Shown here piece by piece: positions 1 through 64,000 of a stretch of 64,000 nucleotides of DNA. The stretch is from Desulfolutivibrio sulfoxidireducens. GTDB lineage: Bacteria > Desulfobacterota > Desulfovibrionia > Desulfovibrionales > Desulfovibrionaceae. The DNA is taken from assembly GCF_013376475.1 (NCBI RefSeq), contig NZ_CP045508.1, forward strand, positions 1,113,501 to 1,177,500, written 5' to 3'. Within the stretch, counting starts at the first letter, position 1. Each line of letters starts with the position of its first letter. The notes under the pieces are model-generated. The model made no database searches. It was not told where the DNA came from and saw only the letters and a program-made list of their open reading frames with translations. The position numbers and the translations under genes are program-made.

Positions 1-885
1 CTCGACGTAGTATTTCTGGTACAGGCCCTTTTCGATGATGTACTTCATCATGCCGCCCAGAAAGGCGATGTCCGTTCCGGACCGAAGGGGCACATGGAAA
101 TCGCAACGAGCGGAGGTGCGGGAGAACTTGGGGTCGACGTGGATGACCTTGGCTCCGGCGTCCTTGGCCTTTAAAACCCACTTGAACGAGATGGGGTGAT
201 GCTCGGCAGCATTGCTGCCCATGATCAGGATGGTGTTTGCGTTTTTGATGTCAATCCAGTGCTGGGTCATCGCGCCGCGTCCGAACGACTCTGCCAGAGC
301 CGGTACAGTGGGGCTGTGTCAGACCCGGGCCTGGTGGTCGATATACACGCCCCCCAGGCCTCTGAACATTTGGTGGGAAACGGCGCATTCCTCGTTGTCC
401 ATCTGCGAGGTGCCGAGTTGGAAGATGCTCTCCACCCGGTTGACGTCAAGACCCTTGTCGTTTTTCTGGACGAAATCCTTGTCGCGCACGTCCTTGACCC
501 GGCGGGCGATGCGGTCCAGGACGAAGTCCCAGTCCTTCTCTTCCCACTTGTCGCTGCCCGGGGCCCGGTAGCGGGGCTTCAAGACCCGGTGGGGGCTCAC
601 GTGCATGGAGTGGAAGGCCGCGCCCTTGGCGCACAGGGCTCCCTCGCTCACGGGATAGTCCGGGTCTCCCTCGGAACTGATGAACTTGCCGTCCTTGACG
701 TACATGATGATATTACAGCAGCACGCACAGAACGGACAGATGGACACCACCTCTTTGGCCCCGGCGATGCGCAATGTGGTCGCATACGCCGCGACGGGCT
801 TCACGTCGAAGCCCAGTCTGGACAGGGACAGGGCTGCCGCGCCCGCGCCCGTCCATTTCATGAATCCTCGTCTGGTCAGCTTCAT
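1..885 (-). CDS. fdhA: Formate dehydrogenase catalytic subunit, selenocysteine type (C-terminal part beyond window)
   Basis: Molybdopterin (Mo/W) formate dehydrogenase alpha subunit, expected in the periplasm, oxidising formate to CO2. Residues 1-34 are a Tat signal with TRRGFMK. Residues 50-58 carry the [4Fe-4S] cysteines (CPFCACCC), and another follows in CAKG. An in-frame TGA at 319-321 is codon 189. Upstream and downstream of it the frame aligns residue for residue with the second fdhA of this window, which has Cys189 in the same place (HQAR-x-CHS against HQAR-x-TGA-HS). It is therefore read as selenocysteine, not a stop. Reading continues open to base 1, so the gene is cut by the window edge. 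The start at 883-885 has AGGAGG in front. The partner fdhB would lie outside the window. Confidence 0.95.
286..321 (-). promoter_or_regulatory. Selenocysteine TGA codon with candidate bacterial SECIS hairpin
   Basis: The TGA is at 319-321. Sixteen bases after it on the mRNA, 302-296 pair with 292-286 (seven pairs, one a G-U) around a GGC loop. The Cys-encoding paralogue has C where A292 and T298 sit, which breaks two of these pairs without changing the protein. The synonymous choices GCT and GCA, unusual in this GC-rich gene, are what make the hairpin. A SelB-recruiting role is inferred from the family. Confidence 0.75.
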
Positions 886-1465
886 GGTTCCTCCTCTTTC
901 CGGCCTGGTCCCGCGCCGCCACAAACCGGCGGCTTTCGGGAGGTTGACCCTTTGACGGATACTTCCGGCGGCTTGCGCCCGCCCCGGCGAGACGTGGCGC
1001 GCCTGCCGTGTCTGGCGCCGGGTCGCGCCGTTCCCCCGGTCGCCTGGTCCGTCCCCTCCGGAAAAAACCTCTCGTTTTCGGCTCTCTCCGGCTGCGGACA
1101 TGTGTCTTCCACATCAATCGATGTGTGACTGACGTTCTGTCTTTATTGGCATAATCAGAAGGTTTGGGTCAACGAAAAAATAAAAAATCCTCAATTATTT
1201 TAATATGTTATTTTGAACACATTAATGGACGCCACAGGGCGGAGGCGGCCGGAAACGTCATTTCGGAGACGAAAAAGCAGGGCGTGTCGTGAGGAAAAAA
1301 AGCGGGAAGGGGTGAAAGGCGATCAGGTCGGGGTGGGGGGGGCGATGGCCAGGCGGGCCGGCCAGGGGTGCGTCTCTTGGAAAATACGGCAGAATTTTTT
1401 TTAAAAATAAAAAACTTCTTTCAAATTCTTGTTTGCAACATGCATCTATCCGAATTTCAAGGACT
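886..1465. promoter_or_regulatory. Gene-free region upstream of the Sec formate dehydrogenase
   Basis: No convincing gene is visible. Bases 1130-1225 and 1385-1450 are AT-rich and probably hold the leftward fdhA promoter. A perfect inverted repeat CACATC-N4-GATGTG lies at 1110-1125. An imperfect one (TAATATGTT, six bases, AACACATTA; 8 of 9 pairs) lies at 1201-1224. The second resembles the stronger palindrome in front of the other fdhA, which could mean a shared regulator; this is inference. I see no clear terminator for the GNAT gene that ends at 1466. Confidence 0.45.
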
Positions 1466-1975
1466 CTATACCAGGGGCAACTCCATGCGCAGGTTGTCCC
1501 GGGGCACGGTGTAGCGGGCGTCCGGACAGCGCTCCACAACCCGGAAGCCGGCCTTCTCGTACATGCTCCGGGATTCGGGCAGGTGGTCCACGGTCCACAG
1601 GAATACCCCGGAAAAGCCGCGCTCCCGGCACCAGGCAAGAGCCCGCGCAAGCATGGCCTTGCCCGCGCCGCGCCGGCGCGCGGCCGCATCCACAATGACG
1701 AAGCGGACCTGGGCGTATCCGGGACGCGGCGTCCGGCCCACCACGGCCAGGGAGCCGATCATGGCCTCCCCGAGATGCGCGGTCACCAGCAGGTCGTGTT
1801 CCGGGTCGTAGGCCTCGAGAAAGGCGCACACGTCCCGGGCCATGAGGATCTCGAACGGCGCGCCGGCCCCCCAGGCCCGGGCGTAATACCGGCCGTGCAG
1901 CTCCACGATGCGGCCCACAGAGCCGGGTTCGTAGCCCTCGCGGAGCGTCACCCGTTCGGTTGCCGTCGCGATCAT
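1466..1975 (-). CDS. GNAT-family N-acetyltransferase
   Basis: 169 residues. The acetyl-CoA binding region is seen as VRFVIVDAAARRRGAGKAM (motif A, RxxGxG/A type), followed by a typical GNAT ending (SMYEKAGFRVVERC). The substrate is unknown. The ATG at 1973-1975 overlaps the TGA of the upstream regulator gene (ATGA), so the two are translationally coupled and probably work together. A longer reading frame reaches 2248 but runs through the regulator out of frame, so the short start is preferred. It is probably controlled by the palindrome in front of the regulator. It may acetylate a small molecule sensed by that regulator; this is inference from context only. Confidence 0.85.
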   Translation of the reverse strand: MIATATERVTLREGYEPGSVGRIVELHGRYYARAWGAGAPFEILMARDVCAFLEAYDPEHDLLVTAHLGEAMIGSLAVVGRTPRPGYAQVRFVIVDAAARRRGAGKAMLARALAWCRERGFSGVFLWTVDHLPESRSMYEKAGFRVVERCPDARYTVPRDNLRMELPLV

Positions 1976-2823
1976 AAGGCGCCTCCCTGATCGGTCGGCA
2001 GGCCCTTTGGCTCCGAACCGGCCTTCTCCGGGAATGGCCGGGCGCGTTCCCACAGGTGTTCGAAGGCCAGGCCCAGCATGGCCGCCAGGCCCCGGTTGTG
2101 GATGACCACGGCAGTGAAGCTCGGCTCCCCGGCCATGGGATCCTGCATGGACACCAGGACCACCTCGTCGTCGAAGGATTGGATCTTGAGCGGAACCTCG
2201 GGAGACAGGCGGATCGACAGGCCCCTGTCCGCAAGCCTCGACATCCATCCGGAAAACTCCGGGTCACCGAGGGCGCCTTCCTCATACAGGGCGCGGTAGG
2301 ACAGGCCCCGGCCCAGGGGCGTGGTCATAAAGGACCAGTTCTGGTCAGGACTGAGGATCATCGGCCGCTTGACGCAGGAGGTGACGCTTCTTTTCGCCGA
2401 CGCCGCCAGGGCCATGGCCCGGTGGGCGATGCGCGCCGAGCCGGACAGAACCTCCACGTAGGCCAGGGGGTCGTTTTGCCGTTTGCCCGCCGCGAAGATC
2501 GGCCCCAGCTCCTCGGCCAGCCGGTCCACGGCCGTCCGGGTCCGGACCCGCTCCCGGTCCAGTTCGGCCAACCGCTCCTGCCCGAGCATTTCCAGGGCGG
2601 ACCGAGGGTCCACGGCGGCGTAGCTCTTGGGCGCGTTCTCGCGCTCCCGGCACAGCCCCTTGGCCGCCAGGGACTCCAGCACATCGTACACCCGTTGCCG
2701 GGGGATTTTGCCCAGGCCGGCCACCTCGGACGGGGTCAGTTCCGGGCGGCCCAAAAGGGCCAGGTAGGCCGCGGCCTCGTAGGCGTTGAGCCCGAGTTGG
2801 GCCAGGGACGCGGGGTCGGTCAT
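1972..2823 (-). CDS. TrmB-like transcriptional regulator
   Basis: 283 residues. The N-terminal winged helix (about residues 1-75: LGLNAYEAAAYLALLG, then TPSEVAGLGKIPRQRVYDVL and a wing) is typical of the TrmB family. A short coiled segment (about 85-115) follows, then an effector-binding region related to the phospholipase-D-like TrmB C-terminal domain. The ligand cannot be read from sequence. The start ATG is four bases from a perfect 17-base inverted repeat that also covers the likely promoter, so autoregulation is expected. The downstream GNAT gene overlaps the stop codon. TrmB proteins usually respond to sugars, but in bacteria they are found with diverse metabolic genes. Confidence 0.85.
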   Translation of the reverse strand: MTDPASLAQLGLNAYEAAAYLALLGRPELTPSEVAGLGKIPRQRVYDVLESLAAKGLCRERENAPKSYAAVDPRSALEMLGQERLAELDRERVRTRTAVDRLAEELGPIFAAGKRQNDPLAYVEVLSGSARIAHRAMALAASAKRSVTSCVKRPMILSPDQNWSFMTTPLGRGLSYRALYEEGALGDPEFSGWMSRLADRGLSIRLSPEVPLKIQSFDDEVVLVSMQDPMAGEPSFTAVVIHNRGLAAMLGLAFEHLWERARPFPEKAGSEPKGLPTDQGGAL

Positions 2824-2827
2824 GTGT

Positions 2828-2872
2828 CACCACCTTGAAGTGGTGAAAATATGATACCACTTCAAGGTGGTG
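2828..2872 (-). promoter_or_regulatory. Palindromic operator overlapping the TrmB-like gene promoter
   Basis: Arms CACCACCTTGAAGTGGT (2828-2844) and its exact complement (2856-2872) flank an 11-base spacer. On the minus strand TTGACA (2876-2871) lies 17 bases from CATATT, a plausible -35/-10 pair. One arm sits between these boxes. The other covers the expected transcript start and the AGGTGG ribosome site. Binding would block both promoter use and early elongation. Confidence 0.8.
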
Positions 2873-2943
2873 TCAAGCCCGGGGCACGAGAAAATCCCTC
2901 CGGTCCGCACGCCCGGTTTCCAAGAGGCGGGCGGGGGAGGGGA

Positions 2944-5835
2944 TCAGTCGGTCATCTGGCGCCTGGCCATGGCCACGTACCGGCCGCCCCGGGCCAGAAG
3001 CTCGGCGTGGGTCCCGGACTCGACGATCCGGCCGTCCTCCAGGAAAAAGATGCGGTCGGCGTTCTGGATGGTGGACAGGCGGTGGGCCACCACCACCCGG
3101 GTGATGTTCATGGCCGTAAGGCTTGCGCTCACGGTCTCCTGGGAGCGGTTGTCCAGGGCGCTGGTGGCCTCGTCGAAAAAAAGAATGCGCGGCTTGCCGG
3201 CCAGGGCCCGGGCGATCAACAGCCGCTGCCGCTGGCCGCCGGACAGGGTGCCCATGCCGGCGCTGACCGGGGTGCGCATGCCCAGGGGCATGTCCTCGAT
3301 ATCCTGGGCCAGGCCGGCCCCCCGGGCCGCGGCCCAGGCCTGGTCCAGGGTGATGTCCCGCGATCCGGAGATGTTGGAGAAGATGTCGCCGGGCAAAAGG
3401 GCCCCGTTTTGCAGGACGGCCCCGATGTTGCGCCGCCGAAAGGCCGTCAGGTCGAAATCCGCCAGATCCAGGTCGTCGTAGTAGATCGACCCGGACTCGG
3501 GCCGCTCGAAACCGAGCAAGAGGCGCAACAGGGTCGATTTGCCCGAACCGGAGGGACCGGCCAGGGCCACGAATTGCCCGGGCTCCACCCGCAGGTGGAT
3601 GTCGTCGAGGATGACCGGGCCGTCCGGGATGTACCGGAAGGTCAGGCCCACGATCTCGATGCCGCCGGCCAACTGTCCCGGGTCCTCGCCCTTGCCCGAG
3701 GATTCCGGGGTGGCCTCGAGAATGGGAGAAAGCCTCTTGTAGACCGGAATCACGCGGTTGATGTCCGTGGCCGCGCGGGTGAGTTGGATCATGGCCCCCT
3801 GCACCAGGCCGAAGGCCGACAGGAAGGCCAGAAACGTTCCCGCGGAGGCGGCGCCTTCGTTTTGCTCCTCGAAGGCCGCGGCGAACAGGACAATGGTCGC
3901 CAACAGCGGAAAGACGAGCTCGAAGACGCACAGCATGTCGGACCAGAAATAGCCCTGCCTGGCCGCGCCAAGGGTCTTGGATTTGTGCTCGGCCCACAGG
4001 GCGAAGGCCCGGGGCTCGCTGCCCGAGAGCTTGAGTTTGGCGATGCCGGACAACAGCTGGATGACCAGGCCCGAAAGCGTGCACCGGGCCGCGTGGTACG
4101 CCCTCCAGAAGCGTCGCACGTACAGGTTGATGCCCAGGGACCCGGCGGCGCCGAGAACAAGGAGCAGCAGGGCGACCCTGGCCAGGGACGCGTCGTAATA
4201 AAAAAGCAGGGCGAGGTTGGCGAAGGCGAAGATGCTGGAGAACAGTCCGGTGAAAACCGAACCGGCCAGGCTGTTCCGGATGAACCACAGGCCCTCGGCC
4301 CGCTCGGCCAGGGCCCCCGGGGCCTCAAGACGGAAAAACGACGTGGGCAGCCGCAACAGCCGGTCCCACAGGGCCGGTTCGAGGTTGAGGTCCACCAGGG
4401 CCACGAAGCGTTGCAGGGCGATGTTGCGGGCCACCTCGATCAAAAGCCCGGCCAGGGCGCACGAGGCCAGAAGCATGGCCATCTGGGCCAGGAGACTTCG
4501 GTTCGCGCCCGGGATGATCTCGCTGAACACCAGGCCCGTGACCACCGGGACGGCCATGCCCAAAAGTCCCATGAGCACGCTCCCGGCCACGAGCGTCACC
4601 GCGTCCCGGCCGCAGCCGTGAAGCCCCTGGCGCACAAGGTCACGGCCGCACAGGGGCCGGTCCGGAAAGGGGCGGATGAAGCTCCAGGCCTTCTGGCCGA
4701 TCCGGGCCGCCAGTTCCCGGGTCACGGGGCGGCTTTCGCCGCTTGCCGGATGCATGGCTTGGTAGCGTCCCGGCCGACGCGCGATCAGGGCCACGGGGGA
4801 ACCGTCGTCGAAAAAACCGACAAAGGGGCCGGAATCGTCGCGCCACCACTGTCCCCGAAGCGTCACCGGGCGGGCCCGAAGGCCCAAAGACTCGGCCGCC
4901 CGGGGAACGTCGGCCGGCTCCGGCTCCCCGACATGACGTCCCGCCGGGGCCGGGACGCCCAGGGACCGGGCCACCAGCTCGCAGGCCGCGACAAGCGGCG
5001 ACCCCTCGGAGACGGGATGGTCGCGCGGGTCCTCTTTTTTCAGGGACCGGGCCAGAAGATCCAGGGCCCCGCGCGTGACCCGGCGGTCGACCTGGGATTT
5101 TTGCTTGATCACGTTGAACACGTCCACGGCCGTCACCCGGGCGTCGAGATCCAGGCAGGCCAGGACCACATCCAGGTGCGCGCGCAGGACAATCGGAAGC
5201 AGTCCCTGGCCGGCCACGGCCGCAAGGTCGGCCGCCTCGGCCCGTCCGGGACCGGAACAGGCCAGCCAGGTGTCGGGCGAAAGCGGCGTGAACCCGGTAT
5301 CCGGACCGGTTTCCTCCATGCCGCAAAAAAGTGCCCCGGTCCGGACCAGACGCACGAAGACCACGCCTTCGGCCGGACGCAGAACGTCTCCCAGGTCAAC
5401 CTCCATGTCCCGGCCGGGATCAAGCGCCAGGGTGGCCCGGGGTTTGTTGTGGATGCGCCGGCTGACGCCCTGTCCCAGGCGCAACACAAGGCGGGTCAGG
5501 GCCTTTGCGGCCTCGGAGGACCCGGCGCAGGCGTCCAGGAAGTCCCGGGCCGAAATCCTGGCCACCTCGGTCCCGGGCACCCCCACGGCCAGAAGGACCT
5601 GCCCCCGGTCCCCGGCCGGGGACGAGTGGCCCACAAGGACGTCTTCCGAGTCCGCCGAGAACAGATGCTCCCGGGGGCCGCGCAGTTCTCCCCGCGCCAG
5701 GGGGACGGCGAAGACGTCCAGGTGGCCTTTGACCACCAGCCAGACGCTGTCCGGATCGTCGAGGCGAAAGGGGGTCTTGCCGCTGACGGACTGGGTGGGG
5801 GCGTTTCCCGCGAGTTGGGTGAAAAGGGAGGACAT
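2944..5835 (-). CDS. NHLM-type peptide export ABC transporter (second, without peptidase)
   Basis: 963 residues. A long N-terminal cytosolic region (about residues 1-410) without a C39 peptidase is followed by an ABC membrane domain (about 420-690) and a nucleotide-binding domain (about 725-963). The latter has Walker A GPSGSGKST, signature LSGGQRQRL and Walker B ILFFDEATSALD. This architecture is that of the 'NHLM bacteriocin system ABC transporter 2' family, which is always paired with a peptidase-bearing ABC and an HlyD protein, as here. It starts 12 bases after the preceding gene. Expected role: with its partners, moving a leader-cleaved peptide across the envelope. Confidence 0.9.
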   Translation of the reverse strand: MSSLFTQLAGNAPTQSVSGKTPFRLDDPDSVWLVVKGHLDVFAVPLARGELRGPREHLFSADSEDVLVGHSSPAGDRGQVLLAVGVPGTEVARISARDFLDACAGSSEAAKALTRLVLRLGQGVSRRIHNKPRATLALDPGRDMEVDLGDVLRPAEGVVFVRLVRTGALFCGMEETGPDTGFTPLSPDTWLACSGPGRAEAADLAAVAGQGLLPIVLRAHLDVVLACLDLDARVTAVDVFNVIKQKSQVDRRVTRGALDLLARSLKKEDPRDHPVSEGSPLVAACELVARSLGVPAPAGRHVGEPEPADVPRAAESLGLRARPVTLRGQWWRDDSGPFVGFFDDGSPVALIARRPGRYQAMHPASGESRPVTRELAARIGQKAWSFIRPFPDRPLCGRDLVRQGLHGCGRDAVTLVAGSVLMGLLGMAVPVVTGLVFSEIIPGANRSLLAQMAMLLASCALAGLLIEVARNIALQRFVALVDLNLEPALWDRLLRLPTSFFRLEAPGALAERAEGLWFIRNSLAGSVFTGLFSSIFAFANLALLFYYDASLARVALLLLVLGAAGSLGINLYVRRFWRAYHAARCTLSGLVIQLLSGIAKLKLSGSEPRAFALWAEHKSKTLGAARQGYFWSDMLCVFELVFPLLATIVLFAAAFEEQNEGAASAGTFLAFLSAFGLVQGAMIQLTRAATDINRVIPVYKRLSPILEATPESSGKGEDPGQLAGGIEIVGLTFRYIPDGPVILDDIHLRVEPGQFVALAGPSGSGKSTLLRLLLGFERPESGSIYYDDLDLADFDLTAFRRRNIGAVLQNGALLPGDIFSNISGSRDITLDQAWAAARGAGLAQDIEDMPLGMRTPVSAGMGTLSGGQRQRLLIARALAGKPRILFFDEATSALDNRSQETVSASLTAMNITRVVVAHRLSTIQNADRIFFLEDGRIVESGTHAELLARGGRYVAMARRQMTD

Positions 5836-5847
5836 GGTCGGTGCGCC

Positions 5848-8025
5848 TTATTTCTCGAGAAGCGTCCGGTACTGGCCGCCCCGGGCCATGAGCTCCTCGT
5901 GGGAGCCGCGCTCCACGACCCCCCCGCGGCCGAGCACCAGGATCTCGTCGCAGTCGCGGATGGCGCTTAAGCGGTGGGTGGCCACCAGGCAGGTGACCCC
6001 GCGCCGGCGCAGGTTGGCGTCGATGATGGCCTCGGTCTCGGCGTCCAGGGCGCTGGTGGCCTCGTCCAGGATCAGGATCGAGGGGTTGGCGCACAGAGCC
6101 CGGGCGATCTCCAGACGCTGGCGCTGCCCACCGCTGAAGTTGGCCCCGCCGGACGCCACCAGGCTCTCGTAGCCTCCCGGCCGGTGGGCGATGACGTCGT
6201 GGATGCGGGCGTCCTTGGCCGCCTGGACCATGTCCTCGTCCGGGATGGCCTGGTTCCACATGGTGATGTTCTCGCGCACCGTGCCTTCGAATAAAAAGAT
6301 GTCCTGGTCCACGAAGGAGATGGAGTTGATGAGGACCTCCCGGGGGATGGCCTCGCGGGGCATGGCGTCGAAGAGGATGTCCCCGGACCAGGGGGTGATA
6401 AGCCCGCCCACCAGACGGATGAGCGTGGACTTTCCCGATCCCGAACCGCCCACCAGGGCCACCCGGGCCCCGGGCGGCAGGGCCAGGTCGAAATTCGCGA
6501 TAAGCGGCGGTTCAAGCCGCGAATATCCGAAGGTCACGCCCCGCAGCGTCAGGTCGCCGGTCAGGCGCACCGCGCCGCTTGGCAGGGTGAAATGCCCCTG
6601 TTCCCCCGCGGCCGTCCACATGGGGTCCGGATCGTGCCGCATGACCATGTCCACCCGGTCCATCTCCCCTTTCAGGGGCTGCATCCGCGCCCCCACGTTC
6701 GTCAGTTCCCCCACCGGGGCCAAAAATGCGGTCATGAGGCCCTGGAAGGCCACCAGAATGCCCATGGTCATCCCCCCGTCCATGACCTTGACCGCCCCCA
6801 CGCCAAGGATGGCCATGGTGGTCAGGGAGGACAAAAAGACCGGGATGGGACTGACCAGGTTGGTCCAGAAGGAGAACCGCTGCTCGGCGTTCTTGGCCTT
6901 GATCTTGTGTCCGGCCCACTGGGCCAAAAATTCGTCCTCCGATCCCGTGGCCTTGATGGTTTCGACGTTTTGCATGCCGAAAACGCCCATGGCCCGGGCC
7001 TTGCCCTGTTCGGAAAGCAGACGGCCGTAAAGATCCGTGCGCCGCCTGGCAACCAGGCGCAGCACCAGGATGTTCAGGCCCGCAAAGAAGATTCCGATGC
7101 AGGTCAAAAGGGGGTCGTAGACGAACATGACCAGGGCGAAAAACAGCACGGTCGAGAGATTGACGCCGGCCGAGGCCAACTGGAGGGTGATCAGCGTGGA
7201 GGTGACCCCTATGCTTTGCTCGCGGGAGGCGATCTCTCCGTAAAAGCGCTGCACGAAGTAGGAGTAGGGAAGCTTCAGCACATGGTCCATGAAGGCCGCC
7301 GAATTGGTCAACGTCAGCTTCAGGTCGGCCTTGGAATATCCCCTGGCCTGCAACCAGCGCAGGGCGACGCAGATCAAAAGGGTCATGGTCATGCACAAAA
7401 GCAGCGGCTTCATCCACCCGGTGTTCTGGAAAATGAACACGTCGTCCACGAAGATGCGCGAGAATGCGGGGATGGCCAGCCCCGGTAGAACCAGGGCCAG
7501 TCCGGTCAGGAACACGAAGACCAGGGAGGAGCGGATGGTCCGCAGACGCGGCGCCAGGCCGTCCCAAAGCCCGGCGCCGCGACCGCCCCTCTTGAACTCC
7601 GGCCCCGGCCGGAGCGAAAGGACCACGCCGGTGAAGGCCTTGTCGAACTCCCGTATCCCCATGCTGACCGGACCGTTGGCCGGGTCGTTGATGTAGGCCC
7701 GGGTGGCCGTGAGGCCTTCGAGGACCACATAGTGGTTGTAGTCCCAAAAGATGATCAGCGGGGCAAAAAAGCGTCCCAGGGCCGCGGGCTCGACCCGGTA
7801 GCCGTCGCCGACAAGGCCGTATTTGCGCGCGGCGCGCAGCAGGTTTCCGGCCTTGGCCCCGTCACGGGAGATGCCGCATTCGTCGCGAAGGACATGAAGC
7901 GGCACGTGGCGGCCGTAATACTTCAAAATGATGGACAAGGCCGCCGCGCCGCATTCGGCCGACTCCGACTGCAGCACTGTGGGGGTGCGTCGCCGCCTGA
8001 CGCGTGCGGCCCGGGCGTCGTCCAC
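5848..8025 (-). CDS. NHLM-type peptide export ABC transporter with C39 leader peptidase
   Basis: 725 residues. The N-terminal C39 peptidase domain (about residues 14-130) has its oxyanion Gln19, catalytic Cys25 (ECGAAAL), His98 (NHYVVLEG) and Asp114 (INDP), so it should cleave after a double glycine. Membrane helices follow (about 160-450), then an ATPase with GGSGSGKST, FSGGQRQRLE and ILILDEATSALD. It starts with GTG one base after the stop of the HlyD gene, so the three export genes form one operon. A double-glycine peptide gene lies just across the divergent promoter region and is its natural candidate substrate. Confidence 0.93.
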   Translation of the reverse strand: MDDARAARVRRRRTPTVLQSESAECGAAALSIILKYYGRHVPLHVLRDECGISRDGAKAGNLLRAARKYGLVGDGYRVEPAALGRFFAPLIIFWDYNHYVVLEGLTATRAYINDPANGPVSMGIREFDKAFTGVVLSLRPGPEFKRGGRGAGLWDGLAPRLRTIRSSLVFVFLTGLALVLPGLAIPAFSRIFVDDVFIFQNTGWMKPLLLCMTMTLLICVALRWLQARGYSKADLKLTLTNSAAFMDHVLKLPYSYFVQRFYGEIASREQSIGVTSTLITLQLASAGVNLSTVLFFALVMFVYDPLLTCIGIFFAGLNILVLRLVARRRTDLYGRLLSEQGKARAMGVFGMQNVETIKATGSEDEFLAQWAGHKIKAKNAEQRFSFWTNLVSPIPVFLSSLTTMAILGVGAVKVMDGGMTMGILVAFQGLMTAFLAPVGELTNVGARMQPLKGEMDRVDMVMRHDPDPMWTAAGEQGHFTLPSGAVRLTGDLTLRGVTFGYSRLEPPLIANFDLALPPGARVALVGGSGSGKSTLIRLVGGLITPWSGDILFDAMPREAIPREVLINSISFVDQDIFLFEGTVRENITMWNQAIPDEDMVQAAKDARIHDVIAHRPGGYESLVASGGANFSGGQRQRLEIARALCANPSILILDEATSALDAETEAIIDANLRRRGVTCLVATHRLSAIRDCDEILVLGRGGVVERGSHEELMARGGQYRTLLEK

Positions 8026-8026
8026 G

Positions 8027-9400
8027 TCAGCGTCCCGCGCCGGGGGCGGTGTCCCCGACTCCCAGGAGATGCTTGTTCAGGTAGGGGATGAGCAGATCGA
8101 TGGGCCGCTGGGTCTCGGCCACCACCTCCACGGCGCACAGGGTGCCGCTTTTGATCTGGATAGGCGGTCCCTCCCCCGAGGACCAACTGAATCCGCTGGG
8201 GGTCTTTGGATTCTTGCGTAGCGTGCCCTGGATGAGGATGGGCGCGCCGTCCTCGGTCAATCGATCCGCCAGCTCCTCGTATTGCAGGATCCGGACCATG
8301 CCCTGGCGCGAGGCCGGATACTGGGACACGTCCGTGACGTCGCCCAGCATCACCCCGTATTCCTCCTTCTTGACCACGGCCGGCACGATCTGCATGGGCA
8401 TGCCGGCATCGATCTCCATGCCCTGGAAGGGGGGGATGTAGGCCACCACCACAGGGTCGTCATCGTCCCCGGGGTGCAGGGGGAGGCGCTCCTCCTCGGT
8501 GATCTCCATGGTGAACACGGCCTGGCCTTTCTGGATCATATCCCCGGGGTCCTTGTAGATCTCGATGACCCGCCCGCCGTGCAGGGAATGGATTTCGGAA
8601 TCAAGGGCCAGCTTCTCTTTCAGGGCCGCCAGACGCTCCTTGGCCGGGACCTGCTTTTCCAGGACGTTCAAGAGGTCCCTGGTCTTTCTGGCGTCCACGT
8701 CGAGCCTGGACACGAAAAGCTTGGACAACTCCTCTCCGGCCCGCATGACATCCAGAAGGGCCTTGCGGTATTCGTTTTTCTGGTTGTCCAGTTCCGTACG
8801 GGTGGTGAGCCCCCGGGCCAGCAGGTCCTCGAAGACGCGGACGCGTTCCTCCAGGGCCATCACCCGCTCGCGGCCCAGACGCACGGCGTCCTCCAGGGTC
8901 TGGCGCTGCTTGTCAAGGTACTTTAATCCCAGGGTCGCGTTCTCGGACTGGAAGCGTTCGATGAAGGCCATCTCCTCGTTGAGCTTCTCCAGCATCTTTT
9001 CCGCCTCGCGCACCTGGTTGGCCAGTTCCGGCTGCTGCACCCGGGCCACGAGCTGCCCCGGGGCCACGGCGTCGTTCTCCTTGACGTACACCTCGATCAC
9101 CTGTCCCTGACTGGTGCTGATCACGTCGAACAGCGCCCCGGGCTTGATGATGATCCCCAGTCCCCGGACCTTGGTGGTGACCTCCCCGAAAAAACCCCAG
9201 CCAAGCGACGCGGCGATGATGATTCCCAGGGCCGTCAGAAGGATCCAGTCCCGGGGAACGACCACGCGCACGGCGATGTCCAGTTCCCGGGGCGAGGACA
9301 GGTCGGCGGGGCACGATTTCCGATACGGGTGGCGTTTCCTGCCCCGGCCGGATTTTTCCCCGGCTGGCGTTGCGGCGGGTTCGGGCGCTGTATTGTCCAT
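8027..9400 (-). CDS. NHLM-type HlyD/membrane-fusion protein
   Basis: 457 residues from the chosen ATG (MDNTAPEP). One membrane helix lies near residues 52-72 (WILLTALGIIIAASLGWGFF). It is followed by a lipoyl-like half (GQVIEVYVKENDAVAPGQLVA), a long helical hairpin rich in Glu, Arg and Leu (about 110-260), and the second lipoyl half (GGRVIEIYKDPGDMIQKGQAV). It belongs to the 'NHLM bacteriocin system secretion protein' group and should bridge the ABC transporters to the outer envelope. In-frame starts exist up to 9517, but the upstream part is basic and low-complexity; neither start has a strong ribosome site. First gene of the leftward operon. Confidence 0.88.
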   Translation of the reverse strand: MDNTAPEPAATPAGEKSGRGRKRHPYRKSCPADLSSPRELDIAVRVVVPRDWILLTALGIIIAASLGWGFFGEVTTKVRGLGIIIKPGALFDVISTSQGQVIEVYVKENDAVAPGQLVARVQQPELANQVREAEKMLEKLNEEMAFIERFQSENATLGLKYLDKQRQTLEDAVRLGRERVMALEERVRVFEDLLARGLTTRTELDNQKNEYRKALLDVMRAGEELSKLFVSRLDVDARKTRDLLNVLEKQVPAKERLAALKEKLALDSEIHSLHGGRVIEIYKDPGDMIQKGQAVFTMEITEEERLPLHPGDDDDPVVVAYIPPFQGMEIDAGMPMQIVPAVVKKEEYGVMLGDVTDVSQYPASRQGMVRILQYEELADRLTEDGAPILIQGTLRKNPKTPSGFSWSSGEGPPIQIKSGTLCAVEVVAETQRPIDLLIPYLNKHLLGVGDTAPGAGR

Positions 9401-9771
9401 GCTCTTTTTTCGTGCGGCGGAACGCCGGTTCGTGCCGTGGCCTCGGCCGCGGCCCCGTGCTGGCCAGTCGTTATTTTTTTGTCGCTTCCTGATGCATGGG
9501 TTGACAGCATTTTGCAAGGGCTGCTAGGAAGGTCTTAATGAAAATGATTTTTAATATCAATATCGATTCTTCCGGGGCCGGACCCGGGAAAGGTCACCGG
9601 AATGCCGTGGATTCTTCATGCGCGGAGCATAGGCGTTTTTTATGAACAACGTGTTGCGCGTCCGAGAAAATCCGGATGATTTTTGGGGGGCGACAGGGAG
9701 GGGCGGGGCGAGGTCCGGCCGTCGTCCGTGAGCGGGATGGCTTTGGGGCCGGGAAACAGGGGAGGAGAGAC
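9401..9771. promoter_or_regulatory. Divergent promoter region of the peptide export locus
   Basis: No gene is seen. The centre (about 9530-9575) is strongly AT-rich against GC-rich flanks. On the minus strand TTGATA sits 17 bases from TAAGAC inside this AT block, a possible weak promoter for the HlyD operon. On the plus strand TTGACA at 9511-9516 could serve the peptide gene, with a leader of more than 200 bases. Confidence 0.55.
9539..9561. promoter_or_regulatory. Fur-box-like site between the export operon and the peptide gene
   Basis: TGAAAATGATTTTTA matches the 7-1-7 Fur consensus (TGATAAT-N-ATTATCA) at 11 of 14 positions. A further TATCAAT follows. The site lies in the AT-rich centre of the divergent region, where a bound repressor could silence both arms. 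Iron control is inference from the match. Confidence 0.5.
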
Positions 9772-9951
9772 ATGCGGACCATGTTCAGGCGCTTGACAAA
9801 CGCGGGCAGGAACAGGGAAACGGGAAAACGTCATGAGCGTCCCGAGGAGCGCGTTTCCAGGGACCATAATCCGCACGAGGAAAAATTGATCGAAAAACTG
9901 GAGTTGTCGGACCTCGACCATGTGCTGGGAGGCTGGAGCATGGCCGCGTGA
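9772..9951 (+). CDS. Small double-glycine leader peptide, candidate substrate of the NHLM exporter
   Basis: 59 residues with a strong ribosome site (GGGGAGGAGAGAC before ATG). The N-terminal half is very basic and charged. Residues 40-54 form a textbook double-glycine leader: LELSDLDHVLGG, with hydrophobic residues at -4, -7 and -12, acid at -8 and Gly-Gly at 53-54. After it only WSMAA remains before the TGA. Cleavage by the C39 domain encoded across the divergent promoter would release a pentapeptide. The stop overlaps the GTG of the next gene (GTGA), so the two are translationally coupled. A start at 9676 is possible but lacks a ribosome site. No described family is recognised beyond the leader type. 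It might be a signal, a toxin core, or a leader-only remnant. Confidence 0.72.
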   Translation: MRTMFRRLTNAGRNRETGKRHERPEERVSRDHNPHEEKLIEKLELSDLDHVLGGWSMAA

Positions 9952-11306
9952 TCGACACGACCGACCGGGGCCTGGACAGCGCGCACAGCCCGCTTTCCCC
10001 GGCGGGTCCGCCGGGCGACGGGCGGGAAGGGACGCACCCGGGGGCGGTGCGCCCTTTGCCCGCGCGTCTGTACGCCCTTTTCTCCGGGATGGCGGCGGCG
10101 GGTCTGCGCCTGGCCTTGGGCCGGATCGTGGCCGGCCGCTACGCGGCGGTCAGGGAGCGGCTTCGGGCGGAGAGGGGGATCGTGTCCCCGGCCGTGGACG
10201 AGGCCCTTCTCGTGGCCCTGATGTGCGCCGAGGACCATCGCTCTCCCTACCACGCCGGGGTCGATGTCCTGTCCGTGTGCCGGGCGGTGTGGCGCACGGC
10301 GTTTCTGGGCCGGCCCGAGGGGGCCAGCACCATCGAGCAGCAATGCGTGCGCGTCGTGGGCGGGGACCACCGCCGGCGCCTAGCCCGGAAGCTGGCCGAG
10401 ATGGCCATGGCCTGCCTGCTTGCCCGCGACTTCGACAAGCGGACCATCGCCCGCCACTATCTGCGCCATGCCTATTTCGGTTCCGGCATGCACGGCCTGG
10501 CCCAGGCCCTTGCCCGGTTGGGACTGGAACCCGGCCGCCTGGACCAAACCCAGGCCATACGCCTGGTCGCCCGCCTCAAATATCCCCAGCCATGGGAGCC
10601 GGATGCGGCATACGCCATGCGGATCGCCGCCCGCGAACGGCACATCGGCCGGCTGTGCGACAGGTACGGGGCGTCGATCCTGGCCGCCCTGCCGCCGCAA
10701 CCGGCCCTGTCCACGTCCCCGGGTTTTTTGGTCCCCGGGGCGACGCAACCGGCCCCGGGCCTGGGCGTTCTCCCGGGCGAGGCGGCCGGCGATTTCGTGG
10801 GGCGGGGGGCCGTCGACTGGTCCCTGGTGCGTTTTTTCCAGCCCCGGGAGTGGGGGAATGATCCGGCCCGGGTCGATCCGGACATCGTCTACCGGCTCGA
10901 CCGGGCCAGGCGCCTCGTGGCCCGGCCGTGCATGATCCACGCGGCCTACGCCGTTTCCGGGCACGAGCCCCGGTCCTACCATTACCTGGGCCGGGCCGTG
11001 GATTTCCATTTCGGGCCGGACGGCGGCGCGGACGAGGAACTCGAAGCCCTCCTGGCCGCCGGGTTCACCGGCATCGGCTACTATCCGAACTGGTCCCCAC
11101 GGCCCGGATGGCATGCGGACAACCGGCCACGACCGCTTTTTTGGATGCGGCAGCGGGGGGTGTACCGGCGGTTCGCCTCGGCCCGGGCGCTTTGCGAGGC
11201 CATGCGGGGCGGCCGCGACACGGGGGACGGACCTCCCCGGGGTCTGGCCGGGCCGGGGGGCGGGGCCGGTTGCCGAAGCGGGGCGGATATGTTCTACGGA
11301 AGGTGA
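9948..11306 (+). CDS. GT51 peptidoglycan transglycosylase fused to an M15-type peptidase
   Basis: 452 residues. Residues about 75-220 carry the GT51 motifs: AEDHR with catalytic Glu95, then GVD, GASTIEQQ at 125-132, RKLAE, and YFGSGMHGLAQA with a final LVARLKYPQPWEPD. The second half (from about 320) resembles the M15_3 D,D-carboxypeptidase family, with zinc-ligand-like HYLGRAVDFH and PGWHAD. The transpeptidase domain normally joined to GT51 is absent. No clear signal peptide is seen; a weakly hydrophobic stretch lies at about 41-63. The GTG start overlaps the stop of the leader peptide gene, which suggests a joint function with the peptide exporter. Wall remodelling or self-protection are possibilities, both inference. 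Confidence 0.8.
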   Translation: MIDTTDRGLDSAHSPLSPAGPPGDGREGTHPGAVRPLPARLYALFSGMAAAGLRLALGRIVAGRYAAVRERLRAERGIVSPAVDEALLVALMCAEDHRSPYHAGVDVLSVCRAVWRTAFLGRPEGASTIEQQCVRVVGGDHRRRLARKLAEMAMACLLARDFDKRTIARHYLRHAYFGSGMHGLAQALARLGLEPGRLDQTQAIRLVARLKYPQPWEPDAAYAMRIAARERHIGRLCDRYGASILAALPPQPALSTSPGFLVPGATQPAPGLGVLPGEAAGDFVGRGAVDWSLVRFFQPREWGNDPARVDPDIVYRLDRARRLVARPCMIHAAYAVSGHEPRSYHYLGRAVDFHFGPDGGADEELEALLAAGFTGIGYYPNWSPRPGWHADNRPRPLFWMRQRGVYRRFASARALCEAMRGGRDTGDGPPRGLAGPGGGAGCRSGADMFYGR

Positions 11307-11359
11307 AACGTGCCGCATCCTTCCATGTCCCGCATGCCGCCAAGCCGAACGAGGTCGTG

Positions 11360-11890
11360 ATGCCCGTCCCTTCGACGCCGCCCCCGCCCCCGCAAAAGAA
11401 CTGGAAACGCCGGCTGGGTATCGGCCTGCTCATCGCAAGCTGCATCCCCATCTGCACCATCGAGCTGGTGGCCCTTCTGCCCCTGACCGCCACCCAGGCC
11501 GTCACCTTCGGGGCCATCTACCTGGCCTCGGGCGAGATCTGCGGGCTTGCCGCCGTGGCCCTTCTGGGCCGGCCCTTCATCGCGGCCGTCAAGGAGAGGG
11601 TCCTGGGTTTTTTCCGGAGAAAGGCCCCGGCCCCGCCGCGCCCGATCAGCCGGACCCGGCACCGCGTGGGCGTGGCCCTTTTTGTCGCCAGCATCCTTCC
11701 CTATTACGCCGTGTTGGCGGTCCTTTTGTTCGGCCATCCCGGGGAATCCGACATCCGGACCCTGTTGTATCTCCTGCTTTCGGGGGAGGTCCTTTTTTTC
11801 GTGGGCCTTGTCGTGCTCGGCGAGGAATTCTGGGCGCGCCTCAAACGACTCTTCGAATGGCACGGGACCGAAACCACGCCGCGGTCCTGA
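11360..11890 (+). CDS. Four-helix membrane protein with internal duplication
   Basis: 176 residues. Four hydrophobic helices are arranged as two similar halves: GLLIASCIP...LASGEICGLAAVALLG and ALFVASILP...LLSGEVLFFVGLVVLG. Each half is followed by a basic amphipathic segment (FIAAVKERV, FWARLKRLF). The N-terminus is proline-rich. It resembles short 'transporter suffix' membrane proteins, with no known activity. GAGG-like ribosome site GAGGTCGTG before ATG. It lies 53 bases after the GT51-M15 gene on the same strand and may belong to that unit. Function unknown. Confidence 0.75.
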   Translation: MPVPSTPPPPPQKNWKRRLGIGLLIASCIPICTIELVALLPLTATQAVTFGAIYLASGEICGLAAVALLGRPFIAAVKERVLGFFRRKAPAPPRPISRTRHRVGVALFVASILPYYAVLAVLLFGHPGESDIRTLLYLLLSGEVLFFVGLVVLGEEFWARLKRLFEWHGTETTPRS

Positions 11891-11948
11891 GCGAATCCCG
11901 GGCCCGGCCATGGCAACCGGGCGTGCATCGTCCATCCAAGGAGTCATG

Positions 11949-13115
11949 ATGAAGGGAAAGAATGTTTTACTCCTGGGTGCCGGAGCCATGGGCGCCCTGG
12001 CCGCGCGGACCGTGTCCGCGTTCGACGAGGTCGCCTCCCTTACTGTGGCCAGCCTGAACCGGAGCGACGCCGAAAAGGTCGCCGTGCGGTGTCCGGGTTT
12101 GGCCCGGGCCGAATCCGTGGACGTCACCGACCATGACGCCCTGGTGGGCTTCATGCGCCAGGCGGATCTGGTCTTAAACTGCGTGGGCCCCTTTTTCCGC
12201 TTCGGACCGCCCATTCTCCAGGCGGCCATCGAGGCCGGCGTGGACTACCTGGATATCTGCGACGACCCCGAACCCACCAGGATCATGCTCGACCAGGACG
12301 CTGTGGCCAGGGACGCCGGGGTGACCGCGATCATCGGCATGGGCGCGAGCCCGGGCATCAACAACCTTCTGGGGGCCTGCGTCCACGACCGCCTGGATAC
12401 CACTGATCTGCTCGTGGCCGGCTGGAACATCGAGGAAAAAACCGACGACGCCCTGGAATTTTCCGCCGCCGTGATCCACTGGATGGAGCAGTGCTCCGGG
12501 ACCATTCTGGAATGCCGTGACGGGAGTCTGGTCCCCGGCCGGCCGCTTCTGGATCTTTCCATCGACTACCCGGGCCGGGGCCGGCGGACCATTTACACTG
12601 TGGGCCACCCCGAGCCGGTTTCGTTTCACTCTTCCTGGCCGGACGTCCGGGAGACCCACTGCGGCATGGTCATGCCCTCGGCCTGGATCGGGGGCTTCCG
12701 GAAATACCGCGATGCCATCGACGCCGGGAAAATGACCCTGGAGCAGGCCGGCCGGGACTTGGTGGCCGAAGCGGCGAAAAGCGACTGGATCGACGTCCTG
12801 TTGACCGCCCTGTCCCGGCTGACGGACGGTCCCAGGCTGCCGCTGTTCTTCGTCCTGGGGACGGGACGAGGGGATGGCCGGGAGAAAACCGTGGCCGCCT
12901 CGTTGCGGGCCACGCCCCCGGATATGGCCTCCATGACCGGGGTGCCCCTGGCCCTGGGGGCGCTTTTGCATCTGCGCGGCCAGACCGCCGGAGCCGGGGT
13001 CATGGCCCCGGAGCGGGCCTTTGATCCGGACGCGTTTTTCGAGCTTTTCGCGCCCTATTGCACCCTGCCCAGGCCCTGCCCGGCCCGGGAACTGGTGGAG
13101 CTGGTCGAGGCATGA
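11949..13115 (+). CDS. Saccharopine dehydrogenase-like oxidoreductase
   Basis: 388 residues. An N-terminal Rossmann fold is seen in VLLLGAGAMGALAARTVS, with LNCVGPFFRFGPPILQAAIEAGVDYLD-type sequence after it, as in saccharopine dehydrogenase/lysine 6-dehydrogenase relatives. GASPGINNLLG is the family's second-domain entry. The substrate is not predictable. AAGGAG lies five bases before the ATG at 11949; a second ATG three bases earlier is too close to that site. The stop overlaps the start of the following esterase gene (ATGA), so the two enzymes are probably made together. Confidence 0.82.
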   Translation: MKGKNVLLLGAGAMGALAARTVSAFDEVASLTVASLNRSDAEKVAVRCPGLARAESVDVTDHDALVGFMRQADLVLNCVGPFFRFGPPILQAAIEAGVDYLDICDDPEPTRIMLDQDAVARDAGVTAIIGMGASPGINNLLGACVHDRLDTTDLLVAGWNIEEKTDDALEFSAAVIHWMEQCSGTILECRDGSLVPGRPLLDLSIDYPGRGRRTIYTVGHPEPVSFHSSWPDVRETHCGMVMPSAWIGGFRKYRDAIDAGKMTLEQAGRDLVAEAAKSDWIDVLLTALSRLTDGPRLPLFFVLGTGRGDGREKTVAASLRATPPDMASMTGVPLALGALLHLRGQTAGAGVMAPERAFDPDAFFELFAPYCTLPRPCPARELVELVEA

Positions 13116-14761
13116 GCTCCCATATTCCGCTCCGGGGCGTGAAGGTGACCCTTTGCTTTGTTGTCGCGTGTCTTTTGGCGTGCGCCTTGCCGGCTCCGGC
13201 CCTGGCCGGCTCCGACGTGCCGCGCATCGGCCCGGGACCCATCGTGCGGAGCGACGACGGCGTCTACAAGGGCATCCCCTATGCCGCGCCGCCCGTGGGC
13301 GAGTTGCGCTGGAGGCCGCCCCAGCCCGCCGTGGCCTGGACCGAACCCCGCGAGTTCGACGAGTTCGGCCCCCAGTGTCCCCAGCCCGACGCCGACGACG
13401 CCACCTCGGAAGACTGCCTGACCGTGAACGTCTGGACCCCGGACGACCGGGACGGCGCGAAACTTCCGGTCATGGTCTTCATCCACGGCGGGGCCTTCGC
13501 CGGCGGGGCCGGCTCCCTGCCCCTGTACGACGGTGCGAAACTGGCCGAGGCCGGCGTGGTCGTGGTCACCATGAACTACCGGCTCGGGGCCCTGGGCTTT
13601 CTGGCCCATCCGGCGCTTTCGGCCGAATCCGGCCAGGGCGTCTCCGGCAACTACGGCCTTCTGGACCAGCGGGCGGCCCTGGCCTTTGTGCGCGACAACA
13701 TCGCCGCCTTCGGCGGCAATCCCAAAAACATCACCGTGTTCGGCCAGTCGGCCGGGGCCGCGTCCATCCTCCTGCACCTGACAAGCCCCGGCTCACAGGG
13801 CCTGTTTCACCGGGCCGTGCTGCAAAGCCCGGTCGGACCAGGGGCCCTGCGCCCCCTGCGCACCCCGGAGCGCGGCGTGGTCCCGGCCGAGGAGATCGGC
13901 CGGCGCGTCGCCGCGCGCCTTGGCGCGGACACGGCCCCGGACGTTTTGGCCGCGCTTCGGGCCGCGTCCGTGGAGGACATCCTGGCCGCCTCGCGGCCCG
14001 GGGACGAAGCGGGCCTGGAGGTGGCCGGCATCCTGTGCTCGCCCACCGTGGACGGGGTGGTGGTCCCGGGCCGGCCTGTGGACATGATCCTTGAGGGTCG
14101 CCACGTCAGGATTCCCCTGGTCCTCGGGACCGTGGCCAACGAGGGTTCCCTGTTCCTGCCGGGCCTGCGGCCGGCCGTGACCTCGGCCGCGGATTACCGA
14201 CGGCTTGTGGAAAAATGGTTCGGCCCGGACGCCAAAAAGGTCCTGGCCCTGCGTCCGGGGACCGCCCCTTCCTGGCGGGGCGACCTGGAGCGGGTGGTCA
14301 CGGTGCGCTGGTTCGAGGCCCTGGCCCGGTTTCTTCCCCGGGAGTGGGCGCGCTCGGGAACGCCCTGTTTCCTCTACCGCCTGGACAGGCCCCTGCCGGA
14401 GAGCGCCCTTTCCATCCTGGCCGACGAGGCCGGGGACGAGGCCGGGGCGGCCTCCCCGACGTCGGCCGGCGTGCCCCACAGTGCGGACATCTTTCCGGTT
14501 TTCGGCTACATGCCCTGGTACCTGGGCTTTGACGGCGCGGACCGGGACTTTTCCAAGGTCATGCGCGCCTCCTGGACCGGGTTCGCGGCCACCGGGCAGC
14601 CGGACGGCCAGGGACAGCCTGTCTGGCCGCGCTTCGATCCGGGCGCGCCCAGGCGCATGGAGTTCGGACCGGCCGGGGGCGCGTCGGCCGGGATGCGGGA
14701 CGTACCGGACGATCCGCTTTTTTCCCTGGTGGAACGCGCCTGGGACACGACCATGTATTGA
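13112..14761 (+). CDS. Secreted type B carboxylesterase
   Basis: 549 residues. A signal peptide is seen at residues 1-32 (VTLCFVVACLLACALPAPALA). The alpha/beta-hydrolase esterase features are EDCLTVNVWTP, the oxyanion HGGAF, and the nucleophile elbow FGQSAGAAS. It should hydrolyse carboxylic esters outside the cytoplasm. The ATG overlaps the stop of the dehydrogenase gene. The family is common, but it is less expected next to a peptide export locus; a role in processing or detoxifying an exported compound is speculation. Confidence 0.9.
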   Translation: MSSHIPLRGVKVTLCFVVACLLACALPAPALAGSDVPRIGPGPIVRSDDGVYKGIPYAAPPVGELRWRPPQPAVAWTEPREFDEFGPQCPQPDADDATSEDCLTVNVWTPDDRDGAKLPVMVFIHGGAFAGGAGSLPLYDGAKLAEAGVVVVTMNYRLGALGFLAHPALSAESGQGVSGNYGLLDQRAALAFVRDNIAAFGGNPKNITVFGQSAGAASILLHLTSPGSQGLFHRAVLQSPVGPGALRPLRTPERGVVPAEEIGRRVAARLGADTAPDVLAALRAASVEDILAASRPGDEAGLEVAGILCSPTVDGVVVPGRPVDMILEGRHVRIPLVLGTVANEGSLFLPGLRPAVTSAADYRRLVEKWFGPDAKKVLALRPGTAPSWRGDLERVVTVRWFEALARFLPREWARSGTPCFLYRLDRPLPESALSILADEAGDEAGAASPTSAGVPHSADIFPVFGYMPWYLGFDGADRDFSKVMRASWTGFAATGQPDGQGQPVWPRFDPGAPRRMEFGPAGGASAGMRDVPDDPLFSLVERAWDTTMY

Positions 14762-14875
14762 TCCGGGGCGGCGTCCGGGTCGGGATTTGCGGCGGCGCGG
14801 CCGGGGCGGTTCCCCCTGGAGGAACCGGCGGGAATCGATACGGGTTCATTTTCATCATGAAAGGGGGATGACGGC

Positions 14876-16021
14876 GTGATCGTGACAGGGAGCAATCACG
14901 GACGGCTGTGGCGTTTCGCGGCGATGGGGACCCTGGTCATGGTGGCGCTTTTGGGGCTTGCGGCCTGCTCCGAGGACACGCCGCCCTTCGCGAAGCCGCC
15001 CACCCCGGTGGAGGCTGCCGCCGTCGAGGCCACCCCCGTGGGCGAGTCCCTGGTCTATTCCGCAAGCCTTATCCCCAACGAGCGCGTGGAGATGGCCTTC
15101 AAGGTCGGCGGCTACGTCAAGGACATCGCCACGGCCCCGGGACCCGACGGCAGGCCGCGCATCCTGCAAAAGGGGGACAAGGTCGCCCGGGACATGATCC
15201 TGGCCGCCCTTCGGGACGACGACTATCAGGCCGCCCTGCGCAAGGCCTCGGCCGCCAGGGACGAGGAACTGGCCTCCCTTCGCGAGGCCCAGGTCAACTT
15301 CGACCGCTACCAGACCCTTTTCAATCAGAAGGTCGTGGCCAAGAGCGAGTACGACAAGGCAAAAGAAAAGCTCGACTACTACAAGGCCAGCGTGGACCGG
15401 ACCACCCAGCAGATCGAGGAGGCCGGCATCCAGCTCAGGGACACGGTCCTCAAATCCCCCCTCGACGCCCTGGTCCTGTCCCGGTCCATCGAAAAAGGCA
15501 CCCTGGTCGCCTCCGGAACCCTGGCCTTCGTCCTGGCCGATTTGTCCACGGTCAAGGCCGTCTTCGGCGTGCCCGACTTCATGCTGCGCTTCATCACGCC
15601 CGGCGACGCCGTGCCGGTCACCGTCGAGGCCCTGGGAAACGAGGTCTTCCCCGGAACCGTGCTGGCCGTGGCCCCCTCGGCCGATCCCAAAAGCCGGGTC
15701 TTCGACGTGGAGGTGCGCATCGTAAATCCCGACCTGCGCTTAAAAGACGGCATGATCGCCTCGGCCAGGCTGTCCGGGGATACGGCCTCGCGTCTGGTGG
15801 TGCCCATAAACGCCGTGGTCCGCGACACCTCCGATCCCAAGGGATTCATGGTCTACGTGATCGACGAGGCGGCCGGAAAGGCCACGGCCCGCAAGGTCAT
15901 TCTCGGGGATGTGGTCGGCAACCGGGCCATCCTCTCCGAGGGGCCGGCCCCGGGCGAGAAGGTCATCACCACCGGCGCGACCATGGTCCACGACGGGGCC
16001 CCCGTGCGCCTCATCAAATAG
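14876..16021 (+). CDS. RND efflux periplasmic adaptor lipoprotein
   Basis: 381 residues. A lipoprotein signal ends at LGLAAC. The adaptor layout follows: lipoyl half (AFKVGGYVKDI), helical hairpin (about residues 110-185), second lipoyl half, beta-barrel (TVKAVFGVPDFMLRFITPGD) and membrane-proximal domain (VVPINAVVRD). The start is GTG; a GGGGGA ribosome site lies a little far upstream. It precedes the pump gene by nine bases, forming a two-gene unit without an adjacent outer-membrane channel gene. Confidence 0.9.
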   Translation: MIVTGSNHGRLWRFAAMGTLVMVALLGLAACSEDTPPFAKPPTPVEAAAVEATPVGESLVYSASLIPNERVEMAFKVGGYVKDIATAPGPDGRPRILQKGDKVARDMILAALRDDDYQAALRKASAARDEELASLREAQVNFDRYQTLFNQKVVAKSEYDKAKEKLDYYKASVDRTTQQIEEAGIQLRDTVLKSPLDALVLSRSIEKGTLVASGTLAFVLADLSTVKAVFGVPDFMLRFITPGDAVPVTVEALGNEVFPGTVLAVAPSADPKSRVFDVEVRIVNPDLRLKDGMIASARLSGDTASRLVVPINAVVRDTSDPKGFMVYVIDEAAGKATARKVILGDVVGNRAILSEGPAPGEKVITTGATMVHDGAPVRLIK

Positions 16022-16030
16022 GGGACGGCC

Positions 16031-19000
16031 ATGAGCACGCACAAAAGCGACGCGCAGCGCATCGCCACCACCCGCAATCTGGCCCGGTACTGCGTCGAGA
16101 ACCCCCAGATCTCGGCCATCCTGCTCATTCTGGTCATGGTCTGGGGCTATTTCGGCCTAACCGGCATGCCCCAGCGCAAGGACCCCTATCTGGCCGTGCG
16201 CGTGGCCATGGTCCTGTGCCCCTGGACAGGCATCGACGCCGAGCGCGTGGAGCAGCAGGTCACCCGCCGCCTGGAGCGGGCCATCGCCGAGAACACCCAC
16301 GTCAAGCGCATCCTGTCCACCTCCCGCACCGGGCTTTCGGTGATCACCGTGGAACTGACCGAGGACATCGAGGAGACCGGCGAGATCTTCGACGACATCG
16401 ACTTGCGCCTGCGCGGCGTCCTCGACCTGCCCGAGGGCGCGGGCCCGGTGATGTTCATGAAGGACTTCGGGGACACGGCCGCGCTGATGCTCACCGTGGC
16501 CTCGCCGCCCGTGTCCGAGGTCGAGGCCGACCTGCGCTCCCGGGAGGTGGTCCGGGTCATGGACGATCTGCGGGCCAAGGCCGCCGCAAGCGGCCATGGG
16601 GACGACCGGGTCAGCCTGGCCGTGGTCTTTTCCCACTCCGCGAGCCACTCCCTGGTGCGGCGCCTGACCGATCAGTTGGCCGCCCACCTCACGGAGCAGG
16701 GGATGCTCACCGACGCCCTGGTCTACGCCGGCCCGAACCTGGTGGTCCTGGACGGCTCCTCCCGGGCCACGGACGACGCACTGCTCGCCGCGGTCTACGA
16801 CTACGCCCTGACCAAATCCCACATCTCCGAGATCAGCCCCGACATCTGGGAGCCGGCCGTGATCCGCGATCCCGCAAAGGCCCGGGCGGCCCTGGTCGCC
16901 GCCTCCGGCGGCAAGTACGGCTACCGCCAACTCGAGGCCTACACCGACCAGATCACGCGCCGCCTGCTCGGCGTGCCCATCGTGTCCAAGGTCACCCGCT
17001 GGGGCGTGCAGCAGGAGGCCGTGTACCTGGAATATTCCCAGGAGCGCCTGGCCTCCCACGCCGTGGACCCCTGGCGCATCAAGGACGCCCTCGCCGCCAG
17101 AAACGTCTCCACCTCCGGCGGGGTCATCGAGTTCTCCGGCCAGAACATCGTCATCGACCCCTCGGGCCGCTTCAAAAGTGAAAAGGAACTGGGCGGAACC
17201 ATGGTCGAGGCCTCGGGGTCGGGGTCCGGGGCCTATCTGAGCGATCTGGTGGACATGGAGCGCTGCTATCGCACCCCTCCGGAAAACCTCAACTATTTCA
17301 TGTATAAGGACAAAGACGGCACCTGGCGGCGGGCCTGGGGCATCACCCTGGCCGTGAACATGCGCCAGGGCCACAAGATCAGCGAGTTCTCCGAACAGGT
17401 GGACGAGGCCCTGGCCGAGGTGGCCGCCAGGCTGCCCGAGGACCTGATCATGGCCCGGACCTCGGACCAGCCCCGGCAGGTCGAGGAGAACGTGGAGCTT
17501 TTCATGGAGGCCCTGGGCGATGCCGTGTGGCTGGTGGTCCTGGTGTCCTTCATCGGCTTCTGGGAGTGGCGCTCGGCGTTGCTCATGGCCCTGTCCATCC
17601 CCATCACCCTGGCCATGACCTTCGGCATGATGCACCTCATGCACCTCGATCTGCAGCAGGTGTCCATCGCCTCGCTCATCCTGGCCTTGGGGCTTCTGGT
17701 GGACGACCCGGTGGTGGCCAACGACGCCATCAAGCGCGATCTGGCCCTGGGACACCCCCGGGGCGTCGCCGCCTGGCTCGGACCCACCAAGCTGGCCCGG
17801 GCCATCCTCTACGCCACCATCACCAACTGCATCGCCTACCTGCCCTTCCTGTTGCTCAAAGGAGACACCGGGCGCTACCTCTACGCCATGCCCGTGGTCA
17901 TCACCGCGTCGCTCGTGGCCTCGCGCCTGGCCTCCATGAGCTTCATCCCCTTTCTCGGCCGCTATCTGCTCAAACCTTCCACCACGCCGCAACCCTCCGA
18001 CCAGGAGCGCCGCACCAAGGGGTTCTCCGGGTTCTACTACCGGCTGGGGGGCTTTCTCATCGACCACCGATACTGGGTGCTGGCCCTGTCGCTTCTGCCC
18101 GTGGCCGGCGGCTTCTACCTCCAGACCAAGCTCAAGCCCCAGTTCTTCCCCAACGACCTGTCCTACCTCTTCTATGTGGACGTCTGGCTGCCCGAGGACG
18201 CCCCCATCGGGGCCACGGATTTCGTGGCCAGACAGGCCGAGGCCATCATCCGGGACACCATCGCGGACTACGAGGCCGCCCATCCCGGCGAGGACGGCAG
18301 GCCGGCCCCGGTGCTCAGGCAGGTGACCACCTTTGTTGGCGGCGGCGGACCCCGGTTCTGGTTCTCGGTGTCCCCGGAGCAGTCCCAGCCCAACTACGCC
18401 CAGATCCTCATCGAGGTCACGGACAAGTGGCTGACCCCGAAACTCCAGGAGCCGCTCCAGACCGCCCTGTCCTCGGCCATCGCCGGGGCGCGCATCGACG
18501 TGCGCCAACTCGAGAGCGGAGAGCCCGTGGGCGTGCCGGTGCAGATCCGGCTTCTGGGCGAGGACATGCGCGAACTGCGCCTGCGGGCCGAGAAGGTCAA
18601 GGCCCTGTTTCGGTCCCTGCCCATGGCCTACCGGGTGCGCGACGACTGGGGCTCGGAGATCCTCGGGGCCAAGCTCAGGATCAATCCCGACAAGGCCAAC
18701 CTGGCCGGGGTGACCAACCAGGACGTGGCCCGGTCCTCCATGGCGGCCATGAACGGCCTGGAGGCCACCACCCTGACCGAGGGCCGGTTGAGCATCCCGG
18801 TCATCCTCAGGCTGCGCGCCCAGGAGCGGGCCCGGCTCAACGACATCGCCAACCTCTACGTCTATTCCCAGGCCAACCCCGAAAAGCGCGTGCCGCTTGG
18901 GCAGGTGGCCGCCCTGGACTTCGCCGTGGAAACGGAAAAGATCGCCCGCCGGGACCAGTTCCGGACCATCGTGGTCTCCTGCTTCCCCACGCCCGGACAC

Positions 19001-19642
19001 CTGCCCTCCGAGGTCGTGGAGGCGGCCATGCCGCTTCTGGAAAACCTGGAAAAGGACCTGCCGCCGGGCATCCGGATGCAGGTCGGCGGGGAGCACGAGA
19101 AGCAGGTCAGCGGCTTCAAGGACCTGGCCGTGGTTCTGGCCATCTCCGTGGCCGGCATCTACATGGCCCTGCTCTTCCAGTTCAAAAACGCGATCAAGCC
19201 CCTGATCGTCTTTTCGGCCATCCCCTACGGAGCGGCCGGGGCCATCGCCTCGCTCTACGTCATGGGCTCGCCCTTCGGGTTCATGGCCTTTCTGGGCATC
19301 ATCAGCCTTGTCGGGGTCATCGTCAGCCACGTGATCGTGCTTTTCGACTTCATCGAGGAAAAACTCGAGGAGGGCGAGGATTTGCGCACGGCGCTCCTCG
19401 ACGCCGGCATCCTGCGCCTGCGGCCGGTCATGATCACGGTCGGGGCCACGGTCATCGCGCTCTTCCCCCTGGCCACCTCCGGCGGACCCCTGTGGGAACC
19501 CCTGTGCTACGCCCAGATCGGCGGGCTCACGGCCGCCACCTTCATCACCCTGCTCATGGTCCCGGTCATCTATTCCATCGCCGCCTTCGACTTGAAGATC
19601 ATCCCCAAGGGGGGACAGGAGGTCCGGGAGGAGAATGCCTGA
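16031..19642 (+). CDS. RND-family efflux permease
   Basis: 1203 residues, about 150 longer than AcrB-like pumps. The proton-relay pair is seen in LALGLLVDDPVVAND. Other RND signatures include LMALSIPITLAMTF and the closing helices with LIVFSAIPYGAAGA and ASLYVMGSPFGFMAFLGIISLVGVIV. The extra length is mainly in the first periplasmic region (before about residue 480). It works with the adaptor encoded just upstream to expel substrates from the periplasm or inner membrane. The substrate is unknown; multidrug pumps and envelope-lipid pumps share this fold. Confidence 0.92.
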   Translation: MSTHKSDAQRIATTRNLARYCVENPQISAILLILVMVWGYFGLTGMPQRKDPYLAVRVAMVLCPWTGIDAERVEQQVTRRLERAIAENTHVKRILSTSRTGLSVITVELTEDIEETGEIFDDIDLRLRGVLDLPEGAGPVMFMKDFGDTAALMLTVASPPVSEVEADLRSREVVRVMDDLRAKAAASGHGDDRVSLAVVFSHSASHSLVRRLTDQLAAHLTEQGMLTDALVYAGPNLVVLDGSSRATDDALLAAVYDYALTKSHISEISPDIWEPAVIRDPAKARAALVAASGGKYGYRQLEAYTDQITRRLLGVPIVSKVTRWGVQQEAVYLEYSQERLASHAVDPWRIKDALAARNVSTSGGVIEFSGQNIVIDPSGRFKSEKELGGTMVEASGSGSGAYLSDLVDMERCYRTPPENLNYFMYKDKDGTWRRAWGITLAVNMRQGHKISEFSEQVDEALAEVAARLPEDLIMARTSDQPRQVEENVELFMEALGDAVWLVVLVSFIGFWEWRSALLMALSIPITLAMTFGMMHLMHLDLQQVSIASLILALGLLVDDPVVANDAIKRDLALGHPRGVAAWLGPTKLARAILYATITNCIAYLPFLLLKGDTGRYLYAMPVVITASLVASRLASMSFIPFLGRYLLKPSTTPQPSDQERRTKGFSGFYYRLGGFLIDHRYWVLALSLLPVAGGFYLQTKLKPQFFPNDLSYLFYVDVWLPEDAPIGATDFVARQAEAIIRDTIADYEAAHPGEDGRPAPVLRQVTTFVGGGGPRFWFSVSPEQSQPNYAQILIEVTDKWLTPKLQEPLQTALSSAIAGARIDVRQLESGEPVGVPVQIRLLGEDMRELRLRAEKVKALFRSLPMAYRVRDDWGSEILGAKLRINPDKANLAGVTNQDVARSSMAAMNGLEATTLTEGRLSIPVILRLRAQERARLNDIANLYVYSQANPEKRVPLGQVAALDFAVETEKIARRDQFRTIVVSCFPTPGHLPSEVVEAAMPLLENLEKDLPPGIRMQVGGEHEKQVSGFKDLAVVLAISVAGIYMALLFQFKNAIKPLIVFSAIPYGAAGAIASLYVMGSPFGFMAFLGIISLVGVIVSHVIVLFDFIEEKLEEGEDLRTALLDAGILRLRPVMITVGATVIALFPLATSGGPLWEPLCYAQIGGLTAATFITLLMVPVIYSIAAFDLKIIPKGGQEVREENA

Positions 19643-19700
19643 GGCGCGGCGGGGAGTGATGGTGGGATGTGCCGGGGTCGCGGGGGATCGGGAGGAGGAA

Positions 19701-19925
19701 TACCCTCCGGGGGCCAAAGGGCGTGACGGGACGGATTTTGCCGGGAAGGGCCGGGGTCGCGAGGGGCCGGGATGGGGAAGACTTGCCGGGGGCCAAAGGG
19801 CTTCGCCCTTTGGAATCCCACAAAGGGCGTGACGGGAAGGATTTGGTCGGGAAGGGCCGGGGTCGCGAGGGGCCGGGAAGGGGAGGACTTGCCGGGGGCG
19901 GGAGGGCCTCGCCCTGGGCGGGACC
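19701..19925 (+). repeat. Imperfect 106-base tandem duplication with terminal hairpins
   Basis: A unit starting GCGTGACGGG at 19721 is repeated from 19827 with about ten changes. The first copy ends in the CCAAAGGGC/GCCCTTTGG hairpin with a TTC loop (about 19792-19812). The second ends in a decayed version (GGGAGGGC, CTC, GCCCTGGGC). A third partial hairpin unit precedes them at about 19701-19720. The region fills the gap between the convergent RND and sulfurylase/kinase genes; no gene is seen in it. Confidence 0.8.
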
Positions 19926-19938
19926 GGCGGATGCCGCG

Positions 19939-21642
19939 TCAGGAACGGGACAGGTAGCCCTGGTCCCGAAGGTGGTCCAGGATGGTCCGGACCGCCTCCT
20001 CCGGAGCGATGTCCGTGGTGTCGATGGCCAGCTCCGGCGCGACCGGCGGCTCGTACGGATCGTCCACACCGGTCACCCCGGTGATCAGCCCGGCCCGGGC
20101 CCGGGCGTACAGGCCCTTGCGGTCCCGTCCCTCGCACACCGAAAGCGGCGTGGACACGTGGATCTCGAAAAATCCCCCGTGCTCCGCCACCATCTCCCGG
20201 ACCTCGGCCCGGGACGCGGCGTAGGGCGCGATGGGCGCGCAGATGGCGATGCCCCGGTTCTTGGTGATCTCGCTGGCCACGAACCCGATGCGGGTCACGT
20301 TGATGTGCCGATGCTCCCTTGAAAAGCCCAGTTCCCGGGACAGGTGGCGGCGCACGATGTCCCCGTCGAGCAGGGTCACCGGCCGGTCCTGCGCCTCCAG
20401 CAGCTTGACGTAGAGCATCTTGGCCAGCGTGGACTTGCCCGCCCCGGACAGGCCCGTGAAAAAAAGCGTGAACCCCTGCCGGTCGCGCGGCGGGATGGCC
20501 CGCCGCAGTTCCTCGATCACCTCCGGAAAGCTGGCCCACGCGGGCATCTCCTGGCCCATCTCCAGCCGCGAGCATATCCGGGCATGGCTTGTGGTCTCCC
20601 CGACCATGTCCGGGGCTACGTCCTCGGGGGCCACGAAGAGGTGGTACCTCTTCACGTACACCCGGGGGCGAAAGCGCAGGGGGATGATGCCGAGATCCTC
20701 CCGGTGCTCACGCAGGGCGGCCAGGACCGCGTCCGGACCGGGGTCCCGGCCGGTGTCCTCGCCAGGCTCCACGAGAAAATGGGTGCAGCCGGCGTTGGCA
20801 AGCGCCAGGGCCTGGAGGAGCGCCCCCCGGGGGCCGGCGTCGCTTTGCCGCCAGGGCATGATGCTCAAAAGCGCCAGGCTTTGGGGAAGGTGTTCCAGAA
20901 ACCGCCTCAGGCAGCGCACCAGGGTGAAATGGCGCACGTCCACGAGCCCGCGCGGGTTGAAGACCGGGGAGACGAGCAGCCCGGCGTCGGCCCGCAGGGC
21001 CTCGGAAAGCAGGACCTCGCGGTGCATGCGGTGCAGGGGCGCGGCCGTCGGAAACCCGATGATCCGCCTCCAGCCGCGCTTGGCGAAAACCCGGCGCAGG
21101 GTCTCGGGCCGCCGGCGCAGGGACAAAAAGTCGGAGTGCTGCGGCGCATGCAGCCCGAGGACCCGGCCGGCCGCGTGGAACATCCCCTGTCTGGCCAGGA
21201 GCCGGGCCACCCCGGGATGGCGGTCCGGGTCCGCGTGGCCGAAGAGGGCCATGGCCTCCCGGACCGGGTCCGCCTCGAAGACCTCCTCCACGCCAAGGAC
21301 CGCCAGCATGAAGCCCTCCTGGTCGCGAAGGGCCAGATGGGAGCCCGGGGACAGGGTTCGGGCGAGCTCGGGGGAAACCGGCAGGGTGATCGGCAGGGGC
21401 CAGAACTCCCCGCTGGCCAGGCGCATGTCCGAAAGCACCGATGCGTGGTCGGCCTGGGAAAGATATCCGGTAAGCGGGGCGAACCAGCCTCCGAGAAGCA
21501 GTTCCAGATCCAGCAGGGCTTCGGCGTCCAGGATTGCGGAGGGGAAATCCACAGCCGCTCGCCTGAGCTTTGCGGCCTGCGCGGCATCGACCAGCAGGGT
21601 CCCGGCGGGGGGAGGGGGAAAGGATGCGCTGGACATGGGCAT
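19939..21642 (-). CDS. ATP sulfurylase-like/APS kinase fusion with degenerate sulfurylase site
   Basis: 567 residues. Residues 1 to about 385 have the ATP sulfurylase fold. The usual QTRNPxHxxH motif reads PTAAPLHRMH, the GRDHAG motif is replaced (VEPGEDTGRD), and SGT near the end is SHA. The C-terminal APS kinase (about 390-567) looks intact: GLSGAGKST P-loop, DGDIVRRHL, GFSREHRHINVTRIG. Expected activity is therefore APS to PAPS phosphorylation, with the sulfurylase half non-catalytic or altered. The start is chosen at MPMSSAS; no strong ribosome site is visible and starts upstream to 21735 are possible. PAPS would serve sulfation rather than dissimilatory sulfate reduction. Confidence 0.85.
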   Translation of the reverse strand: MPMSSASFPPPPAGTLLVDAAQAAKLRRAAVDFPSAILDAEALLDLELLLGGWFAPLTGYLSQADHASVLSDMRLASGEFWPLPITLPVSPELARTLSPGSHLALRDQEGFMLAVLGVEEVFEADPVREAMALFGHADPDRHPGVARLLARQGMFHAAGRVLGLHAPQHSDFLSLRRRPETLRRVFAKRGWRRIIGFPTAAPLHRMHREVLLSEALRADAGLLVSPVFNPRGLVDVRHFTLVRCLRRFLEHLPQSLALLSIMPWRQSDAGPRGALLQALALANAGCTHFLVEPGEDTGRDPGPDAVLAALREHREDLGIIPLRFRPRVYVKRYHLFVAPEDVAPDMVGETTSHARICSRLEMGQEMPAWASFPEVIEELRRAIPPRDRQGFTLFFTGLSGAGKSTLAKMLYVKLLEAQDRPVTLLDGDIVRRHLSRELGFSREHRHINVTRIGFVASEITKNRGIAICAPIAPYAASRAEVREMVAEHGGFFEIHVSTPLSVCEGRDRKGLYARARAGLITGVTGVDDPYEPPVAPELAIDTTDIAPEEAVRTILDHLRDQGYLSRS

Positions 21643-21905
21643 GGCTGGGAACCTGGCGTTGGGGTTGGCACGACCTGGGGCCGCCATGAGCATACATGTC
21701 CCGGCCCTGGCGCGCCAGACGTTCGCGGCCGGCATCTTTCGGCCGCCGGAAAACGGCCTGGCAAATACGCGGTGGACGGAATCCGCGACAAACGCAAGGA
21801 ACAGGCCAGAAAAGAAACGTCCGTCCCCGGCCGGCTGGTCGGGAACGGACGCGGGTCAAACACGTGGCCTCGATGGGATCGCCGAAGGACCGGAGTAAGG
21901 CGGCA

Positions 21906-22832
21906 TCAGTCTTCGGGTGGGCCGTCCGGAATCGGGCTCCAGGGGTGCGCGGCAAAGGGATGGTAGCCTCGGTCCCGGGCCAGGATCTCCAGCGGCAGCA
22001 TGGCCAGGGCCGACACGTCCGGATCGGGAACGTCTATCATCTCCGTGGCGTCCAGGCACAGGATGGAGGTCTTGCACGCCTCGCACACGTCCACCCGCTC
22101 GAAGGGGCGGGCCTCGGTATACAAAAACGAGAGTCGCGTGGGCTCCTCGTTGCCGCAACGCGGGCAGGACACCCGCTTGTGCCGCCATTCGGTGGCGCAT
22201 ACGGCGCAGCGCAGAAAACGTGGGCCGCCTTGGCCGGTGATGTATTCCGAGTCGTCCCTGATCCGTAAAAGCCGCGAAAAATGAGGCGGGCCGCCGCAGA
22301 TCGGGCATACGGTCCGCCGCCAGGGCAGGTCCTTGACCAGCGGGAGGAGGTCGGCGGCCTGGCGTTTCACAAACGGCCTGACCACCTCGCGCGCGGCGAA
22401 GCCCACGATTTCGGGGGATATCCCGGCGAGGGCCGTCCCGTCCGGGGCGAAGGCCGCGTCCGTCAGGGCCTCGGGCGAAAGCGCGCCGGACGAAAGGGCC
22501 TGGAGCAGGGCGCCAATCTCCTCGCCCAGGGCCGAAAAACACCGGGCCATGATCGGGAAAAGCCGCCTGGCCGCATCCGGGATCTGGGCCGAAACGTCCT
22601 GGAAGCCGGTCTCGGCCAGAAGGTGCTTCCCCTGGCAGAAGAGCTCCGGATCGAAACCGGGCCCATCCCCGGTCCATCCCGGGGCCGATTCACGGATGGC
22701 CGCCTGTTCGACCAAAAGCGGAGTGAAGGAGTCGAGCAGGGAGACCAGGGAAGGAATCTCGCGGCCAAGGCGGCTTGCGTCGGCAAGGATGGTCCGGGCC
22801 TCGTCGGAACCGGATGGACAGTCGCGCGTCAT
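21906..22832 (-). CDS. fdhE: Formate dehydrogenase accessory protein FdhE
   Basis: 308 residues. Four CxxC pairs in the C-terminal half (CPICGG, CAVC, CPRCGN, CEAC) are typical of FdhE, which binds iron and is needed to activate Tat-exported formate dehydrogenases in the cytoplasm. AGGAG lies before the ATG. It is the third gene of the fdhA-fdhB-fdhE set, separated from fdhB by 190 bases that contain one of the dispersed hairpins. Confidence 0.93.
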   Translation of the reverse strand: MTRDCPSGSDEARTILADASRLGREIPSLVSLLDSFTPLLVEQAAIRESAPGWTGDGPGFDPELFCQGKHLLAETGFQDVSAQIPDAARRLFPIMARCFSALGEEIGALLQALSSGALSPEALTDAAFAPDGTALAGISPEIVGFAAREVVRPFVKRQAADLLPLVKDLPWRRTVCPICGGPPHFSRLLRIRDDSEYITGQGGPRFLRCAVCATEWRHKRVSCPRCGNEEPTRLSFLYTEARPFERVDVCEACKTSILCLDATEMIDVPDPDVSALAMLPLEILARDRGYHPFAAHPWSPIPDGPPED

Positions 22833-22900
22833 ACACTTCTCCTGAAAAAAGCGAAGTACGTTTCAAGGGTCATACCCCGAGGCGTTCGTCTCCCCGTTGC

Positions 22901-22939
22901 GGGATTCCCAGGGCTGCGCCCTTTGGCCGCCGGAGGCAT
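22901..22939 (-). repeat. Dispersed intergenic hairpin, copy between fdhB and fdhE
   Basis: Member of a family (about 40 bases) with the outline GCCTCCGGCGG, then CCAAAGGGC, a short loop, GCCCTTTGG, then AATCCC, here read on the minus strand with one arm decayed. It follows the fdhB stop in the same orientation as the gene. It lacks a T-run, so it is not an ordinary terminator. Confidence 0.75.
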
Positions 22940-23022
22940 CCCCCCCAGCCAGATGTTCGCGAAAGTCCCGGCCGGCCGCCCCCGAGGGAAGGCGGCCGGC
23001 CGGGCATGGAGGAGTCCGCCCG

Positions 23023-23745
23023 TTATCCCGAGATCGAGCGGGCAATGCCCCGGACCGGGGCGAACGCCTTGGCCAGGAACTGCTGGCGGGTCAAGGGCGA
23101 AGGCGCCTGGGCCATGGCATTTTTCCAGTATTTTTTCGGATCGTCGGCCACCAGGTAGATCACGGCCACGTCCTTGGGGTTTAGGAGCTGGGCCTTGGGC
23201 GCGGTCTTTTTGACCTCGGCCAGCCTGGACTCCCCAAGCCTGAGCATCTCGTCGCGCTCACCGAAGTTCATGGCCCCCATGGCGCAGCTTTTCACGCACA
23301 TGGGCAGCATGTTGGCCTTCACCCGATCAATGCACATGTCGCATTTGACCAGGACCTTGGTGTCCGGATTCTGGCGCGGGATGTCGTAGGGACAGGCCCC
23401 CCGGATGACGTCGAAGTCCTCCTTGGCGGTCTTGTCGGTGTAGATGATGGCCCCGGTTTCCTTGTCCTGGATGATGGCCTCGGGGTCCGAGGCGGCCATC
23501 TTGCACGGCGCGTCCAGGCAGTGGCGGCACTGGTCCGGGAAAAAATACCAGGACACCACGCCGCCATCGAGGTGCTCGCTGAAGCGCACCAGCTTGAGGT
23601 TGAAGGGGGTCAGGTCCGGAGGATTCTGATGCGTGCCGGTCTGTTTGGTGGCTACCGGCGGCAGGTTCTTCCATTCCTTGCAGGCCACCTGGCATCCCCG
23701 GCAGGCCGTGCACCGCGTGGTATCGATGAGAAACGCCTTGGGCAT
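23023..23745 (-). CDS. fdhB: Formate dehydrogenase iron-sulfur subunit
   Basis: 240 residues. Four [4Fe-4S] clusters are implied by CTACRGCQVAC near the N-terminus, CRHCLDAPC, CPYDIPR and CDMCIDR with CVKSC. It has no signal peptide, as expected if it is carried out with the Tat-exported alpha subunit. No membrane anchor gene follows, so the dimer is probably soluble in the periplasm and passes electrons to a cytochrome c. It lies 75 bases after fdhA, in the same operon. Confidence 0.95.
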   Translation of the reverse strand: MPKAFLIDTTRCTACRGCQVACKEWKNLPPVATKQTGTHQNPPDLTPFNLKLVRFSEHLDGGVVSWYFFPDQCRHCLDAPCKMAASDPEAIIQDKETGAIIYTDKTAKEDFDVIRGACPYDIPRQNPDTKVLVKCDMCIDRVKANMLPMCVKSCAMGAMNFGERDEMLRLGESRLAEVKKTAPKAQLLNPKDVAVIYLVADDPKKYWKNAMAQAPSPLTRQQFLAKAFAPVRGIARSISG

Positions 23746-23820
23746 TTCGGTTCTCCTTGGGTGGACTTGGCGGGGCGGCGCGAGCCGCCCCGGGTTACAT
23801 CATGTCGCGCCGGGTCGGCC

Positions 23821-26800
23821 CTACAGCTCCGTCACCGTCTCGGCCTTGCGCAGGTTCACCAGGCAGGCCTTGTATTCCGGGATCGTGGTGTTGGGGTCGC
23901 CTATCGAGACCGTCAGCCGGTTTATTGAATCCCCGCACTTGGGCTTGGTCCAGCCGAAGGCAAAGGGCATGCCCACCAGATGCAGGGTCTTGCCCGCAAC
24001 CTGGAAAGGCCGGATGCGCACCGTGACCATGGCCACGGCCTGAACCTTGCCGCGCAGGCTTTCGACCTCCACCACGTCGCCGTTGGCGATGCCCTTTTCC
24101 TTGGCCAGCTCATGGCTCATCTCGATGTACTGCTGGGGCTCGGCCTCAAGCAGGGCCGGGCCGTTTCGGGTCTCGGACCCGGAGCACCAGTGCTCGGTCA
24201 GGCTGTAGCTGGTGAGCACGATGGGGAAGCGCGGGTCGGCGTTTTTGGCCAGTTTATCCATGTCGCTCTCGATGACCTTCATGCAGGGATTGTTCATCTG
24301 CTTGGAGAAGGGGTTCACGGAAAGCGGTGTCTCGGCCGGCTCGTAGTGCTCGGGGAAGGGGCCGTCGGCACGGCCCGGGCCGTAGAGCTGGGATCGGCCC
24401 TCGGTGGTCATGATGAAGGGATAGGTGCCCTTTTCCATGGCCATGGGCGGGGCTCCTCCGTCGGGCACGTCGCCCACCCACTTGCCGTCCTCCCAGGCGA
24501 TAACCACCTTTTCGGGGTTGTAGGGCTTGCCGCTTGGGTCAACCGAGGCCCGGTTGTAGAGCACCCGGCGGTTCATGGGCCAGGCCCAGGCGAATCCCGG
24601 AAACATGGCGATCTTGGCCTGCATGGGAGTCTGGGTCAGGTCCCGGCGCTTGGCCAGGTTGCCCGCGTCGGGATATCCACCGGCGTACACCCAGCACAGG
24701 CTGACCGTGGAGCCGTCGGCGGCCAGTTGGGCGAAGCCCGGCACCTGCTGGCCTTTCTTGAACTCCTTGTCCCCGATCTTCACGTCCTGGGTGAACCAGC
24801 CGTTGCACTTTTTGGCCACGGCGTCGGCGTCGAACTTCTCGGGGTAATCCTGCTTCAGGATGGGGTCGGGGAAGGTTCCGCCGTTTTTGGCATAGAGCGC
24901 CTTCACCCGGTTCATGATGTCCACGAACATCGTGCCCATGTCGCGGCTTAAGCCCAAGGGGTCGGCGGCCTTGTAGTGCCACATGTGCCAGCGGCCGCTG
25001 TTGGAGACGGTGCCGTCCTTCTCCGCCCGGTAGGCCGAGGGCAGGAGAAACACCTCGGTCTTGACGTTTTTGGGATCGAATCCCGGGGCGCGCCAGTTGT
25101 CCGTGGTCTCGTTGTGAAACACGTCGCCCATGACCAGCCAGTCCAGCGAATTGAGGGCCTTCCTGACCTTGTGGGTGTTGGGGACGCTCTGGGCCGGGTT
25201 GTGACCGAAGATCAGGCCGCCCTTGATCGTACCCTTGTACATGCGGTCGAAGATATACAGGTGCGAGCAGTCCATGCCCGGATCCAGCTTGGGCACGAGC
25301 GAATAGCAGAAGCCGTTGTCCTTGGTGGCGTTGTCCCCGTACCAGGCCTTGAGCAAGGACACCACGTACTTGGGCCGGTTGCTCCACCAGTTGACGCTTT
25401 TGGGGTCCTTGGTCACGGGCGTTTCGGCCTTGAGGTATTCCTCCAGGGTCTGGAGGTTGGCCGTGGGCGTGTTGTGGTAGCCGGGAAGATAGCCGTAGAG
25501 CAGGGCGTGGTCCGTGGTGCCCTGGACGTTGGGCTCGCCGCGAAGGGCGTTGATGCCGCCGCCGGCGATGCCGATATTGCCCAAAAGGAGCTGCACCATG
25601 GCCGAGAGCCGGATGTTCTGCACGCCCACGCTGTGCTGGGTCCAGCCCAGGGCGTAGATCACGGTGCCGGCCTTGTCCGGACGGCCTGTGGCCGCATACG
25701 CCTCGTAGACCCGCAGAATGTCCTTCTCGGACACGCCGGTCACGGAAGATACGGTCTTTGTATCGTAACGGTCGTAGTGCTTTTTCAGCAGGTTGTAGAC
25801 GCAACGCGGGTGCTTGAGGGTGGTGTCCCGCTTGGGCAGCCCCGCCTCGTCTTTTTCAAAGGCCCAGGCGGATTTGTCATATTTCTTGCCCTTGGCGTCG
25901 AAGCCCGAGAACAGGCCGTCGTTGAAGGCGAACTTCTCGCCCACGATGAACGCGGCGTTGGTGTATTCCATCATGTACTGTTCAAAGTACTTCTTGTTTT
26001 CCAGGATGTATTTCACCATGCCGCCCAGAAAGGCGATGTCCGTGCCGGAGCGGATGGGCACGTGGAAGGTGCTGCGGGCCGAGGTGCGCGAGAACTTCGG
26101 GTCCACGTGCATGACCACCGCGCCCTTTTCCTTGGCCTTGATGACCCACTTAAACGTCATGGGATGGTGTTCGGCGCAGTTGGAGCCCATGATCAGGATG
26201 GCGTCCGCGTTTTGGATGTCCGTGTAGTGGTTGGTCATGGCCCCGCGCCCGAAGGACTCGGCCAGGGCCGGCACCGTGGCGCTGTGACATATCCTGGCCT
26301 GATGGTCGAAATGTACGATGCCTAGCGCCCGGATCATCTGGTGCAGGACCGCCGCCTCCTCGTTGGATACCTGGGAGGAACCCAGGTGGAACATGGACTC
26401 CACCCGGTTGACCACCTGTCCGGCCTCGTTTTTCTGCTTGAAGTCCCGGTCCCGGGTCTCTTTTATGCGCGTGGCGATGCGGTCGAGCATCCAGTTCCAG
26501 TCTTTTTCTTCCCATTTGTCGCTGCCCGGGGCCCGGTACAGGGGCTTGGTCAGGCGTTCGGGACTGGTGTGCAGGGATTTGAGCGACGCTCCCTTGGCGC
26601 ACAGGCCGCCGCCGCTGATGGGATAGTCCGGATCACCCTCAATATTGATGATTTTCCCGTCCTTGGAATGGACCAGGACGTTGCAACAGCAGGAACAGAA
26701 GGGACAGATGGAGATGAACTCCTTGCAGCCCTCGATCTTGAGCCCGGCGGCGTATGCCGATACCGGGGCCATATCGATTCCCAGCCGGCCGAGCGCCAGT

Positions 26801-26853
26801 CCCGCGACGCTTGCTCCGGTCACTTTCAGGAACCCTCGACGCGACAGTCCCAT
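23821..26853 (-). CDS. fdhA: Formate dehydrogenase catalytic subunit, cysteine type
   Basis: 1010 residues, full length. Tat signal SRRGFLK at residues 5-11; [4Fe-4S] motif CPFCSCCC with CAKG later; molybdopterin domains (MGSNCAEHHP, GWTQHSVG, ALRGEPNVQG). The active-site position is Cys189 (codon TGT at 26287-26289, in ARICHSATVPAL), where the paralogue at the left edge has selenocysteine. It oxidises formate (or reduces CO2) with Mo or W bis-MGD. AGGAGG lies five bases before the ATG; a longer reading frame to 27057 has no ribosome site. The paralogues share leader layout and numbering, so one probably arose by duplication. Confidence 0.96.
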   Translation of the reverse strand: MGLSRRGFLKVTGASVAGLALGRLGIDMAPVSAYAAGLKIEGCKEFISICPFCSCCCNVLVHSKDGKIINIEGDPDYPISGGGLCAKGASLKSLHTSPERLTKPLYRAPGSDKWEEKDWNWMLDRIATRIKETRDRDFKQKNEAGQVVNRVESMFHLGSSQVSNEEAAVLHQMIRALGIVHFDHQARICHSATVPALAESFGRGAMTNHYTDIQNADAILIMGSNCAEHHPMTFKWVIKAKEKGAVVMHVDPKFSRTSARSTFHVPIRSGTDIAFLGGMVKYILENKKYFEQYMMEYTNAAFIVGEKFAFNDGLFSGFDAKGKKYDKSAWAFEKDEAGLPKRDTTLKHPRCVYNLLKKHYDRYDTKTVSSVTGVSEKDILRVYEAYAATGRPDKAGTVIYALGWTQHSVGVQNIRLSAMVQLLLGNIGIAGGGINALRGEPNVQGTTDHALLYGYLPGYHNTPTANLQTLEEYLKAETPVTKDPKSVNWWSNRPKYVVSLLKAWYGDNATKDNGFCYSLVPKLDPGMDCSHLYIFDRMYKGTIKGGLIFGHNPAQSVPNTHKVRKALNSLDWLVMGDVFHNETTDNWRAPGFDPKNVKTEVFLLPSAYRAEKDGTVSNSGRWHMWHYKAADPLGLSRDMGTMFVDIMNRVKALYAKNGGTFPDPILKQDYPEKFDADAVAKKCNGWFTQDVKIGDKEFKKGQQVPGFAQLAADGSTVSLCWVYAGGYPDAGNLAKRRDLTQTPMQAKIAMFPGFAWAWPMNRRVLYNRASVDPSGKPYNPEKVVIAWEDGKWVGDVPDGGAPPMAMEKGTYPFIMTTEGRSQLYGPGRADGPFPEHYEPAETPLSVNPFSKQMNNPCMKVIESDMDKLAKNADPRFPIVLTSYSLTEHWCSGSETRNGPALLEAEPQQYIEMSHELAKEKGIANGDVVEVESLRGKVQAVAMVTVRIRPFQVAGKTLHLVGMPFAFGWTKPKCGDSINRLTVSIGDPNTTIPEYKACLVNLRKAETVTEL

Positions 26854-27006
26854 GGCAGCCTCCTTGTTTTTTGACGCGATGTCTCGTGGGCCGCGTCCCT
26901 GTCCGGTCATGACGATCATGGCGAGGCGGCGGGATGCGTCCTGGTGGGTTTTCTTAGCCTCACGAAATGGCCTCGTCAACATTTTTATCAATAATTTCGA
27001 GTAGTT

Positions 27007-27030
27007 ATATGTATTATGTTTAATACATAT
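27007..27030. promoter_or_regulatory. Perfect AT-rich palindrome upstream of cysteine-type fdhA
   Basis: Arms ATATGTATTA (27007-27016) and TAATACATAT (27021-27030) are exact complements with a TGTT spacer. It stands 154 bases before the fdhA start in strongly GC-rich surroundings, so it is probably an operator. The adjacent ModE-like protein is a candidate binder; this is inference. Confidence 0.65.
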
Positions 27031-27292
27031 CCCCGGTGAAGGTCTGAACGGAGGCACACTCGGGTGGTTACCGGGAGGATGCGGGGGATGCGGCTCGGGA
27101 AGAAATGGGGGACGCGAAAGCGGCCAGAGGGATGCCGGCTGGCAATCGCCCTGTGTTTCAGGGGAACGGGCGGGGGCTGGAAGTGAAGCCTGGAAGGGGC
27201 AAAACCAGCGGGAAAAGGCGGTGAGTGCGGGCGGTCAACGCAATCCGGGCCGGAGGAGTCCCGAATTTCGCACGGCGTGGGCCGCGAGCAAC

Positions 27293-27317
27293 AAAAAGCC
27301 CGGGATTTCTCCCGGGC
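27293..27317 (-). terminator. Terminator of the ModE-like gene
   Basis: On the minus strand GCCCGGGA pairs with TCCCGGGC (eight pairs, four-base loop), followed by TTTTT. It lies about 80 bases after the ModE-like stop and separates that gene from fdhA. Confidence 0.85.
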
Positions 27318-27396
27318 CGATGTCGGGGCACGCCCTGTGGCCTGTGTGGACGATCGCGTCGGGCCATCCCCGGACCGGGGAGCGGCGGGCGACCGT

Positions 27397-27816
27397 TCAG
27401 GGCATGGCTGCGGACAGCCCCCTCGGGGAAGACGGGGGCGGGGCTTCACGCTCGCGCTCCTCGAAAAAACCGGCCACCGGCCAGGGAAAAAGCCCCTCGG
27501 CCTTGGTCAGGGCACAGTTCTCCACCTCATCGAACCAGCGGCGAAACATCTCCCGGAAGACCTGCCCCTGGGCCGTGAGCCGCACCCCATCGCGCTTGTG
27601 CTCCTGGGCCTCCACCAGCTTGACCCCCAGGGCCTGCTCCGTGGCCCTAAGCTTGCACCAGGCCGCCCGGTAGGACATGCCCATGGCCGAGGCCGCCTTG
27701 CGCAGCGACCCCAGCCGCTCGATCATGTCCAGAAGCTGCACCCGGCCCATGCCGAAGACCATGGTGTCCCCGGTCTCCAGCCATAGGTGCAGGCGGATCG
27801 TGGTTTTGAGAGACAT
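27397..27816 (-). CDS. Short ModE-like (LysR-type winged helix) regulator
   Basis: 139 residues. The winged-helix domain reads VQLLDMIERLGSLRKAASAMGMSYRAAWCKLRATEQALG, the typical start of ModE proteins, followed by a wing (GVRLTAQGQVFREMFRRW). The molybdate-binding MOP domains are missing and the C-terminus is a proline-rich tail, so this is a DNA-binding-only version. AGGAGG lies nine bases before ATG. Its place directly upstream of a Mo/W formate dehydrogenase operon suggests it regulates it. Such short ModE proteins may not sense molybdate themselves. Confidence 0.82.
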   Translation of the reverse strand: MSLKTTIRLHLWLETGDTMVFGMGRVQLLDMIERLGSLRKAASAMGMSYRAAWCKLRATEQALGVKLVEAQEHKRDGVRLTAQGQVFREMFRRWFDEVENCALTKAEGLFPWPVAGFFEEREREAPPPSSPRGLSAAMP

Positions 27817-28124
27817 GGCGTTGACCTCCTTTGAACGTGGACATATAGGCACAGCCAATCGCATCTATCTAGCAGACGGATTGGCGTGTTTCCCCGGGGT
27901 GGGCATGGTGCCTTCCCAGTGGCACGCGTCCGGGGATTCCCGTGATTCCTGGCGTGTATGCGCGGCGCATGCCCCGGGACAAGCGATCAGGACGGGACTG
28001 GTCCGCGTTTCGGCACAAGGCGCTGGCGGCACGGCACGGGCGCGGCGAATCCGGAACCCAGGCCAAACTATGTCAAAAATGACAGAGGAAGGGCGACGGC
28101 GCGGGACGACAGGACGGGGCGGAC
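27817..28124. promoter_or_regulatory. Divergent region between the ModE-like gene and the transposase-derived gene
   Basis: No gene is seen. An inverted repeat TGTCA-AAAA-TGACA lies at 28071-28084, about 40 bases before the rightward gene, and may be an operator. A short AT-rich stretch (27838-27892) may carry the leftward promoter. Confidence 0.4.
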
Positions 28125-28973
28125 ATGGACGTAATCGGCTTCAACGACTTGGTTTCCTCGGAAAGCGCGGCGCGGCGCTTTTTTTTGGGTTTTTGCTGGA
28201 AAAACCACCAGCGCTTCTGCCCTCGCTGCCGGGAACGCACGCTCTACCGGGTGGCCGGGGGCCGCCGCCGCTGCACGCGTTGCGGCTACACCTTCCACGA
28301 CTTCAGCCGCAGGTTCATCGCCGCCAGCGCCTTCGACTGCCGACAGTGGCTGTGGCTCCTCAAATTCTTCGAGCTTGGCGTGCCGCCCAGGGACGTGGCC
28401 GCCCAGATGCGCGTGGCCTACCATACCGTGCTCAAGGCCCAGGACCTCGTGCGCCGGGCCATCGTGGCCACGGCCCTGGACGCCGGGGTTCTGTACCGGG
28501 CCGGGCTGCGGCCAGGACCGGGCGGCAAAAAAACAGGCCTGGAGATGACCGACGCCCCTGTCTTCGGCATCATCGAGGTCGGGGGGGTGGCCATCTGCGA
28601 CATCATGGCCGACATCACCCCCGAGGACCTGCTCCTTTTCAAGTGCAACTTCCGTCTGCGCACCGCCAGCGTCGGCGGCGTGGTCTATACCGCGCCCTAC
28701 CAGAAATACCAGACCCTGGTGTGCTGCGGCCCGGCCCTGTGGCCAGCCCGGTACATGCGGCACGAGGATAGAAACCTCCCGGCCGATGCCTCGGGGTTCT
28801 GGACCTTCGTCAAACACCGTCTGGCCCTTGTGCGCGGCCTTTCGCCGGGGCATTTCCCCCTGTATCTCAAGGAGTGGGAACTGCGGTACAATCGCCGTGA
28901 GGGGGGACTGTTGGAGGCCATGGCCAAGGCCCTGTGCGGGTTCGTGCCGGAAACTCCGGCGCCCGGGGGCTGA
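28125..28973 (+). CDS. Transposase-derived (IS1595/ISXO2-like) protein without catalytic residues
   Basis: 282 residues. An N-terminal zinc ribbon (CPRC...CTRCGYTF, residues about 26-52) and helix-turn-helix region (LKFFELGVPPRDVAAQMRVAYHTVLKAQ) match IS1595-type transposases, as does the ending FPLYLKEWELRYNRR. The family's acidic residues are gone: the first DE motif is replaced by glycine/lysine sequence (RPGPGGKK), the YTDEWxxY motif reads YTAPYQKY, and NxxEGFW reads ADASGFW. No terminal inverted repeats or target duplications are seen. The intact frame suggests a domesticated DNA-binding protein, perhaps acting on neighbouring formate dehydrogenase genes. Confidence 0.78.
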   Translation: MDVIGFNDLVSSESAARRFFLGFCWKNHQRFCPRCRERTLYRVAGGRRRCTRCGYTFHDFSRRFIAASAFDCRQWLWLLKFFELGVPPRDVAAQMRVAYHTVLKAQDLVRRAIVATALDAGVLYRAGLRPGPGGKKTGLEMTDAPVFGIIEVGGVAICDIMADITPEDLLLFKCNFRLRTASVGGVVYTAPYQKYQTLVCCGPALWPARYMRHEDRNLPADASGFWTFVKHRLALVRGLSPGHFPLYLKEWELRYNRREGGLLEAMAKALCGFVPETPAPGG

Positions 28974-29032
28974 CGCCTGCCGCGATCCGGGGCCATCGGC
29001 GATGGTTCCCTGTCCGGCCGTGTCGCGCAACG

Positions 29033-30913
29033 CTATATCAGGCCGAGCTTTTTGAGCCGAATCTCGACGCAGGCCAGGGCCGCCGGGGTGATGCCCGAGA
29101 TGCGGCCGGCCTGGCCCAGAGTCAGGGGGGATATGCGCGAAAGCTTCTCCACGACCTCCCGGGAAAGGCCGGCAATGGCCGCGTAGTCCAGATCGGCCGG
29201 GATGGCCACGGCCTCCCGGCGGGTGGCCCGGGCCACCAAGTCCTCCTGGCGTCTGAGATAACCCGCGTACTTGATGCCGGTCTCCACCTCGGCCACAACG
29301 TCCGGGGCGGCGGCGGCGATGGGCGGGTGAAGGGGCGCCAGATCCGCGATCCCGATCTCCGGGCGTCGGGCCAGTTCCACCAGCAGGGCCGAACGGGCCT
29401 GCGTCGGGCCGATCAGGTCCGCAAGGGCCGGCGGCGCGTCGGCAAGGCGCACCCGCACGGTCGCGAGTTCGGCCGAAAGCGTCTCCACGGCCCGCTGCTT
29501 TTTTTCGAACGCGGCGTACTGGGCGTCGCCCACAAGCCCAAGCTCCCGGCCAAGGGGGGTCAGGCGCGCGTCGGCGTTGCCCTCGCGCAGAAGAAGCCTG
29601 TGCTCGGCCCGGGAGGTGAACATGCGGTAGGGTTCGCTTGTGCCCTTGGTCACCAGGTCGTCCACCAAAACGGCCATGTAGGCCATGTCCCGGCCGGGCA
29701 GGAAGGGCGGCCGGTTGGTCTGTGCGCAAAAGACGTTCAGGGCCGCCCACATGCCCTGGGCCGCCGCCTCCTCGTAGCCCGAGGTGCCGTTTATCTGGCC
29801 GGCCAGGTACAGCCCGGGCACGGCCTTGGCCTCAAGGGTGGGCTTTAGCTGGGTGGGAAACACGAAATCGTATTCGATGGCGTAGCCCGGACGCACGATC
29901 TGGGCCTTCTCAAGCCCCGGGATGGCCGCCAGCATCCTTTTCTGGATGTCCAGGGGCAGGCTTGTGGGGATACCGTTGGGGTAGACCTCGGGACTGTCCA
30001 GGCCCTCGGGTTCGATGAAGATCTGGTGGCGGTCCTTTTCCGGAAACCGGGCCACCTTGTCCTCGATGGACGGACAGTAGCGGGCTCCGGTGCCCTGGAT
30101 GACCCCGGTGAAAAGCGGCGAGCGGTCGAAGCCCTCGCGGATGGCCGCGTGGGCCGCCTCGTTGGTGTAGGTGAGATGGCACGGCACCTGGGGCAGAACC
30201 GGCCCCGGGCCGTGGAAGCTGAATCCCGGGGGCGGGTCGTCCCCGGGCTGGGGCGTGGTTTTTTCAAAATCCACGCTGTCGCGCAGAAGCCTCGGCGTGG
30301 TGCCGGTCTTCAGCCGCCCCAGGGTCAATCCCAGGCGCGTCAGGCTGGCCGAAAGCCCCTCGGAGGGCGGGTCGCCCAGACGGCCGCCCGGGAAGTGGGT
30401 CAGCCCCACGTGCATAAGCCCGCGCAGAAACGTGCCCGTGGTCAGGCATACGGCCCGGGCCGCGAACACCTGGCCAAGCTGCGTGCGCACCCCGCATACC
30501 CGGCCGTCATCGGTCAGGATGTCCTCGGCCATGTCCTGGCGCACCCACAGGGTGTCCCGGGAAAAGACGTCGCGTTTGACCGCGCGCAGATAGGCCTCGC
30601 GGTCGATCTGGGCCCGGGTGGCCCGCACGGCCGGGCCCTTGCGGGTATTGAGCGTGCGGAACTGGATGCCCGATTCGTCGGCCCAAAGGCCCATCATGCC
30701 GCCCAGGGCGTCGATCTCCCGGACCATGTGGCCCTTGGCCAGGCCGCCGATGGCCGGGTTGCAGGACAGATGCCCGATGCGGTCCACGTTGATGGTCAGA
30801 AGCAGCGTGAGAAGCCCCAGGCCCGAGGCGGCCATGGCCGCCTCGCACCCGGCGTGGCCCGCGCCCACGACCACCAGGTCGAAGCGCTCCGGAGGGGAGG
30901 GCTTGCCGGTCAT
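29033..30913 (-). CDS. mnmG: tRNA uridine-5-carboxymethylaminomethyl(34) synthesis protein MnmG
   Basis: 626 residues, usual length. The FAD-binding motif [15 protein letters not shown] is at the N-terminus, with [12 protein letters not shown] and the [16 protein letters not shown] signature. With MnmE it modifies the wobble uridine of several tRNAs in the cytoplasm. The ATG overlaps the stop of the M20 peptidase gene (ATGA), an unusual coupling for mnmG. Confidence 0.97.
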
Positions 30914-32136
30914 CGGTCGAGCAGCACCCGGGCCATGACCTTGGCGTCGATGATGGTCTTGGCGATGCTGGAGCATTCATTGGGCTGATGGGCGTTGTGC
31001 ATCAGGCAGGACCAGACCACGGCCGGATAGCCCCGCTCGCGCAAAAAAGCGGCCACGGTGCCGCCGCCGATGCCCATGGGCCGGGGATCGTTGCCGCACT
31101 CGGCCCGGATGGCCGGCAAAAGCCGGGTCACGATCTCGCTGTCCAGGGGGGTGGGCGGCGCGGCCTGGACCCGCTGGAGGATCTCGATGGTCGTCTTCAC
31201 GTCCCGGGCCGCGTCCACGGCGGCGCACGTCTCACGCACGGCCGAAAGAACGTCTTCCAAATCGTATTCGGGCAGCACCCGGCAGTCCAGGCAAAACACG
31301 TCCCGGCCGGGGATGGTGTTCACGTTCTCCACGTTGGCGTCCTTTTTGGTGGGCGCGAAGGTGGAGCGCGGCGGGGCGAACAGGGCGTTTTCGGCCGGGA
31401 AGCGGTCGTTTAAGGCCAGAAGGCGCAGGACAAGGTCCGAGGCGGCCACCAGGGTGTTGCGGCCCTCGTCCGGGGTGGAGGCGTGGCACTGCCGGCCGAT
31501 GACCGTGAACTCAAGCCACAGCATGCTTTTTTCGGCCACCTCGACCATCTCCCCGTCCGGGCGGCCGAAGTCCGGGATCAGAAACAGGTCGCGGCGGGAA
31601 AAAAGTTCAGGGGCATTGGCCGCCACGTAATCCAGGCCGTACCGGCTGCCGGTCTCCTCGTCGGAGACGAAGAGCATGCCGAAATTGATGGGCGGCGTGA
31701 TGTCGTGCGCAAGCAGGGCCTTGGCCAGAAGCAGCGATGAGGCGATGGCCTGCTGGTTGTCCTCCACGCCCCGGCCCCGGATCAAATCCCCGTCCACCAC
31801 CAGCGCGTAGGGGTCGCTGTCCCACAGGGACAGATCCCCGGGCGGGACCACGTCCAGGTGGGCGATGACCCAGAATGTGCGGCTGGTGTCGGCCCCGGGA
31901 ATCAGGGCCGCGATGTTCGGCCGGTGGCCGCAGGACACGCGCTGGTCCGGGGCGCATATCTCGCGGATGTCGGTCAGGCCCAGATCGCGCAGGAAGCGGA
32001 TCAGGTCGTCGGCCTTGGCCCGCTCGCCGTCGCCGGCATTGAGCGGTCCCAGGGCCGGGATGGCCGTCATGCGGCGCTGCAGGGCGATGATCTCGTCGCG
32101 GCCGGCGTCGAGGAAGGAGAGCACGGTGTCGAGCAT
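30910..32136 (-). CDS. M20 family metallopeptidase
   Basis: 408 residues. Zinc-peptidase motifs are present: [34 protein letters not shown] and the final HNAHQPNE. It belongs to the ArgE/DapE/dipeptidase group and hydrolyses an amide or peptide bond in the cytoplasm; the exact substrate is open. GAGGT lies before the ATG. It overlaps mnmG by four bases. Confidence 0.9.
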
Positions 32137-32202
32137 GGAAACCTCGGGGCTGGGGGTGTGTCCGTGAATGAATGGGGGGCGCAACGCACAGCGGCAGGGG
32201 AG

Positions 32203-32244
32203 ATGCCTCCGGCGTCCAAAGGGCTTCGCCCTTTGGAATCCCGT
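32203..32244 (+). repeat. Dispersed intergenic hairpin, near-consensus copy
   Basis: ATGCCTCCGGCG, then CCAAAGGGC, TTC, GCCCTTTGG, then AATCCCGT. The stem is perfect, and its tip reads C-TTCG-G, a very stable tetraloop. It nearly matches the copy at 55604. Confidence 0.85.
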
Positions 32245-32379
32245 AACGGAAAGATGGCGCTTCTGGTTACAGCCCCGTTTCCGGGCGACACGGTCGTGTG
32301 CCACCCGGGCGAGGATAGCCGGTTGTCGCGCCCGAGGCAATCGCCCATCGGTGCGAGGGGGTGCCGGCGCGGGAACGCC

Positions 32380-32412
32380 AAAAAGCCGGGGGAACCGTCT
32401 GGTTCCCCCGGC
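32380..32412 (-). terminator. Terminator after the PxxKW gene
   Basis: On the minus strand GCCGGGGGAACC and GGTTCCCCCGGC (12 perfect pairs, four-base loop) are followed directly by TTTTT. On the plus strand eight T follow six bases after the stem, so it may work both ways. Confidence 0.85.
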
Positions 32413-32479
32413 GTAGGCTTTTTTTTGCGGGAATGGTCGGCGAGGCCGTCCGGGGAACCGCCCGGCGCGTTCCGGAAGG

Positions 32480-32519
32480 GGATTCCAAAGGGGCGCGCCC
32501 CTTTGGCCGCCGGAGGCAT
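32480..32519 (-). repeat. Dispersed intergenic hairpin after the PxxKW gene
   Basis: Same family on the minus strand: GCCTCCGGCGG, CCAAAGGGG, CGCG core, CCCCTTTGG, AATCC. Both arms changed together (C to G and G to C), so the pairing is kept, a sign of selection on structure. Confidence 0.82.
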
Positions 32520-32547
32520 TTCCCCAACGCCGTATCCGAGCGCTGTC

Positions 32548-32793
32548 CTACCGGCCGCGAGCGGCGCGCTTGGATGCCTTCAGGGGGTTGATGTTCACCT
32601 TGCCGCCCTTGTCGATCTCAAGCTTGACGTGGGTGGCGAAGTTGCACACCTTTTGGGCCCATTTGCGTTCGGGCAGGGGGTAGCTGGCGCAGTACTTCAC
32701 GCCGTCGACTTCCTTGGTGCGCTCGCAGCCCTGGCACTTTTCGACGATGGGGTGGCATTCGACGCCGTTGACGGTGATGGTCTGGGCGGACAT
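32548..32793 (-). CDS. PxxKW family cysteine-rich protein
   Basis: 81 residues. Six cysteines are present (CHP, CQGC, CASYP, VCNF), with the motif PLPERKWAQKVC that names the family. It is common in sulfate reducers and of unknown function; the cysteine pattern suggests metal or Fe-S binding. GGAGG lies six bases before the ATG. The basic tail (KASKRAARGR) is typical. Confidence 0.88.
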   Translation of the reverse strand: MSAQTITVNGVECHPIVEKCQGCERTKEVDGVKYCASYPLPERKWAQKVCNFATHVKLEIDKGGKVNINPLKASKRAARGR

Positions 32794-32887
32794 GGGTTTC
32801 CTCCGGAAAAAAGACGCGCGCGGCGTCCGTTGCTGTCGATCATATTCGAATGGAAAACAGTCTTCCTTATTCATTTGCCCGGACTTG

Positions 32888-34207
32888 TCAAGGACGATGT
32901 CCGGCCAGATGCCGGGCCATATCCCGGACCTCGGCGGCCAGGGCCGGATAGTCCAGGTCCGGGAAGCGGCCGTCGCGGTAGACCACCCGGCCGGCCACCA
33001 TGGTCAGGACCACCTCGGCCCCGGATGCGGCGTACACCGCCTGGGAAGGGGCGTTGTGAAGGGGCGTCATGTTCGGCCGGTCCAGGGACAGGGCCGCCAG
33101 GTCGGCGTGACGTCCGGGTGCGATGGCCCCGATGTCCGGGATGCCCAGGCAGGCCGCGCCGCCGAGCGTGGCCGCGTCCAGGGCCGCCTGGGCCGGAAAG
33201 GCCGTGGGATCGCCGGTCACAAGCTTGTGCGTGAGCGAGGCGAAGCCCATCTCGGAGAAGAGATTCAGGGCGTTGTTGCTGGCCGCGCCGTCCGTGCCCA
33301 GGCCCACGGTCACCCCGGCCGTGAGCATGGCCGGCACCGGGGCCGCGCCGGAAGACAGCTTGGCGTTGCTTTTGGGGCAATGGGCGACCTTGGTCCCGGT
33401 TTGGGCCAGGATGGCGTGATCCGCCGCGTCCGTGTGCACGCAGTGGGCCAAAAGGCAGTTTTCCCCCAGGACGCCCAGGGAATGGAGGTGGGGGATGACC
33501 CGTTTGCCGGTATTTTTCAGGCTGTCGGCGTTCTCCGTGGTCCCCTCGGCGGCGTGCAGGTTGAGGATGGCGTCCTGGTTCCGGGCGAATGCAGCGCAGG
33601 CGCGCAGGGTTTCGGCCGAGGCCGCGTAGGGCGAATGGGCCGCCACCATGGGGCGGATGCGCGGATGCCCCCGCAGGGAGTCGAAAAGATCCCTGGTCAG
33701 GTCCAGGGCCTCGGCCGGGGTTCGGGCCGAGGGCGTGGGGAAGTCCAGCACACCCTCGCCGACCACGGCCCTCATGCCGGTCTCGGAGGCGGCCCGGGCT
33801 GTCTCCGCGGCGAAGAAATAGAGGTCCGCGAAGCAGGTGGTTCCGGACGCGAGCATTTCGGCGCAGGCCGCCAGCGCCCCCAGGCGGATGGCCCCGGGGG
33901 TGAGCCGTTTTTCCATCGGCCAGATGTGTTCGGTCAGCCAGGTGGTGATGGGCAGGTCGTCGGCCAGGCCGCGAAACAGGGTCATGGCCGCGTGGGTGTG
34001 CGCGTTTATCAGGCCGGGCAGAAGCATGGCCCGGCCCAGGTCCAGTGTTTCGGCCGGGGCGTATGCGGCGGCAAGCGCCGGACGCGGCCCCACAGCCGCG
34101 ATGCGGCCGCCGGTTACGGCCACAGCCCCGTTTTCGATGGTTTCCCGGGAGGTGTTCTGGGTGACGACGCATGACGCGCAAAGCAGCAGATCGCAAGACG
34201 TGGGCAT
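32888..34207 (-). CDS. mtaD: Methylthioadenosine/S-adenosylhomocysteine deaminase-type amidohydrolase
   Basis: 439 residues. Amidohydrolase motifs: PGLINAHTHAAMTLFRG, the later His residues in LHAAEG and LAHCVH, and the metal Asp in GLGTDGAASNN. It deaminates MTA or SAH; some relatives act on aminodeoxyfutalosine in menaquinone synthesis. It is divergent from apt and mtnP, which supports a nucleoside salvage role. AGGAG lies seven bases before ATG. Confidence 0.88.
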   Translation of the reverse strand: MPTSCDLLLCASCVVTQNTSRETIENGAVAVTGGRIAAVGPRPALAAAYAPAETLDLGRAMLLPGLINAHTHAAMTLFRGLADDLPITTWLTEHIWPMEKRLTPGAIRLGALAACAEMLASGTTCFADLYFFAAETARAASETGMRAVVGEGVLDFPTPSARTPAEALDLTRDLFDSLRGHPRIRPMVAAHSPYAASAETLRACAAFARNQDAILNLHAAEGTTENADSLKNTGKRVIPHLHSLGVLGENCLLAHCVHTDAADHAILAQTGTKVAHCPKSNAKLSSGAAPVPAMLTAGVTVGLGTDGAASNNALNLFSEMGFASLTHKLVTGDPTAFPAQAALDAATLGGAACLGIPDIGAIAPGRHADLAALSLDRPNMTPLHNAPSQAVYAASGAEVVLTMVAGRVVYRDGRFPDLDYPALAAEVRDMARHLAGHRP

Positions 34208-34346
34208 GTGAGACTCCTTTTGTGTCGGCCGCTGCTATGCCAAAGACCGTCCGAAAAATCCAGCAACCACGCGTGTTGTTGACGGGTTGCGGCAAACCCG
34301 GTACGAGCCCGAAAGGTATTGTCACGTCCCATTTCAAGGAGGCTCC

Positions 34347-34892
34347 ATGGACTTGCGCGCGCTGTTGCGGGAAATCTACGATTTTCCCAAGGAAGGCATC
34401 GTCTTTTTGGACATCACCCCGCTTCTGGGGGACGGCAGGGCCTTTCATCACGCCGTGGACATGATGGCCGCCCGGTTCGCGGACGCGTGTCCCACCAAGA
34501 TCGTGGCCGCCGAGGCCCGGGGATTCATCTTCGGCGCGGCGTTGGCCTACAAGATGCGCATCGGGTTCGTGCCCGTGCGCAAGCCCGGAAAACTGCCCCA
34601 CAAGACCCAGTCCGTGACCTACGATCTGGAATACGGCACGGATACCCTGTGTATGCACGAGGATGCCATCCTGCACGGGGAGAAGGTCCTGGTGGTGGAC
34701 GACCTTCTGGCCACGGGCGGCACCCTCAAGGGCGTGCTCAAACTGGTGGAGTCCTTCGGGGCCGAGATCGCGGGCGTGGGCGTCCTGGTCGAACTCGACT
34801 TCTTAAACGGCAAGGACCAACTCAACGGCTACACCGTGCAAAGCGTGGTCCACGTGGGCACGCCCGAACCCAAGCCCTCCTGTGCCCCGTAA
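34347..34892 (+). CDS. apt: Adenine phosphoribosyltransferase
   Basis: 181 residues. PRPP-binding loop VLVVDDLLATGGTL; flexible region with RKPGKLPHKT; start region IYDFPKEGIVFLDITPLL as in Apt. It converts adenine and PRPP to AMP, recovering the adenine released by the methylthioadenosine phosphorylase encoded next. AAGGAGG lies before the ATG. Confidence 0.96.
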   Translation: MDLRALLREIYDFPKEGIVFLDITPLLGDGRAFHHAVDMMAARFADACPTKIVAAEARGFIFGAALAYKMRIGFVPVRKPGKLPHKTQSVTYDLEYGTDTLCMHEDAILHGEKVLVVDDLLATGGTLKGVLKLVESFGAEIAGVGVLVELDFLNGKDQLNGYTVQSVVHVGTPEPKPSCAP

Positions 34893-34968
34893 CCCGCCAC
34901 AGCGGATCTTACCCCCTGTGGCGGCCTGACCGGGCGCGCGGCGGGGTGATCGCAAAAGGACCATACCC

Positions 34969-35712
34969 ATGCGCATCGGCATCATCGGCGGCAGCGGCCT
35001 GGACGATCCGCACATCCTGGAAAATCCCACCGACCTGGAGATGGACACCCCCTTCGGGCCGCCCAACTCCACCCTGCGCGTGGGCAAGATCGCCGGCCGG
35101 GAGGTGGCCCTTCTGGCCCGGCACGGCCGCCAGCACACCGCGCCGCCCACCCACGTCAACTACCGGGCCAATGTCTGGTCCCTCAAGGAGGCAGGCTGCG
35201 CCCTGATCCTGGCCACCACGGCCGTGGGCTCGCTTCGCGAGGACATCCGGCGCGGGGACCTGGTCATCCTGGACCAGTTCATCGATTTCACCAGGCTTCG
35301 CCGCCTGTCCTTCCACGATCATTTCAAGCCCAACGAGCCCCTGCATACGCCCATGGCCGAGCCGTTCACCCCCAGGCTTCGCGAGGTGCTCGTGGCCGGA
35401 TGCAAGAAGCTCGGCTACCGGCACCATGAGCGGGGAACCGTGGTGACCATCGAGGGCCCGCGCTTTTCCACCCGGGCCGAGTCCAACATGTTCCGGCTCT
35501 TAGGCGCGGACGTGGTGAACATGAGCGTGGCCACGGAATGCGCCCTGGCCGCCGAGGCCGGCGTCCCGTATGCGGCCGTGGCCATGTCCACGGACTACGA
35601 CTGCTGGAAGACCGACGAGCCGCCCGTGACCTGGGATGAGATCGTGCGCATCTTCAAGGAGAACGCCGAGAAGGTGACCACGCTTCTGATCGAGACCATA
35701 CGGGCATTGTAA
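34969..35712 (+). CDS. mtnP: S-methyl-5'-thioadenosine phosphorylase
   Basis: 247 residues. Motifs GIIGGSGL at the N-terminus, LARHGRQHTAPPTHVNYRAN, TIEGPRFSTRAES and MSVATECALAAEAG are those of the MTAP family. It splits methylthioadenosine into adenine and methylthioribose-1-phosphate. The gene follows apt by 76 bases. A close relative acting on deoxyinosine derivatives is possible but the motifs fit MTA best. Confidence 0.93.
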   Translation: MRIGIIGGSGLDDPHILENPTDLEMDTPFGPPNSTLRVGKIAGREVALLARHGRQHTAPPTHVNYRANVWSLKEAGCALILATTAVGSLREDIRRGDLVILDQFIDFTRLRRLSFHDHFKPNEPLHTPMAEPFTPRLREVLVAGCKKLGYRHHERGTVVTIEGPRFSTRAESNMFRLLGADVVNMSVATECALAAEAGVPYAAVAMSTDYDCWKTDEPPVTWDEIVRIFKENAEKVTTLLIETIRAL

Positions 35713-35779
35713 ACGGCTTTGGGCTGGCAAGCTTGTTTTTTGGCCGGGGGGCGACCTCCGGACGTGGTTTTTTGGGAGA

Positions 35780-35813
35780 GCGGCCGGGGGATTTCGCCCC
35801 CGGCCGCTTTTTT
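35780..35813 (+). terminator. Terminator after mtnP
   Basis: GCGGCCGGGGG and CCCCCGGCCGC (11 perfect pairs, six-base loop) are followed by six T. It lies between the convergent mtnP and AraC-GyrI genes. Confidence 0.9.
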
Positions 35814-35832
35814 CTGATCCGGGAAGGGCGGG

Positions 35833-36702
35833 TTACGCCTTGGGAAGCAGGGGGATGTAGATCTCCGTGCGCAGGTCCTGCGGCGCGGTCGTCGACGGGT
35901 CGTTGAGGTAGATCTCGAAGCTCGGGGCGTAGCCCGGCTCCCGGCCGAGCTTTGGCAGGACCACCCCGCACAACTCGGCGTAGCTGGCGTGCAGCCCGGA
36001 AAACGGTCCTTCGTGCAGGGCCGTGGCGTATTCCCCCCCGCCGATGTCCATGATCCCCACCTGGCCTTCGGCCGCGACCTCATCGGGCACGGTGATGCAG
36101 GCGTCGTAGCGGATTTTCTCCGGCGGCGTGACCTCCGGGTCGTCGTGGCAGACCCCGATGCACCTGGTCTGCGGCCCGAGAAGCCCCTTGGGGCCGGCAA
36201 AGGCGCACAGGGTGTTCCAGGCGGCCTCGCACTGGGCGTAGGGGCCCACGTGCCGGACGTAGGCCACGCGGGTTTTGGGGAAGAGCATGATTTTCGCGTC
36301 CATGGTCGTGTCTCCTTGTGGTTTGGGAGGCGCCACAGGGCTTTTCGGCAACGGCAGACCCCGGCGGGCCGTTTCGCGGTAGGCGCTGGGCGAGGCCCCG
36401 AAATGGCTCTTGAAGGCCCGGGTGAAGGCCTCGTGGCTGTCGTAGCCGGAATCCAGGGCGATGTCCGTGACCGGGCGGCCGGTGCGGGCCAGGAACATGG
36501 CCGCCCGCTCCAGGCGCAGGCGGCGCACGTAGGCGGCCAGGGATTCCCCCACCATGCCGGTGAACACCCGGTGGAAGTGGTGGGGGGAATAGTGGGCCAG
36601 CCCCGCCAGGTAGTCCAGGGACGGCGGATCGTCCAGGTTGCGCTCCAGAAACGACAGAACCCTGCCCATACGCCGTCGGTAGCCGTCGTAGCGTGATGCC
36701 AT
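35833..36702 (-). CDS. AraC-family regulator with GyrI-like effector domain
   Basis: 289 residues. Two helix-turn-helix units occupy about residues 10-108 (LAGLAHYSPHHFHRVF and DIALDSGYDSHEAFTRAFK). A GyrI/SBMC-like ligand domain follows from about 135 (VAYVRHVGPY...). Proteins of this layout (Rob type) bind small hydrophobic or cationic compounds. GGAGG lies five bases before ATG. The target genes are unknown. Confidence 0.92.
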   Translation of the reverse strand: MASRYDGYRRRMGRVLSFLERNLDDPPSLDYLAGLAHYSPHHFHRVFTGMVGESLAAYVRRLRLERAAMFLARTGRPVTDIALDSGYDSHEAFTRAFKSHFGASPSAYRETARRGLPLPKSPVAPPKPQGDTTMDAKIMLFPKTRVAYVRHVGPYAQCEAAWNTLCAFAGPKGLLGPQTRCIGVCHDDPEVTPPEKIRYDACITVPDEVAAEGQVGIMDIGGGEYATALHEGPFSGLHASYAELCGVVLPKLGREPGYAPSFEIYLNDPSTTAPQDLRTEIYIPLLPKA

Positions 36703-36777
36703 CGTCGCCTCCGGGAACCGTGGTAGCGGATGGGCGGGCGGGCCGCTTGACCGTTTTTGCGATACGTCGTGATTGTG

Positions 36778-36803
36778 AAAAAAAACCGCCGGGAAACCGG
36801 CGG
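36778..36803 (-). terminator. Terminator after the universal stress gene
   Basis: On the minus strand CCGCCGG, loop TTTC, CCGGCGG, followed by eight T. It lies about 100 bases after the stop of the universal stress protein gene. Confidence 0.88.
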
Positions 36804-36811
36804 GTCGGACT

Positions 36812-36853
36812 GGCGGCAAGGCCCCTTTCTTTTCAAACCAGGGCCTTGCCGCC
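36812..36853. repeat. Long hairpin next to the terminator
   Basis: GGCGGCAAGGCCC (36812-36824) and its exact complement (36841-36853) form 13 pairs around a 16-base loop, with no T-run on either side. It lies between the universal stress gene stop and its terminator and may protect the mRNA end. Confidence 0.75.
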
Positions 36854-36900
36854 GGGCGCAAAGGCATGAAAGCCGCTCGCCGCCGGCGCGGCCTTGCCGG

Positions 36901-37350
36901 CTATTTCACCTGGTCCGGGCGCATGCTCAACACCGGGACCTTGGCGCTTTTGATCACCTTCTCGGCCACCGAGCCGAAGAGAATCTTGTCGATGCCCTTG
37001 CGGCCGTGGGTGCCAAGGATGATCATGTCCGCCTTGACCTCGTCGGCCGTGTTCAATATCTCCTCGGCCGCATACCCTGTGGCCACCCGGCCCTCGACCT
37101 TCTGTCCGGGAAAATGCTCCTTCAAAAAACCGTCCATGGTCTCCGTGGCCCCGGCCACGATGCCCTGGACGAAGTTGTCGATGTAGCTGGCCTGGACGTG
37201 GAACTCCACATACTGGTTCAGCGACGGCGCGACATACAGCACCACCAGCCGCGCGCCCAGGGTTTCGGACAGAAGCCGGGCGTAATGCGCCACCTTGGGG
37301 CTGACCTCGGAAAAATCCAGGGCGCACAGAATCGTTTCGATCTTGGCCAT
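36901..37350 (-). CDS. Universal stress protein (UspA family)
   Basis: 149 residues. The ATP-binding pattern G-x2-G-x9-G-S is seen in GTHGRKGIDKILFGS, and the start ETILCALDFSEVS is typical. It is a cytoplasmic, ATP-binding stress protein with no enzymatic role that can be named. It is a single-gene unit with its own terminator. Confidence 0.93.
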   Translation of the reverse strand: MAKIETILCALDFSEVSPKVAHYARLLSETLGARLVVLYVAPSLNQYVEFHVQASYIDNFVQGIVAGATETMDGFLKEHFPGQKVEGRVATGYAAEEILNTADEVKADMIILGTHGRKGIDKILFGSVAEKVIKSAKVPVLSMRPDQVK

Positions 37351-37439
37351 GTCGGGCTCCCGGGTTGAAGTGTTGCGATCCGCGACGATATTTTTATCCT
37401 AATCCAACGCCGTTTCAAAGAAAAGCGTGGCGGAGGGCA

Positions 37440-38519
37440 TCACGCCGCCCGAAGGACCCGTTTTTGGCGGTAGCGCTCGATGGGGCTGTTGAAAAAGGCC
37501 GTGATCAGGACGCTAAAGACCAGGGTGCCGACGACGGACGCCGCGGGGAGCCATTGCGGGGAGAAATAATAGCGCATGACCACGATGACCAGCCAGTGGG
37601 AGATGTAGAGGGGATAGGACAGCTCGCCGATCATGCGGTCCCATTTGATGGACTTGGTGTGGTAAAACACGAATGGCAGGGCCAGGACGGTCAGGATGTA
37701 GGTGGCGTAGTCCTTGGGGATGGAGGCCTCGCCCGGGAGGAACTGGTACATGAACAGGAAGGCCAGGTACGAGAAGGTGACGGCCCGAAGGATCGCCAGG
37801 CGCGGCCGCATGGTCTTGATCCGCAGGTAGAGGTGGTAGCACACCCCCCCCAGCAGGAAGAAGCACAGCTCGGCCGGGGTGAATCGCTGGCACCAGGGGT
37901 CCAGGGGAAGCTCGGCGATCCAGATGGCCAGGCGCACGGCCAGGCTGGCCGCGATGAGCAGCACAAGCGGCCTGAGGCCGCGACGGATCACGAACGGGGC
38001 GATCAGATAGAAGGTCAGTTCCACGGACAGGGTCCAGGCCTGGGGTGCGGCCAGGTAGAACCAGGCCGGTTGGACCGCGGCCATGGAGTTGGCGTCCAGG
38101 ACAAGCTGTCCGGTCTGCGGGGAAAGGGAGGTGAAAAAAAGGAAATCCTGGCCGAAGATGGCCGTGTTCGCGGCCACGAAGGCCATGATCGAGGAGCTGG
38201 CGAGCCTGTGGGCGTGAGTCAGCCAGGGCCCCAGCACCAGCGTGTAGTCCAGGAAGTGGTGAAAGGCCAGGGACGCGCCCACGGACAGGGCCACCACCAT
38301 CCAGTAGGTGGGATACAGGCGCAGGAAGCGGTTGGTGAAAAAAAGGCGGATGCTTCCCGGACCGGTGTATTTTTCGTTCAGGATCAGCGCCATGTAGAAG
38401 CCGGAGATGATGAAAAAAATCTTCACGGCGATATAGGCGTCGGTAAAAACCAGCCCGAAAAGGGGGCTGGTGTGATTGATGATCACCACGATGGCCAGAA
38501 AGACCCGGAGAAACCCCAT
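37440..38519 (-). CDS. Acyltransferase-3 family membrane protein
   Basis: 359 residues, about ten membrane helices. Family features: INHTSPLFG after the first helix, FFIISGFYMALIL, and RFLRLYPTYW. It transfers an acyl group (often acetyl) to a sugar or lipid on the outer side of the inner membrane. It follows cimA by 132 bases on the same strand but is probably not metabolically linked. The acceptor is unknown. Confidence 0.9.
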   Translation of the reverse strand: MGFLRVFLAIVVIINHTSPLFGLVFTDAYIAVKIFFIISGFYMALILNEKYTGPGSIRLFFTNRFLRLYPTYWMVVALSVGASLAFHHFLDYTLVLGPWLTHAHRLASSSIMAFVAANTAIFGQDFLFFTSLSPQTGQLVLDANSMAAVQPAWFYLAAPQAWTLSVELTFYLIAPFVIRRGLRPLVLLIAASLAVRLAIWIAELPLDPWCQRFTPAELCFFLLGGVCYHLYLRIKTMRPRLAILRAVTFSYLAFLFMYQFLPGEASIPKDYATYILTVLALPFVFYHTKSIKWDRMIGELSYPLYISHWLVIVVMRYYFSPQWLPAASVVGTLVFSVLITAFFNSPIERYRQKRVLRAA

Positions 38520-38651
38520 GTATTTTTCGTCCTTGCCAAAACGCCCCGGCCGCCGGATGGGAGCCGGCGTCAGGGATGTTCATGTTCTCGGTGTTCCTGT
38601 GGATTCGCAGTCGCCCGATCAGGCCCGGGGCGGCTTTGGTCGTGTCGCGTC

Positions 38652-40262
<1,611 letters not shown>

Positions 40263-40328
40263 GTCCGTCCCTGCCCCTCCGCTGTGCGGCGCGAAAGGCG
40301 TGTGGCGCGTCTCGTCCGAAAGCCCGGA

Positions 40329-41564
40329 TCAGCAGACCCGGTCGCCGCCCGGTTTGTCCAGCCCGAAGGCATCGTGCAGCGCGCGCACGGCCAACTCCAG
40401 GTATTTCCCCTCGATTAAGCAGGTGATCTTGATCTCGGAGGTGGAAATCATCAGAATATTGATGTTTTCGTTGCGCAGGCAGGTGAACATCATGGCCGCC
40501 ACGCCCGAATGGTTGCGCATGCCCACGCCGATGACCGAGATCTTGCACACGTTGAGATCGTGCTGCACGCCCTCGGCCCCGATGTCTTTGTTGTTGCGCG
40601 AAAGGATGGCCAGGGTCTTTTCCAGATCGGCCCGGGTCACGGTGAAGGTCATGTCCGTGCGTCCCTCCCGGCTGGTGTTCTGCACGATCATGTCCACCAG
40701 GATGCCCGCGTCGGCGATGGGGCTGAAGATGGAGGCGGCCACCCCGGGACGGTCCATGACGTTGGCCACGGTGATGCGACACTGATCCTTGTCGTAGGCG
40801 ATGCCCGAAACCAGCACGTCTTCCATCTGCTCGTCCTCCTGGGTGACCAGAGTGCCGGGATCGTCGCAAAAAGTCGAGCGCACCCGGACCGGCACATTGT
40901 ATTTCTTGGCGAATTCCACGGACCGAATCTGCAGCACCTTGGCCCCCATGCTGGAATATTCCAGCATCTCGTCGTAGGTGATGCGATCGAGTTTGCGGGC
41001 CGTGGAACAGATGTTGGGATCGGTGGTGTAGACGCCCTTGACGTCGGTGTAGATCTCGCACACCTCGGCGCAGAGCGCCGCGGCCAGGGCCACGCCCGTG
41101 GTGTCCGAGCCGCCCCGGCCAAGGGTGGTCAGCCGGCCGTGGCAGCTCACGCCCTGGAAACCGGCCACCACCAGCACGTCGAACTCCTCGATCAGGTCCA
41201 TGAGCCGGGCCTTGTCGATTTCGAGGATGCGCGCCCGGCCGTAGTTGTTGTTGGTCAGGATGGGGATCTGGTGCCCCAGGACCGAGCGGCATTTGATCCC
41301 GGCGTCCTTGAGCAGCATGGCGAAAAGGGCCACGGACACCTGCTCCCCGGTGGTCAGCAGGGAGTCGCACTCGGCAGGATCGGGATCGGCCGAAAACTCC
41401 CTGGCCAGGCCCAAAAGGCGGTTGGTCTCCCCGGACATGGCCGAGAGCACCACCACCACCTTGAACCCCTCGGCCAGGCCCTTTTCCACCCGGGCCTTGA
41501 CCTGCCTCATGCGGTCCACGCCGGCCACGGACGTGCCGCCGTATTTCTGCACCAGTATGCGCAT
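40329..41564 (-). CDS. lysC: Aspartate kinase
   Basis: 411 residues. Start VQKYGGTSVAGVDRM, TTLGRGGSDTTGVALAAAL, then two C-terminal ACT domains (about 265-405) for feedback binding. It phosphorylates aspartate in lysine/methionine/threonine synthesis. GGAGG lies five bases before ATG. It is in a leftward run with tsaE upstream and cimA downstream. Confidence 0.97.
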   Translation of the reverse strand: MRILVQKYGGTSVAGVDRMRQVKARVEKGLAEGFKVVVVLSAMSGETNRLLGLAREFSADPDPAECDSLLTTGEQVSVALFAMLLKDAGIKCRSVLGHQIPILTNNNYGRARILEIDKARLMDLIEEFDVLVVAGFQGVSCHGRLTTLGRGGSDTTGVALAAALCAEVCEIYTDVKGVYTTDPNICSTARKLDRITYDEMLEYSSMGAKVLQIRSVEFAKKYNVPVRVRSTFCDDPGTLVTQEDEQMEDVLVSGIAYDKDQCRITVANVMDRPGVAASIFSPIADAGILVDMIVQNTSREGRTDMTFTVTRADLEKTLAILSRNNKDIGAEGVQHDLNVCKISVIGVGMRNHSGVAAMMFTCLRNENINILMISTSEIKITCLIEGKYLELAVRALHDAFGLDKPGGDRVC

Positions 41565-41649
41565 GGTTCCTCCGCGTTGGGGGGCCGCGTCCGGGCGGTC
41601 CCGAAAATCCGCGTCCGCGTGGTGTGCGGACTGCGCGTTGGCTGGACGG

Positions 41650-42189
41650 TCAGTCCGTCCGGTTCCGGGGATGGCATGTTTCCCGGAGATGGGCCGCAAG
41701 GGCCGAAACGAGCGCCGCGCCTGTTTCGCCATGGGCCTCGATCGTCACCCGCCGCCCGGTCCCGTCGTAGCGCCAGGTTAGGGACAGATGGTCGCCCGCC
41801 AGGCAATCGTCGGGCAGATGCTCGGCCCATTCCACGGCCAGGATGCGCCCCGGGCCGGTACCGCCGGGAGGCGCGGCCTCGGCGTATTCCTCGAACAGTT
41901 CTCCGGCCTGGTTTCCCCGCAGGCGGTAGAAGTCCATGTGCACCACTTCCGGCCGGGTGGGGTAGATGTTGACCAGATTGAAGCTGGGGCTGGCGACCTC
42001 GGCCTCGTCGCCGCCGGGCAGGGCCGCGACCAGGCCGCGAACGAGGGTGGTTTTGCCCGATCCCAGGTCGCCGCGCAAGAGCACGACGATCGTTCCGGCC
42101 GCTTTTCCCAGGACCGTGGCCATCCCGGTCCCCAGGCGCAGGGTGTCGGACGGGTCGCCAAGCCGCAGGGCGATAGGATCGGCGATCAT
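41650..42189 (-). CDS. tsaE: tRNA threonylcarbamoyladenosine synthesis ATPase TsaE
   Basis: 179 residues. Walker A GDLGSGKTTLVRG, then SPSFNLVNIYP and HMDFYRL, and AVEWAEHLP, the TsaE signatures. It is required with TsaB and TsaD for the t6A modification. It starts 11 bases after the CBS gene. Confidence 0.95.
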   Translation of the reverse strand: MIADPIALRLGDPSDTLRLGTGMATVLGKAAGTIVVLLRGDLGSGKTTLVRGLVAALPGGDEAEVASPSFNLVNIYPTRPEVVHMDFYRLRGNQAGELFEEYAEAAPPGGTGPGRILAVEWAEHLPDDCLAGDHLSLTWRYDGTGRRVTIEAHGETGAALVSALAAHLRETCHPRNRTD

Positions 42190-42199
42190 GGCTCCGGGG

Positions 42200-42649
42200 T
42201 TACTTGGCGAGGGCCCGCAGGATGTCGCGCATGCCGATGATCCCGACCAGTTTTCCGGCCTCGACCACCGGAAGGGTGTGAAAATTGCGCTCGGTCATAA
42301 GCGTGGCCACCTCGTCCACCCCGGTCTCCGGAGAGACGCAGGCCGGATGCGGGGTCATGGCCGCCGCGACGGTCAGGGCCGTGATCTTGTCCATCTCCCG
42401 ATCCAGGTCCTTCATGGAACTCAAGGGAACGAAGCCGTCCAGCAGGGAAAAGACCGACGGCAGGGAAATCTTTTTTTGCTGGGCCACCAGATCGCTCTGG
42501 CACAGGATGCCCACCAGACGGCCCTGGGGGTCGGTCACCGGCAGGCCGTTGAATCCCTTGTCCAGAAGCATCCGGGCGGCCTGGGAAATTTCCGTGTCCG
42601 GGGAGACGGTGAGAACCTCCCGGCTCATGACGTCCTTGGCTTTGAGCAT
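42200..42649 (-). CDS. Two-CBS-domain protein
   Basis: 149 residues. Two CBS motifs (DVMSREVLTVSPDTEISQ and AAMTPHPACVSPETGVDE starts, with GLPVTD and TLPVVE strands) make a single Bateman module, expected to bind adenine nucleotides. There is no catalytic partner domain. It is placed between nnr and tsaE, and its target is unknown. Confidence 0.92.
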   Translation of the reverse strand: MLKAKDVMSREVLTVSPDTEISQAARMLLDKGFNGLPVTDPQGRLVGILCQSDLVAQQKKISLPSVFSLLDGFVPLSSMKDLDREMDKITALTVAAAMTPHPACVSPETGVDEVATLMTERNFHTLPVVEAGKLVGIIGMRDILRALAK

Positions 42650-42658
42650 GCGTCGTCC

Positions 42659-44251
42659 TTACGTGTTGCGGTCGTGTGCGACGCGGGGCAGGGCGTCGGC
42701 GACGTCCAGGGCCGTGTTCCCCCGCATGGGGAAGTCCCGGGCCAGGAAAACCCCGCACAGGCCATGCCAATACACCCCAAGGCAGGCCGCAAGCAAGGGG
42801 GCGAGACCCCCTGCCAAAAGCCGGCCGATCACCCCGGCCAGCACGTCCCCGGAGCCGCCCACGGCCAGATTCGGCGCCGCGTGGGGAGACAGGACGGCCG
42901 GGGAATCCGGCTCGCTCCCGGACACGAGCACCGTGCCCGGGCCCTTGAGCGCGACCACGGCCCGGGTCCTGTCCGCCAGCCGTCTGGCCGCGCCCGGCCG
43001 GTCGGCCTCCACCGCGTCGATGCCGGTCCCCAGAAGCCGGGCCATCTCCCCGGGGTGCGGGGTGAAAACGGCCCCCGGGCCGATATTTTCGGCCAGTTCC
43101 GGCCGCGCGGCCAGAAGATACAGGGCGTCGGCGTCCAGGATCGCCGGGACCGGAAGCGGTCCCGGGGCCAAAAGGGCGGCCAGGAACTCCCCGGCTCCGG
43201 CGTCGCGGCCCATCCCCGGGCCGAGAACCACGGCGTCCACGCCGGCCAGAAATTCCCGCGTCCGCGCGGCCATCCCCGCCGACCAGCCCGCGCCCGGGGT
43301 TTTCTCCCCCAGGGGCAGGGTCATGATCTCGGGTCGGTCGGCCTTGACCCGGGCCTCGATCCCGGCCGGGCAGGCCACGGTCACCAGGCCCGCCCCGGCC
43401 CGCAGGGCCCCCATGGCCGCCAGGTGCGGCGCGCCGGTCAGGCCCGGCGAGCCCCCGATGACGCCGACCTTGCCGGCGCTTCCCTTGTGCAAAAGGGGGT
43501 CGGCCGGGGGCACAAGGTCCATGATCGCGCCGGTCAACCCGAAAAACGAGGCCGGATGGGCGGCCTTGACCATGTCCGGGATGCCGATGGGGCAGACCGT
43601 GAGCCGGCCGGTGAAGGCCCTGGCCCGGGGCAGAAAAAGCCCGACCTTGGCCGCCTCGAAGGTGGCCGTGGCCGCGGCCCGCACCGCGTCCGGGCCGGGG
43701 AGGCCGGTCGATGCGTCCAGGCCCGAGGGGATGTCCAGGGAAAAGATGAGGGATCGGGAGGCGTGGGCGTTTATGGCCGCCACCAGGGCCGCGAAATCCG
43801 GACGCAGGGGACCTGTGAATCCCGTGCCCAGAAGGCCGTCCACGAGGATGTCCGGGACCTCCCGCGTGGCCGCCCCGGCCCGGGACATGGGACGCATGGG
43901 CAGGCCGAGCCTTTCGGCCAGGCCTAGGTTGTAGGCCGCCGACTTGCGGAAGCGGTCCTTTGGGCGGGCCAAAAGGATCAGGGGATCGGCCCCGGCTGCG
44001 GCCGCGATCCGGGCCAGGGCCAGGGCGTCGCCGCCGTTTTGCCCGGGGCCGGCGTACAGATGCATCCGAGCCCCGGACAGGGGGCCGTATTCCCGCTCAA
44101 GGACCGCAAAGGCCGCCCGGGCCGCGTTCTCCATGAGCACGTGGGGGTGGAACCCGACATGGCGCATGGCCGCCGCGTCCCAGGCGGCCATCTCGGAGGG
44201 CGTGGGCAGGGGAGAAAGCGCCCCGGACGGCAGGTCCGCAAACGGGCTCAC
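42659..44251 (-). CDS. nnr: Bifunctional NAD(P)H-hydrate epimerase/dehydratase
   Basis: 530 residues. The N-terminal YjeF epimerase domain (about 10-225) has GPGQNGGDALALAR and VDGLLGTG; the C-terminal ADP-dependent dehydratase (about 230-525) has GPGMGRD, TPHPGEMARLL and GSGDVLAG. It repairs hydrated NAD(P)H. The GTG start overlaps the stop of acpS, a pairing common in bacteria. Confidence 0.95.
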   Translation of the reverse strand: MSPFADLPSGALSPLPTPSEMAAWDAAAMRHVGFHPHVLMENAARAAFAVLEREYGPLSGARMHLYAGPGQNGGDALALARIAAAAGADPLILLARPKDRFRKSAAYNLGLAERLGLPMRPMSRAGAATREVPDILVDGLLGTGFTGPLRPDFAALVAAINAHASRSLIFSLDIPSGLDASTGLPGPDAVRAAATATFEAAKVGLFLPRARAFTGRLTVCPIGIPDMVKAAHPASFFGLTGAIMDLVPPADPLLHKGSAGKVGVIGGSPGLTGAPHLAAMGALRAGAGLVTVACPAGIEARVKADRPEIMTLPLGEKTPGAGWSAGMAARTREFLAGVDAVVLGPGMGRDAGAGEFLAALLAPGPLPVPAILDADALYLLAARPELAENIGPGAVFTPHPGEMARLLGTGIDAVEADRPGAARRLADRTRAVVALKGPGTVLVSGSEPDSPAVLSPHAAPNLAVGGSGDVLAGVIGRLLAGGLAPLLAACLGVYWHGLCGVFLARDFPMRGNTALDVADALPRVAHDRNT

Positions 44252-44814
44252 GACGATTCCCCCCGTGGCCGCCGGGCGGGGTGGCGGCGTTTCCTGGCCG
44301 GGTCGGGAAAGACGCGTTCGTCCGGGCCTCGCCACAGGCCCGGGTCCGGCTCGTCCGGGGGCGTCTGGAACGTCCGGGGCGTGGCCGGCAATGCGGAAGG
44401 ACATCCCGAACAGGTCGTGGCCGCCCGGGGCGCGGCGGGCAGGCGTTCGGCCACCACCACGGCGGCGGCCGTGTCCCGGCCGTGGGAGATGCTCACGTGG
44501 AAGGCGTCCGCCCCGATCTCCCTGGCCCTGTCCCGGGCCGGTCCGGACAGGCGCAGCACCGGTCGGCCCAGGGGGTCGGGCAAAATTTCGACGCACTGGA
44601 AGGTGATGCCGGCGGAAAATCCCGTGCCCAGGGCCTTGACCGCCGCCTCCTTGGCCGCAAAACATCCGGCCAGGGTCGGGATCGGATCGCGGCCGGCCCG
44701 GGAGGCCAGCTCGGAGGCGGTCAGGATGCGCCGGGAAAAGGCCTCCCCGAACCGTTCGTGGGCCCGCTCGATGCGCGCCAGTTCCACCACGTCCAGGCCC
44801 AGTCCCACGATCAT
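44248..44814 (-). CDS. acpS: Holo-[acyl-carrier-protein] synthase with C-terminal extension
   Basis: 188 residues; AcpS is usually about 125. Residues 1-130 have the family's GLGLDVVELARIERAH, FAAKEAAVKALGTG and HVSISHG motifs. It transfers 4'-phosphopantetheine from CoA to acyl carrier protein. The last 55-60 residues are proline- and arginine-rich and without a recognisable domain, running into the overlap with nnr. A past loss of the stop codon is a simple explanation. Confidence 0.92.
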   Translation of the reverse strand: MIVGLGLDVVELARIERAHERFGEAFSRRILTASELASRAGRDPIPTLAGCFAAKEAAVKALGTGFSAGITFQCVEILPDPLGRPVLRLSGPARDRAREIGADAFHVSISHGRDTAAAVVVAERLPAAPRAATTCSGCPSALPATPRTFQTPPDEPDPGLWRGPDERVFPDPARKRRHPARRPRGESS

Positions 44815-44827
44815 GGGCGCGCCCCGG

Positions 44828-45553
44828 TCACGAGACGAATCCGGCCACGATATTGGCCATGCGCGAGACCGCCTCGGGCAGGCCGGTGACCACGGCCCGG
44901 GCCACGATGGCGTGGCCGATGGAATATTCGTTGACCCCGGACACCCCGGCGAAGGCCAGGATGTTCACGTAGTCCAGGCCATGCCCCATGTTGACCCGAA
45001 GCCCGAGCCGGCGGGCCTGGTCAAGGCCGGCCAGGAGGCGTTCGAATTCGGCCTGTCGGGCGTCCGGGTTCTTGGCCTCGGCGTAGGTGCCGGTGTGCAG
45101 TTCCACGTAGCCCGCCCCGGTCTTGGCCGCGGCCGCGATCTGGGCCGGGTCGGGGTCGATAAATAGGCTGGCCTCGATGCCGGCCTTGGCCAGGGGGGCG
45201 AGGAACGCGGCCAAGACGGCCTCGCGCCCGGCCACGTCCAGGCCGCCCTCGGTGGTCAGTTCCCGCCTGTTTTCCGGAACCAGGCACACCAGATCAGGCG
45301 CGAGGCGCAGGGCGATGCCCTGCATCTCGGCCGTGGCGGCCATCTCCAGGTGCAGCCTGGTCTTGACCGTCCGGCGCAAAAGCTCCACGTCGCGGTCCTG
45401 GATGTGCCGGCGGTCCTCGCGCAGGTGCACGATGATCGCCGTGGCGCCGGAGAGCTCGGCCAGGGACGCGGCCAGGACGGGATCGGGTTCGGCGGCCAGC
45501 CTGGCCTGGCGGATGGTGGCCACGTGATCGACATTGACGGCGAGATTCGGCAT
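44828..45553 (-). CDS. pdxJ: Pyridoxine 5'-phosphate synthase
   Basis: 241 residues. Start [27 protein letters not shown], and the end GHGLDYVN...[12 protein letters not shown]. It makes pyridoxine 5'-phosphate from deoxyxylulose phosphate and 3-amino-1-hydroxyacetone phosphate. AGGAG lies seven bases before ATG. First gene of the leftward pdxJ-acpS-nnr-CBS-tsaE run. Confidence 0.97.
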
Positions 45554-45864
45554 GGTATGCTCCTTGCAGTAACTGTCGGCGCATTGACTGCCGGCCGGAC
45601 CATCGGCCGAGACGCGCCAGCCGCGCGTTTCCGGGTCCGGACGCGGCATAAGGGGCCGCCTGGCGGAGAAACACGTGGGCGGCACGCGTTTTTTGTGTAG
45701 GCGAGGCCGGGGGCCTTGTAAAGACCGTGTCGTCAAGTGCAAATTCCGTACTTCGCGCGGCACGATTTTTTCCCACGGCGACGATCATGGACGCGCGTGA
45801 GGCGCGAAACCGTCCGCACGCCATTCGGGCGCGGGCAAGAACCTTTGAACAAAGAGTAGAATCT
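45554..45864. promoter_or_regulatory. Divergent region between pdxJ and the UDP-glucose dehydrogenase gene
   Basis: No gene is supported. It must contain promoters for both sides; I could not identify boxes with confidence. Confidence 0.4.
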
Positions 45865-47202
45865 ATGAATCTGTGCATCGTGGGTACTGGGTACGTGGGG
45901 CTGGTCAGCGCGGCCTGCTTCGCGGAAATGGGCAACGAGGTGTGCTGCGTGGACATCAATCCCCGCATCGTGGAGAACCTGAGGCAGGGCGTCATCCACA
46001 TCTACGAGCCGGGACTTGAGGAACTGGTGCGGCGCAACACCGCCGAGGGACGACTCAAATTCACAACCAGCATCGCCGAGGGCATGGAAAACGCCCTGTT
46101 CGCGTTTATCACCGTGGGCACTCCCCCGAAAGAGGACGGTTCCTGCGACTTAAGCTTCGTCTATCAGGTGGCCCGGGACATCGGGGCGGGCATGCGCGAG
46201 TACAAGATTATCGTGGACAAATCCACGGTTCCCGTGGGCACGGCGGACAAGGTCCGCGAACTGGTCGCCGAGGAACTGGCCAAGCGCGGCGAGGCCATCG
46301 AGTTCGACGTGGTGTCCAATCCGGAATTCCTGAAGGAGGGCGACGCGGTCAGCGACTTCTTCAAGCCCGACCGGGTGGTCGTGGGCACGGACAACGTGCG
46401 CACGGCCGAGCTGCTCAAGGCCCTGTACGCGCCCTACGCCCGCAGCCGGGACAAGCTCATCGTCATGGGCGTGCGCAGCGCCGAGATGACCAAGTACGCG
46501 GCCAACTGCATGCTGGCCACCAAGATCTCATTCATCAACGAGATCGCCAACCTGTGCGAGAAGGTGGGCGCCGACGTGCGCGACGTGCGCGTGGGCATCG
46601 GCTCGGACCACCGCATCGGCTACCAGTTCATCTATCCCGGCGTGGGCTACGGCGGCTCCTGCTTCCCCAAGGACGTCAAGGCCCTGATCGACACGGCCCG
46701 GCAGCACGACTACGAGCCCAAGGTGCTGGCCGCCGTGGACGAGGTCAACGCCCGGCAAAAGCACGTGCTCTCGCGCAAGATCGAGGAATGCTTCGCCACG
46801 CGCGGCGGGGTCGCGGGCAAGACCCTGGCCCTGTGGGGGTTGGCGTTCAAGGCCAACACCGACGACGTGCGCGACGCCTCGTCCTTCGAGCTCATCAAGG
46901 ACCTGACGGAAAAGGGCATGAAGGTCCGGGCCTTCGATCCCGTGGCTGGCCTGAACGCCCGCCGCCACTTCGAGGAAAACGAGCTGTTGACCGTGGTCGA
47001 CGAGCAGTACGCGGCCCTGGACGGGGCCTCGGCCCTGGCCGTGGTCACGGAGTGGAACCAGTTCCGCAACCCGGATTTCCAGCGCATCGAAAAGGCCCTG
47101 GCCGAGCCCTTGGTCTTCGACGGCCGCAACCTGTATTCCCCGGAACTCATGTCCGGCCTGGGATTTGTCTACTACTGCATCGGCCGCCCGGACCCCAGAT
47201 AG
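45865..47202 (+). CDS. ugd: UDP-glucose 6-dehydrogenase
   Basis: 445 residues. NAD-binding IVGTGYVGLVSAACFAEMG, DKSTVPVGTADKV, NPEFLKEGDAVSDF and the catalytic cysteine in GYGGSCFPKDVKAL. It oxidises UDP-glucose to UDP-glucuronate for surface polysaccharide. The gene has only a weak ribosome site (AAAGAG) and ends at a clear terminator, so it is a single-gene unit. Confidence 0.96.
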   Translation: MNLCIVGTGYVGLVSAACFAEMGNEVCCVDINPRIVENLRQGVIHIYEPGLEELVRRNTAEGRLKFTTSIAEGMENALFAFITVGTPPKEDGSCDLSFVYQVARDIGAGMREYKIIVDKSTVPVGTADKVRELVAEELAKRGEAIEFDVVSNPEFLKEGDAVSDFFKPDRVVVGTDNVRTAELLKALYAPYARSRDKLIVMGVRSAEMTKYAANCMLATKISFINEIANLCEKVGADVRDVRVGIGSDHRIGYQFIYPGVGYGGSCFPKDVKALIDTARQHDYEPKVLAAVDEVNARQKHVLSRKIEECFATRGGVAGKTLALWGLAFKANTDDVRDASSFELIKDLTEKGMKVRAFDPVAGLNARRHFEENELLTVVDEQYAALDGASALAVVTEWNQFRNPDFQRIEKALAEPLVFDGRNLYSPELMSGLGFVYYCIGRPDPR

Positions 47203-47227
47203 GCCCCGGCCGGCGAGCCGCAACATG

Positions 47228-47266
47228 AAAGCGCCGCCCCTGGAGAACCGGAGGCGGCGCTTTTTT
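47228..47266 (+). terminator. Terminator after ugd
   Basis: AAAGCGCCGCC and GGCGGCGC (with following T pairing to A) form the stem around a 14-base loop, followed by six T. Confidence 0.88.
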
Positions 47267-47302
47267 ACGCGTCCATGGCCGTGTTACGAATGGGGCGTTC
47301 CG

Positions 47303-47515
47303 CTAGCGCAACATGGCCTCGGCCCGGTCGATCTGGGCCGGACTCAGATCGGCTGGGACCTTCTCCCGGCCAAGGCGGGTGCACACCAGATACCTGGCGC
47401 ATTTCGCATTGTCCCCGCGACAGTATTTCTTTTTCATCATCTCGGCCATGGCCGGCATGTTGGCCATCCTGTCGTTGAAGAAGATGCATTTGGAGAGCAT
47501 TTCACAGTCAGGCAT
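47303..47515 (-). CDS. Small cysteine-containing protein
   Basis: 70 residues. Cysteines at positions 4, 10, 32, 39 and 45 (PDCEMLSKC, YCRGDNAKCARYLVC) suggest a metal site. AGGAGG lies six bases before the ATG. The sequence resembles small proteins frequent in deltaproteobacteria with no assigned function. It is a single gene, with a conserved-looking helical end (SPAQIDRAEAML). Confidence 0.8.
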   Translation of the reverse strand: MPDCEMLSKCIFFNDRMANMPAMAEMMKKKYCRGDNAKCARYLVCTRLGREKVPADLSPAQIDRAEAMLR

Positions 47516-47677
47516 GATTTCCCTCCTGTCATGAAGATTTGAAAGGAGGATAGCCTGTCGGCCAGTCTGATACAAGGGGGGATGATTTTTATTTCTTTTC
47601 GAAGCTAGGCGCTAGGAAAACCGACTTTTCGTCTGGTGAAGAATCGTCCGAAATGGATGCGCAACGCCACAAGCGTT

Positions 47678-47905
47678 TCAGCTCCCGGTTTCCAGGGTGC
47701 GCAGGCAGGTCCGCAGCATCAGTTCCCGCAGGATGACCCGCTCGTATTCCACGTGGCCGCCCTCGGGAACGTCCTCCTCGGCGTCGGCCAGGGCTCGCTC
47801 CACGAACTGGGTCTCCTCCCAGAAATCCAGAAGCTCGTCGTCGGCCAGGCCCTTGACCTGGTCTTCCAGGGGGAAATGCTCCGTATCGAGGTAGAATCGG
47901 CCCAT
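47678..47905 (-). CDS. Small acidic hypothetical protein
   Basis: 75 residues, acidic and mostly helical (LEDQVKGLADDELLDFWEET...). AAGGA lies eight bases before ATG. No family is recognised. It sits downstream of the bactofilin gene on the same strand and may be co-transcribed. Confidence 0.7.
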   Translation of the reverse strand: MGRFYLDTEHFPLEDQVKGLADDELLDFWEETQFVERALADAEEDVPEGGHVEYERVILRELMLRTCLRTLETGS

Positions 47906-48023
47906 GTGCGCGTCCTTGCATGGCGGCGTCCGGGAGGTGAACCTCCACGAACGCGTCAAATCGTCGCCCCGTGTAGCGGGTCTTTTTCAAATGCGCAAGC
48001 GCCGGGATATCCAGCCTCCGGGA

Positions 48024-48431
48024 TTACGCCTCCGGATTTCCGGTCCGCTCCGGGATCTGGGCCAGGGGCTCAAGGTCCATGCTGAGCTGTCCGTTTATGA
48101 TCGCGCCTTCCTCGATGACCATCGCCGGCGCGCGCACGTTGCCCTCCAGGCTGGAACTCTTGTTGAGCACCACCCGGACCGAGGCCTCCACGTCACCCTT
48201 GACCCGGCCGTTGGAGATGAGCGTGCCCACCCGGACGCGGCCCTCCACGAACCCCTCTTCGCCCAGGACCAGGGTGCCGTCCGAGTCGATGTCGCCGTTG
48301 ACCCCGCCGTCGATGCGCACGATGCCCTGGAAGTGGAACTGGCCGTTGTATTGGGTTCCGGCTCCGAGAAAGGCGGTTATCTCGTCGGGCCGGATGGCTT
48401 TCTTGCGTGAGGATCGTCCGAACATGTTCAT
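48024..48431 (-). CDS. Bactofilin
   Basis: 135 residues. Repeating beta-helix pattern with FLGAGTQYNGQFHFQGIVRIDGGVNGDI and VEGRVRVGTLISNGRVKGDVEA-type strands, the DUF583/bactofilin core, with short disordered ends. It polymerises into cytoskeletal filaments that localise wall enzymes. ATG at 48429-48431 (MNMFGR) is preferred, with AAGG seven bases before it. Confidence 0.92.
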   Translation of the reverse strand: MNMFGRSSRKKAIRPDEITAFLGAGTQYNGQFHFQGIVRIDGGVNGDIDSDGTLVLGEEGFVEGRVRVGTLISNGRVKGDVEASVRVVLNKSSSLEGNVRAPAMVIEEGAIINGQLSMDLEPLAQIPERTGNPEA

Positions 48432-48541
48432 GACAGCCTTGTTGCATACATTGAGTCGCAAACAATCCTAGCCGACTCTCTCGGCAAAGGGAACCCTTGC
48501 CGCGTCCGGTTTCGGGAATTCCGGGGCGAAATCCTTCGGGA

Positions 48542-50920
48542 TCAGTCCGAGGGACCTGGAAGCGGCGGCTGGACCGATCCGGCGCGGGGGGCGGATTCGC
48601 TGACCACCCGCACCTCCCTTTGGGGGAAGGGGATGGATAACCCGGCCTCCCGGAACAGCCGGTCGATGGTGAACCGGATCTCCGAACTCACGGAAAGCCC
48701 CGCCGTGACATGGTCCACCCAGAACATGAGCCTGAAATCCAGGGAGCTTTCCCCGAAATTGAGAAACTGCACCACCGGAGCCGGGTCCGCCAGCACCCGG
48801 GGGTGTTCGGCGGCGGCCCGCACAAGCAGGTCGCGGACTAGGTTCGTATCCGAACCGTAGGCCACGCCCACGTCTACCTGGCGGCGGGCCCTGGGGTCCT
48901 TGTGGGTCCAGTTGACGAGCTTGCCGGTGATCAGGTCGGAGTTGGGCACGAAGATGGTGGCGTTCTCGAAGGTGGTGACCACGGTGTTGCGGATGTTCAC
49001 CTTCTGCACCTGGCACCAGGTCTCGCCGATCTGGATGGTGTCCCCGGCCTGGATGGACCGGCCGAACAGCAGGATCAGGCCGGACACGAAATTGTTGACG
49101 ATGTTTTGCAGCCCAAACCCGATGCCCACGGAGAGTCCGCCGGCCACCACCGCCAGGCTGGTGAAGTCCGCGCCAAGGAGGAAAAGTCCGGACAGGGCGT
49201 ACAGGCCCCATACGATATAGGTGGCCGAGACGGACAACACGTCCTGGACGCCCTGGTCCCATTCGGGCCGCAGCCTGGCTGCCTCGGGCACAAAGGCCTT
49301 GAAGGCCGCCACGGCCGCGCGGGCCACATGGAATTCCACCATCAGGATGGCCAGACGGCCCACGGAAATTCCGATGTCCCGGTAGCCGATCTTGAAGTCG
49401 AGCACGTCGTAAAAAACCGACCGGCCTCCAAGCTGGGCGCAAAACCAGTACAGGGCCAGGAAAAAAAGACCCAGATGCACAAGCGGCAGGCCAAGACCTC
49501 TGACCACCCCCCGGACCAGAAGCGAGACTCCCCGGGCCTCGGCCCGGAGAAGCCACCCCGAAATCAGCCGCTGCAGGCGCAGGCCGCACTGCAAAAAGGC
49601 CAGGGCCAGAAACCACGCGGACACGAAGATGAGCGACAGGTTGGCGTAGCCCATGATGGCCGCCAGAGCCAGGAGCGGAAAAAACCAGCGGCCGGCGGCG
49701 GACAAAAGCGTGATCAGATCCGGTGCGGTGCCGTCGCCGGACCGGCGCGGTGTGGCCAAGGCCAAAAAGACAAGCAGCCCGGCCCACACAAGTTCGGCAA
49801 AGGGACTGGGCAGGCCCGCCACGCGAAGGGCCAGGCCGCAGGAGAAAAGAAGAAACAGGGACCGCAGGGGATTTCTCGCGGTCTGGGCCTCGGGGTCGCC
49901 CAGAAACACCGACACGAAACGGGAAAAGGCCAACAGCGCCGCGGCGAAAAATATTTCGGCCAACACGCTCATTCCCTCGAACAAGAGAAACGGCGCGGCC
50001 GCCGCGGCCCAGGCGAAGGCCAGCCCCAAACCCGCATAGCGCAGGACTCCGCGAAGCCCGAGCGCCCCCTGTAGCCCGGGGAAGCGGCGCATGATCCGGG
50101 TGGACAGCAGGGACGCGGCCAGAAGTGCGCCCAGGGCCAACGCCGCCGGCTTGGCCAGCCCGTCCAGGGGCGAGCCGCCCTGTTCCCCTGAAAAAAAGGC
50201 CTGGTAGACCCCGAGCGAGGACAGCCACAACTCCAGCCGAAGCCTCGGATCGGCCCAGGCGCTTAGGGTCAGCACGCTCGGGGCGGGCGTGAGGAAAAAA
50301 TCCTTCCAGGCCCCGGGCAGACGCTCCCGGACGTTTTTTTCCATGTCCAGAAGACCGGCCTGAAGCCTCGCGGCCGGCGCCAGTTCGCGCTCAAGCGAAC
50401 CTTTGACCCGGTCCAGGGCCTTTTTCACCCCGGCCACGTAGCGCTGGTAATAGTCGATGGCCTGGGCCACCTCGTCCTCGGGCTTGTCCGCCGCCTGACG
50501 GGAAAATTCGCCCTCAAGCGTCTCGATGCGTTCGGAAATGCGGCCAAGCTCCTCCACTGTGCCCCGAAAAGGCTCCATCAGGGTGTCGCTACGGCCGCGC
50601 AGACGGTCCACGCCGTGCAGGACCGCGCGCAACTCCCAGGGGTTGCCCGAGGTCAGGGAGGTGATGACCGTGAGCTGGTCGCGCATGGCCTCGATGGCCC
50701 CGAGCTCACGCCGAAAGTCGCGCATAAGCTTGGGAAGCACCGTGTCCATGGACTTGAAGCGCACGGCCTGGAGGATGAGCGCCTCCTGGTTCTTGCGCAT
50801 GACCAGCTTCCAGTCCTCGCCCTCGGAGGTCTGGGCGGCGAGGAAACGGGGTGCGAAAACGCACAACGCCAGGGTCAGGGCGACGAGGAATCGGGATGGT
50901 CTTTGGCGCATGATGTTCAT
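48542..50920 (-). CDS. Large mechanosensitive channel (MscS family)
   Basis: 792 residues from the chosen ATG. Signal peptide (RFLVALTLALCVFAPRFLAA), periplasmic coiled region (about 30-240), several membrane helices, then the MscS core (VVAGGLSVGIGFGLQNIVNNFVSGL pore helix) and cytoplasmic beta and alpha/beta domains. It should release solutes under osmotic downshock. A GTG at 50968, five bases after the citrate-synthase-like stop, would give 808 residues. It is probably in the same operon as that gene. Confidence 0.92.
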   Translation of the reverse strand: MNIMRQRPSRFLVALTLALCVFAPRFLAAQTSEGEDWKLVMRKNQEALILQAVRFKSMDTVLPKLMRDFRRELGAIEAMRDQLTVITSLTSGNPWELRAVLHGVDRLRGRSDTLMEPFRGTVEELGRISERIETLEGEFSRQAADKPEDEVAQAIDYYQRYVAGVKKALDRVKGSLERELAPAARLQAGLLDMEKNVRERLPGAWKDFFLTPAPSVLTLSAWADPRLRLELWLSSLGVYQAFFSGEQGGSPLDGLAKPAALALGALLAASLLSTRIMRRFPGLQGALGLRGVLRYAGLGLAFAWAAAAAPFLLFEGMSVLAEIFFAAALLAFSRFVSVFLGDPEAQTARNPLRSLFLLFSCGLALRVAGLPSPFAELVWAGLLVFLALATPRRSGDGTAPDLITLLSAAGRWFFPLLALAAIMGYANLSLIFVSAWFLALAFLQCGLRLQRLISGWLLRAEARGVSLLVRGVVRGLGLPLVHLGLFFLALYWFCAQLGGRSVFYDVLDFKIGYRDIGISVGRLAILMVEFHVARAAVAAFKAFVPEAARLRPEWDQGVQDVLSVSATYIVWGLYALSGLFLLGADFTSLAVVAGGLSVGIGFGLQNIVNNFVSGLILLFGRSIQAGDTIQIGETWCQVQKVNIRNTVVTTFENATIFVPNSDLITGKLVNWTHKDPRARRQVDVGVAYGSDTNLVRDLLVRAAAEHPRVLADPAPVVQFLNFGESSLDFRLMFWVDHVTAGLSVSSEIRFTIDRLFREAGLSIPFPQREVRVVSESAPRAGSVQPPLPGPSD

Positions 50921-50972
50921 GGGGATGGGCGCACCCTGGTCTTTCGCCCGCGGGGATGTGACGGACACGGGG

Positions 50973-52262
50973 CTAACGCTTGTCCATGGGCACGTATTCG
51001 CGCTGGGTCCTGCCGGTGTAGACCTGCCGGGGACGGTGGATCTTCATCTCCGCGTCCTTCCACTCCTCGTGCCAGTGGGCGATCCAGCCCGGCATGTTGC
51101 CGATGGCCACCATCACCGGGAACATGGGCACGGGGATGTTGATGGCCCGCAAGAGCAGCCCCGAATAATAGTTCACGTTGGGATACAGCCGCCGTTCCAG
51201 AAAGTAGTCGTCGGCCAGGGCCCTGGCCTCGATGTCCAGGGCGATGTCGAAGCGGGCGTCGCGCCTGGCCATGCCCGCCGTCAAAAGCCCCTCGTAGGCC
51301 TTGCGCACCAGGATGGCTCGGGGATCGTAGTTCTTGTAGACCCGCTGCCCGAAGCCCATCAGCCGCCGGCGACCGGATTTGGCCTCCTCGATGAGACCCT
51401 GCGCCGTGATCCGTCCGCCGTGCACCTCCTCGAACATCTCCATGACCCCCACCCCGGCACCGCCGTGCAGCCGGCCCCACAAGGCGCAGACGGCCGCCGA
51501 TATGCAGGCGAAAAGGTTCGCCTGGGACGAACCCACCATGCGCACCGTGGCCCCGGAGGTGTCCAGACCGTGGTCGGCATGGGCGATGAGAAAAAGCGAC
51601 AGGGCCCGGACGATGGGCGCGGGCGGCTCGTACAGCCGAAACGGCACGGAAAACATCATGTGCAGAAAGTTGCGGCAGTAATCCATGTGCGGGTTGGGAT
51701 ACATAAACGGCAGGCCCTCGGCCTTGCGATAGCTGAAGGCCGCGATCGTGCGCACCTTGCTGATGATCTTGGCCGCCGCCAGCCGGTACTCCGCATCGGT
51801 GCGGATGGTCAAAAGCTCGGGATAATAACTGCCCAGGGAATTGATCATGGCCGACAAAATGGCCATGGGCTGGCCCAGGGGCGGAAATCCGTCCAGATGC
51901 TTGAGCAGGCTTTCGTGCAAAAGTTCCTGGTCCCGCAACAGCACCCGGAATTCGGCCAGTTCGTCGCGCGCCGGCAACTCCCCGAACATCAGCAGCATGG
52001 CCGTCTCGATGAACGAGGCCCGCTCAGCCAACTGCTCCAGGGGATACCCCCGGTAACGCAGGGTCCCCCGCTCGCCGTCGATGTGGGTGATGCCCGACTT
52101 GCACGCCCCGGTGTTGGCGAAACCCGGATCAAAGGTGATCCAGCCGGCCTTGGACCGCAGGGAGGTGACGTCGATCCCCGTCTCTCCCTCGGTCCCGGTG
52201 ATCAGGGGCAACTCGACGGTCTTGCCGTCATAGGCGATGGTGGCCACGGACTCTTTTTTCAT
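50973..52262 (-). CDS. Citrate synthase-like protein with altered catalytic residues
   Basis: 429 residues, full Si-citrate-synthase fold and length (SLRSKAGWITFDPGF, GYPLEQLAE, GSSQANLFACISA, WIAHWHEEW, PRQVYTG). The catalytic triad of the family is His in HADHE, His in GFGHRVYK, and Asp in NVDFYSG. Here the first is kept (HADHG), but the second is Gln (GFGQRVYKNYDPRA, codon CAG) and the third is Asn (NVNYYSG, codon AAC). Ordinary citrate synthase activity is therefore doubtful; it may use another substrate, be regulatory, or be a remnant kept by its fold. Many Desulfovibrio use an unrelated Re-citrate synthase, which would free this protein. Confidence 0.9.
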   Translation of the reverse strand: MKKESVATIAYDGKTVELPLITGTEGETGIDVTSLRSKAGWITFDPGFANTGACKSGITHIDGERGTLRYRGYPLEQLAERASFIETAMLLMFGELPARDELAEFRVLLRDQELLHESLLKHLDGFPPLGQPMAILSAMINSLGSYYPELLTIRTDAEYRLAAAKIISKVRTIAAFSYRKAEGLPFMYPNPHMDYCRNFLHMMFSVPFRLYEPPAPIVRALSLFLIAHADHGLDTSGATVRMVGSSQANLFACISAAVCALWGRLHGGAGVGVMEMFEEVHGGRITAQGLIEEAKSGRRRLMGFGQRVYKNYDPRAILVRKAYEGLLTAGMARRDARFDIALDIEARALADDYFLERRLYPNVNYYSGLLLRAINIPVPMFPVMVAIGNMPGWIAHWHEEWKDAEMKIHRPRQVYTGRTQREYVPMDKR

Positions 52263-52468
52263 GCGCGTCCTGTCTGCGAAAAGGTGGTACCCCGAACAAA
52301 AGCGACGAAAATCTCTAGTCCATGCGCCGCGCCTTGTCCATATTCGCCATCGCCCGGTGTCGCCAGCGTCCGGACGGCCCCGGCCGCGCCCCTGGATTTT
52401 CCCCTCCGCCAGGGGTATCCACCGCCCTTCGGCCGGTGTCTCCACGGCCGGCCAAGGAGCCTCACACC

Positions 52469-53203
52469 GTGCGCGTCATGATTTTTATCCCCTGCCTGGT
52501 CCAGGACGTCCTGCCGGAAATCGCCGAGGCCTGCGGGCGCGTGCTTCACGCCGCCGGGGCCAGGCCGGAAATCCCCGCCGGACAGACCTGTTGCGGCCAG
52601 CTTCTGTTCAAACTCGGACACGTCCGAAAGGTCACACCTCTGGCCCGCCGGGTTATGGACCTCTTCGAGCCCGCCGACGCCGTGGTCTGTCCCTCGGGGT
52701 CCTGTACCCGGATGATCCGGAGCTATCCCGACCTCTTCCCGAGCGATCCCGAACTCGCCGCCGCGGCCCGATCCCTGGCCGCCAAGACCTACGAGTTCTC
52801 CCAGTTCCTGGTGGACATCCTGGGCGTCCTTGACTTCGGGGCGCATCTCCCCGCAACCGCCGTGTACCACGACTCCTGCCAGGTCGGCCGCGCGCTCGGG
52901 GTCGTTTCCCAGCCCCGGCAACTCCTGGCCCGGGTCCGGGGACTGACCCTGGTCGAACCCGCCCGGCCCGACGCCTGCTGCGGGTTCGGCGGCCCGTTCA
53001 GCCTGCGTTTTCCCGGCGTGTCCGAGGCCCTGGTCCAGGAAAAGGCCGAATCCATCCTGGCAACCCGGGCCACGACGGTCATTTCCGCCGAACCAAGCTG
53101 CCTGCTCAATATCGGCGGCTACCTCCAAAAAAACACCACCCCCCTGGCCTCCCTGCATATCGCCCAGGTCCTGGCCACCGGGCTGACCAAGGGGACGCGA
53201 TGA
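52469..53203 (+). CDS. lutA: LutA-type (Fe-S) lactate utilisation protein
   Basis: 244 residues. Two cysteine-rich CCG domains: QTCCGQLLFK with CPSGSC, and HDSCQ with DACCGFGGPFS. It is part of the LutABC complex that oxidises L-lactate to pyruvate at the inner membrane face. Start GTG at 52469 with AAGGAG nine bases ahead, rather than the later ATG. The next genes lutB and lutC follow after an unusual 313-base spacer. Confidence 0.93.
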   Translation: MRVMIFIPCLVQDVLPEIAEACGRVLHAAGARPEIPAGQTCCGQLLFKLGHVRKVTPLARRVMDLFEPADAVVCPSGSCTRMIRSYPDLFPSDPELAAAARSLAAKTYEFSQFLVDILGVLDFGAHLPATAVYHDSCQVGRALGVVSQPRQLLARVRGLTLVEPARPDACCGFGGPFSLRFPGVSEALVQEKAESILATRATTVISAEPSCLLNIGGYLQKNTTPLASLHIAQVLATGLTKGTR

Positions 53204-53516
53204 TGTGGGGGCGCCGCCCCCACGCCCCCGGCAGGGTGCTAAGCACCCTGCACCCGTGTTACGCGGCGGGGTTTCGCCGGGGCGCTCTGCGCCCCGGCGA
53301 AACCCCGCCGCGAAAGCACAGGCGCAAGGTCTTCGCGCCCTGTCCGGCGGACATGATTCCCTCCGTGTCCCGTGATTTCCGGCGGGTTTTGCCCGGGCGC
53401 AAAGCGCCCGGGCAAAACCCGCCGGAGTCAGGGGGTCCGGGGGGAATGATTCCCCCCGGGCGGGGTCCGGGGCGGCAGCCCCGATGCACTATCCCGATGC
53501 ACTCTAAGGATGTGAC
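53204..53516. repeat. Array of perfect inverted repeats between lutA and lutB
   Basis: Six successive inverted repeats fill the spacer: 53205-53223 (9-base arms), 53231-53251 (10), 53262-53312 (24-base arms, loop TCT), 53378-53426 (23-base arms, loop AAA), 53437-53459 (11) and 53468-53483 (6). A direct repeat CCCGATGCACT follows (53480-53503). All arms are perfect though the sequences differ from each other. No gene or T-run is seen. It could lower or separate lutBC expression from lutA, or be an mRNA processing and stability region. Confidence 0.88.
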
Positions 53517-54920
53517 ATGAACACGTTCCAAAAATCGGCCGAGGACGCGGCGGGCGACGAGCGGTTGCGCGAGGTCATGCGTCGCGCCGCCTCGGTGTTG
53601 CGGGACCTACGGGAGCGGGCGTTTCCGGATGCCGGGGAGTTCGCGGCCTTGCGGGAGCGGCTGCGGGCCGCAAGGCTTCGGTCGGTGTTGCGGTTGCCGG
53701 AACTGGTGCGCAGGCTGGAAGAAACGGTCACGGCGGCCGGCGGGGTGGTCCATTTCGCCCGGGATGCGGCGCAGGCCCGTACGATCGTGGTCGGCATCGC
53801 CCGTAAGCGCGGGGTGCGGCTGGTGGTCAAGGGCAAGTCCATGATCGGGGAGGAGATCGGGCTCAACGCGGCGTTCGCGGCGGCCGGGATCGAATCCGTG
53901 GAGACGGACCTCGGGGAATACATCATCCAACTGGCCGGAGAGGGGCCGTCGCACATCATTTCGCCGGCCCTGCACAAGTCGCGGGAGGAGGTGGCGGCCC
54001 TTTTTCAGGCGAAGCTGGGGCGCACGGCCGGGGATGCGCCGGGGCTGGCCGGGATCGCCAGGGAGGTGCTTCGGGAGAAATTTCTGGCGGCGGGCATGGG
54101 CGTGACCGGGGCGAACCTGGCCGTGGCCGGGACGGGCGGCGTGGTGCTGCTTGAGAACGAGGGCAACATCCGGTTTTCGACCACGTGTCCGCCGGTGCAC
54201 GTGGCGATCATGAGCATCGAGAAGGTGGTGGAGACGTTGGAGGACGCCGGGGACGTGCTCGATCTTTTGCCGCGAAGCGCCACGGGACAGCGCATCCCGG
54301 TCTATCTGTCGGTGTTCGCCGGCCCCAGGCGCGAGGGCGAGGCGGACGGGGCTGGGGAGTTCCATCTGGTGCTTCTGGACAACGGCAGGAGCCGGATCCT
54401 GGCCGATCCGGCCATGCGCGAGATGCTTTTGTGCGTGCGCTGCGGGGCGTGCCTGAACGTGTGCCCGGTGTATCGGATCATCGGCGGGCATGCCTACGGC
54501 GGGGTCTACCCGGGACCGATGGGCACGATACTGGCCCCGCTTCTCGATCCGTCCCCGGAAAACTTCGCCCTGGCCCACGGCTGCACGGGATGCGGGGCGT
54601 GCCGGGAGGTATGTCCGGCGGGCATCGACCATCCGGCGCTGATCCTGGAATTGCGGCGGCGGGCGGTGGAGGAGATGGGATATGCCGGCCTGGGCGAGAG
54701 GCTGGCGGCCGGGGCCATGGCGGCGGCGCAGGCCCGGCCTGTCCTGTACCGGGGCATGCTGGCCGGGGTGCGGGCCCTCGATCCGGATCTGCGCCTGGCG
54801 GCGCGGCTGCCGGGACTGCGGCGGTTTGCCCGCAAAAGGGCGTTGCCAAGGCTCAGGACGCCTTTTTGGAAACGCTCCGGGGCGTTGGCCCGGGAGTTGC
54901 GCCGGGGAGGTCGGGGATGA
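53517..54920 (+). CDS. lutB: LutB-type iron-sulfur lactate utilisation protein
   Basis: 467 residues. The N-terminal LUD domain (about 50-300; KGKSMIGEEIGLNAAF, TGGVVLLENEGNIRF) is followed by two [4Fe-4S] motifs, CVRCGACLNVCPVY and CTGCGACREVCPAG. It passes electrons from lactate oxidation. AAGGA lies eight bases before ATG. It overlaps lutC by four bases. Confidence 0.95.
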   Translation: MNTFQKSAEDAAGDERLREVMRRAASVLRDLRERAFPDAGEFAALRERLRAARLRSVLRLPELVRRLEETVTAAGGVVHFARDAAQARTIVVGIARKRGVRLVVKGKSMIGEEIGLNAAFAAAGIESVETDLGEYIIQLAGEGPSHIISPALHKSREEVAALFQAKLGRTAGDAPGLAGIAREVLREKFLAAGMGVTGANLAVAGTGGVVLLENEGNIRFSTTCPPVHVAIMSIEKVVETLEDAGDVLDLLPRSATGQRIPVYLSVFAGPRREGEADGAGEFHLVLLDNGRSRILADPAMREMLLCVRCGACLNVCPVYRIIGGHAYGGVYPGPMGTILAPLLDPSPENFALAHGCTGCGACREVCPAGIDHPALILELRRRAVEEMGYAGLGERLAAGAMAAAQARPVLYRGMLAGVRALDPDLRLAARLPGLRRFARKRALPRLRTPFWKRSGALARELRRGGRG

Positions 54921-55579
54921 AAAGCGCGCGTGACGAGATGCTGGCCAGGCTCGACGCGGCCCTTGCGGACGCGCCGCAAGCCCCGGCGCGGGGGGTGCGG
55001 GACCGGGGCGCGGCCATGCCTGATCCCGAGGCGCTGGTGTCCGCGTTTCTGTCCGGGCTGGACGCGGCCGGGGTCAGCCATGACCTGGCGGCGACGCCGC
55101 TTGCGGCCGCCGAGGCCCTCGGGACGTTTGTGAGGTCCCGGGGCGTGACCACGGCGGCGGCCTGGGACAACGCTCTCTTTCTCCAATCCCTGGGCCTTGA
55201 CGTGTGGGGCATGCTGCGCGGCGAGGGAGTCGGCGTGGTCGCGCCGGAAGGGGCTCGACCGTGTGCGGCCGTTGCCGAAGCGGACCTGGGGGTCACCGGG
55301 GCGTTCGCCGCGTTGGCCGCGACCGGGACGGTCATCGTGCGCAGTGGTCCGGGCATGCCCCGGTCGGTGTCCATCGTGCCGCCGGTCCATCTGGCCCTTG
55401 TTCCCCAAAGCCTTCTTGTCCCGGACCTCGGGACCTTTTTGCGCACCCTCTCCCTTCCCCTTCCCTCGGCCCTGCACGCCGTGACCGGGGCCAGCAGCAC
55501 CGGGGACATCGAATTCGTGTACGTCAAGGGCGCGCACGGCCCGCGCGCGGTGCACGTCATCGTGCTTGGGTGGTTGTAA
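54917..55579 (+). CDS. lutC: LutC-type lactate utilisation protein
   Basis: 220 residues, LUD domain (GVTGAFAALAATGTVIVRSG, TGASSTGDIEFVYVKGAHGP). Partner of LutA and LutB. Its ATG overlaps the lutB stop (ATGA). Confidence 0.94.
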   Translation: MKSARDEMLARLDAALADAPQAPARGVRDRGAAMPDPEALVSAFLSGLDAAGVSHDLAATPLAAAEALGTFVRSRGVTTAAAWDNALFLQSLGLDVWGMLRGEGVGVVAPEGARPCAAVAEADLGVTGAFAALAATGTVIVRSGPGMPRSVSIVPPVHLALVPQSLLVPDLGTFLRTLSLPLPSALHAVTGASSTGDIEFVYVKGAHGPRAVHVIVLGWL

Positions 55580-55603
55580 GGCGCGCGGGACAAGGTCGAG
55601 GGA

Positions 55604-55645
55604 ATGCCTCCGGCGGCCAAAGGGCTTCGCCCTTTGGAATCCCGT
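55604..55645 (+). repeat. Dispersed intergenic hairpin after lutC
   Basis: Full consensus copy: ATGCCTCCGGCGG, CCAAAGGGC, TTC, GCCCTTTGG, AATCCCGT, 25 bases after the lutC stop and in the same orientation. Confidence 0.87.
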
Positions 55646-55707
55646 AAGTAAACGCCCCCCATGGTCTTTCCCCCTTACCGAAGTTTTTTTGGGAGGGGAG
55701 GGGGTAC

Positions 55708-55753
55708 GGGGGAGGGGAACCCCTTTTTTTCAAAAAAGGGGTTCCCCTCCCCC
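55708..55753. terminator. 22-pair hairpin between convergent lutC and ABC ATPase genes
   Basis: Arms 55708-55729 and 55732-55753 are exact complements with a two-base loop; the apex is T6/A6. The stop codon TGA of the ABC gene (55732-55730 on the minus strand) lies at the loop. It is probably a bidirectional transcription end. Confidence 0.8.
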
Positions 55754-56530
55754 GATCTCTTCTTCCTCTTCCCTCCCATTCCCCTCTTCCCCATCCATTT
55801 CCTCCTCCCCCTCCCACCTCGCATACGGCGGGCGGACGCCGTAGGGGCGGACGCGGGGCAGGACGTCGGCGGGCGGTCCTTCGAGAACGATGCGGCCGTG
55901 GTGCAGGACCAGGACGTGATCGGCCAGGTCGGCCAGGGGGTCGAGTTCGTGGGCGGCCATGATCTGGGTGAGTCCGGCGGCCGTGTTGGCCCGCAGGATG
56001 CGGCGCATCTCCAGAACGGCGGGGTAGTCGAGGTTGCTTAGGGGTTCGTCGAGAAGCAGGATGCGGGGCGGGGGCTCGTCCGGGGGGTGGACCAGGGCGG
56101 CGGCCAGACAGAGCTTGCGGCGCTGGCCGAAGGACAGGGTATGGACCGGGGCGTCCCACAGGCGTTCCAGGTCCAGGCGGGCGGCGGCGTCCCTGGCCAC
56201 GGCCAGGAAGCGGGGGTCGCGGGGGTCTCCGGCGAGCATGAGGTCTTCGGAGACTGTGGCGCCGAGGATTTGCATGTCCGGGTCCTGGAGGACCAGGCGC
56301 ACGGCGCGGCGGATGCGGTCCTCGTGGCCCGGGGAGCGCAGTTCGCCGACGCGGACGTCTCCGGCGTCCGGGGTCAGGATGCCGGCCAGGAGGCCCAGCA
56401 GGGTGGATTTTCCCGCGCCGTTCGGCCCGGCCAGAATGGCCAGCGAGCCCGGGGCGACGTGGCCGGTTGCGCCGCGCAGCACGGGGTGGTTTTTTTCGTG
56501 GGCGAAGGTGAGGTCGGTGAACGCGATCAC
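55730..56530 (-). CDS. ABC ATPase of a biotin/ECF-type transporter
   Basis: 266 residues. Walker A GPNGAGKSTLLGLLAG, Q-loop LQDPDMQILGATVSED (as in CbiO/EcfA), signature LSFGQRRKL and Walker B ILLLDEPLSNLD. It powers uptake, probably with BioY. GTG start overlaps the bioY stop. No transmembrane EcfT/BioN gene is adjacent. The last 30 residues are an acidic low-complexity tail that runs into the hairpin at 55708-55753. Confidence 0.9.
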   Translation of the reverse strand: MIAFTDLTFAHEKNHPVLRGATGHVAPGSLAILAGPNGAGKSTLLGLLAGILTPDAGDVRVGELRSPGHEDRIRRAVRLVLQDPDMQILGATVSEDLMLAGDPRDPRFLAVARDAAARLDLERLWDAPVHTLSFGQRRKLCLAAALVHPPDEPPPRILLLDEPLSNLDYPAVLEMRRILRANTAAGLTQIMAAHELDPLADLADHVLVLHHGRIVLEGPPADVLPRVRPYGVRPPYARWEGEEEMDGEEGNGREEEEEIGGGEPLF

Positions 56531-57087
56531 GCCGGGAGCAGCCTTTTGTGGCGCAGGTGGCGGTAGCAGGCGATGGCCAGGGTCATCTTGATGAGATCCG
56601 AGGGGATAAACGGCACGAAGCCGACCATGGCCGCCTTGGCCAGGTCGGTGTTCATGACCGAGGCCAGGCGCAGGACGCCGGGGGTGAAAAGGACCAGGGT
56701 TCCGATAAGGCCGAAACCGATGCCCCGAAGCCAGGGCAGTTCGCCGGGCAGGCCGTCTTGCGGACGGCGGGGGGCCAGTCCGTAGACCGCGGCCTGGAAC
56801 ACGAAGCCCAGGAGGAATCCGCCGGTCGGGCCAAGGAGGTGGGCGAAGCCGGAGGAGCCCTTGGAGAAGACGGGCAGGCCAAGCAGTCCGGCGGCGATGT
56901 AGAGAAGCACGGCCACGGGGCCGCGCACGGGCCCCAGGATCAGGCCGCAGAGCATGATGAAGAAGGTTTGCAGGGAAAAGGGCACGGGGCCGATGGGAAA
57001 CTGGATGTGCGCGCCCACGGCCGTCAGCGCGGCCAGAAGGGCGGTCCATACGAGGCGGTTTATGGAGGCGACGGAGGCGCTGGGCAT
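56527..57087 (-). CDS. bioY: Biotin transporter substrate-binding subunit BioY
   Basis: 186 residues, about six helices. Family motifs: TAVGAHIQFPIGPVPFSLQT, LYIAAGLLGLPVF and GPTGGFLLGF. It binds biotin in the inner membrane. AAGGA lies seven bases before ATG. Coupled to the ATPase by a four-base overlap. Confidence 0.95.
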   Translation of the reverse strand: MPSASVASINRLVWTALLAALTAVGAHIQFPIGPVPFSLQTFFIMLCGLILGPVRGPVAVLLYIAAGLLGLPVFSKGSSGFAHLLGPTGGFLLGFVFQAAVYGLAPRRPQDGLPGELPWLRGIGFGLIGTLVLFTPGVLRLASVMNTDLAKAAMVGFVPFIPSDLIKMTLAIACYRHLRHKRLLPA

Positions 57088-57304
57088 GGCGGGTCCTTGG
57101 GTGCGCGGCTGGTGTGGCCCGGCGGTACGGGCGGACCGGGCCTTACGCGGGCGGTTTGGGTCGGATGCCTTGGTATGTCGGCCCGGTTGGGGTGGACGCC
57201 ACCCGGGGATCGTGCGCGGCGGACCGGTCAGGCCCGGGGGCCGGCTTTCGCCCACGCGCGGGGAGAGCCCGGACCGAGAGGCGCGTTCGGCCCGCGACCG
57301 GGGA

Positions 57305-57976
57305 TTACGCGCCCACCCGGAAGGGATTGAAGTCCGTGTGGCGGTCGTAGTAGTCCTCGCTCTCGGAACGCTTGAGAAAGCCCACCACGGCGTAGGTGGC
57401 CGGGGTGAAGGCGATCTCCACCAGGGTCTTGAAGACGAAGTTGGAGACGACAAGCGTGCCCAAAAGGCTCAGGGGCAAAACCCCGGCGAAGGCCACGGCC
57501 ACGAAGATCACGGTGTCCACGATCTGGCCGATCAGGGTGGAGCCGATGGTCCGGGTCCACAGGAAACGGCCCTCGGTGACGATCTTCATCTTGGCCAGGA
57601 CGAAGGAATTGACGAATTCGCCGCAGAAATAGGCGGTCAGGCTGGCCAGGACGATACGCGGGGTCATTCCCAGGATGGCGTCGTAGGCCTCCTGGTGGGG
57701 CCATTCGGCGGCCGGGGGCAGCGCGCCCACGAACATGAACACGGTGGACATGAGCAGGGAGGCCGCGAACCCCATCCAGATGACCCGGCGGGAGCGGGAA
57801 TAGCCGTAGACTTCGGTCAGGATGTCGCCGAAGATGTAGCTTAGGGGGAAGAGAATGGTGCCGCCGTCGAAGGTGAACGGCCCCAGGTCCAGGATTTTGG
57901 ACGAGGCCACGTTGGAAATGAGAAGGACGCTGACGAACAGGGCGGTGATGGCGTCCAGGTGTTTGTAGTGCCGCAT
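57305..57976 (-). CDS. yhhQ: Queuosine precursor transporter (YhhQ family)
   Basis: 223 residues, six helices. Signatures: LLISNVASSKILDLGPFTFDGG, FPLSYIFGDILTEVYGYSRSRRVIW and AYFCGEFVNSFVLAKMK. It imports queuosine precursors. GAGGA lies near the ATG. Divergent from fabI. Confidence 0.93.
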   Translation of the reverse strand: MRHYKHLDAITALFVSVLLISNVASSKILDLGPFTFDGGTILFPLSYIFGDILTEVYGYSRSRRVIWMGFAASLLMSTVFMFVGALPPAAEWPHQEAYDAILGMTPRIVLASLTAYFCGEFVNSFVLAKMKIVTEGRFLWTRTIGSTLIGQIVDTVIFVAVAFAGVLPLSLLGTLVVSNFVFKTLVEIAFTPATYAVVGFLKRSESEDYYDRHTDFNPFRVGA

Positions 57977-58091
57977 GAAATCCTCGCGAAAACGTCGTTG
58001 ATCTGGAAGCGGGTTTTGATAAAAGATTTGGACGAGGATGACAAGCCGGTTCAAATGGCGCGAATTGGCCGCGTTTGCGGCGGGAGGTACC

Positions 58092-58859
58092 ATGAAGCTT
58101 CTGGACGGAAAAAAGGCCCTGGTCTTCGGCGTGGTCAACGAGCGCAGCATCGCCTACGGCATCGCCAAGTGCTTCGTGGAGCACGGGGCCAGACTGGGCC
58201 TGAGCTACGCGGCCGAGCCGATTTTGAAACGCATCGCGCCCATCGCGGCCGAGCTTTCGGCGGACTTCGTCATGCCCTGCAACGTGTCCAGCGACGAGGA
58301 GATCGCCCGGGCGGCCGCGTTCGTGAAGGAGACATGGGGAACGGTGGACATCCTGGTCCATTCCATCGCCTTTGCCCGGCGCGAGGACCTTTCGGGCCGG
58401 TTCATCGACACCAGCCGGGAGGGGTTTTCCATTGCGCTCGACGTCTCGGCCTATTCCCTGGTGGCCCTGTGCCGGGCCTTCGAGGGCCAGTTCTCGCCCG
58501 GGGCCTCGGTCATCACCTTAAGCTATTACGGCGCGGGCAAGGTGGTGGCCAACTACAACGCCATGGGCGTGGCCAAGTCCGCCCTTGAGGCCAGCGTGCG
58601 CTATCTGGCCGTGGATCTGGGGGCGCGGGGCGTTCGGGTCAACGCCATCTCGGCCGGCCCGGTCAAGACCATGGCCGCCTCGGCCATCAGCGGATTCAAG
58701 ACCATTTTGGAGCGCATCGAGGAGAAGTCGCCGCTGCGGCGCAACATCACCATCGAGGACGTGGGCAAATGCGCCTTGTACCTGGCGTCTGATCTTTCGT
58801 CGGGCACCACGGGCGACGTGGTGTTCGTGGATTCGGGCTACAACATCATGGGGGTGTAG
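58092..58859 (+). CDS. fabI: Enoyl-[acyl-carrier-protein] reductase FabI
   Basis: 255 residues. Rossmann start VFGVVNERSIAYGIAK and the catalytic Tyr-x6-Lys in YNAMGVAK, with SAGPVKTMAAS near the substrate loop. Last step of fatty acid elongation, NADH-dependent. GGGAGGT lies five bases before ATG. Confidence 0.96.
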   Translation: MKLLDGKKALVFGVVNERSIAYGIAKCFVEHGARLGLSYAAEPILKRIAPIAAELSADFVMPCNVSSDEEIARAAAFVKETWGTVDILVHSIAFARREDLSGRFIDTSREGFSIALDVSAYSLVALCRAFEGQFSPGASVITLSYYGAGKVVANYNAMGVAKSALEASVRYLAVDLGARGVRVNAISAGPVKTMAASAISGFKTILERIEEKSPLRRNITIEDVGKCALYLASDLSSGTTGDVVFVDSGYNIMGV

Positions 58860-58860
58860 G

Positions 58861-59445
58861 GTGGCGGACGACGTCGGGACGCGCCGGTCTCCGGTCGCGC
58901 CAAACGCGCCAGACGCGCCAGTCCCGCGGGCCGCGCCGGAAACGGCAGTCGAGCCCGACATGCCGGATGCGCCCGGCACGCCGGACACGCCGGGGCTCCC
59001 CACGGACCGGGCGACCATCGCGGCCCGGGTGGCGGCCTGCGGCCTGGACTGCGGGCGGTGCCTGAGCCATCCGGCAAGCCCGATAAGCCGCCTGTCCCGG
59101 GAGCTTCTGGCGGAACTGGGGAATTTCGGGGCCAGGGCGGCGTTTTTCGCGCACATGGACCCGGTTTTCAACGACTATGCGGCCTTTGAGGCGGTGGCGA
59201 AACGGTTCGCCGGGGCCGACTGCGAGGGCTGCCGGTCCGGGCGGTGTCTCTTGGGGAACTGCGCCGTGCGGAAGTGCGTCACTACGCGCGGCGTGGATTT
59301 CTGCTTCGAGTGTCCGGAGTTTCCCTGCGACCGCACCGGGTTTCCCGAGATGCTGCATGCGAGGTGGCTGGCGAATAACCAGAGGATGCGGGAGATGGGG
59401 CTTGCGGCGTATGTGGAGTGGATGGCGGCGCAGGCGAGGTATTGA
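58861..59445 (+). CDS. Cysteine-rich DUF3795-like protein
   Basis: 194 residues from GTG, two bases after the fabI stop. The first 50 residues are low complexity (PDAPGTPDTPG and similar). The rest has CGLDCGRC, CEGCRSGRC, CAVRKC and CFECPEFPC, the pattern of DUF3795 proteins, probably metal-binding. The true start may be later, e.g. after the proline-rich part. Function unknown. Confidence 0.7.
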   Translation: MADDVGTRRSPVAPNAPDAPVPRAAPETAVEPDMPDAPGTPDTPGLPTDRATIAARVAACGLDCGRCLSHPASPISRLSRELLAELGNFGARAAFFAHMDPVFNDYAAFEAVAKRFAGADCEGCRSGRCLLGNCAVRKCVTTRGVDFCFECPEFPCDRTGFPEMLHARWLANNQRMREMGLAAYVEWMAAQARY

Positions 59446-59513
59446 CCCATGAATGCTTATTAGGTATTATTTTATAAAATTTCTTAAATAACAGGCAAGC
59501 GAAGGATTACCAG

Positions 59514-60371
59514 ATGGATCCAATCATCGAAGCCGAATACAATCGTTGGAAAAATATCATCGGCTTAGCTGATCCATATACCGGGAGACAAACGATTGGT
59601 ATCCATGAGGTACTACAAGCTCATTTTTTACTAGTTGATTTTTTCTATCGAACAGGTGAAGGATTAGGTGGAGTTGGCCCGAAAGATACAAATTTGCTGT
59701 ATTCTGCTTTAGGTCGACAATTTGTACAGTTTGGAGGAAAGCCAAAATGGATAAACAGAATTGATATTTGTGCAACTTTAATGTATGGCCTGATCAAGAA
59801 TCATCCATTTCATGACGCGAACAAAAGAACAGCATTTCTGACATCAATTTTACATCTACAAAAAATCGGCAGGACACCATCTGTTAGCCAAGTCGAATTT
59901 GAAAATTTCACTGTCGCCATATCAGACAACAAACTTTGCATTTATAGATGGTATGATTCAATCGACGCACCATCTCCAGACAAAGAGATTTTGACTATCG
60001 CATCGTTTTTAAAGAAAAACACAAGGGAAGTCGACTTAAGATCAAAATTGATAACATACAATGAACTCAATACCATTCTTAAATCTCGTGGATTAGGACT
60101 CGCTAACCCGAATGGGAACAGAATTGATTTAATGCGATATATCGATAGTGATGGTGAAACAGTCCTGGCCGTCCCAAAAAGGGTTGCACATATCGGATTT
60201 CACGGCTGGACAAGACAGGTTAGCAGCAAGGATATTAACATTGTTAGAGAAGCTTCAAAACTTGATGCACGGCACGGATTTGATTCTGGATCCTTTTATA
60301 AAGGCCTGGAAGATCCATTGAGCTTGATTCGAAAATACAGAGAGCCCCTTGAAAGGTTGGCTTTCAGATAG
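59514..60371 (+). CDS. Doc/Fic-family protein in an AT-rich segment
   Basis: 285 residues. The Fic/Doc catalytic motif is complete: HPFHDANKRTAFL (H-x-F-x-D-A-N-K-R), in the Doc subgroup spacing, with a preceding helix (INRIDICATLMYGLIKN). Doc kinases phosphorylate EF-Tu, and Fic enzymes add AMP or UMP. The C-terminal 120 residues (YNELNTILKSRG...AVPKRVAHIGFHG) form an unrecognised domain, weakly like a HicA-type fold. Base composition is far more AT-rich than all neighbours, which points to recent transfer. No antitoxin gene is seen beside it in the same strand. AAGGA lies seven bases before ATG. Confidence 0.82.
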   Translation: MDPIIEAEYNRWKNIIGLADPYTGRQTIGIHEVLQAHFLLVDFFYRTGEGLGGVGPKDTNLLYSALGRQFVQFGGKPKWINRIDICATLMYGLIKNHPFHDANKRTAFLTSILHLQKIGRTPSVSQVEFENFTVAISDNKLCIYRWYDSIDAPSPDKEILTIASFLKKNTREVDLRSKLITYNELNTILKSRGLGLANPNGNRIDLMRYIDSDGETVLAVPKRVAHIGFHGWTRQVSSKDINIVREASKLDARHGFDSGSFYKGLEDPLSLIRKYREPLERLAFR

Positions 60372-60383
60372 TCAATTCGTCTA

Positions 60384-60644
60384 CTACAGAAACACCCGGT
60401 AATCCACGCTAAACACCCCGGCCAGGCGCTTGGCCGTCTCCTTGCCGATGGGGCGGCGGCCGTTCTCCATGTCCGAGACGTGGCGGCGCGGGATGCCCGC
60501 CCGGTCGGCCAGGGTCATCTGGCTCAGGCCGTCACGGTGCCGGAAACCCTGGAGCACACGTCCCGGCGCATGTTCCGGGAACACCCGTTTCCAGCCTATC
60601 GTGTCGCCGGTGACGTTTTCGCTGGAACGTCGCAACACATCCAT
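60384..60644 (-). CDS. XRE-family helix-turn-helix protein
   Basis: 86 residues. HTH region: LQGFRHRDGLSQMTLADRAGIPRRHVSDMENGRRPIGKETAKRLAGVF, typical of XRE regulators. The gene begins four bases after the moaD stop. The ribosome site GAGGAG abuts the ATG, so the GTG two codons later may be the used start. It ends 12 bases from the end of the Doc-type gene (convergent). It might regulate the aor/moaD genes. Confidence 0.82.
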   Translation of the reverse strand: MDVLRRSSENVTGDTIGWKRVFPEHAPGRVLQGFRHRDGLSQMTLADRAGIPRRHVSDMENGRRPIGKETAKRLAGVFSVDYRVFL

Positions 60645-60648
60645 CTCC

Positions 60649-60876
60649 TCACCCTCCGCCCACGGCGGGAAAAATCCCCACCCGGCTGCCGTCGTGAAGC
60701 ACCGCGTCCAGGGCCGCCGCGACCCCGCCCACAAACACGATCTTGACCTCGGCGGCCGGGATGCCAAGGACCGCCAGCAGGTCCGAAACCGTGACCCCGT
60801 CCGGGACCTCGAAGCTGTCCGCGCCCGGTGGCGTATGTTTCGCCAATGTGGCGAAGCATTTGACCGAGATATGCAT
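60649..60876 (-). CDS. moaD: MoaD/ThiS-like sulfur carrier
   Basis: 75 residues. Beta-grasp fold (ISVKCFATLAKHTP, VSDLLAVLGI, FVGGVAAALDAVL, GSRVGIFPAVGGG) with the C-terminal Gly-Gly(-Gly) used for adenylation and thiocarboxylation. It carries sulfur for molybdopterin or tungstopterin. AGGAGG lies before the ATG. Its place after the AOR gene suggests it serves that enzyme's cofactor. Confidence 0.92.
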   Translation of the reverse strand: MHISVKCFATLAKHTPPGADSFEVPDGVTVSDLLAVLGIPAAEVKIVFVGGVAAALDAVLHDGSRVGIFPAVGGG

Positions 60877-61111
60877 GCCTGACCTCCTATCCAATGCGCG
60901 ATCAAAAGAAAAGCGGCCGGGAACCTCCCTGTGAGAGATTCCCGGCCGCCGGTTGCGGCGTCATCAGGGGCTCGGATCACGGGCTTCTTCTGTTGGCCGC
61001 CCGCCTCCAGGCAGGGCCATGGCCGGGTCAGGCCCGCCCGCCGCTACGTCCCCGTCCTCGCGTCCTCGAAATCCGGGCTCCGAATTCGAGAGGAACCGTT
61101 CACAGGCGACG
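60877..61111 (-). other. Spacer between aor and moaD
   Basis: A 235-base spacer without a gene, containing one strong terminator hairpin. The 160 bases between the aor stop and the terminator show no element I can name. Confidence 0.5.
60903..60949 (-). terminator. Terminator between aor and moaD
   Basis: On the minus strand GCGGCCGGGAA and TTCCCGGCCGC (11 perfect pairs) surround a 15-base loop, followed by TTTTCTTTT. It ends about 27 bases before the moaD start codon, so moaD-XRE depends on read-through, attenuation or a very short promoter. Confidence 0.85.
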
Positions 61112-62842
61112 CTAGGACACCTTTGCGGCCTGCAACTCCTCCGGGGTGAAGTCCCACGTGGTGTTGTGCGGGGACACCGGCTCAAAGAAAAACTCCGGCA
61201 ACTGGTCGTGTTCCTTGGTGAACCCGGCCTTGGCGTTGAAGGCCAGTTCGTCTTTTAAGGTGTTCACCCCAAGGGCCAGAAAGTCCTCGGGCGCGAACTT
61301 CACGCCGGTCACGGCCGCGATCTGGTCGCACATGACCTGCACCGCGTCAGCCGTGTCCAGCACCGCAAAGGCCACGAACAGGCAAAAACCCACCGCGTCG
61401 ATGGCCGCCGTGGCGATCTGCAGGTTCTTCGACAACTCCAACTGGCCGGCATTGGACAACGGATTCACGTCGCCGCCGCACTTCAGGATGTTCTGGCACA
61501 CGGCGTAGCCAGCCGTGTGGTCCGCGCCCATGGGAGTTGTGGCGTAGGTCACGCCCACGCCCTTGACCGCGCGCGGATCGTAGGCCGGCAGGGCCTGGCC
61601 CTTGACCTCGGCCACCCGGGTGACCCCGAAGGCCTGGCCGGCGAATTTGGCCCCGTTGCCCATGATCCGGCCAAGCGAATCGGACGGGTCGCCCACCCGG
61701 CGCAACAGCGCAAGCGCCGCCTTGCTGTCGCCCCAGGGGATGATCCCGCCGTCCATGGCCACGGCCACGGCGTTGCCCATGTCGATGGTGTCCAGGCCCA
61801 GGTCGTCGCAGGCGTGGTCCATGCGGGCGATGTCGTCGATATCGTCGATCAGGCAGTTGGCCCCGAACGCCCACACTGTCTCGTATTCCAGGCCCGAGGA
61901 CAGGTAGCCGCCCGCCTCGTCCACGAAGGTCTGGGAGCACTGGATGACGCAGCCGGGATGACAGCCCTCCTTGGGCTTGCCGCCCCGGGCGTTCATGAGC
62001 TCCACCATCTTCTCGCCGCTGATGTCGGCGGCATGCTCGAAGCGGCCGAAGCGGAAGTTCTTGGTGGGCAGGGCCCCGGCCTCGTTGATGATGTTGACCA
62101 GGATGGATGTGCCGAACCCGGGCAGGCCCTGGCCGGTCACCGGATGCTTGGCCAATATCTCCACCCAGCGCTTGTTGGCCGCCTTGAAGGCCTCCTTGTC
62201 GGCCACGGGCACGCCGGGGGCGTCGGTGTCGTTCACCACCACGGCCTTGATTTTTTTCGAACCCATGACCGCGCCAAGCCCGCCGCGCCCGGCGGCCCGG
62301 GCCGGCCGGCCCTTGGGATCGGTGAACTGCACCGAGGCGGCCATGCGGCAGGTCTCCCCGGCCGGCCCGATGAGCATGATCGCGGCCCGGGAGCCGTATT
62401 TGGCCAGAAGCTTTTCCGAGGCGGCGTAGGTGCCCAGCCCGGCCAGTTCCGGGGCCTCCACGATGCTCACGCCGCCGGCCGTGACCACGACCACCACGGG
62501 CGCGGCGTCGTCCGCGGGCTTGTCCTCGAAGACCATGGCCTGGATGCCGAGTTTGGCCATTTTCTGGGCGAAAAGCCCCCCGGAGTTGCTCTCCTTGATG
62601 CCCCCGGTCAGGGGCGACTTGGCCCCAAGCGAGATGCGGCCCGAGTTGGCGGCGGCGGTGCCGGTGAGGATGCCGCCGGCGGCCACCAGCTTGTTGGCCG
62701 CGCCCAGGGGATGGCACAGGGCCGGGACCTCGTTGAGCACGAGACGCGAGGTCAGGGCCCGGCCTCCCAGGCCCGCGTAGGCGCCCATGTCCTCGAAGGC
62801 GGACGTGCGGTTCTTGGTGTCGATGCGAAGCAGTCTGGCCAT
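61112..62842 (-). CDS. aor: Aldehyde:ferredoxin oxidoreductase (tungsten type)
   Basis: 576 residues. N-terminal domain with RIDTKN...LGGRALTSRLV, GTAAANSGRISLGAKSPLTGG; pterin and Fe-S region GCHPGCVIQC (three cysteines) with DDLGLDTIDMGNAVA; fourth cysteine near the end (GFCLFVAF). It oxidises aldehydes to acids with ferredoxin, using a tungstopterin. AGGAGG lies seven bases before ATG. Divergent from an unknown gene across a palindromic AT-rich region. Confidence 0.95.
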   Translation of the reverse strand: MARLLRIDTKNRTSAFEDMGAYAGLGGRALTSRLVLNEVPALCHPLGAANKLVAAGGILTGTAAANSGRISLGAKSPLTGGIKESNSGGLFAQKMAKLGIQAMVFEDKPADDAAPVVVVVTAGGVSIVEAPELAGLGTYAASEKLLAKYGSRAAIMLIGPAGETCRMAASVQFTDPKGRPARAAGRGGLGAVMGSKKIKAVVVNDTDAPGVPVADKEAFKAANKRWVEILAKHPVTGQGLPGFGTSILVNIINEAGALPTKNFRFGRFEHAADISGEKMVELMNARGGKPKEGCHPGCVIQCSQTFVDEAGGYLSSGLEYETVWAFGANCLIDDIDDIARMDHACDDLGLDTIDMGNAVAVAMDGGIIPWGDSKAALALLRRVGDPSDSLGRIMGNGAKFAGQAFGVTRVAEVKGQALPAYDPRAVKGVGVTYATTPMGADHTAGYAVCQNILKCGGDVNPLSNAGQLELSKNLQIATAAIDAVGFCLFVAFAVLDTADAVQVMCDQIAAVTGVKFAPEDFLALGVNTLKDELAFNAKAGFTKEHDQLPEFFFEPVSPHNTTWDFTPEELQAAKVS

Positions 62843-63055
62843 GCGTGTTCCTCCTTGCCTCCAGGCGCATTTGCAGCGCATGGTGTTCGTATGGTGTGCA
62901 GTGATGAGGGCTTATTCTTCTATGTCACATTCGACATAAGTCAATATTGATACATTTCAATGTTGACATAATGCGAATGACATGTATTGCTTTTAGCATG
63001 GTATCTTTGGAAGCAAAAGAGGTTTTCAAGGGCATTTTTTGGAGGGATAGTGGAT
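62843..63055. promoter_or_regulatory. Divergent regulatory region of aor with long imperfect palindrome
   Basis: Segments 62922-62950 and 62957-62983 form an imperfect inverted repeat (ATGTCA, TTCG, CAT, GTCAA and ATTGA blocks match in order). TCAATATTGA at 62941-62950 is itself a perfect palindrome. On the plus strand TTGACA (62963-62968) is 16 bases from TATTGC. AT-rich in contrast to its flanks. A regulator dimer pair probably binds here and controls both directions. Confidence 0.7.
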
Positions 63056-63700
63056 ATGAAGGATATGAAAGAGTCACCACGGATAGATATGGTCCTTGAT
63101 GAACAGGGCTTTCGGCGTGTTGCGAGCCTCTTTGCCGGCGGGGTCCAGGTGGCCGCTCCGGTGGGATGCGACCTGGACACGTTTTTTTGCCGGTGTCTGG
63201 GCCTTGACCCGGACTATGCCGCCACGAGGGTGCGCACCGTGTTCTTAAACGGCCGGCCCGTGGACGACACCTCCCGGGCCGTGCTCGCGCCCGGCGACGA
63301 GGTGGCCTTGTCCACGGCCATGCCCGGGCTGGTGGGCATCTGCATGCGTCGGGACAGCCCCATCAAGTCCTTCCGCCGCGACATCTCCCACGATCCGGCG
63401 GCCGGGAGCTCCCCACGGACCGGGGCGGACGGCGGCGGGACCGGCCTGGTCACGGTGAAGCTTTTCAACTTCATCGCCCTGGAGGCGGGACCACTGCTTC
63501 TGGCCAGGGGCGTGTACCTGTCCGGGGAGAGACTGGCCCGGGCCGTGGCCGGGGGCCCTGGCGTTCTTTCCGTGACCGTGGATGGAAGGGAGTGCGATGC
63601 GCAAAAGCTATGCGGCGAGGCGCGACAGGCTGGAGAAAAGGTGTTTTTCCTGCGCGCGACAGAGGAAAAAAAGGGGGGCAAGACGGGCGGGGCCGAGTGA
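63056..63700 (+). CDS. Unknown protein divergent from aor
   Basis: 214 residues. The first half (VFLNGRPVDDTSRAVLAPGDEVALSTAMPGLVG) looks like a ThiS/MoaD-type beta-grasp segment without the terminal Gly-Gly. The second half is an unrecognised alpha/beta region with LVTVKLFNFIALEAGPLLL and GVLSVTVDGRE. The tail is lysine-rich. GGAGG lies ten bases before ATG; a GTG at 63050 is an alternative. The shared palindromic promoter region suggests a role with the tungsten enzyme. Function unknown. Confidence 0.65.
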   Translation: MKDMKESPRIDMVLDEQGFRRVASLFAGGVQVAAPVGCDLDTFFCRCLGLDPDYAATRVRTVFLNGRPVDDTSRAVLAPGDEVALSTAMPGLVGICMRRDSPIKSFRRDISHDPAAGSSPRTGADGGGTGLVTVKLFNFIALEAGPLLLARGVYLSGERLARAVAGGPGVLSVTVDGRECDAQKLCGEARQAGEKVFFLRATEEKKGGKTGGAE

Positions 63701-63777
63701 GGGCTCCGATTTCCGGCCCGGAGACTTGCCGGGGCGGGCGGTTTGGGCCATAATCGGCGCCAGGAGGGAACAGGCGC

Positions 63778-64000
63778 ATGCCCGACTATCCCATCATCCT
63801 CGGTGTCTATTCCCTGGCCATGCAGAGCGGCATCGGCATGGGCGACACGTTCGGAAAACATCAGTCCACGACCTATTGGTACGCCCGCCAACTGGACGCG
63901 GATCGTTTCGAAGTGCAGCCCCTAAACGTCTACCATGTGCCGTCCGGAGTGAAAAAGGAGCTTTCGGCCGGGGAGTTTCTGACCCAATATGCACCCGAGC
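63778..64000 (+). CDS. Unknown protein, truncated by the window edge
   Basis: The first 74 residues are visible (MPDYPIILGVYSLAMQSGIG...), open to the edge. AGGAGG lies about nine bases before the ATG. I do not recognise the family. Confidence 0.7.
   Translation, partial: MPDYPIILGVYSLAMQSGIGMGDTFGKHQSTTYWYARQLDADRFEVQPLNVYHVPSGVKKELSAGEFLTQYAPE

What the first reader, a model, noticed from the sequence alone, without database searches (positions are those of the whole stretch)
59446..60383. AT-rich Doc-type gene inserted in a GC-rich genome, without a visible antitoxin
The catalytic motif is complete and the gene is intact, but composition differs sharply from both flanks. It may be solitary, self-inhibited through its unusual C-terminal domain, or restrained by the convergent HTH protein.
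Basis: partly seen in the sequence, partly recalled or inferred. Interest (0 to 1): 0.6.

Follow-up and report, generated by a model that had tools for sequence, protein, structure and literature searches.

The report
Solitary Doc toxin with pseudo-HicA tail
A single AT-rich gene, slotted between two ordinary genes of a GC-rich bacterium, encodes a Doc-type kinase toxin fused to a disabled relative of a second toxin (HicA), and seems to belong to a scattered family of lone toxins that travel without an antitoxin.

Summary
The gene is 59514-60371 (+, 285 aa), inside a 942-base insert (59442-60383, GC 0.384) that two same-genus genomes lack; they have 25 bp there. Residues 25-172 are a Doc-type Fic domain with the intact HPFHDANKR motif. 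Residues about 176-264 have the HicA (dsRBD-like) fold, by structure and by profile comparison, but the HicA catalytic-His column is Arg here and His in 1 of 51 aligned rows. A conserved C-terminal helix pair follows. Relatives sit beside core genes (thyX, parE, uvrB, nrdB and others), in prophages, filamentous phages and plasmids. At 54 loci no small gene recurs beside them, so no antitoxin is visible. All 48 loci counted are AT-richer than their surroundings (mean 0.17); ordinary short Docs are not (0.014), nor are neighbour genes. The convergent HTH gene belongs to the genus background and is not a dedicated antitoxin. Best reading: a self-restrained, single-gene Doc kinase that arrests translation when released, probably as phage defence. 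Architecture, insertion and solitude are shown; toxicity, autoinhibition and defence are inferred.

The parts
59442..60383 (.). 942-bp AT-rich insert in place of a 25-bp spacer (terminator-like by eye) of the relatives
   Evidence: blastn borders against two same-genus genomes; GC 0.384; no repeat pairing the two ends stood out (no chance level was computed)
59442..59470 (+). promoter-like site TTGACC-17-TATTAT, overlapping the stop codon of the upstream gene
   Evidence: 10 of 12 matches, the best of 5 sites found (2.1 expected in shuffles); consensus only
59502..59506 (+). AAGGA, probable ribosome-binding site
   Evidence: sequence
59514..60371 (+). solitary Doc-HicA-like gene, 285 aa
   Evidence: phrog_18015 over residues 28-263, E 3.9e-15
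59586..60029 (+). Doc-type Fic domain, residues 25-172
   Evidence: P1 Doc 3dd7_A Z 14.2, rmsd 2.1, 121 aligned
59802..59828 (+). catalytic motif HPFHDANKR, residues 97-105; H97, F99, N103, K104, R105 invariant in 51 of 51 aligned rows
60039..60305 (+). HicA-like (dsRBD-fold) domain, residues 176-264, with Arg203 in the HicA catalytic-His column
60315..60365 (+). C-terminal helix pair, residues 268-284, candidate built-in inhibitory element
   Evidence: L282 in 51 of 51 and A283 in 48 of 51 rows
58861..59445 (+). upstream neighbour, DUF3795 protein; resident gene
60384..60641 (-). convergent HTH_3 protein; resident gene present in relatives without the insert

Best explanation
The gene is a horizontally acquired, solitary Doc-family protein kinase toxin fused to a catalytically dead HicA-like (dsRBD-fold) domain and a conserved C-terminal helix pair. 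With no antitoxin gene, the C-terminal part most likely restrains the kinase in cis, with the tail helix lying near the site where Phd or a Fic inhibitory helix binds. A trigger, most plausibly phage infection sensed directly or as RNA by the HicA-like domain, would release the kinase. The kinase would then phosphorylate EF-Tu, as P1 Doc does, and arrest translation (abortive infection). Shown: the insertion, its absence in sister genomes, domain identities, intact kinase motif, loss of the HicA His, absence of a recurrent partner gene at the loci examined, family-wide AT bias, patchy distribution. Inferred: toxicity, EF-Tu as target, cis-inhibition, trigger and defence role.
For: Doc fold Z 14.2. 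HxFx[D/N][A/G/C]NKR in 51 of 51 rows. CTD folded alone: the five best structural rows are 1whz, 6hpb, 5yrz, 6g26 and 4p78 (Z 7.4-4.9; next row 3.6); three are titled HicA or HicAB, and that 1whz and 5yrz are HicA is recalled. hhalign of the CTD profile against 19 HicA sequences gives probability 84.7 and E 6.6e-6 (one comparison) over 62 columns, while 20 column-shuffled controls reach at best 0.084. Tail invariance. In one search, six of eight NmFic rows align through model residue 281-285 (chain end 187-188); the other two (3sn9, 3se5) stop at 172-173. Residues 271-285 have block pLDDT 92 and 90 in the full model, whereas the last two blocks (266-285) have 53 and 70 when the domain is folded alone from a smaller alignment. 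No recurrent small ORF flanks the gene at 54 loci. Inter-phylum transfer: nested with Rhodospirillales rows, support 100/100. Prophage, filamentous-phage and plasmid carriers. Both host EF-Tu copies carry the GGRTVGAG loop. Precedent: solitary Fic defence protein Sofic, whose CTD controls toxicity (PMC12249575).
Against: No experiment shows toxicity. The canonical Fic inhibitory Glu motif is absent from the tail. In Sofic the CTD is needed for toxicity and a separate small antitoxin exists, so a CTD need not be an inhibitor; in E. faecalis Phd-Doc neutralization goes with toxin dimerization rather than occlusion of the motif (PMC13034048 abstract). Most close relatives sit beside housekeeping or unidentified genes, not in visible defence islands; an AAA/AbiEii-like neighbour (L145) and a TIR neighbour are single cases. 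The tail's position is read from end points of alignments, not from coordinates. The C-terminal domain folded alone has mean pLDDT only 73.5, its HicA matches are middling in Z, and a sequence search of PDB with the CTD profile found nothing significant. The CTD is basic on average (+6.4) but ranges from -1 to 15, and in P0001 the Doc part is also slightly positive (+2).
Confidence: 0.5

Rival explanations
1. An ordinary Doc toxin whose antitoxin lies elsewhere in the genome or was lost; the CTD is a passenger.
For: Doc domain and motif are canonical; the host has another Doc-like hit (L002).
Against: The CTD is conserved in the 29 close full-length relatives, and tail residue L282 in 51 of 51 rows; no small partner gene recurs at 54 loci (weak for very short peptides).
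Confidence: 0.15
2. A non-toxic, domesticated regulatory kinase, with the HicA-like domain targeting an RNA or ribosomal substrate.
For: The gene often follows another gene on the same strand (23 of 29 called upstream neighbours, 14 within 130 bp), which would give steady expression; the CTD is basic on average (+6.4).
Against: Very patchy: the CTD profile finds 2 of 395 phylum genomes and 2 of 385 genomes of a class sample, each count including the genome the query or centre came from; broken copies exist (L087, L090, L185).
Confidence: 0.15
3. A selfish or addictive cargo gene that protects its carrier element (superinfection exclusion or post-segregational killing) rather than the host.
For: Found on prophages beside a repressor, filamentous phages and plasmids.
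Against: In the window the insert holds this gene alone, and in most of the GC-rich close relatives the AT-rich stretch is about as long as the gene; one close relative (L068) does have a resolvase-like neighbour by eye.
Confidence: 0.15
4. The convergent HTH protein is the antitoxin.
For: Adjacent and HTH_3-type; weak similarity to HigA/HipB-type antitoxin models (all below cut-off).
Against: Same position in both same-genus genomes that lack the toxin gene; convergent, not co-transcribed; no recurrent small gene beside other family members.
Confidence: 0.03

Closest known systems
Phd-Doc (P1 Doc, TIGR01550, PF02661)
   Same: Fic-fold kinase domain with HxFx[D/N][A/G]NKR; P1 Doc is the best structural match (Z 14.2)
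   Different: More than twice as long, HicA-like CTD, no Phd or other antitoxin seen; P0001 scores 37.5 bits, just under the TIGR01550 cut-off of 38.65
HicA (PF07927)
   Same: CTD has the HicA fold and a significant profile match
   Different: Catalytic His column not conserved (His in 1 of 51); fused to Doc; no HicB seen; Pfam does not call HicA in P0001
Sofic (solitary Fic anti-phage protein)
   Same: Long Fic protein with a regulatory C-terminal domain (PMC12249575, abstract and Results read)
   Different: AMPylase with a small downstream antitoxin AS1; here a kinase-type Lys in the motif and no room for a small downstream gene. The two CTDs were not compared here
phrog_18015
   Same: Full-length phage relatives of the same length class (E 3.9e-15 for P0001 over residues 28-263, 5e-175 for the Salmonella filamentous-phage-like copy)
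   Different: Annotated only as unknown function; P0001 belongs to a divergent, longer subfamily (about 25-31% identity to phage members)

Membership tests
Fic/Doc (PF02661) | Fic domain above Pfam gathering score with catalytic motif | tested here: met
   40.9 bits vs 24; motif HPFHDANKR
Doc kinase subfamily | Lys in place of the Fic Gly in the motif (meaning recalled), P1 Doc fold | tested here: met
   K104 in 51 of 51 rows; 3dd7_A Z 14.2
TIGR01550 DOC_P1 | NCBIfam score at or above 38.65 bits | tested here: not met
   37.5 bits for P0001; the four relatives scanned score 53.0-67.5
Phd-Doc TA system | Cognate antitoxin encoded next to the toxin | tested here: not met
   No room in the window; no recurrent small ORF at 54 loci
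Phd-Doc TA system | Phosphorylation of EF-Tu, growth arrest | not testable with these tools
   Host EF-Tu copies carry the target loop, which only permits it
HicA toxin | HicA (dsRBD-like) fold | tested here: met
HicA toxin | Catalytic His (role recalled) | tested here: not met
   Arg203 in P0001; His in 1 of 51 rows (column from hhalign)
Class III autoinhibited Fic | C-terminal inhibitory helix with (S/T)xxxE(G/N) (recalled) | tested here: not met
   Tail SLIRKYREPLERLAFR lacks the motif
Class III autoinhibited Fic | C-terminal helix at the inhibitory site | tested here: inconclusive
   End points of six of eight NmFic rows fit; coordinates not available
Sofic | AMPylase-type motif (Gly; recalled) and small downstream antitoxin AS1 | tested here: not met
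   Lys104; 12 bp downstream

The most novel reading that the evidence does not exclude
A toxin with its antitoxin built in: an EF-Tu kinase (Doc) whose activity is gated in cis by a dead HicA fold that binds RNA, with the terminal helix pair replacing Phd, so that one gene is a complete RNA-triggered defence system. Its AT-rich composition would be kept by selection (for instance so that GC-rich hosts keep it quiet), since synonymous sites are saturated between relatives that are both still AT-rich.
Probability: 0.2. Interest if true: 0.8.

Novelty: new variant of a known kind. Interest (0 to 1): 0.55.

Why it matters
Doc toxins are usually described as partners of an antitoxin. A lone Doc family that fuses two toxin folds from unrelated toxin-antitoxin systems, one of them disabled, would show how a toxin-antitoxin pair can collapse into one regulated gene. 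It makes a clear question testable: is the dead toxin fold an in-cis antitoxin or sensor? The strong AT bias, absent from the ordinary Doc genes measured here, also offers a clean case for studying whether composition itself is maintained in mobile defence genes.

Tried and rejected
HTH gene as antitoxin: rejected, present without the toxin gene in both sister genomes. Hidden small antitoxin: 1114 small ORFs within 450 bp of the gene at 54 loci (53 of the 59 relatives' loci plus the window; six duplicates or broken or cut copies left out) were compared; outside the gene or across its edge an ORF is shared with at most three other loci (among them ORFs antisense to thyX); the larger groups lie inside the gene, antisense, and follow its own conservation. 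BLAST is weak for very short peptides. Mobile-element ends: one search lists imperfect repeats near the ends (for instance 59504-59516 with 60393-60405, 85%), none pairing the insert borders; no chance level was computed. Flanks of relatives share no end motif visible to me. HicA nuclease activity: unlikely, His not conserved. A sequence search of PDB with the CTD profile gave nothing significant (best E 0.18); the HicA match came from fold and HicA profile comparison. Foldseek alone gave no match at E <= 0.001 in PDB for either model. The viral structure library gave two unnamed hits at about E 9e-4 and nothing clearer. A scan of viral contigs with P0001 alone confirmed no relative; the alignment query found 20 loci. 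PADLOC hits cover only part of the Fic domain. Papers: searches listed no report that I recognised as a Doc-HicA fusion; most papers were seen as listings only; passages were seen of PMC10440598, PMC2701414 and PMC9207808, the abstract and outline of PMC13034048, and the abstract and Results of PMC12249575. Most subscription papers are not in that library.

Limits: gene calls at relatives are my own rough ORF choice. ThyX, a GyrB/ParE-type protein, UvrB, AlaS, EF-Tu, M3 peptidase, ABC1, NrdB and TolB were confirmed by Pfam; choosing parE over gyrB, and the names tolA (no Pfam match), ndk, sodB, folD, ccdB and resolvase, are read from sequence by eye. Row L003 is among the 51 rows of A3, but its genome (G298) is not matched by the CTD profile at E <= 1e-5, so its C-terminal part may differ.

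Full report
What is there. The window is part of a 4.16-Mb single-contig genome. A same-family genome, G298, matches in contig length (7032 bases) and in the place of the hit the public record titled Desulfovibrionaceae bacterium, so the host is in or near that family (inference). The gene at 59514-60371 (+) encodes 285 aa. It lies between a DUF3795 gene (58861-59445, +) and a convergent HTH_3 gene (60384-60641, -).

The insertion is real. Two same-genus genomes lack the gene (1 of 3 genomes positive, the positive being the window's own) and have the DUF3795 and HTH genes back to back. Homology ends at 59441 and resumes at 60384; the relatives have 25 bp with an inverted repeat that looks like a terminator stem by eye, the window 942 bp of GC 0.384. 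No repeat pairing the two borders stood out (no chance level computed). A promoter-like TTGACC-17-TATTAT at 59442-59470 and AAGGA before the start suggest own expression.

Domains. Pfam sees only Fic/DOC. An AlphaFold2 model from a 51-row alignment of window and fetched-locus proteins has mean pLDDT 90 and pTM 0.77. Residues 25-172 match P1 Doc (3dd7_A Z 14.2, rmsd 2.1, 121 aligned). Residues 176-264 match HicA proteins (1whz Z 7.5 over 70 of 70; 6hpb Z 6.0; 6g26 Z 5.3). Folded alone (37 rows, mean pLDDT 73.5), the C-terminal domain gives 1whz, 6hpb, 5yrz, 6g26 and 4p78 as the five best rows (Z 7.4, 6.2, 5.3, 5.3, 4.9), then a gap to 3.6. Three of these are titled HicA or HicAB; 1whz is titled 'hypothetical protein' and 5yrz 'Toxin-Antitoxin complex', and their HicA identity is recalled. 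As an independent check, hhalign of the CTD profile (37 rows) with HicA sequences from 19 of the 20 PF07927 loci fetched gave probability 84.7 and E 6.6e-6, for one comparison, over 62 columns; 20 column-shuffled versions gave at best 0.084. That alignment puts the HicA GSH histidine opposite Arg203; the column holds His in 1 of 51 rows. The domain's net charge averages +6.4 (range -1 to 15; P0001 +5); the Doc part averages -4.2 but is +2 in P0001. The kinase motif is intact: H97, F99, N103, K104 and R105 are invariant in 51 of 51. Outside the motif the invariant columns are L250 and L282, the latter in the tail helix.

Possible self-inhibition. In one search, six of the eight NmFic rows align through model residue 281-285 (chain ends 187-188), while two (3sn9, 3se5; ends 168, 167) stop at 172-173; 3se5 is titled delta8, but the output does not show what each chain contains. 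In NmFic the inhibitory helix lies near 182-186 (recalled, and hinted at by the mutants in the PDB titles). Residues 271-285 are confident in the full model (blocks 92, 90), while the last two blocks (266-285) have 53 and 70 when the domain is folded alone, as if they need the Doc domain, though the smaller alignment may share the blame. Phd binds Doc with two C-terminal helices (PMC9207808 passage), and the model's tail is two short helices (268-274, 276-284). The canonical inhibitory Glu motif is missing, so the mechanism would be Phd-like rather than the classical one. This is suggestive, not shown. In E. faecalis Phd-Doc the abstract ties neutralization to dimerization rather than to covering the motif (PMC13034048).

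Relatives and solitude. A genome scan found 76 loci. Twenty-nine full-length close relatives have 33-74% identity, 25 of them from Alphaproteobacteria by record title (class recalled), plus two broken copies, L087 and L090. Viral contigs gave 20 loci, 12 of which match into the C-terminal domain. The tree puts the window gene with a Rhodospirillales MAG (99/97) inside a four-row clade with Inquilinus and Magnetospirillum (100/100): transfer between phyla. The family is rare in the samples: the CTD profile finds 2 of 395 phylum genomes (one is this genome) and 2 of 385 in a class sample (one is the centre genome) at E <= 1e-5. In one family sample the L079 protein has 5 of 295 at E <= 1e-20, one being its source. 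Comparing 1114 small ORFs near the gene at 54 loci, none recurs outside the gene beyond three other loci. Copies near the 3' ends of core genes include thyX (L079, L081, L082, L084, L086, L182), parE (L083, L085), uvrB (L070, L087), nrdB (L065), alaS (L091), EF-Tu (L076, convergent), and a broken copy inside a tol operon (L185). In L063 and L064 the gene sits between the same two genes (M3 peptidase and ABC1 kinase) in opposite orientations, which points to repeated insertion at one site. 23 of 29 called upstream neighbours are on the same strand, 6 are not (rough gene calls).

Composition. Long Doc genes are AT-richer than their surroundings at 48 of 48 loci counted (mean 0.172, Wilcoxon 7e-15). 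These are 47 of 59 relatives' loci plus the window; twelve were dropped beforehand as duplicates, broken, cut or phage/plasmid records, and those twelve point the same way in the table. The regression of gene GC on flank GC has slope 0.44. Controls: 51 of 61 short-Doc loci could be measured; 33 of 51 are lower, mean 0.014, p 0.08; of 16 in GC-rich surroundings 2 are lower by 0.1 or more, mean 0.04 (many of these loci have shorter flanks). Of 230 neighbour genes 7 are 0.10 or more AT-richer than the flank, against 38 of 47 Doc genes. Window and L059 proteins are 73% identical, but 71% of 75 shared fourfold sites differ and both have GC4 near 0.31. So the AT bias outlasts synonymous saturation: either the family circulates in AT-rich carriers or the bias is kept by selection. 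I cannot tell which.

Function. Doc phosphorylates EF-Tu at one threonine (PMC9207808 passages); both EF-Tu copies of this host carry the GGRTVGAG loop (that this loop holds the threonine is recalled). Carriers include a prophage with the gene beside a repressor (L142), filamentous phage genomes (L032, L033) and a Klebsiella plasmid with a TIR gene about 2.7 kb away. Sofic is the nearest described single Fic defence protein that I found; its CTD is required for toxicity and it has a small antitoxin (PMC12249575), which is a caution for my reading. I therefore commit to a self-restrained, solitary Doc kinase in phage defence at about 0.5.

Against my reading: no toxicity data; few defence neighbours among the close relatives; tail position known only from alignment end points; the CTD could be an activator as in Sofic.

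Noticed in passing
L063:3507-7639 and L064:3101-7404: Related Doc-HicA genes are inserted between the same two genes (M3 peptidase and ABC1 kinase) in opposite orientations in two genera: a recurrent insertion site without visible mobile genes.
   Followed up: partly
L079, L081, L082, L084, L086, L182 (thyX); L083, L085 (parE); L065 (nrdB); L070 and L087 (uvrB): Many copies start close after the stop of a DNA-synthesis or repair gene, on the same strand; the parE pair nests inside the thyX clade.
   Followed up: partly
L185:955-1961: A broken copy (one in-frame stop) sits inside a tol operon, between a tolA-like gene (by eye) and tolB.
   Followed up: no
L142:4494-4973, L094:4581-5069, L143:4437-4967: In viral-contig and Pseudomonas relatives a second, short gene lies directly upstream of the long Doc gene; Pfam calls it Fic in L142, the other two look alike by eye.
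   Followed up: partly
L033:4732-4914: A 60-aa gene with no Pfam match lies 153 bp upstream of the long Doc gene in a Salmonella filamentous-phage-like record; possible regulator.
   Followed up: no
59645-59797 (-): A 50-aa antisense ORF within the gene is matched in 8 other loci, probably only a shadow of the conserved sense frame.
   Followed up: partly
60652-62881 (-): A ThiS-family gene and, by its look, an aldehyde ferredoxin oxidoreductase gene lie beyond the HTH gene, a plausible resident cluster.
   Followed up: no
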